Source: an uncultured Alphaproteobacteria bacterium
GTDB taxonomy: Bacteria > Pseudomonadota > Alphaproteobacteria > Rs-D84
Direction: 5' to 3'
Length of the DNA stretch: 64,000 bases
Assembly: GCA_905234185.1 (NCBI GenBank)
Contig: CAJOGC010000001.1
Coordinates: forward strand, 95,765 to 159,764
Positions within the stretch are counted from its first letter, which is position 1. Every line of letters begins with the position of its first letter. The translations under genes were made by a program, and so were the position numbers. This document shows, one piece after another, positions 1-64,000 of this stretch. The notes below the pieces were generated by a model that was not told where the DNA came from, searched no databases, and was given only the letters and a program-made list of their open reading frames with translations.

Positions 1-1051
1 GCACCAATGTATCAGATACAAGGTTTGTCACATCCATTGTTGTTGCAACCCGTCCAAATTTCTGGCCGGCCGGCGCACTGTGCAACGGTATATAGTGGAA
101 CGGTGTCATTATTTCTTTTTCACGCATAAAAGAAATAAATTTGGTTCGTGTTTCTAAATCATTGAATAAGATATAAAACATATGTGCATTATTTGTGCAA
201 TCATCTGGGATAATCGGCAAACGAATTTTTCCCGCATTGGCAAATGGTGTGAATGCATCATAATATTTTTTCCAAATGCTAATTCTCTTTGCTTGAACTT
301 TATCCGCCACTTCCAACATAGAATAAAGGTATGCGCCAATAATATCAGACGGCAAATAACTTGACCCCTTATCTACCCAGGTATATTTATCAACCTGGCC
401 ACGAAAGAACTTGCTGCGATTTGTACCTTTTTCACGAATAATTTCGGCACGTTCCGCAAATTCAGTATTGTTTGTGACGAACAAGCCGCCTTCGCCAGAC
501 ATAATATTTTTTGTTTCGTGGAATGAAAAGCACCCCATATCACCAATGGTTCCCAGTGCTTTGCCCTTATAAGACGACGCGAATGCCTGGGCGGCGTCTT
601 CGATAACAAGCAAATTATGACGCTGCGCGATTTCCATAATAGTATCCATTTCACACGCAACCCCCGCATAGTGCACCGGAACAATTGCGCGTGTTTTATC
701 GGTAATCGCGCCCTCAATTAATTTTTCATCAATATTTAATGTGTCCGGACGAATATCAACAAATACCGGTTTTGCGCCCGCCAGAACAAAAGCATTTGCC
801 GTTGAACAAAATGTAAATGACGGCATTATAACTTCGTCACCAGGTTCAAGGTTCGCGCAAATCGCCGCCAATTCCAACGCCGCCGTTCCAGAATGCACCA
901 ACAACGCCGTATCCACATGCATTTTTTCCCGCAACCAATTGTGACAAAGCTTTGTATATTTGCCATCCCCGGAAACATGTCCGGTTGCAAAAGAATCGAT
1001 AATATATTCAATCGTTTTATCATTATGTGTTGGTACATTGAAATTTATCAT
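1..1051 (-). CDS. wecE: DegT/DnrJ/EryC1 family aminotransferase, probably dTDP-4-amino-4,6-dideoxygalactose transaminase (partial, runs off left edge)
   Basis: Own translation from ATG at 1051: MINFNVPTHNDKTIEYIIDSFATGHVSGDGKYTKLC...LLVHSGTAALELAAICANLEPGDEVIMPSFTFCSTANAFV...; PLP aminotransferase family motifs incl. GxxxxSFHETKNI. Missing from ORF track because it has no in-window stop. Confidence 0.8.
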   Translation of the reverse strand, partial: MINFNVPTHNDKTIEYIIDSFATGHVSGDGKYTKLCHNWLREKMHVDTALLVHSGTAALELAAICANLEPGDEVIMPSFTFCSTANAFVLAGAKPVFVDIRPDTLNIDEKLIEGAITDKTRAIVPVHYAGVACEMDTIMEIAQRHNLLVIEDAAQAFASSYKGKALGTIGDMGCFSFHETKNIMSGEGGLFVTNNTEFAERAEIIREKGTNRSKFFRGQVDKYTWVDKGSSYLPSDIIGAYLYSMLEVADKVQAKRISIWKKYYDAFTPFANAGKIRLPIIPDDCTNNAHMFYILFNDLETRTKFISFMREKEIMTPFHYIPLHSAPAGQKFGRVATTMDVTNLVSDTLV

Positions 1052-1072
1052 GATGCCATCCTTGCTATTATG

Positions 1073-2332
1073 CTATAAGTTTTCCAAACATTGTTTTGTT
1101 AATTCAAGATTTTTATATCCGTAACGCGTTGTTGGTTCTAAAACGGCACCTTCGCCCCATTCGTTCCATGCGTTAACATAGATATACTGTTGATTTTGTG
1201 GATTGTTTTCGCGGGTCCATTTTATAACACCGTTTAACCATTGTTTATATTCATCACCAGAAATATCGATACAATTACCATTGGAATACGCCTTGCGCGG
1301 GGTATTGTCCCAAGACGGAAATACAGCTTTGAATAGGGTATAATTTGGTTTTGTCATATACAGAGCATCGTTAATGAACCGCGTTAAACTTGAAACGGTG
1401 AATGTCGCTGTTGTTGAAATTTTCAATTTATCAACAATATCCGTCATACCACCCAATCCATGTGGCGGAAATTCAATAATGCCACGGAATCCATATTCCA
1501 CCGGTTTGTCAAAATTAAATGCATTGCTGGCCATAAACCAAAAACCATCAAACCCATTTTTTCGCGCCAATGTATCAAGCGTGTCTAAAAATGACCTTAT
1601 CTTTTCCACTGGAAACATTGCCGGACGGTAAATCATCAATATTGGTTTATTATCAATCTTTTCATATCGGCTATCTTTTATAAACGGCAAAATGTCGGCA
1701 AAGAATTTTTCTGCATCACCATCTTGCAACTTTTGTTCCAAAATTAGTTCTTGGTTCCCACCGTCCCAAAGTCGTGACCAATTTTCATTCGCCCAACACA
1801 AATGGAACGGCATATCAATGTCCGATTTCAGAAAGTTATCCAGTGGTTTTTCCAAAACGCGTTTCCCGGAAAACCAGTAATAGTAAAAACACCATCCATA
1901 AACACCATACATTTTTGCCAATTCCGCTTGGCGACGCATAACATTTATGTCCAACAAATTATAAAATCCTAAATCATATGGTATTTTGGGCTGAACATGT
2001 CCAACAAATTGTGGGGTTGCGGCCGCAACATTTGTCCATTCGGTAAAACCACGACCATGTGCCGCATCGTTTTCAGGTATGGCATGAAACTGGGTTAAAT
2101 AGTATGCAAATATTTTCGGTGTATTTGATTTGCGTTTAAATGGTTTATTTGTAATCGGAACAAACAAAGATTTGTTATTATGTAAATCATCAATCCATTT
2201 GGAATATGCCAACGCCATATAGCGCGGTTGAATTACACGACGCGCACGATGCCTGGACTTTTTCCCAGGAATAAATTCACATAATATTTTCAATATCTTG
2301 TATGCCACAAAATTCATACTTTTTATTTCCAT
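1073..2332 (-). CDS. WbsX-like glycosyltransferase / GH99-like domain protein
   Basis: FAYYLTQFHAIPENDAAHGRGFTEWTNV...NAWNEWGEGAVLEP motifs typical of the WbsX family. Confidence 0.8.
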   Translation of the reverse strand: MEIKSMNFVAYKILKILCEFIPGKKSRHRARRVIQPRYMALAYSKWIDDLHNNKSLFVPITNKPFKRKSNTPKIFAYYLTQFHAIPENDAAHGRGFTEWTNVAAATPQFVGHVQPKIPYDLGFYNLLDINVMRRQAELAKMYGVYGWCFYYYWFSGKRVLEKPLDNFLKSDIDMPFHLCWANENWSRLWDGGNQELILEQKLQDGDAEKFFADILPFIKDSRYEKIDNKPILMIYRPAMFPVEKIRSFLDTLDTLARKNGFDGFWFMASNAFNFDKPVEYGFRGIIEFPPHGLGGMTDIVDKLKISTTATFTVSSLTRFINDALYMTKPNYTLFKAVFPSWDNTPRKAYSNGNCIDISGDEYKQWLNGVIKWTRENNPQNQQYIYVNAWNEWGEGAVLEPTTRYGYKNLELTKQCLENL

Positions 2333-3177
2333 TTAATTTTGAAAAGCGGAATAAACTCGAACAAAAACACCGTGTTATGCTTGATTTTCAATATCGGAAT
2401 TATTCCGAAAAGACGCAGACGAAACCGCGTTCCCGGCAGCATCGTTTTTTCCGCCCAGCGACGATATTCCGGATATTTGCACGATAATTCCATACGAATA
2501 TTCGCAGCGGCTTCTTCGCGGGCATCATTCATACGTTGTGATGTATTGTCGCCATCCCAACGATAATGAACCAGAACCTCTTGCAAATTATGAAAATGCG
2601 TCACATCCATTAAACGCGCCCACAAACGATAATCTTCGGCGGGGGTATAAAATTCTTCATATTCGATATTATTATCAACCAAAACAGATTTTCGTATCAT
2701 AGATGCCGTATGTAAAACAAAACAATTTTCCGTCAAATAAACACGAATCTGGGAATCATATTCCGGGGTTTGACATATATTGTTGTCGGTTCCGAAATAT
2801 TGCAGCCAGCCGGACACAACACCTATATGCGGATTTGCGTCCAGATAATCTACTTCCTTTTGTAATCTTTGTGGCATGGAAATATCATCATGATCAAAAA
2901 TTGCCAAATATTCCCCGTGGGCCATTTTCAACAATTTATTGCGCGACGGTGTAATACCCATGTTTTTATCATTTTTAGAATATTTAACGCGTTTGTCGCG
3001 TTTGGCATATTCCAAAACAATTTTTTCAATTTCTGTATTATCTGGTGAATCATTAAGAATCAAAAACTCAAAATCAGTAAATGTTTGATTCAGTATAGAT
3101 TCTATCATTTCGCGCAAATGCGCCGGATTTGTATTATAAATCGGCGTTAAAACAGATACCCGTGGATTTTTTTGCAT
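2323..3177 (-). CDS. Family 2 glycosyltransferase
   Basis: VSVLTPIYNTNPAHLREMIESILNQTFTDFEFLILNDSPDN... IFDHDD GT-A fold motifs. Confidence 0.85.
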   Translation of the reverse strand: MQKNPRVSVLTPIYNTNPAHLREMIESILNQTFTDFEFLILNDSPDNTEIEKIVLEYAKRDKRVKYSKNDKNMGITPSRNKLLKMAHGEYLAIFDHDDISMPQRLQKEVDYLDANPHIGVVSGWLQYFGTDNNICQTPEYDSQIRVYLTENCFVLHTASMIRKSVLVDNNIEYEEFYTPAEDYRLWARLMDVTHFHNLQEVLVHYRWDGDNTSQRMNDAREEAAANIRMELSCKYPEYRRWAEKTMLPGTRFRLRLFGIIPILKIKHNTVFLFEFIPLFKIKWK

Positions 3178-3269
3178 AACATATCCCTATTGTTGAAACA
3201 CAGGTCATATTGTAATCAAAATTTTCCCGATTTTCAAGCAACAAAGGGATTTTCACCAAACAGATTGGC

Positions 3270-3800
3270 CTAAGATATTTTATCCAAGGTCTTTGTAGTC
3301 AACAAATCCGCAAAAAGTTTATTTGCATAGCCCCACGCATCCTTTATATCCACATGTTTCCAGTCTTTAAAATTCAAATTATCAGATATAATTTTGATGG
3401 ATTTTATATTTGGAAACAAACATGCCAATGTGTACAGTTCCATGTCAAAAACGCCTGTGTGCTGTGTATTTTCCACAAAATCGTTTGATGTATAGCATTT
3501 AACTTTTGATTTTGGGTCCACTATGTGTATTTTTTCGGGGAACTTAACCGATGGAAATTCACGATGCGATTCACCGACACTTACCACAGTTCCGATCGGA
3601 AATTCGTTAGAACCAACATATCCGATATTGAAAAATCGATCATTTGCAGTAAATTTACCATTTAATAATAATGGCGACAATGTTCTAAGCACCGCAGGCC
3701 CCCCAATGCCCAGCACAATTATCTCTGTTTCGTTTTCGACTTCTTTTGGGATTCTGACATTATCGGCTTCTTGTTTATCAGCAACAAGGATATAGTTCAT
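3270..3800 (-). CDS. Nucleoside phosphorylase-like (PNP/UDP phosphorylase superfamily) protein
   Basis: IIVLGIGGPAVLR...NIGYVGSN...FDMELYTLACLF resembles the MTA/SAH nucleosidase fold; start set at internal MNYILVADK. Confidence 0.5.
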   Translation of the reverse strand: MNYILVADKQEADNVRIPKEVENETEIIVLGIGGPAVLRTLSPLLLNGKFTANDRFFNIGYVGSNEFPIGTVVSVGESHREFPSVKFPEKIHIVDPKSKVKCYTSNDFVENTQHTGVFDMELYTLACLFPNIKSIKIISDNLNFKDWKHVDIKDAWGYANKLFADLLTTKTLDKIS

Positions 3801-3866
3801 ATACAATCTCCTTTTGGTATTAGTATAATGTAAGAACACAAGATAGCGAACAAAAAATCTGTTCTA

Positions 3867-3894
3867 TTGCAATTATTTATAAAAAGATTATAAT
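3867..3894 (+). promoter_or_regulatory. Near-consensus sigma70-type promoter for the 3901-4100 ncRNA
   Basis: TTGCAA-16 bp-TATAAT. Confidence 0.55.
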
Positions 3895-3900
3895 ACGACA

Positions 3901-4100
3901 AGAATCCAAGAGATTGGGTTCGGGGCCGTAGCAAGCCTTAATCAATGCGGTGCAAAAGCATCGTAATCTGATGTTTTCGGTGCTTATGCATCGTTATCAA
4001 CCCTGGCCCTCGGTCGGGGAGCCGTCATTGACGGGATCTTTCATTGATTAAATTGCTACCTCCCCGGCCACCAATTTTCTTGGTGGTCTAATTTTTCAAC
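3901..4100 (+). ncRNA. Unidentified structured ncRNA with own promoter and intrinsic terminator
   Basis: TTGCAA (3867-3872) - 16 bp - TATAAT (3889-3894); multi-segment closing helix CCAAG/CTTGG, ATTGG/CCAAT, CGGGG/CCCCG, GTAGCAA/TTGCTAC, TTAATCAATG/CATTGATTAA; 3' hairpin CCACCA-attttc-TTGGTGG followed by a T-rich tract. Confidence 0.55.
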
Positions 4101-4215
4101 TAAGCGGGGTATAAAATGACAACCAAAAACAAACCAACCACTGGAATTGTCTACTTGATAGGCATTACCTGCGCCCGGCAAAACAAAAACCGACCGTTTC
4201 GGTCGGTTTGTGTTT

Positions 4216-4301
4216 TGGTGGGTGCGGGTGGATTCGGACCACCTCAGGCATAGCCAACAGATTTACAGTCTGCCCCGGCTCTCCAACTCCGGCGCGCACC
4301 C
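4216..4301 (-). tRNA. tRNA-Tyr(GTA)
   Basis: GGGTGCG acceptor, GACTGTAAATC anticodon arm, long variable arm, T-arm GGTGGTCCGAATCCACC, encoded CCA. Confidence 0.95.
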
Positions 4302-4322
4302 AGAACTTTAACTTTTGGCCTG

Positions 4323-4353
4323 CCACCCGAAGCATCACAGATGCGAAGGGTGG
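4323..4353 (-). repeat. Family F hairpin overlapping the CCA end of tRNA-Gly, in the Gly-Tyr tRNA spacer
   Basis: Minus: CCACCC-TTCGCATCTGTGATGCTTC-GGGTGG. Confidence 0.8.
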
Positions 4354-4425
4354 TGCGGGCAGCGGGACTCGAACCCGCACATCAAGCTTGGAAGGCTTGC
4401 GTACTAGCCCTTGTACTATGCCCGC
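4351..4425 (-). tRNA. tRNA-Gly(TCC)
   Basis: GCGGGCATAGTACAAGGGCTAGTACGCAAGCCTTCCAAGCTTG...GGGTTCGAGTCCCGCTGCCCGCACCA. Confidence 0.95.
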
Positions 4426-4487
4426 GACAAATCGTAAGCGAACCGATTATATCTTAATCAGCAAGAAAATCAAGTAATTATTCCGCC

Positions 4488-5135
4488 CTATTTCATTGGG
4501 GGAAAACACATGCCACCCGTCTTTGGGCAACACGCAAACCCATCATTTCCCAAATCCTTGAAAGTTTCACCCGTACAACAACCAAACCGATTGGGTTTCG
4601 TTCCGTCGCCACAAAGCCCCGCCGCCAAATTCGCGTCATATTCTGCGGCCCATTCTTCATCGGTCTGTGTTGCCGGTTCGGCCGGCGCCATTGCCACGGG
4701 CTTTTCTGTACAGTCCATATCATACACACCACGCATAGATGCCAATGCATCAGATTTAGATTCGTCATTTGCTGCCGCCATTTTGGCAATTTCGGAATTA
4801 AGTTTTTCACAATTTGATTTTTTATTCGCAAAATATTCACTTAAAGCATCTGATGTTGTTATTGGCTCTGTATTTTTAACAATAACAGGAATATTTCGCG
4901 CAACCGTTCGACGTCCGGATGATTTTGGCACACAATTCGCGCGATAATACACCTGAAATTGCTTTAATTTTTCTGCATTTACATCGTCAATGTTTTCCAT
5001 TGCCGACAAAGCATCCATATCAAATTTTATTTCGGCACATGTTTTGCGCGCTGTCAAATTCTGGACGGTATTATCGTCGGCAAACGCCGCCCCAACACAC
5101 ACGAGGCCCCCAAAAATCAACGCTGGCAATTTCAT
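4488..5135 (-). CDS. Secreted Cys-containing hypothetical protein
   Basis: Signal peptide MKLPALIFGGLVCVGAAFA; C-terminal CGDG-CC-CC-C cysteine cluster. Confidence 0.6.
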   Translation of the reverse strand: MKLPALIFGGLVCVGAAFADDNTVQNLTARKTCAEIKFDMDALSAMENIDDVNAEKLKQFQVYYRANCVPKSSGRRTVARNIPVIVKNTEPITTSDALSEYFANKKSNCEKLNSEIAKMAAANDESKSDALASMRGVYDMDCTEKPVAMAPAEPATQTDEEWAAEYDANLAAGLCGDGTKPNRFGCCTGETFKDLGNDGFACCPKTGGMCFPPMK

Positions 5136-5149
5136 ATCCGCCCCCAATT

Positions 5150-5731
5150 TTATTCATTAATAATTTGTTCGACCTGCAATATAAAATCAATTGCCGGATC
5201 TGTTAATTTTTTTGCTTTCTCGAAAATCTCTTCGGCTGCCGCCTGCATATGCAGACGCTTATAAGTTTCGACAACATCGATTGTTTCTTGGTGACTAAAA
5301 TTATCATCTTCGATTGCACGTGCAATATCCAGTTCTTGCCCCGCCAAATCGACATACGCCGCGCTGTTTTCTGGACATCCGCGTTCCGCGACCGACGCAT
5401 ACACCTTTGCGCGGCCAATCCGATCATCTACATTATCTGACGCCACCGGCAAATGTCCCAACAACAACCTTTCTATTTCCAAGCACACGCGTTGTGGTTC
5501 ATCAACATAGGCTTGCTCTGTATCTAATTGCGCATTCGCAACACCATCCGGACAAACAGTATTCACCGGTCTGTTAACAGCCAAACCGACAAAGAACCCA
5601 CAGAAAAACAGACCAACCAACGCAACAATGCCCCAAAAACGTTGCCGGCGATTATGCACAACCACCGCACGCGTCATTGCGACCGCCATTTTTGTATTTT
5701 GTGTTTTTGTTTTTCTGGTCTGTTTTTTCAT
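5150..5731 (-). CDS. Hypothetical protein with N-terminal TM helix
   Basis: ORF 193 aa, FWGIVALVGLFFCGFFVGLAV segment. Confidence 0.55.
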   Translation of the reverse strand: MKKQTRKTKTQNTKMAVAMTRAVVVHNRRQRFWGIVALVGLFFCGFFVGLAVNRPVNTVCPDGVANAQLDTEQAYVDEPQRVCLEIERLLLGHLPVASDNVDDRIGRAKVYASVAERGCPENSAAYVDLAGQELDIARAIEDDNFSHQETIDVVETYKRLHMQAAAEEIFEKAKKLTDPAIDFILQVEQIINE

Positions 5732-5775
5732 TTTCTCTCTCCTCTGGGCTCTTAAACTTATATTATCTATTTTAA

Positions 5776-6486
5776 CTATTTTACAATACCGTTTGCAATA
5801 GTAATTTTTTTATCGGCACGATTTGCCAATCCCATATCGTGCGTCACAAACAGCATCGCCATATTATTTTTACGCACCAGTGTTAATAACTGGTCAAATA
5901 CCGCTGTGGCATGCGCCGGATCCAAACTTCCCGTTGGTTCATCTGCCAATAATATTTCGGGTTCATTCGCCAAAGCGCGCGCGACCGCGGTGCGTTGCTG
6001 TTCCCCGCCGGACATTTCACCGGGTAAATGTTCCGCACGATGTGCAACACCCGCCGCACGCAGTAATTTTATTGCACGTTTTTGTGCATCTTCCTCTGCT
6101 ACACCATTTGCCAGCATCGGCAACACAACATTTTCAACCGCCGTAAAGTCCGACAGCAAATTATGCCGCTGATATACAAATCCTATCTTTTTACGACGAA
6201 TTATTGTACGGGAATCTTCACTCATTTTTTGAACAGGCGTTCCGGCGATAATAATACTGCCCGATGTTGGCTTATCCAACAATCCAACACATTGCAACAA
6301 TGTCGATTTACCCGAACCCGACGGTCCAACCAGCGCAATTATTTCCCCGCGATGCAAATCAAACCCACCACCACGCAGAATATGCAACGGTTGGCCACCC
6401 TCTACAAAAGTCCGTTTAATATCACGCACCGACAAAACTACATCGCCGCGTTTCACCCGTGATAAAGAATTCAAAATACTTGCCAT
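5776..6486 (-). CDS. lolD: Lipoprotein-releasing ABC transporter ATPase LolD
   Basis: GPSGSGKSTLLQ Walker A, MSGGEQQRTAVARAL signature; next to LolC/E. Confidence 0.9.
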   Translation of the reverse strand: MASILNSLSRVKRGDVVLSVRDIKRTFVEGGQPLHILRGGGFDLHRGEIIALVGPSGSGKSTLLQCVGLLDKPTSGSIIIAGTPVQKMSEDSRTIIRRKKIGFVYQRHNLLSDFTAVENVVLPMLANGVAEEDAQKRAIKLLRAAGVAHRAEHLPGEMSGGEQQRTAVARALANEPEILLADEPTGSLDPAHATAVFDQLLTLVRKNNMAMLFVTHDMGLANRADKKITIANGIVK

Positions 6487-6495
6487 ATCACATTC

Positions 6496-7752
6496 CTATT
6501 CATTTCTTAATACATCAACCGGATCGGTATTCGCCGCTTTCCACGCCGGATACAGTGTTGCCAAAAACGCCAGCGCGATTGCCAACACAACAATTCCAAT
6601 GACCTGACTTGCCACTAATTTTGATGGCAATTCCGATAAATAATATAATTCCGCCGGAAATAAATCGCGCCCGGTCGCCCATTGAAAGAACTGACGAATT
6701 GGTTCAATATAAATCGCGACAATAATCCCAAAAATCATGCCAAAGAACGCACCAATAACACCTATACTGGTTCCCGATAAAATAAAGATTTTCATCATCG
6801 ATTTCCGCGACACACCAAAAGTACGCAGGACGGCAATATCTTTATTTTTATCCTTAACCAACATAACCAATGACGACACAATATTAAATGCTGCGACTAT
6901 TACTATTAATAAAAGAATAAGGAACATTACATTTGATTCCACCTGAAGCGCGCCAACAAATCCACGGTTTAAATCGCGCCAATCACGCACGACAAAACCA
7001 TCCGGCAACAATCGCACCAGCGCATCTAAAACCCGTGTTGTATCTTCGGGATTCTTAAGGAACAAATCAATATGCGTCACCGCGTCGCCGATATTTAAAT
7101 ACTTCTGTGCTGTTTCCAATGGCATAAAAATATAACCAGAATCATATTCGTACATTCCCATAAAGAACGATGCCATAACCGGATATGCCATAATTCGTGG
7201 CATTGTTCCAAACGGCGTGGGCGTTGCCCCATTCGCCGACACCAACGATATATTATCACCCATTGTCACATTTAACGCCCGTGTTAATGACGCCCCTGCA
7301 ACTAATTCGCCATCAGAAATCGCGTCCAACGGTTTTCCATAAATGCGCGCGCCGGTTCCCGACTTTGCCGCTAAGTCCGTCATACGAATACCGCGAATCA
7401 TTGCGCCTGTATTATTTCCATTTGCGGTCGCCATAACCTGACCTTCGGCAATCGGCACAATCGATGTTGTATGCGAACTGACAATCTTATTCTGTGCCAT
7501 TTTTTCAATAAGGAAATCATAGTCCTTTATCGCACCATCCTGGTGATACACAACAACATGACCGTTCATACCCACAATACGCGACAGTAATGTGTCATGA
7601 AACCCACCCATAACCGACATTACAACGATTAATGTTGCAACCCCCAGTGTAATACCAATCAACGACACCCACGAAACAACAGAACCAAAGCCCCGCTTTT
7701 TCATCGCCAGATACCGAAACGCTACTTTTTTTTCCAGTTTTGTAAACAACAT
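6496..7752 (-). CDS. Lipoprotein-releasing system permease (LolC/LolE family)
   Basis: FGSVVSWVSLIGITLGVATLIVVMSVMGGF ... LYPAWKAANTDPVDVLRNE. Confidence 0.9.
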   Translation of the reverse strand: MLFTKLEKKVAFRYLAMKKRGFGSVVSWVSLIGITLGVATLIVVMSVMGGFHDTLLSRIVGMNGHVVVYHQDGAIKDYDFLIEKMAQNKIVSSHTTSIVPIAEGQVMATANGNNTGAMIRGIRMTDLAAKSGTGARIYGKPLDAISDGELVAGASLTRALNVTMGDNISLVSANGATPTPFGTMPRIMAYPVMASFFMGMYEYDSGYIFMPLETAQKYLNIGDAVTHIDLFLKNPEDTTRVLDALVRLLPDGFVVRDWRDLNRGFVGALQVESNVMFLILLLIVIVAAFNIVSSLVMLVKDKNKDIAVLRTFGVSRKSMMKIFILSGTSIGVIGAFFGMIFGIIVAIYIEPIRQFFQWATGRDLFPAELYYLSELPSKLVASQVIGIVVLAIALAFLATLYPAWKAANTDPVDVLRNE

Positions 7753-7762
7753 CTTTCTATCC

Positions 7763-9118
7763 TTAATCGTTCAGAAAAGCCCGCAACGCGTCGCCAACCA
7801 GCATATCAGACGGCGTTGATTTAATTGATGCCGGATCAACAATAGAAATAAGGCGCGGCGACATAAACACAACAAGTTCGGCAAATGGACTTATTAATGT
7901 TTCTGGTGTTGTCACGAATGCATGTGTCGGGATACCGACAATTACATAATTATCACCAACACTGGACGGAATCGTAAACGACGACAATTCACCATTAGAT
8001 GTCCGCAAAACAATTTTTGCATCTATTTTGTTTAATCCACCATAATCGCCATATGTCGCCGTTGCACCAATAGTAAGATCTGTTTCCAATCTTTCTTCTT
8101 TGCCGCACTGACCAATATCAAATCGGGACTGCCACCCGTTTGGAATTGCAAATGTTCCCTGGGATATAAGGACGACATTCGATTGTTGATACAAAAATTC
8201 CTGTAAAGTCTTTGTATTGATTTCCGGTCCCACAACCAACGCGCGTCCAACGACCCCCGGTATCGACATCTTGATATTTTTTTCACCAAATGCCGGGAAA
8301 AGGTTCATCCAAATAATCGGATTGTCTGTGCGTGGATACACACGGTACACATCAATGTCCCATGCCATCATATATTTTTTAGACGAAATATCGGCAATCA
8401 TACGCGCAACTTCGCGTTCGGTTTGATAATTACCTTCGAACACAATGGTTTTATCGTCCCAATTCACCAACAGATTGCGCATGTCCGCCCCATGCATTGC
8501 GTCCAACAAAGCCATTATAATGGTTTCATTTTGTGGCATCTTGATTAACCATTTGGCACGGTTAGTCAGGTGTATTACCCCTTCATCTTCATCATATGAG
8601 TAATAGACGCGCCCCATTTTTGCCATTAACTCAACCGCATCAGACAACGCACCAGATGAAATTGTTCCCGATATTTTTTCGATTAATTCGCCATCTTCTT
8701 CAACCGAAATATCGGTTCCATCCAGTAATTTATCAAGTGCCTGGCGCACAGTTAATTTTTTAAATTCATAATCAGACACTTTCAATTCCGGCAATTCATC
8801 GCCTGTATTCAACCGGACAACTTCGATTTTTTCTTCGGGAACAACGGAAACAACACTTTGGTTATCCCAGTCAACACTGCACCGTTTTGGTAATTCGATT
8901 GAAAAACGTCGTGCCGTATCGGTTGTTAACGCAGCCTTTTTTGGAAAGATTGGAACCGAATTTTCATCAATGACAAGGTTATTTATAACCGTGACCGTAT
9001 CATATTCTGGTTCATCATCTTGATTCGCGTTTTGGCAAGCCCCCAAACCAATACAAATACACATCGCAATAATCGCGTACTTTATTGCACCCAAAAAATC
9101 AAAAACATGTTTTTTCAT
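7763..9118 (-). CDS. Lipoprotein secretin, type IVB pilus PilN/BfpB-like
   Basis: Lipobox LGAC; STN-like region; C-terminal secretin-like segment GDNYVIVGIPTHAFVTTPETLISPFAELVVFMSPRLI. Confidence 0.6.
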   Translation of the reverse strand: MKKHVFDFLGAIKYAIIAMCICIGLGACQNANQDDEPEYDTVTVINNLVIDENSVPIFPKKAALTTDTARRFSIELPKRCSVDWDNQSVVSVVPEEKIEVVRLNTGDELPELKVSDYEFKKLTVRQALDKLLDGTDISVEEDGELIEKISGTISSGALSDAVELMAKMGRVYYSYDEDEGVIHLTNRAKWLIKMPQNETIIMALLDAMHGADMRNLLVNWDDKTIVFEGNYQTEREVARMIADISSKKYMMAWDIDVYRVYPRTDNPIIWMNLFPAFGEKNIKMSIPGVVGRALVVGPEINTKTLQEFLYQQSNVVLISQGTFAIPNGWQSRFDIGQCGKEERLETDLTIGATATYGDYGGLNKIDAKIVLRTSNGELSSFTIPSSVGDNYVIVGIPTHAFVTTPETLISPFAELVVFMSPRLISIVDPASIKSTPSDMLVGDALRAFLND

Positions 9119-9135
9119 CTGTTTCCCTTTTGTTA

Positions 9136-9462
9136 TCAGATATTCATAAACTTTTCGAACTCATCCAACGACATTTCATAAATAGGCTTTTGTGTTGGGG
9201 TGGTTAAATGTTTAACCCGCTTATACTGCGCATCAAACTGTTCTATTGCCCGTGCCACATCCGCCGGGATTGCTATTTTTCCATTCGCCCGCAAACGGCG
9301 CGCATATTCAACAATATATTCCAGCACATCGGCCGCATACATTCGACCGGAATAGTTTTCGATTGGTATGCCACCCTTTTGCACACAAATTGCGGACATC
9401 AAAACAGCCGTCTGGTTGTAATAATTAGCCAGTTTTATGAATTGTTGAACTGATAGCGCCAT
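9136..9462 (-). CDS. Hypothetical protein upstream of the secretin
   Basis: 108 aa ORF, same strand and spacing as neighbours. Confidence 0.5.
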   Translation of the reverse strand: MALSVQQFIKLANYYNQTAVLMSAICVQKGGIPIENYSGRMYAADVLEYIVEYARRLRANGKIAIPADVARAIEQFDAQYKRVKHLTTPTQKPIYEMSLDEFEKFMNI

Positions 9463-9537
9463 ATAAAAATCCTTTCCCTATTTTTTACATTATAAAAACT
9501 ATTGCCCCCCGAACGCAATTAAATTATAATAAGAATT

Positions 9538-9918
9538 ATGAGAATGAAAATAATCGGCATTTTATTATTACTTAGCGCATGTGCATCTGTAAACAGCGGC
9601 AGTATTGATAACGCCACTATCCTGAACTGGGAGAATGAGGCCGTCACCACAGAACAATTCGTCCGTGATCACAAGGCATGTCTGGGGATAAAAGACAATA
9701 ATTATAAACCGCGTTCACGGCTTGCTAAATTACTAGCACCGAACCAAAGTGGCATGATGCCGGATTGGGATGGGCTGTGGGTCACATTTCAATCAAATGA
9801 ATATACAGATGTGGGCCAGCGGTCGCTGATGTCTGTTCCACGAAATGCAACATCTAAATCGGTCGGGTCTTATCGCAAGTGCATGTTTCGGCGCGGATAT
9901 TTACTGCGTGCGATATAA
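9538..9918 (+). CDS. Putative lipoprotein
   Basis: MRMKIIGILLLLSAC lipobox. Confidence 0.6.
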   Translation: MRMKIIGILLLLSACASVNSGSIDNATILNWENEAVTTEQFVRDHKACLGIKDNNYKPRSRLAKLLAPNQSGMMPDWDGLWVTFQSNEYTDVGQRSLMSVPRNATSKSVGSYRKCMFRRGYLLRAI

Positions 9919-9956
9919 TTTTTGTAATGAAATAATTTTGTGATATAATTGTTGCC

Positions 9957-10637
9957 ATGAAACGTTCAATTATGTTTTGGGTATATTTTGTTATTGCCAT
10001 TATTTTGGGCATCTATTTTACGACCAGAATTGTTATGATTGGTTTGGGACACGGTAAACTGACAACAATTCATAATATTTCTATTACTGCTGATTCATCT
10101 ACCGACGATTTGTCGATGGTAAAATCCATGGCGACGGCGGGGCTTGGGGCGCCTACGGGATCACTGGACCTGGAAATATTAAACAATAGAATTATGTCGG
10201 TCCCAATTGTACGCAATGCAGCGACCCGACGGTTGCCGAACGGAACATTACGGGTGCGCGTCGAATTGCATCGGGCGGTTGCCCAATGGACTGATGGGAT
10301 TGCGTTTTATCCGCTATCTGCGGACGGCACAACCGTTGAAACCCCGAACGCCACGCGGGATACGGATGCGATTGTTTTTCGTGGAACATTGCCAAATGAC
10401 ATATCTGATATTACCAAGGCAACCCAACCATTGGCCCAGATAATAGATTATCTTGAATGGATAGAAAACCGCCGATGGAACATCGTCACAAATGATGACA
10501 TTACCATCATGTTGCCTGAATCAGATCCATTGGCATCGGTTCGAGAACTTATATCATTAAACGAGACCCAGAATATTCTCGGGCGGGATATAAAAATAAT
10601 AGACATGCGCGACCCGTCACGCATATTGGTACGATAA
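9957..10637 (+). CDS. ftsQ: Cell division protein FtsQ-like (POTRA)
   Basis: N-terminal TM, POTRA-like VRNAATRRLPNGTLRVRVELHRAVAQW; directly upstream of FtsA. Confidence 0.7.
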   Translation: MKRSIMFWVYFVIAIILGIYFTTRIVMIGLGHGKLTTIHNISITADSSTDDLSMVKSMATAGLGAPTGSLDLEILNNRIMSVPIVRNAATRRLPNGTLRVRVELHRAVAQWTDGIAFYPLSADGTTVETPNATRDTDAIVFRGTLPNDISDITKATQPLAQIIDYLEWIENRRWNIVTNDDITIMLPESDPLASVRELISLNETQNILGRDIKIIDMRDPSRILVR

Positions 10638-10638
10638 A

Positions 10639-12408
10639 ATGAATCTGACTGATTCTGCTTTTTTATGTTTGGACATTGGATCATCGGCTGTTCACGGTAT
10701 TGCACATCGTGTGCGTGGTGCGCGCATTGCAAAATCTGCAATGTTCACGGCCGAATCTTTTGATACAACCGCCGCAATCAAGGCGGTCCTTGATGAACTT
10801 GAATCGCAAATCGGACGCCATTTTGACGATGCATACATTACCGGAAATTTTGGACAATCGTCTTACGATTTGACTATTAAAAATCTTGTTTGGTCGAACG
10901 AACACCGCATATCTGGTACCGATGTCCGATCCCAGATTTCACAAATAACACCACCGGACGGATATTTACCATTACATATCGTGCCACTGCGATATGACAC
11001 AACAACGGTTCACAATTTACGAACACCGATTGGCCGTGTTGATACACAATTAGTATCTGCATTTGGTGCAATATTTTATCCGGTTTCCAATATTAATGAA
11101 ATCAATACATTTATGCGTCATGCTCACATGCAGACGAACGGTTTTTACGATCCACAATTTGTCCAGAACGCCGCGTTTCGCAAACCCAAAGACATTGTGA
11201 TGTTTATAGATTTTGGTGCGGAATTTACATCTGCATCTATTTGGACGGATCGTGGTCCAATGTGGCATTATAAATTGCACATTGGTGGCACAAATATATC
11301 ACAACAAATTGCAACCGATTTTGATATTAGTTTTGCCGAAGCGGATCGAATAAAACGCGCGGTATTTACAATGTTGCCCGGTCCAACTGATCGATTTACA
11401 CCGGCGGATGTCGCGTATGATTTTTCCCGTGCCGATGTTAACGATATCATCATAAAATACATGACCGATATCATTAATGACATTCGTAATAACGCGGCTG
11501 AATCCATTGATAAATATAAACCACGTCACATTATTATTACCGGTGGCGCATCGGACGCCAACAATGTCACCGATTTTGTATCAAATGCATTTGGTCTGGA
11601 ATGTGAAAGTTTTCATGACGACGCATCTGTTCGCGCATTGGGCGAATTTATATGGAATACAACCGCACCAGAGCGGGCCAAGATTATCGCAAAACAAGAT
11701 AAGTGGAATGCACGCACAGAACGTATATTGAAAATATTTCATCGTAAACCAAAACCACGGCGCACATTTGTCCCGATTATGCCAAGCACACTTTGTTTCA
11801 ACATGAACGATCCAACCACATACACAACATTCGATGCGGCGGGAATAAGTATGATTCATGTCGATATAATGGACGGTTTATATGTGAATCGGATTGCGGG
11901 TGGATTGGAACAAATTCGCAACATACGCGCCAAAACGACGGCACACCTGCATGTTCATTTGATGACGGAAAGTCCGTCCGTATGGGCAATGGACGCAATT
12001 GCGGCGGGCGCGGACACGGTGATTGTTTCAACAAACACATCGGGGGTTAAAAACGCAATTCGCGCAATCAAGGCATCTGGCCGTCGCGCCGGAATCGCAT
12101 TGAACCCAGATACACCACCGGAAATATTGAAACCAGTTATTCGTGATTTAGACGAAGTAATGGTAATGGCGGTCACACCCGGTGCCGCTGGCCAAGATTT
12201 TTCCCCGGCATGCCTGCACAAGATTTCACTGCTGGCCGCAACGCGTAAAAAATATGGTCTGAACTTCAAGATTTCTGTGGACGGTGGCATAAATGATAAA
12301 ACCGCCCCACTCTGTTGGAATGCCGGCGCGGACTATCTGGTTTCTGGTTCATACTTGGCACACGCATCGGACTTTCCAGTCGCGGTACAAAGTCTATTGA
12401 AAAAATAA
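10639..12408 (+). CDS. FtsA - ribulose-phosphate 3-epimerase fusion protein
   Basis: N-term FtsA/actin-like ATPase (CLDIGSSAVHGI; MFIDFGAEFTSASIW; IIITGGAS); C-term RPE TIM barrel (IMPSTL; IHVDIMDGLYV; HLHVHLM; VTPGAAGQDF; ISVDGGI; VSGSYL); one uninterrupted 589-codon frame. Confidence 0.85.
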   Translation: MNLTDSAFLCLDIGSSAVHGIAHRVRGARIAKSAMFTAESFDTTAAIKAVLDELESQIGRHFDDAYITGNFGQSSYDLTIKNLVWSNEHRISGTDVRSQISQITPPDGYLPLHIVPLRYDTTTVHNLRTPIGRVDTQLVSAFGAIFYPVSNINEINTFMRHAHMQTNGFYDPQFVQNAAFRKPKDIVMFIDFGAEFTSASIWTDRGPMWHYKLHIGGTNISQQIATDFDISFAEADRIKRAVFTMLPGPTDRFTPADVAYDFSRADVNDIIIKYMTDIINDIRNNAAESIDKYKPRHIIITGGASDANNVTDFVSNAFGLECESFHDDASVRALGEFIWNTTAPERAKIIAKQDKWNARTERILKIFHRKPKPRRTFVPIMPSTLCFNMNDPTTYTTFDAAGISMIHVDIMDGLYVNRIAGGLEQIRNIRAKTTAHLHVHLMTESPSVWAMDAIAAGADTVIVSTNTSGVKNAIRAIKASGRRAGIALNPDTPPEILKPVIRDLDEVMVMAVTPGAAGQDFSPACLHKISLLAATRKKYGLNFKISVDGGINDKTAPLCWNAGADYLVSGSYLAHASDFPVAVQSLLKK

Positions 12409-12410
12409 AA

Positions 12411-12457
12411 TCCCCTTCGCTGGCGAAGGGGTGTCACGACAGTGACGGGGTAGTGGT
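12411..12457 (+). repeat. Two-hairpin palindromic repeat, copy A
   Basis: TCCCCTTCGCTGGCGAAGGGGTGTCACGACAGTGACGGGGTAGTGGT. Confidence 0.85.
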
Positions 12458-12799
12458 AATAAAACCACCAATATATTCCAACACAACAGACATATTATTT
12501 TTTACATCACTATCAGAAAAATGTATAACCTGTAACCCCAATGACTTCAAATATTCGTCACGTTTCAAATCATATTCTAATTTATTATCGTGTGAACCAC
12601 CGTCTATTTCTATGACCAAATTTATTTGCGGGCAATAAAAATCCACAATGTAATTTCCAATAATTTTTTGTCGGTCAAAATCCAAATTAAAAAATTGACG
12701 GTTTTTTACTTGGTTCCATAATAACACTTCTGATAACGTGGAGTTTTTTCTTAATTCGCGCGCCAATGGTCGTAAAGATTCATTTTGTGGTAATTTCAT
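12434..12799 (-). CDS. DUF559 (VSR-like, PD-(D/E)XK) endonuclease-domain protein
   Basis: LRKNSTLSEVLLWNQVKNRQF...DFYCPQINLVIEIDGGSHDNKLEYDLKRDEYLKSLGLQVIHF. Confidence 0.85.
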   Translation of the reverse strand: MKLPQNESLRPLARELRKNSTLSEVLLWNQVKNRQFFNLDFDRQKIIGNYIVDFYCPQINLVIEIDGGSHDNKLEYDLKRDEYLKSLGLQVIHFSDSDVKNNMSVVLEYIGGFITTTPSLS

Positions 12800-12804
12800 T
12801 TTAA

Positions 12805-12851
12805 ACCACTACCCCGGCGTATTCACGCCACCCCTTCGCCAGCGAAGGGGA
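12805..12851 (-). repeat. Two-hairpin palindromic repeat, copy B (inverted relative to A)
   Basis: Minus: TCCCCTTCGCTGGCGAAGGGGTGGCGTGAATACGCCGGGGTAGTGGT. Confidence 0.85.
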
Positions 12852-13239
12852 TTTTTATTTTTCGCCCAGAACCGTGTTCTGTTATATATAAATGAATCGT
12901 ATTTTCTGGCAACATATCGGTGGCAACATCTGGCCATTCGATTAATGTAATATCATTCGCAATCGCATATGGCAAACCAATTTCCACCAATTCGGCCGCA
13001 TCGTTTATTCGGTATAAATCAAAGTGTGAAATGCCATCATAAGATTGCACGATTGTAAATGTCGGACTTGGGACAACCGTATCCGCACCACGCAGCGTCT
13101 GAATTATTGTGCGCGCGATCTCAGATTTCCCCATCCCCAGATCACCATGCAATGCCACACAAACCGGCGCACGCAGCGTTTTTGCAAATTCGCGTGCAAA
13201 CGCTCGCGTTTCATCAATGTTGTTTAATATGTATTCCAT
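12823..13239 (-). CDS. tsaE: tRNA threonylcarbamoyladenosine biosynthesis ATPase TsaE
   Basis: LHGDLGMGKSEIARTIIQTL, SPTFTIVQSY, HFDLYRI, LIEWPD; start at internal MEYILNN. Confidence 0.9.
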   Translation of the reverse strand: MEYILNNIDETRAFAREFAKTLRAPVCVALHGDLGMGKSEIARTIIQTLRGADTVVPSPTFTIVQSYDGISHFDLYRINDAAELVEIGLPYAIANDITLIEWPDVATDMLPENTIHLYITEHGSGRKIKIPFAGEGVA

Positions 13240-13243
13240 AGCC

Positions 13244-15235
13244 CTACTCCAATAATAACAAATCGTCTTCCAGTTTGTGTATAGTATCGCGCAATTCGGC
13301 GGCCTGTTCAAACTCTAAATCTTCGGCGGCTTGACGCATCTTTTTTGTTAACTTCTTTATTTCGGCTCGCAAACTTTCCGCGTCCATAACACCACCGGTT
13401 TTTGTGTACACAAATTGACGCGCTTTATCGGTCTTTTCTGCTATATCGGCAACTTCGTCAAACACCGCCTTGGTAATAGTTTGCGGTATAATACCGTGTT
13501 CGGTGTTGTATGCCATTTGCTTTTCACGACGACGCGCGGTCTCGTCAAGCGCCGCACGCATAGAATCCGTTATTGTGTCGCCATACAAAATCACACGACC
13601 GTTAGCATTACGCGCCGCACGACCAATTGTCTGAATCAGCGAACGCGTAGAACGCAGAAATCCTTCTTTATCCGCATCCATTATCGCAACCAATTCGCAT
13701 TCGGGCACATCCAGCCCTTCGCGCAACAAATTAATTCCAACCAACACATCGTATTTACCCATACGCAAATCACGCAATAATTCGATGCGCTCAAGTGTAT
13801 CAATATCACTGTGCATATATCGCGCGCGAACACCATTTTCACATAAATAGTCGGTTAACTGTTCCGCCATTTTTTTTGTTAATGTCGTCACCAGCGCACG
13901 TCCAGATATACCCTTTAATGTATCCAGCAAATCATCAACCTGGTGTGTTGTCGGGCGAACTTCGCACATTGGGTCAAGCAGCCCCGTTGGACGAATAACC
14001 TGCTCCGAAACAATTCCACCGGATTGTTCCAGTTCCCATTCCGCCGGTGTCGCCGATACAAAAATCGTTTGCGGACGCAACCCGTCCCATTCTTCAAAAG
14101 TTAAAGGCCGATTGTCAACACATGCGGGCAGTCGGAAACCATATTGCGACAATGTTTCTTTACGTGCCCGATCACCGCGCGACATTGCGCCAATTTGCGG
14201 AACAGTCACATGAGATTCATCAATAAATAATACTGCGTCACTTGGTAAATATTCAAACAATGTTGGCGGCGGCATTCCCGGTTCGCGTCCCGTTAAGTAT
14301 CGTGAATAATTTTCAATTCCGCGACATGTTCCGGTTGATTCCATCATTTCGATATCGAAATTCACGCGTTCACGCAGACGCTGTTCTTCGATATATTTCA
14401 TATTATCATGAAAATATTTCAACCGTTCATCCAGGTCTTTTTTTATTTCACCAATCGCCTGGACTATACTTGGCATCGGCGTTGCATAGTGTGTATTCGG
14501 ATATATTACAATTCGGTCAAGTTTGTTTATTTTTGCACCAGTTAATGTATCGAATTCCCAAATCTCGTCAATTTCATCACCAAAGAAAGACAATTTCCAC
14601 CCACGGTCCATCGAATGCGACGGAAATATATCAAGCGTGTCACCACGCACACGAAAAGTTCCACGATCGAACGCCATATCATTTCGTTTATACTGGATGT
14701 CAACCAACGCATGCATAACATCCGACACGCCAATCTTATCACCCGTGTGCAACGAAACCTTCATTCCGGAATATTCTTCTGGTGATCCCATACCATATAT
14801 TGACGACACCGACGACACGACAATAACATCTCGTTCTTCCAGCATGGCGCGCGTTGCACTGTGACGCATACGATCCAACTGGTCGTTTATAGATGCATCT
14901 TTATCGATATATGTATCGGTCGTTGGCAAATATGCTTCGGGTTGATAATAATCGTAGTACGACACAAAATATTCCACATGATTGTGCGGAAAAAACGATT
15001 TCATTTCGGTATAAAGTTGCGCCGCCAAAATCTTATTCGGCGCCATAATTAACGCCGGTCGCCCCAGTTCTGCAATTACATTTGCCATTGTAAAAGTTTT
15101 CCCGGAACCCGTCACCCCAAGCAAAACCTGGGACCGGCGACCAGAATGCACCCCCGCAACTAATTCAGAAATTGCGGTCGGCTGATCACCCATTGGAGCA
15201 TATGAACTTTCAAGATTAAATACTTTTTTTGCCAT
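13244..15235 (-). CDS. uvrB: Excinuclease ABC subunit B
   Basis: [46 protein letters not shown]; start [10 protein letters not shown]. Confidence 0.97.
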
Positions 15236-15303
15236 TTTTTTATTCACAAACAACAATATAATCTATTATAATCAAAAAACAAGGGAAAGAGAGAATACCA
15301 TCC

Positions 15304-17778
15304 ATGGCATTAAAGCCCAGATATAAGCGCAGAATCGCATGGACACTTATTGGTGCCGTGGTGGCCGCATTTATTGCATTGGTTTTTGTGCCACCGACAA
15401 TTACATTAAATTTTATGAAGCCAGAATTAGCCGGGGCCGTATATGACCAAACCGGCATCACAGCAGAGTTTAATGGTGATGTTAATTTCAGCATGTTGGG
15501 ACACACAACGATTGTCGCACGCGACATAGTCGTACCATTTGGCACAATTCATTCGGCGATGTTTACCGTCCCATGGTTAAGTGTTTTCAATCCTGCGGAC
15601 GCTAAATTAAAGGGCCCGATTTCACTATATGGTGCTAATTTTGTCGTACAAAATCTTGATGCTATTAATTTCAGAACGAAAATCATATTTTATAATTCTG
15701 TTGTTCGTTTTCATAATCATGACTATGACATTATTCGTGGCGAATTGGACAACGGTCGTTTTACTGGGACCGTACGCACTAACCAGCATAAATATGATGT
15801 CACATATGAAAATGATGACTTTATTATTCGAAACCAAAACAACCAACTTGAAATTATTGGTAAATTATATGCCGACGGTTCCGCACGTGGCCAAATGTCT
15901 ATTATCACAAACGATGTAAACAAATGGTTTGAATTTCCGGAACCAAAAATCAATGAAACCGTCGATTTGACCATGAACTTTGAATGGGATGGCAATATCG
16001 GATTTAATTTTACAGATATAACTGCCAATAATTTATCGGGAAACATACGACTTTATCCAGACGGACGACGCGATATAAATTTAGTCGCAAACGACATGGA
16101 TTTTGATTTTTCGTTTTTAACCGAACCGAATAAGGTGTTGCGCGGAAGCAACCTTAAACTAGATTTCTATGGTAATATTCGTTTTCTGGACAAAACATTC
16201 AAACATGTAAAGATTGATGCTATTGGCACCGATGAAAAACTACAAATAGGTACAATAATTGCAGATGATATTGTGTTTAACGGTGGCACGATTGATACGA
16301 ACGGCGCACACGACATTATGATAACAATGCCACTGCATGGCAAAAATACAATATGTTTATTCAGCGGAACCCCAAACGCTTGGAAATGCAGTGAATACAC
16401 ACACGGCAATATATCTGGTACATTGCATGTTAATGGTGACAAATTCGATATTATCGTTAATGCCCCAATAAAAATGCCTGACATAACAACTGTTCGTAAA
16501 AATGCCCTGCGTTATGGAACACATGGTGTTGTTAAATTTTCATTCGAAGACGCCGCGGGTACATTAACAATTGATGGCGACAAAATGCGTCCAGAATTTA
16601 CATTTGCAAAAAATAAAAACTTGGATTGGCTTGGTGCAAAATTACCGTTTTTGCCGGAATCTATGGCGAATGCAATTGGTGATTTTGAATGGGAATCTGG
16701 TGCTGTGGTGTTCAAGCCACATGATGGCACATGGCAAATGGCGACACAAAACGATTTCTTTTACATTTATGGAAATAATTTCAAAGTGTGGTTTCCGAAT
16801 ATAGATTTACAATCATTGCGTGACCATATTTATACGATATCCGGCGAATATAAAAATGGTGTAATATCAGATTTGACAATTAATATTGCGAACCATGTAT
16901 TTACTGGATCTGTGGTTAATGATTTAATTACATTGAAAACAGATGTATTAAATATTGATTCTTTTTTGTCGGGCGATTATTGGAACAAATTCGAAGAAAT
17001 GTCTTTTTTGACTATGCATCCGATAATGTTGCCATTTGATGTTCACGCGAAAATATCACTTACGGCGAATAAATTGATACTTAATGGTGACGAGTATAAT
17101 AATTTTGTATATTCATTAAAACCAAATTCCCAGGTGTTTTCTATATCGGACGATTACCGTGGAAACATACTTGCCACAATAGAACATGACGGTAATTCAT
17201 ACGATATTTCATTACAACTTAACCGTTTCGCAACACATGGCAAGATATTAAATGAACAAATGCCACTTAATGTTGCCGACGCATATGTGACCGGTGAAAT
17301 AGAAATGAAAACCCACGGCATGATCGCAAATGATTTGGAATACAACTTAAATGGAAAACTGGATTTAACATTCGACCAAGGTTATGTATTTGGCCTGGGC
17401 ATAGACGACTTCTTTGCATCTGCAAATTCCATTCATATTCTTAATGCCGAAGTGGCACTGTCAACGGCATTAAACGACGGGCAAACAAGGTTGAAATCGC
17501 TGCACATAATCGGTAAATATGATAACGGTAATTTTACAACGACCGAACCATTTACACTGTCTATGCCCCATGCGGATGCAACCGGTGCTTTACAGATAAA
17601 CGACGGAATAATGTCATCGCAACTTTATATTGTTTTGCGCGGAACGGCACCTGAACCGGCACCAATTGATGTGGAAATAACACCGTCCGGCGAACGTTTA
17701 TTTTCATTATCGGAAATCATGCAAACATTTGACCCGGCATACATGCGCGAATTTGTGAAAACACATGACAGATTTTGA
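15304..17778 (+). CDS. AsmA-like large envelope protein
   Basis: N-terminal TM then repetitive beta-rich sequence; 824 aa. Confidence 0.55.
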   Translation: MALKPRYKRRIAWTLIGAVVAAFIALVFVPPTITLNFMKPELAGAVYDQTGITAEFNGDVNFSMLGHTTIVARDIVVPFGTIHSAMFTVPWLSVFNPADAKLKGPISLYGANFVVQNLDAINFRTKIIFYNSVVRFHNHDYDIIRGELDNGRFTGTVRTNQHKYDVTYENDDFIIRNQNNQLEIIGKLYADGSARGQMSIITNDVNKWFEFPEPKINETVDLTMNFEWDGNIGFNFTDITANNLSGNIRLYPDGRRDINLVANDMDFDFSFLTEPNKVLRGSNLKLDFYGNIRFLDKTFKHVKIDAIGTDEKLQIGTIIADDIVFNGGTIDTNGAHDIMITMPLHGKNTICLFSGTPNAWKCSEYTHGNISGTLHVNGDKFDIIVNAPIKMPDITTVRKNALRYGTHGVVKFSFEDAAGTLTIDGDKMRPEFTFAKNKNLDWLGAKLPFLPESMANAIGDFEWESGAVVFKPHDGTWQMATQNDFFYIYGNNFKVWFPNIDLQSLRDHIYTISGEYKNGVISDLTINIANHVFTGSVVNDLITLKTDVLNIDSFLSGDYWNKFEEMSFLTMHPIMLPFDVHAKISLTANKLILNGDEYNNFVYSLKPNSQVFSISDDYRGNILATIEHDGNSYDISLQLNRFATHGKILNEQMPLNVADAYVTGEIEMKTHGMIANDLEYNLNGKLDLTFDQGYVFGLGIDDFFASANSIHILNAEVALSTALNDGQTRLKSLHIIGKYDNGNFTTTEPFTLSMPHADATGALQINDGIMSSQLYIVLRGTAPEPAPIDVEITPSGERLFSLSEIMQTFDPAYMREFVKTHDRF

Positions 17779-17786
17779 TAAAAAAA

Positions 17787-17810
17787 CACCGGCGTTTGCC
17801 GGTGTTTTTT
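17787..17810. terminator. Intrinsic terminator, CACCGGCGTTTGCCGGTG + T-run
   Basis: Perfect stem flanked by A-run and T-run; sits between convergent genes. Confidence 0.8.
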
Positions 17811-17812
17811 GT

Positions 17813-19585
17813 TTAGTTTTTCGCCCTGATTTTAATGTGAACATCGCGTAATTGTTGTTCGGTCACTTCATTCGGAGACCCCATCAACAAATCTTGGCCG
17901 CGTTGGTTCGCCGGAAATGCAACTGTGTCACGAACACTGTCGCCAAAACCAGTAATTTCCGAAACCAAACGATCAATTCCAAACGCGCACCCACCATGTG
18001 GCGGTGCACCATATTGAAATGCGGTATACAGCGCAGAAAAGTTCTTTTCAACCGCCTCTATTGGATACCCGGCGATATCGAAACACTTCTTCATAATCTC
18101 TGGATTATAATTACGAAGTCCGCCACTACAAATTTCCAACCCATTAAGCACCATATCAAATTGTGCCGCCTTAATTGTGAACGGATCACGCGTTGATAAT
18201 TCTTCTATGGAATCAATAACCGGGTATGAAAATGGGTTGTGTGTAAACTTTGGCGCGCCACCACGATCTTCATCTGGTTCAAAGAACGGGAAATTATCGA
18301 CCCAACAAAAAGCGAAGTCACGCGGATTTACCAATCCCAAATCTGCGCCCAATTTATTGCGCAATTTACCCGCGGCTTTGGCTGCCTTTTCTTCTTCATC
18401 ACAAATAAAGAACAATGACGAATTATCCCCCGCAATTTCACGCAGTTTGGCAATCCGTTCCGCATCCAATTTTTTCGCAACCGGACCTTTGGCCTCTTCA
18501 GCAAAAACGATATAACCCAGGCCGCCCAATTCCAATTCCTTGGTCGCATATTCACCCAACTTATCAAACCAAGAACGTGGCTTGTCCGCGGTATTCGGTG
18601 CCGGAACCGCGCGAACAACGGAACCGTTTTCGACCGCATTCGCAAAGATTCCAAAATCGGACCCGCGGAATATTTCACTGACATCGCTTATCAAAATCGG
18701 GTTGCGCAAATCAGGTTTATCGGAACCATATTTCAACATTGCATCATCAAATGAAATGTGTGGAATTTCCGGATATACATTTGCATCTGGGGCAAACGCA
18801 CGAACCAGATCCGGCATGATTGCTTCGCCGACCGCCTGGACATCGCGTTGATCAACAAACGACATTTCCAAATCCAACTGATAGAATTCCAGCAGCCTAT
18901 CCGATCGTAAATCTTCATCACGAAAACAAGGTGCAATCTGAAAATATCTGTCAAAACCAGAAACTTGTAATAACTGCTTAAACATTTGGGGTGCTTGTGG
19001 CAACGCATAGAACTTACCATGATGCAAACGACTTGGCACCAAGAAGCATCTTGCCCCTTCGGGCGAATCAGCCGTTAAAATCGGCGTTTGGAATTCTGAA
19101 AACCCAAGTTCCCACATTTTGTCGCGCAACCACTTCATCATTTTGTTTCGTATTAAAATGGTTTTGTGCAATTTTTCACGCCGCAAATCCAGAAAACGAT
19201 ATTTATAACGCAATTCTTCACTTATATCATCATCTCCGAAAACCTGGAACGGCAATGGCGCAGATGCGGTTAAAACCCGCCATTCTTTGGCCTGAATTTC
19301 TATTTCACCTGTTGTAATTTTATCATTCACCTGGTCTGCATCGCGTGCAACAACCGTCCCAGTAATCTGAATCACCGATTCTGGGTGAACTTTTTCCAGT
19401 GCTTCATTGCCCCCATCAAAAACAATCTGGGTCACGCCGTAATTGTCGCGCAGATCCACAAACAACAACGACCCATGGTCGCGTTTACGATGCACCCACC
19501 CAGACAAAGTGACGGTTTCGCCCACATTTGCGGCGTTCAGTTCACCACACGTATGCGTTCTGTATTTAGATTTCAAAGATAACAT
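17813..19585 (-). CDS. aspS: Aspartyl-tRNA synthetase
   Basis: MLSLKSKYRTHTCGELNAANVGETVTLSGWVHRKRDHG...; class II aaRS motifs GGCAFGIDR; start moved from the ORF's 19648, whose extra residues come from a repeat. Confidence 0.95.
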   Translation of the reverse strand: MLSLKSKYRTHTCGELNAANVGETVTLSGWVHRKRDHGSLLFVDLRDNYGVTQIVFDGGNEALEKVHPESVIQITGTVVARDADQVNDKITTGEIEIQAKEWRVLTASAPLPFQVFGDDDISEELRYKYRFLDLRREKLHKTILIRNKMMKWLRDKMWELGFSEFQTPILTADSPEGARCFLVPSRLHHGKFYALPQAPQMFKQLLQVSGFDRYFQIAPCFRDEDLRSDRLLEFYQLDLEMSFVDQRDVQAVGEAIMPDLVRAFAPDANVYPEIPHISFDDAMLKYGSDKPDLRNPILISDVSEIFRGSDFGIFANAVENGSVVRAVPAPNTADKPRSWFDKLGEYATKELELGGLGYIVFAEEAKGPVAKKLDAERIAKLREIAGDNSSLFFICDEEEKAAKAAGKLRNKLGADLGLVNPRDFAFCWVDNFPFFEPDEDRGGAPKFTHNPFSYPVIDSIEELSTRDPFTIKAAQFDMVLNGLEICSGGLRNYNPEIMKKCFDIAGYPIEAVEKNFSALYTAFQYGAPPHGGCAFGIDRLVSEITGFGDSVRDTVAFPANQRGQDLLMGSPNEVTEQQLRDVHIKIRAKN

Positions 19586-19603
19586 TTCGGTCCCTTTTGC
19601 TTG

Positions 19604-19629
19604 TCCCACGAAGCCTTGGCAAAGTGGGA
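19604..19629 (-). repeat. Variable-stem/constant-loop hairpin (family F), upstream of aspS
   Basis: Minus: TCCCAC-TTTGCCAAGGCTTC-GTGGGA. Confidence 0.75.
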
Positions 19630-19910
19630 ATTTGGGTACAAAAATCAAAATAGGATTTCGGCACCCATTTTACATACCGCAGGGGCGCAGATTCCTGCGC
19701 GGTGCCACCCCGCATTTATTACTTTTACTGGGATTAAAGGCTCTGTGATTGTCAGACACTTCAACGCCCCGCCCCCGAAAAATTTATGTACTAATTCAAT
19801 GTCACAAATGTATTAGATGCTGTGTATTGTGCAGTTTTTGTGACGGAAGTGTATTTAACATACATAACCGGAAACAAAAACAAACAAACGCAAAGCAGAT
19901 GATGCATTTG

Positions 19911-19984
19911 TGGTGCCCTAAGCAAGAATCGGACTTGCGACTCGTCCTTACCAAGGACGTGTTTTACCACTAGACTATTAGGGC
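19911..19984 (-). tRNA. tRNA-Thr(GGT)
   Basis: GCCCTAATAGTCTAGTGGTAAAACACGTCCTTGGTAAGGACG...CTTAGGGCACCA; anticodon loop TTGGTAA. Confidence 0.9.
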
Positions 19985-20032
19985 AACGCCCGCCTATTAT
20001 AACCACCGATTTTTAAATAATCAAGCGGTTAT

Positions 20033-20080
20033 TCCCCTTTGCTGTGCAAAGGGGTGGACGCGTAGCGGACGGGGTAGTTA
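20033..20080 (+). repeat. Two-hairpin palindromic repeat, solo copy C
   Basis: TCCCCTTTGCTGTGCAAAGGGGTGGACGCGTAGCGGACGGGGTAGTTA; hairpin 1 has a compensatory C/G to T/A change. Confidence 0.8.
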
Positions 20081-20797
20081 TTTTACAAAATGCGCCAAAA
20101 ACTCTATATTCCCCGATCCGCCCTCAATCGGCGATTGCGTCACACCACGGCAATCAAAGCCGTGTTCACGGAAAGCAGCACAGACACTTTCCACCGCGAT
20201 GGCCCGCACCGCTTCGTCCCGAATTACCCCACGGAACCGCGCCGATATTTCGGGTCCACATTCAAATTGTGGCTTTATCAGGCAAACAACATCACGCAAT
20301 TTCGGCAATGTTGCCAATTTATCCAAAATCTTGGTCACCGAAATAAACGACACATCAATTGTCGCAATATCAACATCCGCAACAATGGAATCGTCTATAT
20401 AGCGAAAGTCGGTCTGTTCATGCAAATCTATCCGCGGGTTATCGCGCAAAGACGGATGCATTTGATCGGTCCCAGTATCCACCGCAACAATGTGTGCGAC
20501 ACCCGCCCGCAACGCGACATCACAGAATCCACCGGTTGACGAACCAATGTCAATCATATTACGCCCCGTCATATCAATATGAAAATAATCCAGTGCATGT
20601 TCCAATTTTAACCCGCCGCGCGAAACATAGGGCATAACCGCACCCCGCACAGAAATTAAATCCGGATTTTCCACATCAAAACTGGGTTTTGTAATCTGTT
20701 TGTTGTCATAAAACACCGCCCCATCGCGTACCGCATTTGCGGCACGTGTCCGCGATTCAAACAGCCCAAGATTCACCAGCACAACATCAATTCTCAT
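20078..20797 (-). CDS. tlyA: TlyA family rRNA methyltransferase / S4-domain protein
   Basis: MRIDVVLVNLGLFESRTRAANAVRDGAVF...YVSRGGLKLEHALDYF...DIGSSTGGFCD. Confidence 0.9.
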   Translation of the reverse strand: MRIDVVLVNLGLFESRTRAANAVRDGAVFYDNKQITKPSFDVENPDLISVRGAVMPYVSRGGLKLEHALDYFHIDMTGRNMIDIGSSTGGFCDVALRAGVAHIVAVDTGTDQMHPSLRDNPRIDLHEQTDFRYIDDSIVADVDIATIDVSFISVTKILDKLATLPKLRDVVCLIKPQFECGPEISARFRGVIRDEAVRAIAVESVCAAFREHGFDCRGVTQSPIEGGSGNIEFLAHFVK

Positions 20798-20839
20798 AAT
20801 TTGATTTTTACACAACCGCCCAACAAGTCAAATAAAAAA

Positions 20840-20857
20840 CACCGGCAAAAGCCGGCG
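20840..20857 (-). terminator. Intrinsic terminator (GCCGGC family) for 20886..21503
   Basis: Minus: CGCCGGCTTTTGCCGGTGTTTTTTATTT. Confidence 0.75.
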
Positions 20858-20885
20858 TTTTACTAACCACTAGAATTAATCACTA

Positions 20886-21503
20886 TCACTCTAAACAACA
20901 ATTTACTTTTTCTTTAACCCATTTGCCAAGGCGCTTTACCGCCGAACCCTCGGTCTTTTTATCGCCGGTGTTCTTGTCGCGGTCCCGCGCAGCGGGAACG
21001 GATTCGCCTTTTTTGTCGGTTTCTTTTTTAACAATAACCGCTTCATAGAACTCTGGAATCTGTTCATGAACACCACCCAAGTCAATAAGGTGCATATTCA
21101 ATCCCCAAAACAACGAATATAAATCATATGCTTTTGCAAACAAATCCTCGGCATCAGCCTTGTTCCCTGCGCCAAGTGCCTTTGTACCAACCTCCATCAG
21201 GCGCATTGATGCCGCAAGCAAGTGTTTAGATATACACCACACTTCACCACCATCGGTGCCTGATTTATCAACAATACGCGTCATCAATTCTTTACGCATT
21301 TCACGGGTTGTATTCAACAAATCATAAAATCCCGGCTTTTGCGTTTTTGCACCACTGAAAAAGAAATGTTCTTCCAAAGAAATAAGATTCATCAACGCAA
21401 TCGATAAATCTTGATCAGACGACAAATCCAACGGGTTCGCCTTTTTCGCGGCATCTACGCGTGCAATCATTTCTTCCATGGTTAACTTTTCACTTTTCGC
21501 CAT
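20886..21503 (-). CDS. Hypothetical protein
   Basis: 205 aa ORF with RBS-like upstream sequence and 3' terminator. Confidence 0.6.
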   Translation of the reverse strand: MAKSEKLTMEEMIARVDAAKKANPLDLSSDQDLSIALMNLISLEEHFFFSGAKTQKPGFYDLLNTTREMRKELMTRIVDKSGTDGGEVWCISKHLLAASMRLMEVGTKALGAGNKADAEDLFAKAYDLYSLFWGLNMHLIDLGGVHEQIPEFYEAVIVKKETDKKGESVPAARDRDKNTGDKKTEGSAVKRLGKWVKEKVNCCLE

Positions 21504-21613
21504 TCTTATCTTTCCTTTGAATATAAATTAGTAAGTTCATAATATTAAACCAACAACGAAAAATCAATATGTATTTGAGCCTAGGGAAAAGGAACCAAAA
21601 CAAATTATATCAA

Positions 21614-21642
21614 GCCCGCCTTCTCTATGGCTACGGCGCGGC
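21614..21642 (+). repeat. Family F hairpin (divergent member)
   Basis: GCCCGCC-TTCTCTATGGCTAC-GGCGCGGC. Confidence 0.55.
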
Positions 21643-21716
21643 ACTGAAATTTTAAAACAAAAACACCGGCATTTACCGGTGTTTTTTGTATATCAAAAAT
21701 GCTTTTTTATAAACTC

Positions 21717-21932
21717 TCAGCCGGATTGCGATTTTAGGTATTGTTCAAAATCTTTTGCTTTTTGTTCATCATCGAAAGCGAAATAATTCTTGATGCGCCA
21801 CGGACGATATTTTTCGGTATGGCCGAGATGTTCGCTATTATGCTGTGCAAGACGTCTTTTCAGGTCATTGGTATAACCAATATAAAATCTCTCTGATAAA
21901 TCTATGCTTTGTAAAATATACACATAATACAT
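21717..21932 (-). CDS. Small GIY-YIG endonuclease-domain protein
   Basis: MYYVYILQSIDLSERFYIGYTNDLKRRLAQHN; 71 aa. Confidence 0.9.
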   Translation of the reverse strand: MYYVYILQSIDLSERFYIGYTNDLKRRLAQHNSEHLGHTEKYRPWRIKNYFAFDDEQKAKDFEQYLKSQSG

Positions 21933-21946
21933 ATCATTGTCTGTAT

Positions 21947-21963
21947 TCGTTCGCGTTGCTCAC
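21947..21963 (-). repeat. 17-mer GTGAGCAACGCGAACGA shared exactly with 35794..35810
   Basis: Exact match read directly; flanked by GTCTAC...GTAGAC inverted repeat just 5' of the GIY-YIG gene. Confidence 0.8.
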
Positions 21964-22068
21964 TTCGTCGTGACATCCGTCCGTCTACGCACACTTCGTG
22001 TAGCCGTTATGTAGACAATTTGATAAATTCTGGGATTTTTATCGGTTTTTTGTAAATTTTGTGGCTTG

Positions 22069-22094
22069 CCACACGTAACTTTAGCGAAGTGTGG
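22069..22094 (-). repeat. Family F hairpin overlapping the CCA end of tRNA-Met
   Basis: Minus: CCACAC-TTCGCTAAAGTTAC-GTGTGG; first three nt are the tRNA CCA. Confidence 0.85.
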
Positions 22095-22168
22095 TAGCGG
22101 GAGAGGGACTTGAACCCCCGACACGTGGATTATGATTCCACTGCTCTAACCAGCTGAGCTATCCCGCC
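22092..22168 (-). tRNA. tRNA-Met(CAT), probably elongator
   Basis: GGCGGGATAGCTCAGCTGGTTAGAGCAGTGGAATCATAATCCACGTGTCGGGGGTTCAAGTCCCTCTCCCGCTACCA. Confidence 0.9.
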
Positions 22169-22264
22169 AAGCCTGCGCATTATATCAGACATTTTTGCGA
22201 TTGCAAGGATATTTCAATAAATCTCTTTGCATAAAAACAAAAAAATGATACCATTGTCACCATT

Positions 22265-22822
22265 ATGAAAAAGTATATTGCACTTTTATTTATTTCTATG
22301 TGTATGTGCACCGCAAACGCGGCAACAAACCCGTTTATGGGCGACGCGGAAAACCAAATATCTTTCTATCTGGGCCAGGGTTTTGACAACGGTTATATTG
22401 TTGCATTGCCGTATCATGCGGTTCCATTTTATATGGTTCAGGCAAAATATTCCCAACCCGCGACATTCTTCCGCCTGCCGGCGCGGATGTCTATGAATCT
22501 GGCTGAAACTGTGGGGTTGGGTAAAAAATATGGCTGGGATTGGCGAAAATACACAATTCCTATTGTTTTTATATCGGGTGACACAGCATTACTTTACGGC
22601 GAAAAATGGTATGCCGGGGTTGGTTCCGGCGTGGGATTACAGGCACAACAAAACGAACGTTTGGGCGCAAAGTTGTTATTTGAATTCAAATTATTTTATG
22701 GGTATCATATAAATGAAAAATGGGGAATCGAATTATATGCCCAGCATTTTTCTAACGCGAACACCGCCGACGAAAATCATTCGTATGCATTTTATGGTTT
22801 TGGCGTAAACCGTAATTTCTAA
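22265..22822 (+). CDS. PagL-like lipid A 3-O-deacylase / acyloxyacyl hydrolase family outer-membrane protein
   Basis: Signal peptide; C-terminal GIELYAQHFSNAN resembles the PagL H-S motif. Confidence 0.5.
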   Translation: MKKYIALLFISMCMCTANAATNPFMGDAENQISFYLGQGFDNGYIVALPYHAVPFYMVQAKYSQPATFFRLPARMSMNLAETVGLGKKYGWDWRKYTIPIVFISGDTALLYGEKWYAGVGSGVGLQAQQNERLGAKLLFEFKLFYGYHINEKWGIELYAQHFSNANTADENHSYAFYGFGVNRNF

Positions 22823-22824
22823 AA

Positions 22825-23487
22825 TTACCAATCGATTGGTTGTTTTCCATGCTGGGCAAGGTATTCGTTTGCCTGACTAAAATGATGATTTCCGAAAAAT
22901 CCATGATATGCCGACAACGGCGATGGATGAACACTTTTTAATACCAGGTTTTTGTCCGGGTCAACAATTTGCGCTTTGCGCTGGGCATATGATCCCCACA
23001 GCATATAGACAATATTTTCACGCTTTGCACATTCACGAATTACCGCATCGGTAAATTGTTCCCATCCCATGCCCGCGTGCGATGCCGCCGCATGTGCACG
23101 AACAGTTAGTGTCGCATTTAATAGCAATACGCCCTGCTGCGCCCAATGGGTCAAATCGCCATGCGTTGATGATGGCCGTCCCAGGTCAGATTCAATTTCT
23201 TTATAAATATTTTGCAGCGATGGCGGAATCGGTGTCGGTGGCAGGACGGAAAAACAAAGTCCATGTGCCTGACCTGGTTCATGGTATGGATCCTGGCCAA
23301 TAATAACGACACGTACATCATTTAACGGACACAAATTAAACGCATTAAAGATATTTTTTGCCGCGGGATAAATCTGTTTACCCGATTTATATTCACTGCG
23401 CACAAAATCGGTTAATTTAACAAAGTAATCTTTATCAAACTCCCCGGATAACGCATCTTTCCAAGATTGTTCTATTTTTACATCCAT
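22825..23487 (-). CDS. ung: Uracil-DNA glycosylase
   Basis: VVIIGQDPYHEPGQAHGLCFSV, LLNATLTVRAHAAASHAGMGWEQFTD, HPSPLSAYHGFFG. Confidence 0.97.
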   Translation of the reverse strand: MDVKIEQSWKDALSGEFDKDYFVKLTDFVRSEYKSGKQIYPAAKNIFNAFNLCPLNDVRVVIIGQDPYHEPGQAHGLCFSVLPPTPIPPSLQNIYKEIESDLGRPSSTHGDLTHWAQQGVLLLNATLTVRAHAAASHAGMGWEQFTDAVIRECAKRENIVYMLWGSYAQRKAQIVDPDKNLVLKSVHPSPLSAYHGFFGNHHFSQANEYLAQHGKQPIDW

Positions 23488-23492
23488 TTTAA

Positions 23493-23550
23493 TCCCCTTC
23501 GCTTGCGAAGGGGTGGATTGTGAGCATACGCGAACAAGACGGGGTAGTGG
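23493..23550 (+). repeat. Two-hairpin palindromic repeat, copy D
   Basis: TCCCCTTCGCTTGCGAAGGGGTGGATTGTGAGCATACGCGAACAAGACGGGGTAGTGG. Confidence 0.85.
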
Positions 23551-23570
23551 TATTAGAATAAAAATTGTTT

Positions 23571-23622
23571 TCCACTACCCCGCCAGCTGCGCTGGCCCGT
23601 CCCCTTCGCCCGCGAAGGGGAA
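23571..23622 (-). repeat. Two-hairpin palindromic repeat, copy E (inverted relative to D)
   Basis: Minus: TCCCCTTCGCGGGCGAAGGGGACGGGCCAGCGCAGCTGGCGGGGTAGTGGA. Confidence 0.85.
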
Positions 23623-23633
23623 TTATCCACCCC

Positions 23634-24271
23634 CTAACATTTAATCAATCCCAACTGGCACGCCTTCCACAAGACAACATCCAGATAACCAATCGGCAAA
23701 CCTGTATCTTTTGATAAATGCGCAAACATTTCATCACACGCCTGTTTTGTTTCCGGATTTAATTTACCGTTATCTATTTCCAGATTTTTATTCGCATATT
23801 TGGCCCCCAGACGCTGAATCCAGATATCATATTTCACAACATTTTCACCCAGGTTTCGCCCCAGATGATTTGCGGTAATTTTACCGATATGCGGCAGTTT
23901 TGACAGGTATTTAATTTTATCTTCTAAATTGTCTATACCGTAATATTCTGCACATAGCGCATTTTTGTTATTCCAGATTTCACACACCGCGTTTATTTTA
24001 TTTTTATTGTGAAACATATTAAAAAGTTCGTCAAAATTCGCACCGCTTTTATGCAAATATTCTGTAATAGTGCCATGAATCTTTTTCGCCGTTTTTTGTG
24101 AAAAGCCACCCGCCAAAATCACATAATTACACATATCGGCGAATTCGGTTGGTGAAAGTTTTTTGGGGCGCGACAGGTTTTCCCGAATTTCATCAAAAGA
24201 CTGGGCGTCGCTATCGGCGCCCATTTTACGGATTCTGTTTTCAAGATCAAAGAACCAATCTTTATCAAACA

Positions 24272-24272
<1 letters not shown>
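23634..24272 (-). CDS. HhH-GPD-like DNA glycosylase-fold protein
   Basis: LPHIGKITANHLGRNLGENVVKYDIWIQRLG resembles HhH ... (K/x)xDxWxxR. Confidence 0.45.
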
Positions 24273-27013
<2,741 letters not shown>

Positions 27014-27017
<4 letters not shown>

Positions 27018-27583
27018 AATTTAAACTACTCTATTTCGGTGATATTTTGGTAAACCCGAAAAAACGGGCCCAACATATATCCGATATCCGCATGCAGTTT
27101 CACCCCCAGTTGAAAAAATTACTGGAACACAGTCCATGGGACAATTTGACGCAATATATGGTTCCCAACCCTACAAAAAGCCCCATCACAACACGGCACA
27201 TTGGTGGGATAGACTGGAACCCGATTATTACACCAAACCTTAAATTATTGGCCGAATTGGAAATTCAAATGTTGCATCCTGAAATAGTTGGTGTTTCGCG
27301 TTCGGATATTGATAACCGTATAAAAACACTGTTTGACGGCCTGCGCTGTCCACAAAATGAACACGAAATCGGCGACAATACACCGCGCGACATCGGTCCT
27401 ATTTACACACTGTTGGATGACGACCATTTAATTACGAAAATATCGGTTAATACATCGCACTTGCTGGGAACCGAAATTTTTTCAGGCAATATTCCTAAAA
27501 CACCTGATTCGATATTTATGATGGTCGATGTCAATGTTCGTGTCGCCGAAGGCACACTGGAAAACCTGCCGTTTATGGTATAA
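27014..27583 (+). CDS. RusA-like Holliday-junction resolvase candidate
   Basis: RSDIDNRIKTLFDGLR...LLDDDHLITKISV resembles RusA D-x-D-N-xx-K ... D-D motifs. Confidence 0.45.
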
Positions 27584-27598
27584 AAATAAAATTAAAAA

Positions 27599-27620
27599 TG
27601 CCGGCTTTTGCCGGCATTTT
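27599..27620. terminator. Bidirectional-looking intrinsic terminator TGCCGGCTTTTGCCGGCA
   Basis: Perfect stem between convergent genes with flanking A/T runs. Confidence 0.75.
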
Positions 27621-27627
27621 TATTATA

Positions 27628-28698
27628 TTAACTAAGCACCGCTGTAATTTGATCCTGCATCTGGAAAGTGCCAAGCACAACCCATGCAATAATAGCAGAT
27701 ACCATCATAATACCGATTCCATTAAGAACATTCGACAACGATTCCATTTTCCGCACAGAATCATCCAGGTAATCATTAGCGATTGATGTTATATTCTTGT
27801 CAAAATCCGTCATATCTGCATATATCATTAAATCGCCGATAATTTCTTTGTTTGGAAAATCGCGTCCTGTACGCAAAAGTGCCACCCCCAGGTTGTCACC
27901 ATTGGCAATATAATGTAATGTTTCTTCTAATATACTGCGCAAATACCGAGACGCATTATCGGCAAGCATTCGTATTGCATCTGGCATAGTAATACCGGCA
28001 CTTATCATCGATGATAACGACATTAACCACCCGACAGATATATGAATCTTATATACACTCCACGGTGGTAATCTATCAAAAGTCGCACGCAACCGACCCG
28101 ACCAATTTTCCAATGATAACCATATGAAAAACACCGAACACAAAAATACAACAGTTATAATATGCCAATATTTTATTGTAAAATCAGATAAAGATATCAA
28201 ACCACGCGCCGCGCCACGCCAAATAATATCACTGCCTGCCACCTCTATTAATGGCGGCACTAAATAAAGACCAACCATTACAATAATACCAAATGTCAAG
28301 ACCAACAAAAACAGTGGATATGCAATCGCATTTCTAACCGCGCGACGAATGCGTGCCTCGCTTTCTACAACACGAACGGTATTTTCCAATGCGATGACCA
28401 GGCTCGAAATATTTCCAGATGTCACCAGCAAAGTTTCTTCGTCCGGCAACCACCCACGGGTTGTATCAGAAAAACTTAACCCCCGTTCAAGGTTTTTTTG
28501 CCACTGGCGCATAACGATTGCAAACGGTTCGTTTGGATTTTTACCATTATTAGATTCAATCATTTCCAAACGCCCAAGTGCGTTCATCAATGTAAAGTCA
28601 TTCCGTAACAAAGACGCCAACTTTCGCAACATTGCAATACGTTTTTCTGTATTGATTCGAAAAATAAACCGTGCGTACCACTTATTTAACTTATCCAT
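27628..28698 (-). CDS. Type II secretion/type IV pilus inner-membrane protein (GspF/PilR-like)
   Basis: LLRNDFTLMNALGRL..., repeated TM segments; follows the PilQ-like ATPase. Confidence 0.75.
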   Translation of the reverse strand: MDKLNKWYARFIFRINTEKRIAMLRKLASLLRNDFTLMNALGRLEMIESNNGKNPNEPFAIVMRQWQKNLERGLSFSDTTRGWLPDEETLLVTSGNISSLVIALENTVRVVESEARIRRAVRNAIAYPLFLLVLTFGIIVMVGLYLVPPLIEVAGSDIIWRGAARGLISLSDFTIKYWHIITVVFLCSVFFIWLSLENWSGRLRATFDRLPPWSVYKIHISVGWLMSLSSMISAGITMPDAIRMLADNASRYLRSILEETLHYIANGDNLGVALLRTGRDFPNKEIIGDLMIYADMTDFDKNITSIANDYLDDSVRKMESLSNVLNGIGIMMVSAIIAWVVLGTFQMQDQITAVLS

Positions 28699-30344
28699 CA
28701 ATACACCCCCGGCCGATCCAGTAATCCAACCCAACGTTCTAATTCATCAACACTTATTGTCCCAAGCAACATTAATTCTGTTGCTGCTTCTTTCAATGTA
28801 CGGCCATCCATTTCTTCAAGCCAATACTTAACGGCTTCATCTGTTTTACCCGCCAGTGCAAGTGATAAAAATTCACTGTTTGTTATGATTATTTCGCCCG
28901 CCTTGATACGACCGATTGTTCCGGTTCCATTACATGCGTCACATCCGGGTCCACGCATAAACACCTGATTCAAGCCAACATCACCAAATGCGTTCTGTAC
29001 GCGCTTATAAGCCGAATTTTCAGGGTGATTTGCCAATTTTTCACGACAATGCGGACAAACCTTTTTGAAAAGACGCATAGAAATCAATCCACGCATTAGT
29101 GTTTCTTCTTTCAATTTAAATGGTTCTATTCCCATATCCAGCAACCGCGTCAATGCCGCCATTGCCGAATTAGCGTGCAATGTTGTCCACACATTATGAC
29201 CAGATAACGCCCCACGTACCGTTAGTTTCGCCGCGGCCAATGTTCTTATTTCCCCAACCATAAGTGTATCGGGGTCACTTCGTAACGCGGCCGCCAACGC
29301 TTCGGTATATGCTTCTTCGCGTTGATCTTCGTCCATTGCGTTTGTCACCGGCATTTGATGTGCACCGAAAATCTTTTGTTCAACCGGGTTTTCCACGGTA
29401 ATCATGTTTATTTCGTAATTGCGTTCCTTTAACATCATGGACATATTACGAACAAGGGTTGTTGATTTACCAGAACTGGTGGGGCCCGCAACAATGACTA
29501 ATCCCGTTGGAAACGAACGCATACGCATAAGCAGACGCTGTTCATACGGTCCAAATTCCTGTTCTGTTTTAATACCGGCGTTTGGATTGTCATATAATAA
29601 ACGCATTACAACATAACGCGACCCGAACGCAATAGGATTAAATTGCATACGAATACTTAAAATCCCCTCAGGCAAATATAAATCCTTGGTCCCGCGTAAT
29701 GGTGTTCTGCCATCTTTCTGGGCCGATTGGTATTCGTTTTGGGCATAGTTTGCATTTGACATATCGGCGGATGCAAATGCGGCACGAACAAAAGATTCCC
29801 CCCATGCAGAATTATATTCCAAAACTGGCTGCATACTGCCATCTATGCGGAAATATATTGTTGTTTGATCTGCAACCTCTATATGAACATCAGAAACCTT
29901 CTGTGCAGCAGCCCGTGCGATAATATCAACAAAATCCTTTTGCATTTGATTATCATAATCGCGCGCTCCACGGGCCACCGTGGAACCACCAATATGTTCC
30001 TGGTATTCACGATAAATCCCCGAAACCAAACCTAAATCAGAATAAAAAGGTTCCCTGACAATGTGTGATTTTCGTTTCAATAAATCAATAAATGCCAAAA
30101 CGCGCCCATCATAGCGATGTGTCCGTGATACAATTATTTCCCCACCCGAAAAATATGCGACCAAACTCTGCATATCTTTAGATAATTCCATCGCGCCACC
30201 GGTGGCGGTTAACAACCTGTTGCCATTAGAAAACAAGTATTCGATAATATCCTTGCTTTCTGCGTTTTCAAGTCCGACCGGCACCGACGGTTTTTGTTCC
30301 ATCGAGCCTGTATTATTTAAATCGCTATAATTTTCTATATTCAT
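28698..30344 (-). CDS. GspE/PilB-superfamily ATPase (type IVB PilQ-like)
   Basis: VIVAGPTSSGKSTTLVRNMS Walker A, GEIRTLAAAKLTVRGALSGHNVWTTLHAN, CPHCREKL...CDACNGTG zinc motif. Confidence 0.9.
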   Translation of the reverse strand: MNIENYSDLNNTGSMEQKPSVPVGLENAESKDIIEYLFSNGNRLLTATGGAMELSKDMQSLVAYFSGGEIIVSRTHRYDGRVLAFIDLLKRKSHIVREPFYSDLGLVSGIYREYQEHIGGSTVARGARDYDNQMQKDFVDIIARAAAQKVSDVHIEVADQTTIYFRIDGSMQPVLEYNSAWGESFVRAAFASADMSNANYAQNEYQSAQKDGRTPLRGTKDLYLPEGILSIRMQFNPIAFGSRYVVMRLLYDNPNAGIKTEQEFGPYEQRLLMRMRSFPTGLVIVAGPTSSGKSTTLVRNMSMMLKERNYEINMITVENPVEQKIFGAHQMPVTNAMDEDQREEAYTEALAAALRSDPDTLMVGEIRTLAAAKLTVRGALSGHNVWTTLHANSAMAALTRLLDMGIEPFKLKEETLMRGLISMRLFKKVCPHCREKLANHPENSAYKRVQNAFGDVGLNQVFMRGPGCDACNGTGTIGRIKAGEIIITNSEFLSLALAGKTDEAVKYWLEEMDGRTLKEAATELMLLGTISVDELERWVGLLDRPGVY

Positions 30345-30362
30345 AACGATACGCCATCCACA

Positions 30363-31028
30363 TTATTTTGTATTTGTCACATTTAATGTTTGGGTCTGTC
30401 CATCTTTTGCAAAAACAACACCTTCATCCAACGATATAGATTTTACAGTCCACCCATCTAATACTTTTCCGACAGAAATTCGTTTATTTTGTCCTGTGGT
30501 TAAGTCTGCAACGGTGGCCTGTAATTGTGCACCCGCACCGACAACATTAACCAATTTAAACCGTTCACCAATTTTTGATTCTGGTTCTTCGACAACATTT
30601 TTACTTGTTGCAGATGCAGGTTTAATCGGTGTCGGATTTTCGGCCGCTTTTTCCAATGATTCTTTTTCGCGTGCCAACCGGGCGGCTTCGGCTTCTAACT
30701 TTGCCATTTCGGTTTCTAATTCTTGTTGTTGTGCTTCAGCGCGACCAGAAAGCGCATCTATTTCCATATGCAATTTAATTTTTTCGGCCGCCAATCTATC
30801 CAGATCTAAATCCAATTGTGCGCGTTCTTTTTCAAGTTGCATTAAAACTTTTTCTTGTTCCAAATCAGTAATTTGTTGAAACAGACTGCCCTCTATTTCA
30901 TAATCTGCAACCGCATCCGCTGATATTTGTTCAACATCAATTATTTCTTCGTTGGCACGCGACGCAATTGGCATCGAAAACAAAGAAATTAATACAAAAA
31001 ACGCAAACATTTTTATTTTATTTGGCAT
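30363..31028 (-). CDS. PilP-like type IVB pilus protein
   Basis: Signal peptide, coiled coil, C-terminal small beta domain; between PilO-like and PilQ-like genes. Confidence 0.55.
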   Translation of the reverse strand: MPNKIKMFAFFVLISLFSMPIASRANEEIIDVEQISADAVADYEIEGSLFQQITDLEQEKVLMQLEKERAQLDLDLDRLAAEKIKLHMEIDALSGRAEAQQQELETEMAKLEAEAARLAREKESLEKAAENPTPIKPASATSKNVVEEPESKIGERFKLVNVVGAGAQLQATVADLTTGQNKRISVGKVLDGWTVKSISLDEGVVFAKDGQTQTLNVTNTK

Positions 31029-32355
31029 AGATTATCACCTCATAGTTCCATGTGCGATTAGATGCATTCCAATCACAGTTTGTCATATAAACACCGCCGA
31101 AATTATCGAATATTTGCATAAACTGCATCGGTGTTAATTTAGATGATGCCGCAACTTCGACAACATCGTAAACTTGTGTTTCAACGCCATTACTTACCGT
31201 ATCCACAACGGTTTGAATATCGACGGGTGTATCGATTGATTGAAACGCCGTCATGACATCACGAACAACCGTATCCGCATCACGTTCATCACGACTGGGG
31301 GACGCATCTAACTTTGGTAATTTAGCACGAATAGTCAATGTATCTTCGGACAATTCCTTTACAAATGCACCAGGCATAAGTTCGGTTGCAATCGTATAGA
31401 AATCACCAATCGTCCCGTATGTACGACGAACATTAACTGTTGCATGTGTTTCGTCACATTTAACCGACACCTGGGTCCAACCGGATATAGGTTGCATCAA
31501 AAATCCCATTGCGCGATAACATATTTCAGCACGTGCAGCAACATCCGGCAATAAATCGTATGGCGGAACAATTGGATCGGGTTCTGATTTTTTCTCTATC
31601 TGGAATTGTTCATCTAATTCTTTATTTTTTTCTGCGACCTGACGTTGATATTCTTCGGCCTTAATCGGATCTATTTGTTGCATATCTGGACGCACGGACA
31701 TAGATTTAATTCCAGAATCACGATAAATAAATATGAATCCAATAACAAACAATACAACCAATAATACCGATAATATTATAGAATTTGTTAAATTAATCGA
31801 ACGCAAAATCGCATGCGCACGTCCCGTAATAACATCATCCAATTCGCGTTCAACTGCCCGTGGCATTCCCCACTTGGATGGTGCGATAAATGCCCCCCAA
31901 TCCGGCATTTGTGACATTTTCGTATATTTAGCCCGCGCATCAGATTCTCGGTCAAAAAACTTATCAACCAAAATAATACCATTACGAACAGCGACCATAT
32001 AAAATCCGCCGTTCACCGAAAACACAGCCAAAAAAGATGAATGTTCGGCCAGTGCCTCTGAAACTTCGGCGGCCGCGGACGGCATTCCGGTTTTTTGTCC
32101 CGTGCGACGCATCCCCAGACCGACCATCTGTTTATACTCTGTATATAAACCATAATGTCCATCAACCGAACGAGACAAACGCCACGCAAGTGAACGCCCA
32201 GTATTTCCGGGCGTCACAGGTTGCCAAAACAACCCGATTGCATACTTTCTTCTGTGAACAGATATTGTTTGATTTGCCAATTTTCTCTCTACCTTGACGC
32301 AATTATAACACAAAAAGGATTGTCTTGGCAAATACAGAATAAAAATCCCCGTCAT
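31018..32355 (-). CDS. PilO-like type IVB pilus protein (5' end uncertain)
   Basis: Cytoplasmic N-domain, TM ILSVLLVVLFVIGFIFIY, periplasmic domain; R64-like pilO-pilP-pilQ-pilR order. A TTG start at LANQTISVHRR is possible. Confidence 0.55.
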   Translation of the reverse strand: MTGIFILYLPRQSFLCYNCVKVERKLANQTISVHRRKYAIGLFWQPVTPGNTGRSLAWRLSRSVDGHYGLYTEYKQMVGLGMRRTGQKTGMPSAAAEVSEALAEHSSFLAVFSVNGGFYMVAVRNGIILVDKFFDRESDARAKYTKMSQMPDWGAFIAPSKWGMPRAVERELDDVITGRAHAILRSINLTNSIILSVLLVVLFVIGFIFIYRDSGIKSMSVRPDMQQIDPIKAEEYQRQVAEKNKELDEQFQIEKKSEPDPIVPPYDLLPDVAARAEICYRAMGFLMQPISGWTQVSVKCDETHATVNVRRTYGTIGDFYTIATELMPGAFVKELSEDTLTIRAKLPKLDASPSRDERDADTVVRDVMTAFQSIDTPVDIQTVVDTVSNGVETQVYDVVEVAASSKLTPMQFMQIFDNFGGVYMTNCDWNASNRTWNYEVIIYAK

Positions 32356-32377
32356 TTTTTTGACGGGGATTTTTCAA

Positions 32378-32833
32378 TTACATACCACATGGTCCATATA
32401 CGGTTGTACATTCACTAACCTCGTACCCATATGGATAATCACTAGGTGCTGGTTCCGGCATTACCGACACGGTATCTGAGCCACCATCACGCGCGGTGCG
32501 TACAGACCCCGGGTGTGGACAATCATATACATTTGCGGTCAACACAAATGCACGTTCCGGTCCAAAAATAACCCATTTATTTGGACGTGTGCGTTGCGAA
32601 ACAATCCAATATGCATTACCAGGACGCGCCTGATCTGCAATACGGTTTTCCATATAACGTCGTGCATCATCGGCATCATATACAGAAACCTCTGATTCAA
32701 GTTTATATAAAAATGTACAGCCAATAGGTTCGGCATCTAATTGAACAATGTGTTCACTACCGTTTTCATTTTTTATTAACCCACCACATGCCGCCAATAA
32801 TAAAAAGGCAAAAAGCGCAAAAATTTTCTTCAT
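32378..32833 (-). CDS. Putative lipoprotein
   Basis: MKKIFALFAFLLLAACGG lipobox. Confidence 0.7.
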   Translation of the reverse strand: MKKIFALFAFLLLAACGGLIKNENGSEHIVQLDAEPIGCTFLYKLESEVSVYDADDARRYMENRIADQARPGNAYWIVSQRTRPNKWVIFGPERAFVLTANVYDCPHPGSVRTARDGGSDTVSVMPEPAPSDYPYGYEVSECTTVYGPCGM

Positions 32834-32849
32834 TTTATCCCCCGATTTA

Positions 32850-33791
32850 TCATTTTCCCTTAATTATATCATAATTTGACGGGTCACTGAACAACTTTTT
32901 AAGAACGATATTATTAAGTGCATGACTGCCCTTGTATGATTCCAATTTTCCACAAATCATTCCACCACTTGTCGCCATATCACCAACTGCGTCAATTATT
33001 TTATGTCGAACAAATTCATCTGGCCACATTAGTTTGTTTAATGTTCCGTCCCCATTATTATTTAACGCAATCACATTCGTTTCGTCCGCACCGCGTCCCA
33101 TACCGTGTTTTTTAAGATATTCCCATTCAGAATATTTTCCAAAAGTCCGCGCCCGTGCAATTTGTTTTATAAAAGTGTTGTATGATTTTTTTGTTTCATC
33201 ATATACATAGTTAAATGTCTGTGATCCTATGATTTTTTCTGGATAAATCAATGTTGCTGTAATATCCAAACATTTACCATCATTAGGTGATAATTTCACA
33301 AAACCATCACTTTTACGATGTGCTAATTTATCCATAATCCATAATTTTATTCTGAACATAGTGGGTAAAGTACGTCGAATTTCACGCGTATATGCAACAA
33401 CTGGTTTTTTGACGATAAATTTTACCATTTTTCCACCGGTTGTACCGACCCGCGCAATTTCTTTTATAAACAAATCGGCACTGCCGTCCATAATAGGCGT
33501 TTCTGGTCCATTTATATCTATAATTGCACTATCAACCCCAGATATAAATAATGCCGCCATTAAATGTTCTATGGTTTGGACATGCGCGCCGGTTAGATTA
33601 CCTATTGTGGTATTACGCATTTTTGCTTCGCCAACATTATCATATGTTGCCGGTATTAATTTTTTAGCATCAATATCAACCCGTCGGAAAAATATTCCGT
33701 GTTTCTTAGACGGTTTAATAACAATATCAACCGGTAATCCGGAATGAATTCCCTTACCCGATAAACGAACTGTTTTTACTAATGTTGTCAT
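32850..33791 (-). CDS. lpxC: UDP-3-O-acyl-N-acetylglucosamine deacetylase
   Basis: LSGKGIHSGLPVDIVIKPS, QTIEHLMAALFISGVDSAIIDINGPETPIMDGSA, DAVGDMATSGGMICGKLESYKGSHALN. Confidence 0.95.
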   Translation of the reverse strand: MTTLVKTVRLSGKGIHSGLPVDIVIKPSKKHGIFFRRVDIDAKKLIPATYDNVGEAKMRNTTIGNLTGAHVQTIEHLMAALFISGVDSAIIDINGPETPIMDGSADLFIKEIARVGTTGGKMVKFIVKKPVVAYTREIRRTLPTMFRIKLWIMDKLAHRKSDGFVKLSPNDGKCLDITATLIYPEKIIGSQTFNYVYDETKKSYNTFIKQIARARTFGKYSEWEYLKKHGMGRGADETNVIALNNNGDGTLNKLMWPDEFVRHKIIDAVGDMATSGGMICGKLESYKGSHALNNIVLKKLFSDPSNYDIIKGK

Positions 33792-34693
33792 TTAATTTTT
33801 TCCCCCAACCAATTCCAAAACAAATTATCAATATTTGTATCCAGTCGCGCATATTTTATTTTATTACGATATTTTTCCGGTAATCGCACCCAATCTTTTT
33901 CCGTTGTGATAAGTTTTGCACCCTTTTTATGTGCTAATGCAATTAATTTTTCAATATCGTCATCTGTGTATTGATAATGATCGGCAAAGGCACGTGTTGC
34001 CACAACATTGGATAAAGACCTGAAAAATTTTTTTGGGTATCCGATTCCAGAAAATGCGACCAACCTTTCATTTTCATCATACGGTGACACCGTTTGATTT
34101 TTCGCATAAAACACCGGTATACCCGCCGGAACCGTAAAGTTTTTTCGTGGTTTTTTTGACTTAATAATTATTATCGCATCTGCACGCGCGGCATGCTTTT
34201 TGGGTTCACGCAACGGCCCCGCCGGTAATAAAAACCCATTTCCATAACCAATAGATTCATCAAAAACCAAAATAGATACATCTTTTTCAACGGTTGGGTT
34301 TTGTAATCCATCATCCATAACAATTGGTGATTTTTGTTTAGACTGTTTATCCAATAAAACCAAATTGCTTTTTCTGTCACCCGTGTGAACAATTAATCCG
34401 GCGCGTGACAACATGGACGCTTCATCCCCTATATTTCCGGTTTTTGCACTTTTCTTATAACCACGCATAACGACCGGCGCATCCAGGTATGTTGCAATTT
34501 CCCGAACAACAGGCGTTTTACCAACCCCGCCCGCAAGTATATTTCCAACACATATCACCGTCCGTCTTGATTTATACGCGCGTAATCCGCGAAACCAATA
34601 CACAATTCGTGAAAATAAATAATACACCCACGAAACCGGCAATAAAATTATTGCCAACGGTGTTTTATGCATAAACCACCATGGTGTTTTCAT
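33788..34693 (-). CDS. lpxK: Tetraacyldisaccharide 4'-kinase
   Basis: VGNILAGGVGKTPVVREIATYL; DDGLQN; start at MKTPWW. Confidence 0.9.
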   Translation of the reverse strand: MKTPWWFMHKTPLAIILLPVSWVYYLFSRIVYWFRGLRAYKSRRTVICVGNILAGGVGKTPVVREIATYLDAPVVMRGYKKSAKTGNIGDEASMLSRAGLIVHTGDRKSNLVLLDKQSKQKSPIVMDDGLQNPTVEKDVSILVFDESIGYGNGFLLPAGPLREPKKHAARADAIIIIKSKKPRKNFTVPAGIPVFYAKNQTVSPYDENERLVAFSGIGYPKKFFRSLSNVVATRAFADHYQYTDDDIEKLIALAHKKGAKLITTEKDWVRLPEKYRNKIKYARLDTNIDNLFWNWLGEKIK

Positions 34694-34703
34694 AAATCCC
34701 CCC

Positions 34704-35495
34704 TTATTTCTTGTTTTTACGCGTGGCGCGTTCTTCACGAAGTTTACGTTTAAATTCACTGGCGGTTAAATCCTGTTCAACCATCATATGATTAAATTCG
34801 CCGTCCATTTTATGTGTTGTTTCCACCATATATTTTTCCAGCGAATCTTTTATTTCTTTTACTTCTTGGTCTGATGCACGGCGCGGAACAAACACTGGTT
34901 TACCAACAATGCAATTTATTTTTGAAAACGGCTTCACTAATAAATATCTATCCCATCGATTTACAAATTTTGCCCGCGATGCAGAATAACACACTGGAAT
35001 AATCGGTGCGCCCGTCATTTTTGCAAAATACATTGTTCCATCCTGGACACGCAACGACGGTCCACCCGGCCCATCTGGCGAAATACATAATGAATAGCGT
35101 CCATCCATAAGCACGCGCAATCCCCCACGTAAAACATCCATTCCACCCCGCCCCGTTGAACCATATATTGGCCGCAGACCGAACAGACGCTGTAATTTTG
35201 CCATTATACGACCATCGTGATGTTTGCTTGCCACCGCATAGGCACGCATACGTCCAACCGCAATAATTGGCGACAACATCATACTGCGCCCGTGCCAGAA
35301 TACAAATATTGCCGGTTTGCGACGATATTGTTTGAATATTTCATAATTCGTAATTTTAACGCGCGATGTAAAATATATTAACCATATTGGCGTCGCGATA
35401 ATAATTGCGACAATCCATTGGATTATAGCCAGCCCCAGGAAAAAATCCCAAAAACCCTTCCAAGCGCGCCGAAAAAGACTTCTTTGTTGTGCCAT
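34704..35495 (-). CDS. DUF374-type lysophospholipid acyltransferase-like protein
   Basis: FVFWHGRSMML ... SPDGPGGPSLRVQDGTMYFA. Confidence 0.8.
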   Translation of the reverse strand: MAQQRSLFRRAWKGFWDFFLGLAIIQWIVAIIIATPIWLIYFTSRVKITNYEIFKQYRRKPAIFVFWHGRSMMLSPIIAVGRMRAYAVASKHHDGRIMAKLQRLFGLRPIYGSTGRGGMDVLRGGLRVLMDGRYSLCISPDGPGGPSLRVQDGTMYFAKMTGAPIIPVCYSASRAKFVNRWDRYLLVKPFSKINCIVGKPVFVPRRASDQEVKEIKDSLEKYMVETTHKMDGEFNHMMVEQDLTASEFKRKLREERATRKNKK

Positions 35496-35597
35496 AGCCC
35501 GATTTTAGCAATAAAAAATATAATATGCAAGAAACACCGGCATAGCACACATTTCGTTTGACACCATGATTATTTGATATATAATAAACACCACTAT

Positions 35598-35674
<77 letters not shown>

Positions 35675-35687
35675 AGATTTAACAAAA

Positions 35688-35713
35688 GACACCCCCTTGT
35701 GGGTGTTTTTTTG
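35688..35713 (+). terminator. tRNA-fMet intrinsic terminator
   Basis: ACACCCccttgtGGGTGTTTTTTT. Confidence 0.8.
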
Positions 35714-35753
35714 TTAAATATGTGTGTTGTGTTGGATTTGAACCACGAATAAA

Positions 35754-35839
35754 GTGGTTCAACCGCCGGCGAGAGCCAGACGGAGGTATGGCGGTGAGCA
35801 ACGCGAACGAGCCAAGGTCGCTAAATCCATTCCCCGCAA
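35754..35839 (+). repeat. Second partial copy of the tRNA-fMet 3' segment, interrupted by a 60 bp repeat insertion
   Basis: GTGGTTCAA (35754-35762) + 60 bp insert (35763-35822) + AAATCCATTCCCCGCAA (35823-35839); together match tRNA GTGGTTCAAATCCATTCCCCGCAA with 2 bp (AA) present on both sides. Confidence 0.8.
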
Positions 35840-35903
35840 AAATATTCACATATTTTTTGATATTTATATTACTTTATGATATAAGTCCTAAAAAGGATTT
35901 TTT

Positions 35904-36185
35904 ATGAAAGAAATTATTGCACTTATATTATTATCACTTTATACAATATTGGAATTTGCGGCATATTTGCCCCAAATTGTTAAAATAATAAAAACAAAAC
36001 ACGCGGATGATTTAAGTCTGACAAGTTGGTTTATCTGGATTACCGCTGATTTATCTTACTTGTCATATGTGTTATTGGAAACCCCGGAAATTGGTGTTAT
36101 ATTTATTGCATCACTTGATTTGGCATTTTTGATTATTGTTTTTTGCCTTACATCGTATTATCAAAAAAATAAAAAACGAAAATAA
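35904..36185 (+). CDS. SemiSWEET / PQ-loop small membrane protein
   Basis: 93 aa, AAYLPQIVKIIKTKHADDLSLTSWFIWI PQ-loop motif. Confidence 0.8.
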   Translation: MKEIIALILLSLYTILEFAAYLPQIVKIIKTKHADDLSLTSWFIWITADLSYLSYVLLETPEIGVIFIASLDLAFLIIVFCLTSYYQKNKKRK

Positions 36186-36211
36186 CAAAAAAACGCCCAA
36201 ATGGGCGTTTT

Positions 36212-37054
36212 TTATTTTTGTTTTTCCAGTTCCAAAATACATTTTTTTAGTGAATCTTTCCAGTGTGGGATTTCAACACCAAAAGTATTTATAATATCTG
36301 ATTTATCCAAAACACTGTAATATGGACGTTTTGCACGGGTTGGATATTCGGTCGTTTTTATTGGATTCACACGACATTGTAATCCAGATAAATCCATGAT
36401 TTCATGTGCAAAATCATACCACGAACAAACACCCATATTTGTAAAGTGATATATACCACGATTTTTTAAATTAATCTGTGGTAAAATCTTAACAATTGCA
36501 TCTGCTAAATCACCGGCATATGTTGGTGTACCAATTTGGTCTGCAACAACATTTATTGATTCTTTTTCAGACCCCAGTTTCCGCATAGTTTTTACAAAAT
36601 TATTTCCATATGGTGAATAAAGCCATGCGGTACGAATTATAACCGAATTAATTGCATACCTTAAAACCTTTACTTCACCGGCAAATTTTGTTTTACCATA
36701 TACAGAAATTGGATTTATTTCATCTTTGGTGCTATCGGGGCTATATGGTTTATGTGCCGTTCCATCAAAAACATAGTCTGTAGAAATATGAACTATTTTT
36801 GCGCCAGTTTTTGCCAGATTTGCTGGACCATCAACATTTATCTTGGTTGCTAATTCAATATTATCTTCGGCTTTATCAACGGCGGTATATGCGGCACAAT
36901 TTACGATTGTATCGATATTGTATTTTTTAACAAAATCTGCAACTAAACTTTCGCGTGTAATATCTAAATCGTCAACATCTGTACGAATTGCATTTGGTAA
37001 ACGTTTAGATAATTCTGTCCCCAGTTGCCCATTACCGCCCGTGATTAATAACAT
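36212..37054 (-). CDS. rfbD: dTDP-4-dehydrorhamnose reductase
   Basis: LLITGGNGQLGTEL, ISTDYVFDGTAHKPY, YGKTKFAGE. Confidence 0.93.
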   Translation of the reverse strand: MLLITGGNGQLGTELSKRLPNAIRTDVDDLDITRESLVADFVKKYNIDTIVNCAAYTAVDKAEDNIELATKINVDGPANLAKTGAKIVHISTDYVFDGTAHKPYSPDSTKDEINPISVYGKTKFAGEVKVLRYAINSVIIRTAWLYSPYGNNFVKTMRKLGSEKESINVVADQIGTPTYAGDLADAIVKILPQINLKNRGIYHFTNMGVCSWYDFAHEIMDLSGLQCRVNPIKTTEYPTRAKRPYYSVLDKSDIINTFGVEIPHWKDSLKKCILELEKQK

Positions 37055-37583
37055 CTTGTAACCTTTTTGCTAATTTATCTTTTTCGGAAACTATGATTTT
37101 ATCCGCCGGTATGCGCCAATCGACATTAATATCTGGGTCGTCATAACGAATACCGAATTCAGATCTTTTGTTATAAAAATTATCGCATTTATATGCAAAT
37201 ACAGCGGTTGGTGACAACACAGAAAATCCATGTAAAAAACCGCGTGGTATCAATAACTGTTTTTTATTTTCACCAGATAATTCGACCGCCACATATTTTC
37301 CAAATGTTGGTGACCCAAGACGAAAATCAACAGCAACATCCAAAACATTTCCATATAAACAACGAACTAATTTTGTTTGTGCGTGTTCACCGGTTTGACA
37401 ATGCAATCCACGAACAACACCATATGATGACATAGATTGATTATCTTGGACAAAATTATACCCCAAACCATGCAGATTAAATTCTGCCTTGTTATAACTT
37501 TCGTAAAAATAACCGCGTTCATCTTTGAATATTTTAGGTTCAACGATGATTACCCCTGGTAATTTTGTTTCTATAAAGTTCAT
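37032..37583 (-). CDS. rfbC: dTDP-4-dehydrorhamnose 3,5-epimerase
   Basis: DERGYFYESYN, VRGLHCQTGEHAQTKLVRCLYG, IPRGFLHGFSVLS. Confidence 0.93.
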   Translation of the reverse strand: MNFIETKLPGVIIVEPKIFKDERGYFYESYNKAEFNLHGLGYNFVQDNQSMSSYGVVRGLHCQTGEHAQTKLVRCLYGNVLDVAVDFRLGSPTFGKYVAVELSGENKKQLLIPRGFLHGFSVLSPTAVFAYKCDNFYNKRSEFGIRYDDPDINVDWRIPADKIIVSEKDKLAKRLQDVINHGR

Positions 37584-38460
37584 TTTTTTCTCCGTATATT
37601 TTCTGAAGATATTCTTTGTATGTTCCATTATGTAATTCATTTATGATATTTAACATTTGTTTATCATTAATAAATCCCTGGGAAAAAGCGATTTCTTCTA
37701 TACATGCTATCTTGGTTTTGTATTGCTTTTCTATGACATGGACGAAATTACTTGATTGTAATAAACTGTCCGGGGTTCCGGCATCTAACCACGCAACACC
37801 ATTTTTCATTGGAACCACAGACATGCGACCTTCGTTTAAATATTGATTATTAAGGTCTGTTATTTCCAGTTCCCCACGTGCAGATGGTTTAAGTTTCGAT
37901 ACCTTGGCCACAACATCAGATGGATAAAAATATAACCCCACAGACGCATAGCTAGACTTAGGTTTTGCTGGTTTTTCTTCGATAGATATAGCACGAAAAT
38001 CTTTATCAAATTCAACAACACCAAATCTTTCTGGATCTGGGACCTCATATGCGAAAATAGTTGCCGATTTCCCGATATTTTTATTAACTTGATTTTTATA
38101 TTTATCACACAACAAATTGTCCATATGAAATATATTATCCCCAAGTATTAAGCAAACATCGCTGTTTCCAATAAATTTTGCACCTATTGTGAACGCTTGT
38201 GCGATTCCTTTTGGTTCCGGTTGAACAGCATATTTTATATTCATACCAATTTGTGAACCATTACCAAACAACCTTTTGATATTCGGTGTATCAATTGGTG
38301 TTGATATAATAAGAATATCTTTTATACCAAACTGCATAAGTGTTGACAAAGGATAATATATCATTGGTTTATCATAAACCGGTAATAATTGTTTAGATAC
38401 TGTTTTTGTGACTGGATATAAACGTGTACCACTGCCACCTGCAAGAATTATACCCTTCAT
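37540..38460 (-). CDS. rfbA: Glucose-1-phosphate thymidylyltransferase
   Basis: MKGIILAGGSGTRLYPVTKTVSKQLLPVYDKPMIYYPLSTLM. Confidence 0.95.
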   Translation of the reverse strand: MKGIILAGGSGTRLYPVTKTVSKQLLPVYDKPMIYYPLSTLMQFGIKDILIISTPIDTPNIKRLFGNGSQIGMNIKYAVQPEPKGIAQAFTIGAKFIGNSDVCLILGDNIFHMDNLLCDKYKNQVNKNIGKSATIFAYEVPDPERFGVVEFDKDFRAISIEEKPAKPKSSYASVGLYFYPSDVVAKVSKLKPSARGELEITDLNNQYLNEGRMSVVPMKNGVAWLDAGTPDSLLQSSNFVHVIEKQYKTKIACIEEIAFSQGFINDKQMLNIINELHNGTYKEYLQKIYGEKNELYRNKITRGNHR

Positions 38461-38523
38461 TTTAACACCATTTATTAAACTACACGGTCATATTAATACA
38501 AAAAGATATAATTGTCTATTTTT

Positions 38524-39150
38524 TTATAAAAGGCATTTTTTTATTTTTATATAGTCTTCATTTTGGTCGACTATTTTATTTTTTATTTCCTCACTTGCAT
38601 GAATTTTTTGCATTATTAATACAATATCCGGATGTGATTTCAATTCTTTATTAATTTTTTCAACCGCTGCATCGATATCTGATTTACTTTCTATAAACAC
38701 AGGCATTATTGAATCCGCCGCAGAATACAACGCATTATGTAATTCTGTTATATTATCATCAATAACAGATAAATATGTGTTAATATGTAAATTTTCATGT
38801 TCCAAAATAGCATTATATGAACATGTTTCTGGAATATGTTTAATATCAATTTGGACTAAAAAATTACTATATCCAATCTTTGCATCCACAGATTTTAATC
38901 CTATGCAAAATCCATTATTTATTGGGGTAATTGTTGTATCTATTTCATAATTATCAACCAATGTTGCAATAACATCACCATGTAATAAATCCATTGTTTT
39001 TTTGGGTTGAACAATGGTTTTATTCCAATCAGGCGTTTTTATCGCTATTTTTGGGGTAATTTTATATTCATTACATTCGACGGCATTGGCAATATTCACA
39101 AAACCAAAAACAAACAATAAAACATACAAAAAACAAATAGTTCTAAACAT
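38524..39150 (-). CDS. Exported protein with HExxH (HENLH) motif, putative metalloprotease, overlapping the virB4 3' end
   Basis: Signal peptide MFRTICFLYVLLFVFGFVNIANA; NAILEHENLHINTYL; start moved to internal Met. Confidence 0.55.
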   Translation of the reverse strand: MFRTICFLYVLLFVFGFVNIANAVECNEYKITPKIAIKTPDWNKTIVQPKKTMDLLHGDVIATLVDNYEIDTTITPINNGFCIGLKSVDAKIGYSNFLVQIDIKHIPETCSYNAILEHENLHINTYLSVIDDNITELHNALYSAADSIMPVFIESKSDIDAAVEKINKELKSHPDIVLIMQKIHASEEIKNKIVDQNEDYIKIKKCLL

Positions 39151-41563
39151 TGCCACCGGACTGTTTTTCAAGATATTTAGATACAAAATTTGTTCCATAC
39201 ATTTTATACAATTCTTCGGCCAATAACACCGATGAACGTCCAGATTCAAATAACCGTAATAAGTTTCCCAACCCGCCAAGTTCTGTATTTAATATAACAG
39301 ATTCACCATTAACGGGTCGCGACAACAATACCGCGCGTTTAAGGTTAGGATACGCCTTACCCTGGATAAATGCCATTTCAAGTGGATTCAGATTCCAATG
39401 CGCATAATCCGCTGCGTCTGCCGCCGGATTACGGAAGAATAATACCGTTTGCGCCTGGCCACGAACAACATCACCAATCCCCAGTTTATCTAAAACATTT
39501 GCGCGCTGGAACGCGACCATATAAGCCTGACGATTTTTGCGCCCTTCTTGTAGCCCCGCAATAAAATTATCACGGAACATTTTGTTTTCCAACATAGGTG
39601 CGGTTTCATCAATCATAATAAGCGACGGATTTCCACCAGAAACCGTTGTTGTATTTATACGATGTAAAATATACGAAATAACCGCTGGGGACAAAACTTC
39701 GTCTTGTAAAATTTCTGTAAAATCAAATGTGGTAAGCCGTGCACCTAAATCCAGGGTATCTGAATTTTCATTGAACATATCGCCATATTGTAATACATCA
39801 ACCCACTTTTTAAGCGCTGTACGCATTGGACCAGATGATGAAAAACAACTTTCCCATAAATTTTTCAACAATCTGTCTTTATCTGACAAATAATCAAAAT
39901 TAACAGATACAGCACGTGCAATTTCATCAGCGGACTGTGGATCATTTTGCCCGGAAATAATCGCGAACCAACGCCGTAAAAACGCCCTATTTTCCGCAGT
40001 ATCTGGCATTTTAAGCGGATTAAGACGCGTTTCGAACGATTTTTCAACTGCGTTTTCATTTTTTTCTTTACCACGCATAGTTATATATTTGCCACCGATA
40101 CTTAATGTAAATATTTCGGCACCTTTATTCCGGTCAAAGAAAAACGCTTTCAATTTTGGGTGCCGTAATGATTGCGCAATAAGGAAACTAAATAATGTTG
40201 TTTTACCACCACCTGTTGGACCAATAGTAAGTGTATGTCCCACCGCCGCTGGTTTGTCGGATACATGAAATTGAAACATATACGGTGTTCCCTGGGCTGT
40301 TGGGAATACAACCAATGGACCCGGGCCCCAATCAGAATTTTCAACACCGCGCGGTGTGCTGGACATTGGTATACAAATTGCTGCCGTTTTTGATAACAAC
40401 TTGAAACTGCGCGGAAAGACATCAAATCCAGGAATCTGGGCAAACCAAGAAACCTTTGCTGCAAAAGATTCTACAATTGGTGACACACCAAATGACGCTG
40501 CGATTTTCTTGAAATCATCAACATATTTATTTAATTCATCGCGTGACGCACCAAATAAAATAAACAACGGATAATAATTAACCAGACTTTGATTTCCGGA
40601 AATATTTTCGTCCATTGCTGATTGTGCTTCGGATACCTGGGTTAATGTTGATGTTTCCTCTTCATCTGCGGTTGCACGACGTTGACGCAGTGTTAATTCA
40701 ACATCGCTGTTTCCCATAATATGAAAACCATTCATACAAATCATTTCTGTTTGTATTGTTGATATTGAATTAAAGAAATCTTCATCTAAATAATCCGGTG
40801 AAATTCTGAAAGAAATCGCCGTTGCAAATGTTTGCGAATCACCACTGGTATACCTTATTACACCATCATCATCAAAATAGACATTGTCAACCGCAACATT
40901 TTCAGATATTTTATTATCAGCAACCGCTGGTGCCGGCTTTGTCACAGGCGATAATATCCGTCCAAAAAATCGAGCCATATTGTCATTTGATTTATTTTTC
41001 ATTAATTTTGGTTTATATGCCGCCAAAATAGATTCAATATAATTTCCATATTGATTTAATTTATCACGCGCCCCAGCCCCAGAAACAGACAATACAATAT
41101 AATAATTATTAACAAATATTCTTAAACCTTGGGATCGCCATTTATTATAAATAGCCTGTAATACACGCCCATCAAATTCGTAATTCATATTATCATTTGC
41201 CGCATCACGCACCATATAAAAACGCAATGTCACATTTTGGTCACGAATCTGATTGAATAATTGCGCCCTTAAATCAAGAAACTTTTCACGCGTCGCGTCA
41301 TCTTGCATGCTGGTTTGTACCCCAGAAACACGGTAAACACGAACAAGTGTTCCGTCGGTTAATTCTAACGAATCATCATTAAACACACGTTTAAATGGCA
41401 AATATTGCGCATAATGCATATAACCAAAATTAGGAAATATTCGCCGTGTCAATGCCGGTAAAAACATCATAAGCACGATAAATACAAAAACAACCGCCAT
41501 AACCAATACTGTCATGGTTATAGAGTATCCTCCGCCGGCAAAATAATTAAAGAATCCGTCCAT
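39143..41563 (-). CDS. VirB4-family T4SS ATPase
   Basis: GHTLTIGPTGGGKTTLFSFLIAQ, FFFDRNKGAEIF, SLIMIDETAPML, GLQEGRKNRQAYMVAFQ. Confidence 0.85.
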   Translation of the reverse strand: MDGFFNYFAGGGYSITMTVLVMAVVFVFIVLMMFLPALTRRIFPNFGYMHYAQYLPFKRVFNDDSLELTDGTLVRVYRVSGVQTSMQDDATREKFLDLRAQLFNQIRDQNVTLRFYMVRDAANDNMNYEFDGRVLQAIYNKWRSQGLRIFVNNYYIVLSVSGAGARDKLNQYGNYIESILAAYKPKLMKNKSNDNMARFFGRILSPVTKPAPAVADNKISENVAVDNVYFDDDGVIRYTSGDSQTFATAISFRISPDYLDEDFFNSISTIQTEMICMNGFHIMGNSDVELTLRQRRATADEEETSTLTQVSEAQSAMDENISGNQSLVNYYPLFILFGASRDELNKYVDDFKKIAASFGVSPIVESFAAKVSWFAQIPGFDVFPRSFKLLSKTAAICIPMSSTPRGVENSDWGPGPLVVFPTAQGTPYMFQFHVSDKPAAVGHTLTIGPTGGGKTTLFSFLIAQSLRHPKLKAFFFDRNKGAEIFTLSIGGKYITMRGKEKNENAVEKSFETRLNPLKMPDTAENRAFLRRWFAIISGQNDPQSADEIARAVSVNFDYLSDKDRLLKNLWESCFSSSGPMRTALKKWVDVLQYGDMFNENSDTLDLGARLTTFDFTEILQDEVLSPAVISYILHRINTTTVSGGNPSLIMIDETAPMLENKMFRDNFIAGLQEGRKNRQAYMVAFQRANVLDKLGIGDVVRGQAQTVLFFRNPAADAADYAHWNLNPLEMAFIQGKAYPNLKRAVLLSRPVNGESVILNTELGGLGNLLRLFESGRSSVLLAEELYKMYGTNFVSKYLEKQSGGNV

Positions 41564-41854
41564 TTATGCCACCAACCGCCCCGGTATTTTTTGTTTAAAC
41601 AATTGTATTTTTGCCGCAACAATCTGCCCCAGTTGTGGATCCCGCTTTGAATATACCGCTAAAACAGAATGAACTATTATCACCGATATCATAAAATATA
41701 ACGGGTTTATTGCCACACCATTTACCACCAAACCAATTATAAAAAACACAATAAAAACAAGAAATTGTATTGCAAAATTAATCACAGCAAGATTATAGGG
41801 CACATAAAATATGCGCGCAGGATTAGCCAATGCTTTCAATACTTGCTGTTTCAT
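41564..41854 (-). CDS. VirB3-like T4SS protein
   Basis: LANPARIFYVPYNLAVINFAIQFLVFIVFFIIGL; immediately upstream of virB4; start at MKQQVLK. Confidence 0.7.
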   Translation of the reverse strand: MKQQVLKALANPARIFYVPYNLAVINFAIQFLVFIVFFIIGLVVNGVAINPLYFMISVIIVHSVLAVYSKRDPQLGQIVAAKIQLFKQKIPGRLVA

Positions 41855-41882
41855 TTTCTCTCCGGATAATTGAATTATAACA

Positions 41883-42078
41883 ATTTCAACAATTTTCAAC
41901 AAGCATAAAAAACAAAATATCTAAAATGTTGAAAATGTGGAAAAGAAACGCCTTTTTCAACATGTTGAAAATCACTGTATATTTTCAACATTTTTATAAA
42001 AAATCCCTAAAAACCGGTAAAAAATTGTTGAAAACATGTTGATAAACACGACAAAAACTAATTTCAACAATTTCAACA
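41883..42078. promoter_or_regulatory. Cluster of TTTTCAACA / TTTTCCACA / TTATCAACA 9-mers (DnaA-box-like); candidate oriC or iteron array
   Basis: About 11 sites on both strands in 196 bp, AT-rich, including the 18 bp palindrome TTTTCAACATGTTGAAAA at 41954-41971. Confidence 0.45.
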
Positions 42079-42164
42079 GACATAACAAAAACAACAAAAA
42101 TATTAATAAATATTTGATTTTTTGTAAAAAGCGGTTATAATCAGCGGGCAAAAAGGATTCAGAC

Positions 42165-42299
42165 ATGAAATTTTTAAGTTCATTAAAGGCTTGGAAAAAA
42201 CGTGGCAATATTAAGCAAATTCGCCGCGGTAAACAGGTTATCTTGATTGATCCAGATAATCCTAAATTGAAAGCAAAACAAGGCTTTAAGAAAAAATAA
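42165..42299 (+). CDS. rpmJ: 50S ribosomal protein bL36, cysteine-free form
   Basis: MKFLSSLKAWKKRGNIKQIRRGKQVILIDPDNPKLKAKQGFKKK; 44 aa, below the ORF track size limit. Confidence 0.8.
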   Translation: MKFLSSLKAWKKRGNIKQIRRGKQVILIDPDNPKLKAKQGFKKK

Positions 42300-42374
42300 A
42301 TCTATATCGTGCAATTTGCGCGTGGAAATTTTTGATATTCCGTGGGGCAATCGTTCTGCGGAATATTTTTTATT

Positions 42375-43064
42375 CTAAAATAATGAAAAATCATTCATAA
42401 ACGCTTCGCGCATAACTTGATCGATTTCCAGTGTCCCCAACCCCGCAGCGCGTAAATATTCAATCTGGACCGGTTTTGGAGAATAAATTGATGCACTGTG
42501 TCCGGCATTTTCTGGTACCGATGAAATTCGTTGTGCTGGTAAAAATTCTATTTTTGCGTCACGCGCCGCTATGGCGGCAAAATTTATATTGGAATCACAT
42601 TCCGGACAATTTTTATCGATAATCGCGACCCCAGATAATTTGGAAATACTGCTCTTATTCGCGATTAATTTATTTTGTAAAAAAATACCGGTATTTGCCG
42701 ACAAATGACGCGCCATGCAATCATATGTCAAATTGTCATAATTATCCAATAAAATATGACCACGAATTTCAGAATTTTTCCCGGTGTTTTTGATAAAAAT
42801 ATTCAAAAAGGCCGGCTTTTTATTTTTTATATTTACCGATAAATAAACTTTTTGATTTTCCACATTTACATCGATATTTAGCCGGCATTTACCGGCAATT
42901 TCGCCAACATATATAATATGAACTGGCAAATCATAATTTTTATTAATTGTGTCATTCGGCAAAGTTGATAAATCGGCACAATATTCACCATCGCGGTAAA
43001 CAATGGTTTCCGCGGGAAACGGTTTTATATTGAAATTATCCCACATGTATGACATATTACGCAC
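42375..43064 (-). CDS. SufD/SufB-like beta-helix domain protein
   Basis: ISSVPENAGHSASIYSPKPVQIEYLRAAGLGTLEIDQVMREAF resembles the SufD C-terminal core. Confidence 0.45.
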   Translation of the reverse strand: MRNMSYMWDNFNIKPFPAETIVYRDGEYCADLSTLPNDTINKNYDLPVHIIYVGEIAGKCRLNIDVNVENQKVYLSVNIKNKKPAFLNIFIKNTGKNSEIRGHILLDNYDNLTYDCMARHLSANTGIFLQNKLIANKSSISKLSGVAIIDKNCPECDSNINFAAIAARDAKIEFLPAQRISSVPENAGHSASIYSPKPVQIEYLRAAGLGTLEIDQVMREAFMNDFSLF

Positions 43065-43085
43065 ATAATTATAAAGGATTTTTAA

Positions 43086-44165
43086 ATGGGATTCAATTGT
43101 GGAATTGTTGGATTGCCAAATGTTGGTAAATCAACATTGTTTAACGCTTTAACACAAAGTGCTGCGGCCGATGCACAAAATTATCCGTTTTGTACCATTG
43201 AACCAAATACCGGTCGTGTTGTTGTGCCGGATGCAACTTTACTGGAACTGGCCAAGACTGTAAATGCGGCAAAAATCATACCAACACAACTTGAAATTGT
43301 TGATATTGCGGGGCTTGTAAAAGGGGCGTCTAATGGTGAAGGACTTGGAAATAAATTCCTGGGTAATATTTTATCTACGGACGCTATTATTCATGTGGTT
43401 CGGTGTTTTGAAAATGACGATATTGTTCATGTAAATGGTAAAATAGACCCATTATCCGATATTGATACAATTGAAACAGAACTTGCGTTGGCTGATCTTG
43501 AAAGTTTGGAAAAACAAATCAAAAACCTTGAAAAGAAAGCACATGGACTGGATAAAGTCGCAATAAAATTATTGGCCGATGCTAATACAATAAAAAAGGG
43601 GCTGGAATCTGGCACACCGGCGCGTAAATCAGGGGTCGATAGCACGCCGTTTAATTTATTAACTGCAAAACCGGTTATTTATGTATGTAATGTTGATGAA
43701 GAATCGGCGGCAACAGGTAATAAATATTCAGATATGGTTAAAAATAAATTTGGTAATGAAGCGCCAGTGTTAATAATTTCATCTAAAATTGAAATGGAGA
43801 TTGCACAAATTGTTGATCCAATTGAGCGAAAGATGTTTTTAACCGAACTTGGGTTAAATGAATCTGGACTGGACCAGGTTATTAAAACCGGTTATGAAAC
43901 ACTTGGATTACAAACTTTCTATACAGTTGGACCCAAAGAAGCGCATGCATGGACAATAACGCGTGGTATGACCGCACCACAGGCCGCGGGCAAAATTCAC
44001 ACTGATTTTGAAAAAGGTTTTATTCGTGCCGAGATTATATCACCGTCCGATTGGTTGGAACTGGGCGGCGAATTAGCGGTCAAGGAAGCCGGCAAAATGC
44101 GCACCGTTGGTCGTGACTATGTGATGCAAGATGGCGACATTTGCCATTTCTTATTTAATAATTAG
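43086..44165 (+). CDS. ychF: Ribosome-binding GTPase YchF/OLA1
   Basis: CGIVGLPNVGKSTLFNALT, DIAGLVKGASNGEGLGNKFL, RDYVMQDGDICHFLFN. Confidence 0.97.
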   Translation: MGFNCGIVGLPNVGKSTLFNALTQSAAADAQNYPFCTIEPNTGRVVVPDATLLELAKTVNAAKIIPTQLEIVDIAGLVKGASNGEGLGNKFLGNILSTDAIIHVVRCFENDDIVHVNGKIDPLSDIDTIETELALADLESLEKQIKNLEKKAHGLDKVAIKLLADANTIKKGLESGTPARKSGVDSTPFNLLTAKPVIYVCNVDEESAATGNKYSDMVKNKFGNEAPVLIISSKIEMEIAQIVDPIERKMFLTELGLNESGLDQVIKTGYETLGLQTFYTVGPKEAHAWTITRGMTAPQAAGKIHTDFEKGFIRAEIISPSDWLELGGELAVKEAGKMRTVGRDYVMQDGDICHFLFNN

Positions 44166-44193
44166 TGGCCAGTGATTAGTGGTTAGTGAAAAG

Positions 44194-44216
44194 CACCGGC
44201 ATTTGCCGGTGTTTTT
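44194..44216. terminator. Intrinsic terminator CACCGGCATTTGCCGGTG + T-run
   Basis: Perfect stem between convergent ychF and dnaG. Confidence 0.8.
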
Positions 44217-45841
44217 TAATCATTTATTAATAATTCCAACTTTTCATTTGCGGTAGAAATATCACTATCTATTTTTTCAATTTGTGATTTTGCGCCCGCG
44301 TCCCCCGATAACATTAATTGGACAAGTTCTTTTTTATCAGATTGTAGTTTTTCAATATATTTATGTAATTTTAGTGACACGATATATTTTTCCGCCGATT
44401 TGACATCCAACACTAAATCATTTGATATTTCGGCGTCAAAATTAATATTCAATCCGGATAAAAATTCCCCGTATCTTTCAACAAGTTCCGGATATGTATT
44501 CACGATGTATACTAATGTTTTCTGGGTAATTTCATCAACGGACGGTAATTGTATTTGTGGTAATTTGTTATCTTTTTTATTCCATTTGTGCCATTGATTA
44601 AATTTTCGCGAATCATATTCGTTTTCAATTTCACGACGGAAATCAACATTAACGATTTTTTCAATTTGGCTTTTAAGGAATTTTTCCGCCATTGACCGGC
44701 CCCCCGGTGTCGATATTAAATAACTTTTGTTTGTTGTATCCCATAAAAAATCAATTAATCCAACCGATGAATCGATAATTTTTTTCATAGCATCCACACC
44801 ACCGGTTTTAAGGACTTCATCTGGGTCTTTACCGCCGGTCACAAACGCAAACTTAACATCGGAATTATCACGCAAAAATGGTAAAACAATACCACATGCG
44901 CGCACCGCGGCCTTTTGCCCAGCCGCATCGCCATCAAAACAAAAAGTTATATTACGGTTTGCTTTACATAAAATCGCAATATGATCTTCGGTCAATGCGG
45001 TGCCAAGTGGCGCAACAGTTTCTGGAAAACCATGATTTTGCATTTGAATTGCATCTATTTGCCCCTCGACTACAATACTGCGGTTTGCACGATGAATCGC
45101 TTCACGTGCAAAATTAAATCCAAATATAGTTTGTCGTTTGTGAAATAATTCAGTATCGGTTGTGTTTATATATTTTGGCTCCGACCCGTCCAACGAACGC
45201 CCAGAAAAGGCAACAATTTGATTATGTGCGTTAAAAATGGGAAACATTAATTTATCACGAAAGAAATCATATAACCCATAATCACCACGGCGCACCAGTC
45301 CAGTTGCAATTAACGCATCGGGTTTAACATTATTAAAAGTTCCGGAAATAATATTATTTTTTGGTGCATAACCAATGCGATATTTTTCAATCATATCATC
45401 GGTAAAACCGCGCTTTTTAATATATTCCAATGCGTGTGCACCGGACGGTTCAAATAATTTTTGCTGATAGATACTTGCCGCGCGATCCGTGATTTGAACA
45501 TATGATTCTTCGCGCGCCACCGCCGCCGGATCACGTGGTTTATATTCCGGCATGGGTAATCCGGCCATATCCGCTAATTCTTTGATAGCGGTTTTAAAAT
45601 CAACATTTTCAGATTTCATTGTAAACGAAATAATATCACCGTGTTCACCACATCCGAAACAATGGTAAAATCCCTTATCCTCGCTTACCGAAAAAGATGG
45701 TGTTTTTTCATTATGGAATGGACAACATCCCCAATAATTTTGTCCCTTTTTTGTTAATGGAACACGACGCGATATAACATCGACAATTGATAATCTTTGT
45801 CTTAATTCGTCGGTAAAGTTATTGTTATATGTTTTGTTCAT
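44216..45841 (-). CDS. dnaG: DNA primase
   Basis: CPFHNEKTPSFSVSEDKGFYHCFGCGEHGD zinc finger; VVEGQIDAIQM TOPRIM. Confidence 0.96.
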   Translation of the reverse strand: MNKTYNNNFTDELRQRLSIVDVISRRVPLTKKGQNYWGCCPFHNEKTPSFSVSEDKGFYHCFGCGEHGDIISFTMKSENVDFKTAIKELADMAGLPMPEYKPRDPAAVAREESYVQITDRAASIYQQKLFEPSGAHALEYIKKRGFTDDMIEKYRIGYAPKNNIISGTFNNVKPDALIATGLVRRGDYGLYDFFRDKLMFPIFNAHNQIVAFSGRSLDGSEPKYINTTDTELFHKRQTIFGFNFAREAIHRANRSIVVEGQIDAIQMQNHGFPETVAPLGTALTEDHIAILCKANRNITFCFDGDAAGQKAAVRACGIVLPFLRDNSDVKFAFVTGGKDPDEVLKTGGVDAMKKIIDSSVGLIDFLWDTTNKSYLISTPGGRSMAEKFLKSQIEKIVNVDFRREIENEYDSRKFNQWHKWNKKDNKLPQIQLPSVDEITQKTLVYIVNTYPELVERYGEFLSGLNINFDAEISNDLVLDVKSAEKYIVSLKLHKYIEKLQSDKKELVQLMLSGDAGAKSQIEKIDSDISTANEKLELLIND

Positions 45842-48102
45842 TTTTGACGGTGGAAAAACTTCTTTGTGCTTGGTTTCTTGTTATTTATCAAATCAATCGC
45901 GGTTTCCAAATCAGGTTTATCTTTGACTGAAACATTGACGCGGTTAGATGATATATATGCACCATATCTCCCTGTTGGATAATAATATATTTCAGCATCG
46001 GTTGCTGGGTTTTTACCCAATTTTTCTGGTTCAGCCTTTTTAACTTCGCCGGACAATAATTCACGCGCAATATCAATTGTAATTGTTTCGGCGTTATATT
46101 TTTTAGCAGATACATTTTTACTGCCATCTGTCACATATGCACCATAACGACCGATTTTAAATGATATACCATCACCAAGTTCAACGGATGTTTGTTGTGG
46201 TTTTTGTTGTGTTGTATTTTCTGTGTTTACTGGTTCATCAACATCAGATAATTTTTTAGTGTAATTACATTTCGGATAATTTTCACAACCGATAAATGCA
46301 CCAAACTTGGATAATTTTATACCAAGTTTTCCAGAGCATTGCGGGCATTTATCATTACCATCAATGAACAAATGTTTATGCATAAATGAATTTATCTGAT
46401 CAATAATTTCGGTTGTTGTAATACCGCGTGCACCATCAATCATTGATTTTGTTGGGCCCCAGAAATCGTTCAATGCATCCAGTTTTTTTGTTTTACCATT
46501 TGATACATCATCCAGTGTATCTTCGGTTTTTGCGGTAAAATTAACATCGACCAATTCTGTGAAATATTTATCCAAATACGATGCAATAACCCACCCCCCC
46601 GATGTTGGATGGAACCGATGTTGTTTATCTTGTTCAACATAGTTTCTATCAACAATAGTCGACATAATCGTTGCATATGTTGATGGGCGGCCGATACCAA
46701 GTTCTTCCAATTTTTTCACCAATGATGCTTCGGTATAACGTGCCGGTGGTTGTGTAAAGTGCTGTTCTGGCAATAAAGATTTAACATCGATTTTATCGCC
46801 GACATTCATCTTGGGTAATTTATTTTCATCTTGTTCATCGTCATCATCACGCGTTTCAATATATACACGCATAAAACCATCAAATGTTCGTGTTGTTCCA
46901 ACCGCATGAAAAGTTGCAACATTGTTATCTGTTTTTATATCAACGGCAACAGAATCAAATTCAGCATTTGTCATTTGGCACGCAATAGTCCGTTTCCAAA
47001 TTAAATCATATAATTTTGCTTCGTCCCCGGTAAGATTTTTTTCACTATTATCAAAATGTGTTGGACGGATTGCTTCATGTGCTTCCTGGGCATTTTTTGA
47101 TTTTGTGATATATATATTCGGTGTTTTTGGCACAAATTTATCACCATAATTTTCCGCGATATATGCACGAATTTCACGCACAGCGTCATCGGATAAATTT
47201 GTTGCATCTGTACGCATATATGTTATTAAACCAGATTCGTATAACTTTTGTGCGGTGGACATTGTGCGTTTTGATGAGAAAGATAATTTACGCGATGCTT
47301 CTTGTTGAAGTGTACTTGTGGTAAAGGGTGCATATGACCGCCGTGTTGTTTTTTTTCGTTCAATATTTTCAATATGTGCCGGTATCACCGGTTCGCCTAT
47401 TTGCGATACAATATCATCAACGGTTGATTTATTTTCAATGGTCATTTTTTCGATTTTTTTACCGTTAAAAGAAATCAACGATGATTTAAACGATGATTTA
47501 TTTATTTCACAATTGGCGTCTAATGACCAATATTCAACAGGCTTGAAATCTTCTATTTCGCGTTCACGGTCGACGACTAATTTAACCGCAACACTTTGTA
47601 CGCGTCCAGCCGATTTACCAAGATTACGACGCCACAATAACGGCGAAATACCAAACCCAATAAGGTAATCTAATGCGCGACGAACCATATATGCATCAAC
47701 CAAATTGTCGTCTATTTCGCGCGGATTTTCAATTGCCGCCAAAACCGCTTTTTTAGTAATTTCATGGAATGCGACGCGATACACTTTTTTACCAGTCAAT
47801 AATTTTTTGGATTTTAATATATCCAAAATATGCCATGCAATCGCTTCGCCTTCGCGGTCAGGATCGGATGCAAGATATACCGCATCAGCCTTGGCCAGCG
47901 CATCGGTAATCAGTTTCAATTGCTTTTCTTTACCAGGCATGATTTGCCAACGCATTTTAAAATTATGTTCGGTATCAACACTGCCGTCTTCAGGGACTAA
48001 ATCACGAACATGGCCAACAGACGCGATAACACGCCACCCGGACCCCAGGTATTTTTCAATGGTTTTTGCTTTTGATGGTGATTCAACGATAAGTAAATTC
48101 AT
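45838..48102 (-). CDS. topA: DNA topoisomerase I
   Basis: MNLLIVESPSKAKTIEKYLG, GLITYMRTDATNLS, CPQCSGKLGIKLSKFGAFIGCENYPKCNYT. Confidence 0.97.
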   Translation of the reverse strand: MNLLIVESPSKAKTIEKYLGSGWRVIASVGHVRDLVPEDGSVDTEHNFKMRWQIMPGKEKQLKLITDALAKADAVYLASDPDREGEAIAWHILDILKSKKLLTGKKVYRVAFHEITKKAVLAAIENPREIDDNLVDAYMVRRALDYLIGFGISPLLWRRNLGKSAGRVQSVAVKLVVDREREIEDFKPVEYWSLDANCEINKSSFKSSLISFNGKKIEKMTIENKSTVDDIVSQIGEPVIPAHIENIERKKTTRRSYAPFTTSTLQQEASRKLSFSSKRTMSTAQKLYESGLITYMRTDATNLSDDAVREIRAYIAENYGDKFVPKTPNIYITKSKNAQEAHEAIRPTHFDNSEKNLTGDEAKLYDLIWKRTIACQMTNAEFDSVAVDIKTDNNVATFHAVGTTRTFDGFMRVYIETRDDDDEQDENKLPKMNVGDKIDVKSLLPEQHFTQPPARYTEASLVKKLEELGIGRPSTYATIMSTIVDRNYVEQDKQHRFHPTSGGWVIASYLDKYFTELVDVNFTAKTEDTLDDVSNGKTKKLDALNDFWGPTKSMIDGARGITTTEIIDQINSFMHKHLFIDGNDKCPQCSGKLGIKLSKFGAFIGCENYPKCNYTKKLSDVDEPVNTENTTQQKPQQTSVELGDGISFKIGRYGAYVTDGSKNVSAKKYNAETITIDIARELLSGEVKKAEPEKLGKNPATDAEIYYYPTGRYGAYISSNRVNVSVKDKPDLETAIDLINNKKPSTKKFFHRQK

Positions 48103-48105
48103 TTT

Positions 48106-49254
48106 TCAACTTCCCCTTGCAGATAATTGTTGGTCTTTGTGTATATGTGCGTTTTGTGCCAAACCGAATCCGAACATTAGCGATAACAAACTGCTGCCAC
48201 CAAAAGACATTAATGGCAATGGTACCCCAACGGTAGGCATTAATCCCAAGACCATAGAGATATTTATAAAGTAATAAATGAAAAAGTTCAACATAAAACC
48301 AAAACACATTAATTGCCCGAACCGATTTCGACATGTTTTTGCGCACCAGAATAAAATCATTATTATCCATGTGTATATTCCCAAAAGTATAAATGCCCCC
48401 AAAAATCCGAATTCTTCGCCCAGCATTGTATAGATAAAATCAGTCTGTTTTTCGGGTAAAAACGATTGTTGTGATTGGGAACCATGCATATACCCCTGGC
48501 CCAGGAATCCGCCACTGCCGAATGCTATTTTTGCCTGATTTATCTGGTATCCGACACCGCGTGCATCATGATCTGGATTAATAAAAGTTATAATACGGTC
48601 GCGTTGATAGTCATGCATGCCACCATACCATACAACAGGTGCCGCTAATATTCCCAAAATAATGGCGATAATAAACCATTTTTTCGGGGCACCAACAATA
48701 TAAAATATTCCAACTGTAATAAGCCCCAAAGATAACGCAGTTCCTAAATCAGGTTGTGCGACAATTAATCCAAACGGCATAAACAACATAAGTATCGGAA
48801 TAATATAGTTTTTTATCTGTGTTAATTCTAACGAATTCATCCATGCGAAATAACGCGCCAGTGCCATAACAAGGGCTATTTTTATAAATTCAGATGGTTG
48901 GACATTCATAAATCCCAGGTTAAGCCATCTTTGCGCCCCCATACCGGTATGCCCAACAAAAGTGACCAAAATAATCATTAATAAAGCAACGGCATAAATA
49001 AGATATGCAGATTTAATCCATAATTTAATATTGGAAAACGATGCTATAAAAAATACAACGAACCCCAGCGACATTTTCAACAATTGTGGAAATGCAAATG
49101 GTTGCCATGAACCATGCCCAGCAGAATATAAAACAACCACAGAAATAGCCAAAACAATGCACATAGGTGTGAAAAGTGCCCATGAAAAACGGGACATCTT
49201 TTCGGACAGACGCATCATATTAGCATTAGAAACACGGGTTTGTTGTCTTTGCAT
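48106..49254 (-). CDS. rodA: Rod-shape peptidoglycan polymerase RodA
   Basis: SEDS family; QPDLGTALSL; GMMPTVGVPLP-like (VLGLMPTVGVPLPLMSFGGSSLL). Confidence 0.93.
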   Translation of the reverse strand: MQRQQTRVSNANMMRLSEKMSRFSWALFTPMCIVLAISVVVLYSAGHGSWQPFAFPQLLKMSLGFVVFFIASFSNIKLWIKSAYLIYAVALLMIILVTFVGHTGMGAQRWLNLGFMNVQPSEFIKIALVMALARYFAWMNSLELTQIKNYIIPILMLFMPFGLIVAQPDLGTALSLGLITVGIFYIVGAPKKWFIIAIILGILAAPVVWYGGMHDYQRDRIITFINPDHDARGVGYQINQAKIAFGSGGFLGQGYMHGSQSQQSFLPEKQTDFIYTMLGEEFGFLGAFILLGIYTWIIMILFWCAKTCRNRFGQLMCFGFMLNFFIYYFINISMVLGLMPTVGVPLPLMSFGGSSLLSLMFGFGLAQNAHIHKDQQLSARGS

Positions 49255-49255
49255 T

Positions 49256-51031
49256 TTATACCCCAGATTTCAATAATTCTTTCATTACAGTGGCAACTGT
49301 TCTTGCCGCCGGTCCAGAACCACCGGAATGTTCCGTGATAACGCATACGACATATTTTGGATTATCTGTGGGGGCATATCCCACAAACAGACCATGATTT
49401 CGCATATTCCATTGTAATTGTTCATTTGTTAAAACACCGCGCTGACGTTCTGCTTTTGAAATACTGCGCACCTGGGATGTTCCGGTTTTTCCGCCCATTC
49501 GTGCGCCATTAACATTTATTGCACTGCCCGCGGCGGTTCCACCAGGTTTAGTGACCTCTTCCAGTCCGTCCAGAACATATTTTATATTTTTTTCTTTTAG
49601 ATTAAGATTTGCAAATCTTGGTGTTTTATATGACATAATAAGACGCGGTTTTACAATACGATTAGAAACAACACGTGATAACATAGTCGCCAGTTGCAAA
49701 CAGTTCACAAGAATAAAACCTTGGCCTATGCCGGAAATTACGGTATCGCCATTAACCCATTGGGTTCCAATATTTTTTTCTTTCCATTTTTTATCTGGAA
49801 TAATGCCCGGCATTTCGCGCGCCAAAATATCACCCATATATTTTTCTGTAAACCCAAGTTTAATTGCCATGCGTTTAATAGCATCTATACCTATTTTCAA
49901 TGCTAACTGATAAAAATATATATCACAAGAATGTTTCAATGCCTTGCTAAGATCTACATAGCCATGACCGTGGTGTTCCCAACAATGATATCTGCGATCG
50001 CCATAATCCCAATGTCCCGGACAAAATACAGTTTGTTTCGGGGATATTGCACCAGATTCTAACGCGGCCAATGCAACAACAATTTTGAATGTAGAACCGG
50101 GTGGATATAAACCTTCGACTGTTTTATTCATAAACGGTTTTGCGACATCTTCGCGCAGTGACGCGATATATTCGTCACCATCATCAGATGTAAATTGATT
50201 TGGATCAAACCCAGGTGTTGAAACCATTGCCAAAATGTCGCCGGTTTTTACATCCATTGCAATTCCACATCCAGAACGATGTGTTGTTAATGCATCGTAC
50301 ATGATTCGTTGTGCACCATCATGAATTGTTGTTTGTAAATCAACCCCAGGAACGGGTTCTGTAAATTGTGATTTATCTTCGCCTGTGATTCGTCCAATTG
50401 CGTTGGTAATCATCACCGTTTGGCCAGGTGTACCGGCTAAATCGTTATTATATCTTTTTTCCAATCCAGTAATTCCGGTTGTATAAAATGGGGCGGTCGC
50501 GATAGGTTTTAATGGTTCACCAACATAACCGAAAAATTGTGATCCCGCTGGTCCCATTTCATATAATCGGGCATAACCACTGGCCACGCGCAACCCCGGC
50601 AAATTTTTGGCCTGGATTCGTGCTAATTCATTCCAATCTGTATTCTGACTTACCAGCACCGGTTGAAAAGCCGGTTGTTTTGCGATTTTTTCGCGAATTT
50701 TATCGATTCTTTTTTCGCGCAGTTTCAATTCGCGTGCGACAATATTAACTAACTCGTCTACATTTTCTGATTCTTCGGGAACGATGTATATGCGATAAAT
50801 AGGTGTATCGCGCGATATTGGAACCCCATCGCGTGATAGTATACGACCGCGTTGAGGCATATTTATTTGTATTCTAAAAGAATTATTTTCGCTTTGTTTA
50901 AGATATGATTTGTGATTGAAAATCTGCATTTGCACCATTCTTAAAATTAAAAATGATGTTAAAATGGCCCCGCCCGTTAAAAACAGTGCGCTGCGACGGT
51001 CAAAAAGATTTGCAACTTCTTTATCTATCAT
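49256..51031 (-). CDS. mrdA: Penicillin-binding protein 2
   Basis: YPPGSTFKIVVAL, GGKTGTSQV; adjacent to rodA. Confidence 0.95.
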   Translation of the reverse strand: MIDKEVANLFDRRSALFLTGGAILTSFLILRMVQMQIFNHKSYLKQSENNSFRIQINMPQRGRILSRDGVPISRDTPIYRIYIVPEESENVDELVNIVARELKLREKRIDKIREKIAKQPAFQPVLVSQNTDWNELARIQAKNLPGLRVASGYARLYEMGPAGSQFFGYVGEPLKPIATAPFYTTGITGLEKRYNNDLAGTPGQTVMITNAIGRITGEDKSQFTEPVPGVDLQTTIHDGAQRIMYDALTTHRSGCGIAMDVKTGDILAMVSTPGFDPNQFTSDDGDEYIASLREDVAKPFMNKTVEGLYPPGSTFKIVVALAALESGAISPKQTVFCPGHWDYGDRRYHCWEHHGHGYVDLSKALKHSCDIYFYQLALKIGIDAIKRMAIKLGFTEKYMGDILAREMPGIIPDKKWKEKNIGTQWVNGDTVISGIGQGFILVNCLQLATMLSRVVSNRIVKPRLIMSYKTPRFANLNLKEKNIKYVLDGLEEVTKPGGTAAGSAINVNGARMGGKTGTSQVRSISKAERQRGVLTNEQLQWNMRNHGLFVGYAPTDNPKYVVCVITEHSGGSGPAARTVATVMKELLKSGV

Positions 51032-51479
51032 TTCTGACCGTTCTTATAAGGTTGGTTATTGGTAAATATAATGTCACCGTCCATAAAAATGTCCAAATCA
51101 TGCGTCCAAGTACGGTCCAATTCAGATATGCTATTTCGGATAAAAATATTCCGACACCAATAAATATCATAAATATATCAATTGCATTATAGTCCAGATC
51201 ACACAAATCAACGAAAATCTGAAAACCATTAATCGCATAGCACAGACAATAAATCGCCGTCCAATAACAAAGCGATGAAAGATTATAATCAATCAAAAAA
51301 CAAAATATTAGTCCAAATGGCATAAACCACGGAATTGGTCGTATAAACGTACAAAAAAATATAGGAATTAATGCCAATATACCACCGGGGTTCCAAAAAG
51401 GCATAGCAAGACGCCATAAAAATATAACCGTTATAAACGGAAATATGGCGCGTAAAAAAGATATTACTTTTTCATTCAT
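51021..51479 (-). CDS. MreD-like rod-shape protein
   Basis: Polytopic 152 aa protein between mrdA and mreC. Confidence 0.6.
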   Translation of the reverse strand: MNEKVISFLRAIFPFITVIFLWRLAMPFWNPGGILALIPIFFCTFIRPIPWFMPFGLIFCFLIDYNLSSLCYWTAIYCLCYAINGFQIFVDLCDLDYNAIDIFMIFIGVGIFLSEIAYLNWTVLGRMIWTFLWTVTLYLPITNLIRTVRNDR

Positions 51480-52297
51480 TTATAATTCGTATCTGTATCA
51501 AACCGTAAAACAATCACACTGGATAACCGCCCAGGTTGTAATACATCGACATCGTCTTGGTTTTTCATTTGTCCGACATATATTCCGGCCGGTAAAACAC
51601 CGCTTATATTACTTGTAATTAACTGTAAACCGGCCGCCGCGCGAAATTGCGGATCACTGAAAAATCCGATTGTCGGCGTTGTAGATCCATTCCCGGTTAA
51701 AAAACCATATACTTCATATCCAGCAATTCGGACCGCAATATTAGTGTCTGTATCGGTGACCGACCGAACGCGTGCGAAACCATCGCCGGTATCTATAATC
51801 ACACCTGCAAATTGATATGATGGCGATACAACAACCATTCCAGGCACAATTCCATCACCCGTTCCGCGATTTATCAAGAAAGTATTATGATGTAATGATC
51901 GATTGTCATGAATAACATCCGCGATTATGGTTTTTTGTGGGATATTTCGTATTACACCTATTTCTTGTTCCATTTTTTTGTTTTCGGCAATTGCTATATC
52001 ACAAATATTTTTATTGGCCAATGCTTCGTCCAGACGAACGCGCAATTCTTCGTTTTTGGACCGCAATGTTGACAGTTCATAAATATTTTCCACGGTATTT
52101 CCAACAACGCGCACAGGCCAAGTAATAATATCACCAACAACATTTGCAATCGGTAATATAACATGTGCCAATCCGTTCATAATGCGATAATCTGGCTTTG
52201 CAATCATAATATATATGAATAATACCGGTAAAACCATGGCCGCCGCCGCGGACCGTATCAAAGCCATGATTTTAGAAGATGCGGATTTTTCTATCAT
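51476..52297 (-). CDS. mreC: Rod shape-determining protein MreC
   Basis: TM + coiled coil LSTLRSKNEELRVRLDEALANK; LINRGTGDGIVPGMVVVSPSYQFAGVIIDTG. Confidence 0.85.
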   Translation of the reverse strand: MIEKSASSKIMALIRSAAAAMVLPVLFIYIMIAKPDYRIMNGLAHVILPIANVVGDIITWPVRVVGNTVENIYELSTLRSKNEELRVRLDEALANKNICDIAIAENKKMEQEIGVIRNIPQKTIIADVIHDNRSLHHNTFLINRGTGDGIVPGMVVVSPSYQFAGVIIDTGDGFARVRSVTDTDTNIAVRIAGYEVYGFLTGNGSTTPTIGFFSDPQFRAAAGLQLITSNISGVLPAGIYVGQMKNQDDVDVLQPGRLSSVIVLRFDTDTNYK

Positions 52298-52433
52298 CGG
52301 GTCCAGTGTAAACACTAAAAAACGAACATTCAATAAAAACTTGATTTTCTGAATAATTATGTCAGAATACAGCCAGTTAAGTGTCCAAAGTGGCAATTGG
52401 CTGCCACCAGGATAGATAAAAAAAGAGGTTAAA

Positions 52434-52637
52434 ATGCCAAAATTAAAGACAAAGTCGTACTTGAAAAAGCGCGCATCTATGACTGCAACTGGAAAAATCC
52501 GTGTTGCCAGAAATGCTCACAAGAAATTACTGCGTCACAAATCGAAACGCGCCAATAACGCCGGGTCAAAGGCACAGTATTTGAACGAAAACATGGTCGG
52601 TCAGGCGAAAATCTTGGCCCCGTATGGTTTGAAATAA
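52434..52637 (+). CDS. rpmI: 50S ribosomal protein bL35
   Basis: MPKLKTKSYLKKRASMTATGKIRVARNAHKKLLRHKSKRANNAG. Confidence 0.95.
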   Translation: MPKLKTKSYLKKRASMTATGKIRVARNAHKKLLRHKSKRANNAGSKAQYLNENMVGQAKILAPYGLK

Positions 52638-52653
52638 GTAAAGGTGGCAAATT

Positions 52654-53022
52654 ATGGCAAGAGTAAAACGCGGAACAACCGTTCGTCAGAAACATAATAA
52701 AATCTTAGCACGTGCCAAGGGATACCTGGGCCGTCACAGTACAACATATCGTGCCGCCCGTGAAAAAACGGAAAAGGCGGGTCAATATGCATATCGCGAT
52801 CGTCGTGTCAAAAAACGCGAATTTCGTGGTTTGTGGATTGTCCGTATTAACGCCGCGGTGCGTAATCATGGACTTACATACAGCCAATTTATGAACGGCC
52901 TTAAAAAAGCTGGCATTGCCCTGGACCGCAAGGTTTTGGCCCAAATGGCATACGAAGGTGATGCAAATTTCATCAAATTGGTTGATACAGCAAAACGATT
53001 TAGCGCAGGGGAATCTAAATAA
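52654..53022 (+). CDS. rplT: 50S ribosomal protein bL20
   Basis: [38 protein letters not shown]. Confidence 0.97.
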
Positions 53023-53055
53023 ACCCTTGGCGGAGCTGTTTTGTTTTGTAATAAT

Positions 53056-53080
53056 AAGACCGTCAAGTGACGGTCTTTTA
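53056..53080 (+). terminator. Intrinsic terminator/attenuator-like hairpin between rplT and pheS
   Basis: AGACCGTCaagtGACGGTCTTTTA. Confidence 0.7.
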
Positions 53081-53101
53081 TATTTATAGAAAGGTAGAAT
53101 T

Positions 53102-54049
53102 ATGCAGGAACAAATAAAAAACATTAACACACTGGAAGAACTTCAGGCCTTATACACCGCGACTTTCGGTAAAAATGGTACGATGACGGCGCGTCTTAAA
53201 CAGATGCGCGACATGGATAATGATGCACGCGCAGCGTTAAATCGTGAAAACACCGAATTGCGCGAATTATTCCGTGTGCGCCAAGCGGAAATTGAAAATG
53301 CGGTTATGATGGCGGCGTTAAAATCTGAGAAATTGGACCCGTCGCTTAATCCTATGCCGGAAAATCGTGGAACTTTGCATCCTGTGACACAATCGTTGCG
53401 CGAAATATCGGCAATTTTAGAATCTTTCGGTTATTCTTTGCGAACCGGCCCAGAAATAGAAGATGATTGGCATAACTTTACCGCACTTAACACACCGGCG
53501 CATCACCCGGCGCGTGATATGCAGGATACATTCTTTTTGCCAAATGGCAATGTTTTACGAACCCAGACATCTGCGATTCAGATTCGGTCCATGGAACGCG
53601 ATGGTGTGCCGATTAAGATTTTTGGAATCGGTTCCACATATCGTAAAGAAATGGACGCAACGCATGCACCACAATTCCGCCAGATAGAAGGTTTGTATGT
53701 TGATAAAAACATCACAATGTCAGATTTAATTGGCGATATTCGTGCATTTTTGTCGGCATTTTTTGAAATGGAAAATGTAGAATTGCGTATTCGTCCATCT
53801 TATTTCCCTTTTACCGACCCAAGTATAGAGGTTGATATGAAATGGCATGGGGATAAGTGGTTGGAAATTATGGGGGCTGGAATGGTTCATCCAAATGTAT
53901 TGCGTAATTGCAATATTGATCCGGATAAATATCAAGGTTTTGCATTTGGTTTCGGTTGGGATAGGTTAGCGATGTTGAAATACGGCCTTAATGATATTCG
54001 TGAATTTTCGGCGTCTGATGTGCGCTGGTTGAAAAATAGTGGTTTTTAA
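53102..54049 (+). CDS. pheS: Phenylalanyl-tRNA synthetase alpha chain
   Basis: HPVTQSLREISAILESFGY, GPEIEDDWHNFTALNTPAHHPARDMQDTFF. Confidence 0.97.
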   Translation: MQEQIKNINTLEELQALYTATFGKNGTMTARLKQMRDMDNDARAALNRENTELRELFRVRQAEIENAVMMAALKSEKLDPSLNPMPENRGTLHPVTQSLREISAILESFGYSLRTGPEIEDDWHNFTALNTPAHHPARDMQDTFFLPNGNVLRTQTSAIQIRSMERDGVPIKIFGIGSTYRKEMDATHAPQFRQIEGLYVDKNITMSDLIGDIRAFLSAFFEMENVELRIRPSYFPFTDPSIEVDMKWHGDKWLEIMGAGMVHPNVLRNCNIDPDKYQGFAFGFGWDRLAMLKYGLNDIREFSASDVRWLKNSGF

Positions 54050-54064
54050 TACGGGGGTATAAAT

Positions 54065-56371
54065 ATGAAATGGACATTTGATTGGTTGAAAGAATACCTG
54101 GATACAAAATTATCCGCAGAACAAATCGCAGACGAATTGACCCGTATTGGACTGGAGGTCGAAGATTTATACTCGCCAATTGCACCAATTGCGGCAAAGA
54201 TTATTGAATGTAAACCGGTCGATGGCAGTGACCATTTACATGTATTAAAGGTAGACGATGGAAGCAGTTCCCTGCGCCAGGTCGTTTGTGGTGCACCAAA
54301 TGCGCGTGTTGGGTTGGTATCTGCGCTGGCGGTGCCGGGCTGTGTTATTGATGGTCATGAAATACAATCTGGTAAATTGCGTGGCGTGTTAAGTGACGGT
54401 ATGATGTGCAGTGCGCGTGAACTGGGAATCGGTGATGATCATAGTGGAATTATTGAGTTATCACCAAAAACAAAAATCGGTTCACCCGTTCTAAATGTGA
54501 AAACTGTATTTGATGCGGGTATTACACCAAACCGTCCGGACTATTTGTCGGTGCGTGGTATTGCGCTGGATTTATCGGCGTCCGATGCGGGTAAATATAT
54601 TGCAAAAGAACCATCGGAATTAAAAGAGGTTAAGGCAACACGCAAGGTTGATGTTAAAACTGAACTTTGTAATGTTTATCGTTTTGCAGAAATTCATAAT
54701 ATCAAGATGGCGAAAAGCAATGAAGTGATTGCATCTCGCTTGGCGGCAATTGGTATAAACCCAAAAAATGCGCCAATTGATGCGACAAACTATATTTGTT
54801 ATGACATGGGGCAACCAATGCACTGCTTTGATGCGGACGAAGTGGTTGGCGATATTGTTGTACGTATGGCGCGTGATGGCGAAAGATTTACCGACCTGTT
54901 TGGAAACGAACACGAATTGAAATCAAGTGATATTGTTATTGCGGATTCCAAGGGCGTGCTGGCGGTTGCTGGTGTTGTTGGTGGTGCGCGCGGTATGACA
55001 AATGACAATACAAAAAACATTATTCTGGAATCGGCATATTTTAATCCGGTATCTGTGCGTAAAACATCAAAGCGTCTTGGGTTATCAACAGATTCATCAT
55101 ATCGCTATGAACGCGGAATCGATCCAACAATGACCGGACGTGCATTGGCGTCTGCCGCCAAAATAATAATGGACACTTGTGGCGGGAAAATTGTTGGAAC
55201 CGGTATTGGTGGTAAAAACGATTATAAACCGCGTCATATTAAATATAGTCCAGATATGTTGATGAAAAAGACTGGTATAGATATAGATGCAAAAACGCAG
55301 CAAAAGATTTTGACAAAATTGGGTTATATGGTCGATGTCGAAAAATCACACTGGATTGTCACCCCACGTGCGGCGCGCGTTGATGTTGAAATACCAGAAA
55401 CAATTATTGCTGATTTGATTCGTATCTATGGTTATGAAAAAATCGCAAAATCAAACAAAAAAACAACAGGTATCACCGCAACCGCGCATGACGAATTTGA
55501 TATAAAAACAAAAATGTTGTTGGCGTCGCGTGGACTTAACGAATGCCAAAGTTTTGGTTTTGGTAATTCATCGGTTGAAGAATTATTGTCGGATAAACCA
55601 ATAATCAAGATTGCGAATCCAATTATTAATGATTTAGATACTGCGCGTAATGGGTTGTTGGAAAACTTGCTGATTGCGGTTGCAAACAATGAAAAACGCG
55701 GATTCCCAGATTTGAATCTGTTTGAAATGGGAACGGTATTTGATGGTGATATGCCGGGTGAACAGCACACACAAATTTGTATTGTGCGGACAGGTAGCAT
55801 TTCGCCAAAGCATTGGCAACACCGTAATCGTAATGTTGATATTTATGATGTAAAAGCCGATTTGATTGCATTAATGCATGGCCAGAATTTTACTGTGTCG
55901 ACAGATAATGCACCAAAATGGGCACATCCGTTCCAATATGGCAAGATTGTCCAGGGTAAAAAAGTAATTGCTGAATTCGGCGCACTGCACCCGATGGTTG
56001 CAAAAAAATTGCATATAAAAACACCGGTTGTTGTTGCGGTTGTTGACGATATAAATAATTTGCCACATGGACATAAATTGAAACATGAAACATTATCTGA
56101 ATTTCAACCGATAACCCGTGATTTTGCATTTGTTGTGGATGCTGACACAATGGCTGAATCGCTGATTGGTGTTGCTAAATCCTCTGATAAACGCATTGTG
56201 GACGCAATTGTGTTTGATGCATTTGATATGGGGGGCGGTAAAAAATCTATTGCGTTTACGATAACAATTCAACCAACCGAAAACATGGGTGATGCCGAAT
56301 TGCAAAAATTACAAGATGCGGTCATCGCCAATGTAGAGAAAAAATGTAATGCGAAATTGCGGGATAAATAA
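54065..56371 (+). CDS. pheT: Phenylalanyl-tRNA synthetase beta chain
   Basis: MKWTFDWLKEYLDTKLSAEQIADELTRIGLEVED; SDGMMCSARELGIGDDHSGI. Confidence 0.97.
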   Translation: MKWTFDWLKEYLDTKLSAEQIADELTRIGLEVEDLYSPIAPIAAKIIECKPVDGSDHLHVLKVDDGSSSLRQVVCGAPNARVGLVSALAVPGCVIDGHEIQSGKLRGVLSDGMMCSARELGIGDDHSGIIELSPKTKIGSPVLNVKTVFDAGITPNRPDYLSVRGIALDLSASDAGKYIAKEPSELKEVKATRKVDVKTELCNVYRFAEIHNIKMAKSNEVIASRLAAIGINPKNAPIDATNYICYDMGQPMHCFDADEVVGDIVVRMARDGERFTDLFGNEHELKSSDIVIADSKGVLAVAGVVGGARGMTNDNTKNIILESAYFNPVSVRKTSKRLGLSTDSSYRYERGIDPTMTGRALASAAKIIMDTCGGKIVGTGIGGKNDYKPRHIKYSPDMLMKKTGIDIDAKTQQKILTKLGYMVDVEKSHWIVTPRAARVDVEIPETIIADLIRIYGYEKIAKSNKKTTGITATAHDEFDIKTKMLLASRGLNECQSFGFGNSSVEELLSDKPIIKIANPIINDLDTARNGLLENLLIAVANNEKRGFPDLNLFEMGTVFDGDMPGEQHTQICIVRTGSISPKHWQHRNRNVDIYDVKADLIALMHGQNFTVSTDNAPKWAHPFQYGKIVQGKKVIAEFGALHPMVAKKLHIKTPVVVAVVDDINNLPHGHKLKHETLSEFQPITRDFAFVVDADTMAESLIGVAKSSDKRIVDAIVFDAFDMGGGKKSIAFTITIQPTENMGDAELQKLQDAVIANVEKKCNAKLRDK

Positions 56372-56380
56372 TTATTAAAA

Positions 56381-56404
56381 AGCCGGTATTTACCGGCTTT
56401 TTTT
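56381..56404. terminator. Intrinsic terminator AGCCGGTATTTACCGGCT + T-run
   Basis: Between convergent pheT and nth. Confidence 0.8.
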
Positions 56405-57059
56405 ATATTTTTTTGTCGCATGATTCACACCATTTCGCAACCGGACATTCGGCGCATTTTGGGGATATGGCGCGACAAATATATCGACCATGCAAAACCA
56501 TAACATGATTTACAATGTCGTGATATTTTTTTGGAACGATTTGTAATAATTTTGCTTCGACTTTTTCAGGGGTGTTTTCAGAATCGCCGACCCAGCCATA
56601 TCGGTGCGCATTACGAAACACATGTGTATCAACCCCAATATTTGGTGCGCCCCATAAAACATTCATAATAACATTTGCTGTCTTTTGCCCTATTCCAGAC
56701 AGTTTCATCAATTCATCGCGATTATGATATTTTTTTGGAAACACCCATTGGGTGTTATCAATCTTATATTCAGCGAGTTTTTCAGATAATGCGAAAATAT
56801 TTTTTGCTTTGTTATTAAAAAATGATATTTGTGAAATATATTTTTTTATTCCATCAATTCCCAATTTCAACATTTTTTCAGGTGTCGGGGCAACGCGGAA
56901 AAGTTCCGGCGTTACCTCGTTCACCTTTTTATCGGTTGCTTGGGCGGACAAGATTACCGCCACAGCAAATGTGAATTCGTTTGTGGAATAAAGTTCCGAA
57001 CGAATCTCCATATTTATGGATTTTGGAACAACGGTAAAATATTTCTCCGGTGTTATCAT
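56403..57059 (-). CDS. nth: Endonuclease III
   Basis: LSAQATDKKVNEVTPELF, LSGIGQKTANVIMNVLWG, VDTHVFRNAHRYGW, C-x6-C-x2-C-x5-C cluster. Confidence 0.96.
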   Translation of the reverse strand: MITPEKYFTVVPKSINMEIRSELYSTNEFTFAVAVILSAQATDKKVNEVTPELFRVAPTPEKMLKLGIDGIKKYISQISFFNNKAKNIFALSEKLAEYKIDNTQWVFPKKYHNRDELMKLSGIGQKTANVIMNVLWGAPNIGVDTHVFRNAHRYGWVGDSENTPEKVEAKLLQIVPKKYHDIVNHVMVLHGRYICRAISPKCAECPVAKWCESCDKKI

Positions 57060-60000
57060 TATATGCGTTCAATTTTGATTGATAATGCATATCCTTCAAT
57101 TTCTGTGTTGTGTTCGCCATCGCCGGTTTCCATTTCACGAATCAGCGCATCACGCATAATGCGTTTTTTATGTGCCTCTATCGCCAACGCCAATGCTGGA
57201 TCCGCGTTATAAGTCATTTTGATACGGTCAGAAACATCTAATCCAACGACTTTGCGTGTATCTTGGATAAAGCGCAATGCATCGTTCGCCAAACCTTCGG
57301 CAACTAATTCCGCGTTGATTTCGGTATTCAACACAACAACCGCGGTGTTGTCGGGCAATGCAGCGCCAGTGATACCGTCGCGCACAGTTAAACGATTTTC
57401 GAATTCATCCGCGTTTAATGTATATTCACCAACAATCAATTTATCGCCGTCGATTGTGTAATTACCGTTTTTCACCGCTGGGATAATCTTGCTTAATGCG
57501 CCGCCAAGACGCGCGCCAATTTTCGGTGTGATTAAATACACAAAAGAATCGGCAACATCCGCCGTGTTTGCACGGAACTTCACATTTTTCACATTTAATT
57601 CATCGGCGATAATATCAATATATTCTGATAAATCAGCACCAGCAATTGTCATGTCAGACAATGGCAAACGATTGCGTAATTTATACTGTTCGCGCAACTG
57701 TTTTCCAACCGACACAACTTGTTGCACACGGCGCATATCAGATAATAATTTTTCATCAATCGCAGATGCTGTCGGAAAATCAGTTAAATGCACAGATTCC
57801 GCACCAGTTAAGTTTTTGTAAATATATTCACTTATAAACGGTGCAAATGGTGCAAGCGCGCGACAAAGTGTTGTCAGTACCACATACAATGTATTAAATG
57901 CAGATTGGTCTTCGTCCCAGAAGCGCGCACGCGACCGGCGAATATACCAATTGTTCAACACGTCCAAGAATCGTACAAATTCTTTGATTGCAATATCTGG
58001 TTTATATGCATCCAACGCATCACCAACGATTTTTATCAATACATTTAATTCGGACAAGATATATTTATCCAATGCATTTTCAGAATATGCATCATCGGTT
58101 GCGGTAATGTTCCCAGCATTCGCATATAATGTAAAGAAGTGATATGCATTCCATAATGGTGTTAATATTGTTTTAACCGTTTCGTTGAAAACATTTCCAT
58201 TTTTATCAACAGGAACTGGTTCTGCTTTCATAAACGGGCTGCCCTGGATAAAAAGGCGCACGGCGTCTGCGCCAAAGGTTTCCAGTTGTTCGGTTGGATC
58301 TACAAAATTTTGTAATGATTTTGAAAACTTGCGTTTATTTTCATCGACAATCATACCGTTTGCAGAAACCGTTTTAAATGCAGGTTTATCAAACAACGCA
58401 ACCGCCATAATCATTAATGCATAGAACCATCCACGTGTTTGATCCTGGCCTTCGATAATATAATCAGCCGGGAAAGTTTTTGCAAATTTATCTTTGTTTT
58501 CAAACGGATAATGCAATGATGCAAATGGCATTGAACCACTTTCCACCCAACAGTCCAGAACATCTGTTATGCGGTGCCAACCATCTTTTTCAAGTTTATC
58601 CAATGTTGGGCGATGTAAATCGTCTATTTTTACATCAAAGAAATCTTCCATTTCTGAAATAGAACCAAAGATTTTATATTCACCGTTCTTTTCCCAAATT
58701 GGTAATGGAACACCCCAAAAACGATTACGCGAAATACCCCATGGACGCGCGCCTTCGATCCATGACATAAAACGATTACCGGCACTTGTCCATGTCGTTT
58801 CATTTTTTGTTATTTCAATAACACGGTCACGAATTTTTGGAACATCAATATACCACGCATCCGTCGCGCGATAAATCAATTTTTCTTTACTGCGTGGGCC
58901 AAACGGATAACTGTGTTTATGTTGCGATTTCTGAACCAAGCGCCCATTTTGTTTCAACCAATCAATAATCTTTGGGTTTGCAACAAAAATATTTTCGCCA
59001 GCCCAATCGGTGACAGTTGAATCAAAATTACCATAATCATCAACATTTAATATAACCGGAAATTTATCATCAAGATTACGCGCGGCAAAAAAGTCGTCTT
59101 CACCAAATGCTGGCGCAATATGCACAATTCCGGTACCGTCGCCGTCCGACACATAATCCGCAGAGATTACCTGGTGTAACAATGGGTCGCTGTTTTCATA
59201 ATAATTAAACAATGGTTTATAGTGCATACCAACCAAATCGGCACCTAAAACAGTTCCCAAGTTTTCAGATTCACCAAAAACTTTATCGTATGCTTTTAAT
59301 CGCGATTCTGCCAAAACATATACATGGCCGTCACTGTGACGCATACGCACATATTTCATTGTTGGGTTTACCGCCAATGCAGAATTCGCCGGCAATGTCC
59401 ACGGTGTTGTTGTCCATGCAATTGCACGGTCGCCGTTTTCTAATTCAAACCAAACGGTCACGGTATCATCAACAATATCTTGATATTCGCTTGATGCTTC
59501 ACTGTTGGATAAAACAGTTCCCATTTTCCAATCGTATGGGTTAACCTTGAAATCTTTATAGAGCAAACCACGGTCATACAACCGCTTTAACGCCCAAATT
59601 ACCGATTCCATATAGTTTTTATCCATGGTGCGATAACCGAATTCCGCACCACCATCAACCCAACGACCAATACGTTCAAAGTAGCGCAACCATTCATTTG
59701 AATAGGTCATAACATCATTTTTACACATATCACAAAACGCACCGATACCGCTGTCCACAACAATATTTTTGGCAGATTTACCTTGTTTTTTTTCAACGCT
59801 ATTTTCTGCGGGTAAACCATGGCAATCCCACCCTAGTTCGCGTGTCACATGGTACCCGCGCATCGTTTTATAACGTGATACCATATCTTTTATTGCAGAT
59901 ACCCCCAAATGCCCCCAGTGTGGCAAACCATTTGCAAACGGCGGTCCGTCATAGAAGTTAAACGGTTCGCCCTGCTTCGTCTTTGCCAGCGATTTATGAA

Positions 60001-60085
60001 AAGTATCATCGGTGCGCCAGAATTCGATGATTTTCTGTTCTAATTCTGGAAAGTTTGCGCGTGCATCGGTTTTTGGATATGCCAT
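57059..60085 (-). CDS. ileS: Isoleucyl-tRNA synthetase, eukaryotic-like (type 2)
   Basis: PPFANGLPHWGHLGVSAIKDMVSRYKTMRGYHVTRELGWDCHGLPAE; KFSKS loop. Confidence 0.93.
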   Translation of the reverse strand: MAYPKTDARANFPELEQKIIEFWRTDDTFHKSLAKTKQGEPFNFYDGPPFANGLPHWGHLGVSAIKDMVSRYKTMRGYHVTRELGWDCHGLPAENSVEKKQGKSAKNIVVDSGIGAFCDMCKNDVMTYSNEWLRYFERIGRWVDGGAEFGYRTMDKNYMESVIWALKRLYDRGLLYKDFKVNPYDWKMGTVLSNSEASSEYQDIVDDTVTVWFELENGDRAIAWTTTPWTLPANSALAVNPTMKYVRMRHSDGHVYVLAESRLKAYDKVFGESENLGTVLGADLVGMHYKPLFNYYENSDPLLHQVISADYVSDGDGTGIVHIAPAFGEDDFFAARNLDDKFPVILNVDDYGNFDSTVTDWAGENIFVANPKIIDWLKQNGRLVQKSQHKHSYPFGPRSKEKLIYRATDAWYIDVPKIRDRVIEITKNETTWTSAGNRFMSWIEGARPWGISRNRFWGVPLPIWEKNGEYKIFGSISEMEDFFDVKIDDLHRPTLDKLEKDGWHRITDVLDCWVESGSMPFASLHYPFENKDKFAKTFPADYIIEGQDQTRGWFYALMIMAVALFDKPAFKTVSANGMIVDENKRKFSKSLQNFVDPTEQLETFGADAVRLFIQGSPFMKAEPVPVDKNGNVFNETVKTILTPLWNAYHFFTLYANAGNITATDDAYSENALDKYILSELNVLIKIVGDALDAYKPDIAIKEFVRFLDVLNNWYIRRSRARFWDEDQSAFNTLYVVLTTLCRALAPFAPFISEYIYKNLTGAESVHLTDFPTASAIDEKLLSDMRRVQQVVSVGKQLREQYKLRNRLPLSDMTIAGADLSEYIDIIADELNVKNVKFRANTADVADSFVYLITPKIGARLGGALSKIIPAVKNGNYTIDGDKLIVGEYTLNADEFENRLTVRDGITGAALPDNTAVVVLNTEINAELVAEGLANDALRFIQDTRKVVGLDVSDRIKMTYNADPALALAIEAHKKRIMRDALIREMETGDGEHNTEIEGYALSIKIERI

Positions 60086-60210
60086 ATCTTTATCCCTTTA
60101 TTTATAAAAAACGGGCGCCCCATGCGCCCCAGCCACGGCCAAAGCGCGGTATGGGTTTATTCTTTAATAATTATTGCGTCTGTTCCCATTTTATTTTCTT
60201 TTTTGGCTTG

Positions 60211-60236
60211 TTCCCCGAAGCCTTGGCGAAGGGGAA
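60211..60236 (-). repeat. Family F hairpin directly 3' of tRNA-Thr(CGT)
   Basis: Minus: TTCCCC-TTCGCCAAGGCTTC-GGGGAA. Confidence 0.8.
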
Positions 60237-60312
60237 TGGTGCCGGTGATAGGACTTGAACCTACGACCCCCTCATTACGAATGAGATGCTCTACCAGCTG
60301 AGCTACACCGGC
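60237..60312 (-). tRNA. tRNA-Thr(CGT)
   Basis: GCCGGTGTAGCTCAGCTGGTAGAGCATCTCATTCGTAATGAGGGGGTCGTAGGTTCAAGTCCTATCACCGGCACCA. Confidence 0.95.
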
Positions 60313-60437
60313 GTCCGCGGCTTAGTTTACCCTATGTTTTTAACAATTTCCAGTATTAAATTATGCTTTTTTAGGTTTTTTGTCGCCTTGGCTCTGGTGT
60401 TCCGTGTTGCTATGTTTCGGGTATAACGGGGAACAAA

Positions 60438-61103
60438 ATGCATATAAATTTTTGGATTTATGGGTTTATGATAATAAAGTTAATTATGGCGATTTTCGCA
60501 GCGGTCGTCTTTATGCGCCTGTTTACACCGTCTGGGACGCTTAAACAGATGACGCCACTTGCGGTTATTATCAATTTTTTGTTAAGTGCAATTTTGTCTG
60601 AATTTATTTTGAACAAGAATATTGATTTAATCGAATTTATCATAGTTATTGCCATCTATGGTTTGTTGATAAGCATACTTAACCGCTTTACATTTTATAC
60701 CGATATTGGACATCGAATTTTTATCGGTAACCCCCAGGTTATTGTCCAAAACGGACAAATAGATGTGAAAAAAATGGAACGGTTGAAAATATCGGCACGC
60801 GATTTTGCGGTTGCTATGCGCCAACATCATATACATTCACTGAAAGAACTAGAAATGGCCCAGATTGAACCAAATGGCGAATTAACAATTGTGAAACGTG
60901 GTGAAAAGAAATATTCAGTAATTGTGATTGATAATGGTGATATTGATGAATCTGCGCTGGAAAAAATAAATCGGTCGGAAAAATGGTTGCGACGCGAATT
61001 GCGTAAAAAAAGAATTCGTGATATTGACGATATCTTTGTTGCCCAGTGGCATAACGGTCGCCTGCAAATTGTAAAGAAAGACAAATCGGTGGAAAATGGC
61101 TAA
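60438..61103 (+). CDS. DUF421 (YetF-like) membrane protein
   Basis: N-terminal TM segments; IGNPQVIVQNGQIDVKKMERLKISARDFAVAMRQHHIHSLKELEMAQIEPNGELTI. Confidence 0.85.
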   Translation: MHINFWIYGFMIIKLIMAIFAAVVFMRLFTPSGTLKQMTPLAVIINFLLSAILSEFILNKNIDLIEFIIVIAIYGLLISILNRFTFYTDIGHRIFIGNPQVIVQNGQIDVKKMERLKISARDFAVAMRQHHIHSLKELEMAQIEPNGELTIVKRGEKKYSVIVIDNGDIDESALEKINRSEKWLRRELRKKRIRDIDDIFVAQWHNGRLQIVKKDKSVENG

Positions 61104-61107
61104 AAAA

Positions 61108-61130
61108 TACCGGTAAATGCCGGTGTTTTT
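61108..61130. terminator. Intrinsic terminator TACCGGTAAATGCCGGTG + T-run
   Basis: Between convergent DUF421 gene and mnmG. Confidence 0.75.
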
Positions 61131-62773
61131 CAACTTTTAATTTTACGCAAAACAACCATAATTCCCGCCGGGGTCATTCCCGGAATTCGCGACATATCGG
61201 CAATGTTTTCTGGGCGTGTTGCATTTAACTTTTCAATCAATTCGTTTGTTAATCCCGGCAGTCCAGAATAATTAAAATCATGTGGGATTTTTAGGTTTGC
61301 GTCCCGTTTGTATGCGGCGATTTCCCGTGCATTGCGTTCAATATAGCCCGCATAAAATTTGTCGTTTTTAGCAATTTCTTTTTCATGTAATTTATATTTT
61401 TCATCGAATTGTTTTTGTGTAATCAGACCGCACTTTACACCCATTTTACCAATACGCGCGATTGCATTGTCGGCACGCAGATTCAATCGATATTCTGCAC
61501 GCGATGTGAACATGCGATAGGGTTCATCGACGCCCAATGTTGTTATATCATCAATCAACACACCTATCATCGAATTAGTTCGATCTAACTCTAAATAATC
61601 TCCACCAATTGCGTGGGCGGCAGCATTTGCGCCGGCAACAATACCCTGGGCAGCGGCCTCTTCATATCCCGATGTGCCGTTAATTTGTCCGGCAAAGAAC
61701 ATATATGGAATATCCTTGCTTTGCAATTTATCGTTTAAAGCGCGCGCATCAATTGCATCATATTCAATCGCATAACCATATCGCGCGATGTGCGCATTTT
61801 CCAGACCAGGAATCGTACGAATCCATTGATCTTGAATGTCGGCACCGAAACTTGTCGAAATGCCGTTTGGATAAATTAAATTGCTGTTTAACCCCTCGGG
61901 TTCCAAGAAAACATGATGCGAAGTATGCGATGGAAAACGCATAACTTTGTCTTCCAGACTTGGACAATAACGCGGACCAATACCTTCTATATCGCCGTTA
62001 TACATTGGTGCGCCCGCAATATTTTTGCGAATGATTTCGTGCGTCTTTTCGGTTGTGTGTGTGATATAGCAAACCGCGGAATAGTTGTTGTCGATGTTTG
62101 GTGCGCTGAACCAATCATGTGGGTCGTCGGCGGGTTGTAATTCACATACATTGAAATTTATACTGTCGCGATAGATACGCGCCGGTGTTCCGGTTTTAAG
62201 ACGCATTAAACGGAACCCAGAATCCCGCAATACCTCGGAAATGTGCATATCGGGCGATTGATACTCACCGTTGTCCATAAGCCGCCCCGATGGAATTTTT
62301 TCATCGCCACGCGTGACCAGGCCGCGCAAAAAAGTTCCCGTTGTAAAAACAATTGCGCCAAATTTATATTTATTATTAACCGTTTTGTTTTTTATATCGA
62401 TTGTTTCGACGGGTTCATAAATAATGGTAAGTTTTTTTTGTTCGTCCAATATTTTCATAACCGCGTTGTGATATAAACCGCGATCAATTTGTGCGCGCAG
62501 GGCTTGGGTCGCCGCACCATGCGATGCGTTCAGTGTGCGAAAGTGAATACCAGCCGCGTCCGCACCGCGTGGCATAACGCCACCCAGTGCGTCAATTTCT
62601 GCAATCATTTGTGATTTTCCCGGACCGCCCATTGATGGGTTGCACGACATTGCGCCAATGTCGCTTTCGCGCATAGTAAGCAAAAGCGTCTTTGCACCAC
62701 GACGTGCCGCGGCCGCCGCGGCTTCGACCCCGGCATGTCCCCCACCAACAATGATTACATCATAAAAAGTCAT
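61130..62773 (-). CDS. mnmG: tRNA uridine 5-carboxymethylaminomethyl modification enzyme MnmG (shortened)
   Basis: VIIVGGGHAGVEAAAAAARRGAKTLLLT, CNPSMGGPGKSQMIAEIDALGG, YSGLPGLTNELIEKLNATRPENIADMSRIPGMTPAGI; 547 aa. Confidence 0.93.
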   Translation of the reverse strand: MTFYDVIIVGGGHAGVEAAAAAARRGAKTLLLTMRESDIGAMSCNPSMGGPGKSQMIAEIDALGGVMPRGADAAGIHFRTLNASHGAATQALRAQIDRGLYHNAVMKILDEQKKLTIIYEPVETIDIKNKTVNNKYKFGAIVFTTGTFLRGLVTRGDEKIPSGRLMDNGEYQSPDMHISEVLRDSGFRLMRLKTGTPARIYRDSINFNVCELQPADDPHDWFSAPNIDNNYSAVCYITHTTEKTHEIIRKNIAGAPMYNGDIEGIGPRYCPSLEDKVMRFPSHTSHHVFLEPEGLNSNLIYPNGISTSFGADIQDQWIRTIPGLENAHIARYGYAIEYDAIDARALNDKLQSKDIPYMFFAGQINGTSGYEEAAAQGIVAGANAAAHAIGGDYLELDRTNSMIGVLIDDITTLGVDEPYRMFTSRAEYRLNLRADNAIARIGKMGVKCGLITQKQFDEKYKLHEKEIAKNDKFYAGYIERNAREIAAYKRDANLKIPHDFNYSGLPGLTNELIEKLNATRPENIADMSRIPGMTPAGIMVVLRKIKS

Positions 62774-62868
62774 AATTTTTTATTTCTGATTTATGATTGC
62801 TGATTGTACGGTGCTTTATTTCTTGAATAGTAAGCACTATCAAATCAGAAATCATAAATCCTAAATCC

Positions 62869-63597
62869 CTAAAACCGTCCCATGCCACCGTTGATATTGA
62901 TTGTTTGGCCGTTGATATATGCGGCTTCGTCAGATGCCAAGAAAACGCATGCGTTTGCAATATCTTCTGGTTCACCAAAGCGACCCGCCGGTATTTGTTT
63001 AAGATATGTTTCTTTCAATTCATCCGGCAATCCATCGGTCATTGGGGTTTTGATAAAGCCCGGCGCAATACAGTTCGCGGTAATACCACGGGACGCAACC
63101 TCGGCTGCAATTGATTTTGTCATGGCAATCATACCACCTTTGGATGCCGCATAATTCGCCTGACCCGGTCCACCGATAACACCAATAATGGATGCCATGT
63201 TGATAATGCGGCCATAGCGATTTTTCATCATTGGCATAATAGCCGCACGACATAATTTGAAACATGATTTAAGGTTTGTGTTCAACACATCATCAAACTG
63301 TTCATCGGTCATACGCATTAACAATGTATCCTTGGTAATACCTGCGTTATTAACCAAAATATCAATTTTGCCCGCGGCTTCGATTGTGTTCATCATTAAT
63401 TCGACCGCGCCACCATCCGCCGCTAAATCACATGGAATCTTGATAAAAGAATCATCGAATTCCGCATTCATTTTTGCAACGTTACGACCAGACACAACAA
63501 CTGTTGCGCCGGCCTCTTTCATCTTTTTTGCAATTGCACCGCCGATTCCACCGGTTGCACCAGTGATTAAAGCAACTTTACCCGTTAAATCAAACAT
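62869..63597 (-). CDS. fabG: 3-oxoacyl-ACP reductase
   Basis: ALITGATGGIGGAIAKKM, NNAGITKDTLLMRMTDEQFDDVLNTNL, YAASKGG. Confidence 0.95.
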   Translation of the reverse strand: MFDLTGKVALITGATGGIGGAIAKKMKEAGATVVVSGRNVAKMNAEFDDSFIKIPCDLAADGGAVELMMNTIEAAGKIDILVNNAGITKDTLLMRMTDEQFDDVLNTNLKSCFKLCRAAIMPMMKNRYGRIINMASIIGVIGGPGQANYAASKGGMIAMTKSIAAEVASRGITANCIAPGFIKTPMTDGLPDELKETYLKQIPAGRFGEPEDIANACVFLASDEAAYINGQTININGGMGRF

Positions 63598-63599
63598 TG

Positions 63600-64000
63600 T
63601 TATATCTCCAATTTCTTTGCGTTAATTTCCGGACAAATACGTGTGGCAAGTCCCGTCAGCACATTTCCCGGCCCTATTTCAATCATATCCGTAATACCAA
63701 GTTCGTGCATTTTCAATACAGATTCACGCCAATGGACACCATGTGTCATTTGATAAATCAGTTCTTCTCGAATATCGTTTATATCGGTCATTATATCGGC
63801 TGTTTTATTAGAAATAAATTTTGCATTCGGTGCTTTTATTTCAATATCATCTAATGCGGCACGCATCGCATCTGCGGCGGGTGCCTGCATACGACAATGA
63901 ACGGGCACAGACAACGCCAACGGCATTGCACGTTTTGCGCCAGCCGCCTTTAATTCTTCCATTGTTTTTTCAACAACATCTTTTGCGCCGGAAATAACAA
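63600..64000 (-). CDS. fabD: Malonyl-CoA:ACP transacylase, partial (runs off right edge)
   Basis: LSVPVHCRMQAPAADAM, EIGPGNVLTGL; next to fabG. Confidence 0.9.
   Translation of the reverse strand, partial: VISGAKDVVEKTMEELKAAGAKRAMPLALSVPVHCRMQAPAADAMRAALDDIEIKAPNAKFISNKTADIMTDINDIREELIYQMTHGVHWRESVLKMHELGITDMIEIGPGNVLTGLATRICPEINAKKLEI

Follow-up and report, generated by a model that had tools for sequence, protein, structure and literature searches.

An FtsA–ribulose-phosphate 3-epimerase fusion fixed in a family of gut Alphaproteobacteria without a detectable ftsZ gene

The fusion gene and its position

The window analysed here, a 64,000-nucleotide stretch of DNA, comes from a genome of Candidatus Enterousia, a member of the gut Alphaproteobacteria with reduced genomes that constitute the GTDB order Rs-D84 (PMC12306168). 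It contains an intact open reading frame of 589 codons, free of internal stops, whose product joins an FtsA-type actin-like ATPase to a complete ribulose-phosphate 3-epimerase, Rpe (table 1). The presence of both domains in one frame directly behind ftsQ was the central claim of the initial annotation, and both parts of it hold: the fusion is real according to Pfam and NCBIfam matches, comparison of a family profile with PDB sequences, and an AF2 model matched to known structures by Foldseek, and only one nucleotide separates the two genes (the junction reads TAA-A-ATG). The same arrangement, with ftsQ immediately upstream, recurs in the loci examined from other genera. The AF2 model of the fusion protein has a mean pLDDT of 92.4 and a pTM of 0.62, the latter meaning that the mutual placement of the FtsA and Rpe domains is not fixed by the model.

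An artefact of assembly or frame, or a fusion confined to a single genome, is hardly credible, given the full-length frames in 122 genomes of the family, which come from many assemblies and projects and include one assembled as a single contig (G067); intact frames in more than 120 genomes likewise speak against an overlooked stop or frameshift between the domains. A free Rpe made from an internal start was considered and dismissed, since the position of the candidate methionine, Met381, varies among M, L, A, Y and Q.

A 20-bp near-perfect palindrome, CCCCTTCGC-NN-GCGAAGGGG, occurs in four copies in the window, where none would be expected by chance. The first two copies flank a small endonuclease-like gene (12434-12799). 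It may represent either a terminator or a mobile repeat of the REP type.

Table 1. Features of the fusion locus and of related loci (coordinates refer to the window unless another contig or locus is given).
Feature	Position	Strand	Basis or remark
ftsQ, 226 aa	9957..10637	+	PF03799 E=3.9e-9, POTRA_1; likely same operon as the fusion
FtsA-Rpe fusion gene, 589 aa	10639..12408	+	homologues of full length in 122 of the 124 family genomes sampled
FtsA-fold actin-like ATPase, aa 1-342	10639..11664	+	profiles, AF2 model, nucleotide motifs
Remodelled part of subdomain 2B without the S12-S13 beta-hairpin, aa 243-263	11365..11427	+	alignment, AF2
Basic helix KWNARTERILKIFHRK where FtsA has its membrane-targeting helix, aa 343-367	11665..11739	+	AF2 helix
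Short flexible linker (KPKPRR), aa 368-376	11740..11766	+	pLDDT <50 at 368-374; least conserved segment
Complete ribulose-phosphate 3-epimerase barrel, aa 377-589	11767..12405	+	PF00834, 2fli match
Palindrome copies	12412-12431, 12831-12850, 23494-23513, 23601-23620		
rodA	48106-49254	-	elongasome synthase; sequence, match to FtsW-type query
PBP2/mrdA	49256-51031	-	elongasome synthase; sequence, match to FtsI-type query
mreC-like gene	51476..52396	-	adjoins mrdA-rodA; sequence
mreB of the window's genome	G000:C1:163287		outside the window
ABC-transporter gene between ftsA and rpe in family f4	L133:3788-5557, L131:7880-9718 and equivalents		

Distribution, age and origin of the fusion

The fusion protein is encoded in at least 129 genome contigs, among them those of Candidatus Enterousia avistercoris, scatequi, excrementavium and intestinigallinarum. 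For an even view of the order we sampled 142 genomes, 124 of them from the family of the window's host (10 genera) and 18 from five other families. A full-length, stop-free fusion is present in 122 of the 124 family genomes, spanning all 10 genera at 30-84% identity, and in none of the 18 genomes of the sister families; nor did a 385-genome sample of the class yield any outside the family. In a tree of Rpe domains, all fused sequences fall on one side of a single branch with 100/100 support. This single clade, together with the restriction to one family, shows that the fusion arose once, no later than the base of the family. The suggestion of the initial annotation that the fusion might be recent is thus rejected, as the tree splits deeply within a family of 10 genera and identity falls to 30% at the deepest. 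One candidate for a second, independent Rpe fusion, an 874-aa frame in G048, was discarded: family matches are confined to its Rpe part, and the remainder has the look of an extension read out of frame, in a genome rich in GC.

The sister families show what the ancestral arrangement may have been. Here ftsA and rpe are separate genes that overlap by 17 bp in G035 and by 1 bp in G036 and G039, and the fusion of such an overlapping pair is the likely source, and the simplest origin, of the composite gene. Separate genes in relatives, which might have told against a genuine fusion, are confined to sister families, where they explain how it originated and do not refute it. The resemblance extends to gene order, with ftsQ lying before ftsA in G035; the sister pair differs in comprising two genes, in encoding a complete FtsA with a membrane helix at its end, and in co-existing with an ftsZ gene elsewhere in the genome. 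The idea that the adjacency arose directly when ftsZ dropped out of an ftsA-ftsZ-rpe cluster was also considered and is not supported, since ftsZ of the sister families lies away from ftsA-rpe and the gene that separates ftsA from rpe in several f4 genomes encodes an ABC transporter (ABC_membrane and ABC_tran domains).

Both domains belong to known families. A description of the FtsA-Rpe fusion, of its family-wide fixation or of an FtsA without FtsZ was not found in the literature searched, which included few subscription papers; for the fusion itself this agrees with the initial annotation, which knew of none. The same search returned nothing on the absence of ftsZ in Rs-D84, though an earlier notice is possible, for example in the Enterousia genome paper cited in PMC12306168.

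A remodelled FtsA half

The assignment of the N-terminal half to FtsA rests on profile and structure comparisons. Its matches to PF14450 (aa 189-321, E=1.6e-6, 28.9 bits against a cut-off of 31.8) and to the NCBIfam ftsA model TIGR01174 (aa 43-320, E=8e-14, 51 bits against an equivalog cut-off of 176) both lie below the curated thresholds, which leaves room for a changed function of this half. Nevertheless, FtsA is the best match among actin-like folds: when a profile built from 60 family members was compared with PDB sequences, the FtsA entry 7q6f, aligned over aa 5-338, came out with E=1.1e-21, against 1.9e-11 for PilM and 5.5e-10 for MreB, and FtsA structures also head the Foldseek matches of the AF2 model (best E=8.5e-24, TM-score to the target up to 0.75). 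The alternative identities of PilM and MreB were rejected on these grounds. The modelled fold has subdomain 1C in place of 1B, as is typical of FtsA, and the putative nucleotide-binding motifs of the actin family are conserved, comprising D12 and G14 in phosphate-1, D191, G193 and T197 in phosphate-2, and G302 and G303 in the adenosine motif.

The most conspicuous departure from other FtsA proteins concerns subdomain 2B. At the position that we assign to the S12-S13 hairpin, on account of its location between two conserved helices, every family member aligned has a deletion of 10-20 aa relative to nearly all FtsAs of the order and class. The AF2 model has no strands in this region, whereas the sister-family FtsA modelled as a control forms two (278-284 and 290-296) and, further downstream, has a linker that is disordered (389-406) and a helix at its end (407-418). 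The flexible linker that precedes the terminal helix of an ordinary FtsA is lost as well, as alignment with sister-family and class FtsAs demonstrates. S12-S13 has been reported as essential for the FtsA-FtsZ interaction (PMC4281207), and its loss fits a lineage no longer needing FtsZ docking. A shorter hairpin alone is no proof of lost FtsZ binding, since the FtsAs of family f6 (G039, G044), which possesses ftsZ, are also short at this position.

The fusion protein is thus like ordinary FtsA (1e4f/4a2a from T. maritima, 7q6f from V. maritimus) in its fold, domain order, nucleotide motifs and position behind ftsQ, but differs in lacking the 2B hairpin and the flexible linker with the terminal membrane helix, in being fused to Rpe, in scoring below the family cut-offs, and in having no FtsZ partner detected in its genome. 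With no ftsZ detected anywhere in the family and the FtsZ-docking hairpin gone, this half is no ordinary anchor of FtsZ, and the usual role assumed for it in the initial annotation needs revision.

In place of the terminal helix, the fusion protein has a predicted helix that is internal and is not preceded by a flexible linker. The segment had been described as basic and amphipathic-looking, and the first half of this description stands: there is a basic helix at the expected place, with a membrane-discrimination factor above 1.34 in 98% of 109 family helices compared with 2.2% of 18-mers from the FtsA core. Strict amphipathicity found no support, as the hydrophobic moment does not exceed that of shuffled sequences of the same composition. 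The high score stems from charge, and membrane binding through this helix is plausible; in one genus (g25, L166) only a weak form of the helix is present.

The Rpe half

The C-terminal half exceeds its family cut-off by a wide margin (PF00834, Ribul_P_3_epim, aa 392-573, E=7.7e-46, 156 bits against 21.1). The family profile retrieves the RPE structure 2fli with E=1.7e-60, and in the structure search this half, second only to FtsA among the matches, superposes on 2fli with a TM-score of 0.92. It shares with stand-alone Rpe the whole barrel and the catalytic His/Asp set, at 36% identity to 2fli. The catalytic and metal-binding residues whose retention the initial annotation had pointed out, H407, D409, H440 and D548, are each more than 98% identical among 109 distinct family sequences (in an alignment of 60 sequences the figure for D409 is at least 90%), and the epimerase active site is apparently competent. 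Both halves are under purifying selection, with dN/dS against the nearest relative of 0.063 for Rpe and 0.098 for FtsA, both rough values since dS is near saturation. The mean frequency of the most common residue per column is 0.76 in the Rpe half and 0.62 in the FtsA half.

No separate rpe gene was found in the genome of the window, so that the fused domain is the only one there, and in this family the ancestral-type enzyme, unlike stand-alone Rpe, is found solely in fused form, at the C-terminal end of an FtsA-type protein. According to PMC12306168, these genomes lack most of glycolysis, and most of them retain the genes of the non-oxidative pentose phosphate pathway other than that for transaldolase. 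The Rpe half is probably a working housekeeping enzyme.

An extra stand-alone epimerase of about 217-225 aa is encoded in six family genomes (L219-L224: G089, G121, G126, G100, G060, G091). In the Rpe-domain tree these proteins form a separate long-branch clade with a second copy from G045, for which reason their identity with the ancestral stand-alone Rpe was rejected; they are likely to be a different sugar-phosphate epimerase.

Absence of ftsZ and retention of other division genes

FtsZ organises division in nearly all bacteria, and FtsA is normally understood through FtsZ. The initial annotation noted correctly that no ftsZ follows the fusion gene in the window, and a search of the whole genome was likewise negative. 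The TIGR00065 profile found ftsZ in none of the 124 family genomes and in all 18 sister-family controls. An order-specific profile produced no convincing match among the 124 and recovered 17 of the 18 controls, missing the divergent G038; its sole match in the family covers 37 columns with E=0.035, contains two stops and looks like a chance hit. Several of the negative genomes are 98-100% complete, including the 100%-complete G059, and the single-contig genome of E. intestinigallinarum (G067; L101, OX097180.1) is among them. As far as sequence profiles can tell, ftsZ of this family is absent or has diverged past recognition. Its loss maps to the same branch of the tree as the fusion; this coincidence consists of one event each at one point of the tree, and hence no causal link can be inferred from it.

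In G038, a member of the sister family f5, a 408-aa protein (L144:8519-9745) resembles FtsZ only faintly (E=2.8e-8), and Pfam does not recognise it as FtsZ. A search of this genome gave no match to FtsA or Rpe of the fusion family and no Mur ligases. Its lineage is possibly a second one losing FtsZ.

Other division and cell-wall genes were sought in six family genomes (G000, G067, G059, G107, G080, G157), and each of these has FtsI, FtsW, MraY, MurG, RsmH, RodA and PBP2; MreB was found in eight of nine. The combination resembles the FtsZ-less, MreB-dependent division of Chlamydia, where ftsZ is likewise missing and MreB, an FtsQ-type protein, FtsW, FtsI and lipid II enzymes are retained. The difference lies in ftsA, which is missing too from Chlamydia and from Wolbachia of group J (PMC10591338), whereas the fusion family keeps it in a reshaped and fused form. 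The same paper compares obligate intracellular lineages, in which the two genes are either both retained or both lost.

Possible role of the fusion protein

The explanation that we favour, and regard as rather likely, is that the fusion protein is an FtsZ-independent FtsA adaptor working with FtsQ, FtsW, FtsI and MreB, with Rpe as a covalent passenger that keeps its enzymatic role. All evidence for this account comes from assembled genomes. In the ancestor of the Enterousia family, adjacent overlapping ftsA and rpe genes would have become one frame, ftsZ being lost on the same branch. The FtsA half has kept its ATPase fold with subdomain 1C and given up the FtsZ-docking hairpin and the flexible linker, and the basic helix between the domains probably preserves membrane binding. 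As a membrane adaptor or filament, this half would most likely act in constriction together with FtsQ, FtsW/FtsI and MreB, and the Rpe half would be carried along as the presumably active housekeeping epimerase, serving the non-oxidative branch of the pentose phosphate pathway. A direct activation of FtsW by FtsA, as cited in PMC10591338, would allow for such an FtsZ-independent role.

The epimerase might, of course, be more than a passenger. RPE enzymes form oligomers, and the PDB entries closest to the Rpe half are many-chained, 2fli and 7b1w having 12 chains each; Rpe oligomers could thus multimerise membrane-bound FtsA across the short inter-domain linker of the AF2 model and replace part of the clustering otherwise provided by FtsZ filaments, the fusion then being causally linked to the loss of ftsZ. 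The exact coincidence of fusion and ftsZ absence on the tree, and the fact that neither a split nor a loss of either half is seen among the 122 genomes, would suit this scenario, but the coincidence is a single one and FtsA is able to self-assemble unaided, and we consider the scenario unlikely. Slightly less credence still is due to its fuller form, in which Rpe is a structural replacement of FtsZ and an enzyme-actin fusion organises division by clustering FtsA at the membrane.

It is also conceivable that the FtsA half no longer takes part in division and has another membrane or cytoskeletal role, MreB driving division as in Chlamydia. The faster evolution of this half compared to Rpe, its profile scores at or below the cut-offs, and the presence of MreB, RodA and PBP2 are compatible with such a shift; the position right after ftsQ kept in the other-genus loci, the retained ATPase motifs, and the retention of FtsW and FtsI make it improbable. 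Regulation of division through FtsA by an epimerase domain sensing pentose-phosphate flux, the moonlighting link raised in the initial annotation, has, in our view, the least to commend it among these functional alternatives: the covalent link has been maintained across 10 genera, and the genomes have lost most of glycolysis while the non-oxidative pentose-phosphate genes persist, yet there is no extra sensory element, the catalytic site looks ordinary, and the poorly conserved linker speaks against a finely tuned interface.

Whichever of these explanations applies, the family, with 10 genera sampled, adds to the Alphaproteobacteria an FtsZ-less lineage that retains FtsW/FtsI and MreB. It offers a natural system for studying how FtsA acts without FtsZ, what arranges FtsW and FtsI in the absence of a Z-ring, and whether division can be scaffolded by oligomers of an enzyme.

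MreB and peptidoglycan precursor genes

The one genome of the nine lacking a true MreB match, G080, has a weak Hsp70-like one only; it carries the fusion and has no FtsZ detected. If this gap is real and not one of the assembly, G080 would lack both FtsZ and MreB.

Searches for MurB, Ddl and the Mur ligases (MurC-F) were negative in G000, G067, G059 and G107, and the early enzymes, the only ones tested in G112, are absent there too. In G000 the observation refers to the locus G000:C2:150730-153946, and other genera of the family keep scattered remnants of precursor genes. Synthesis of lipid II without synthesis of its precursors suggests scavenging of UDP-MurNAc-pentapeptide or the existence of unrecognised enzymes.
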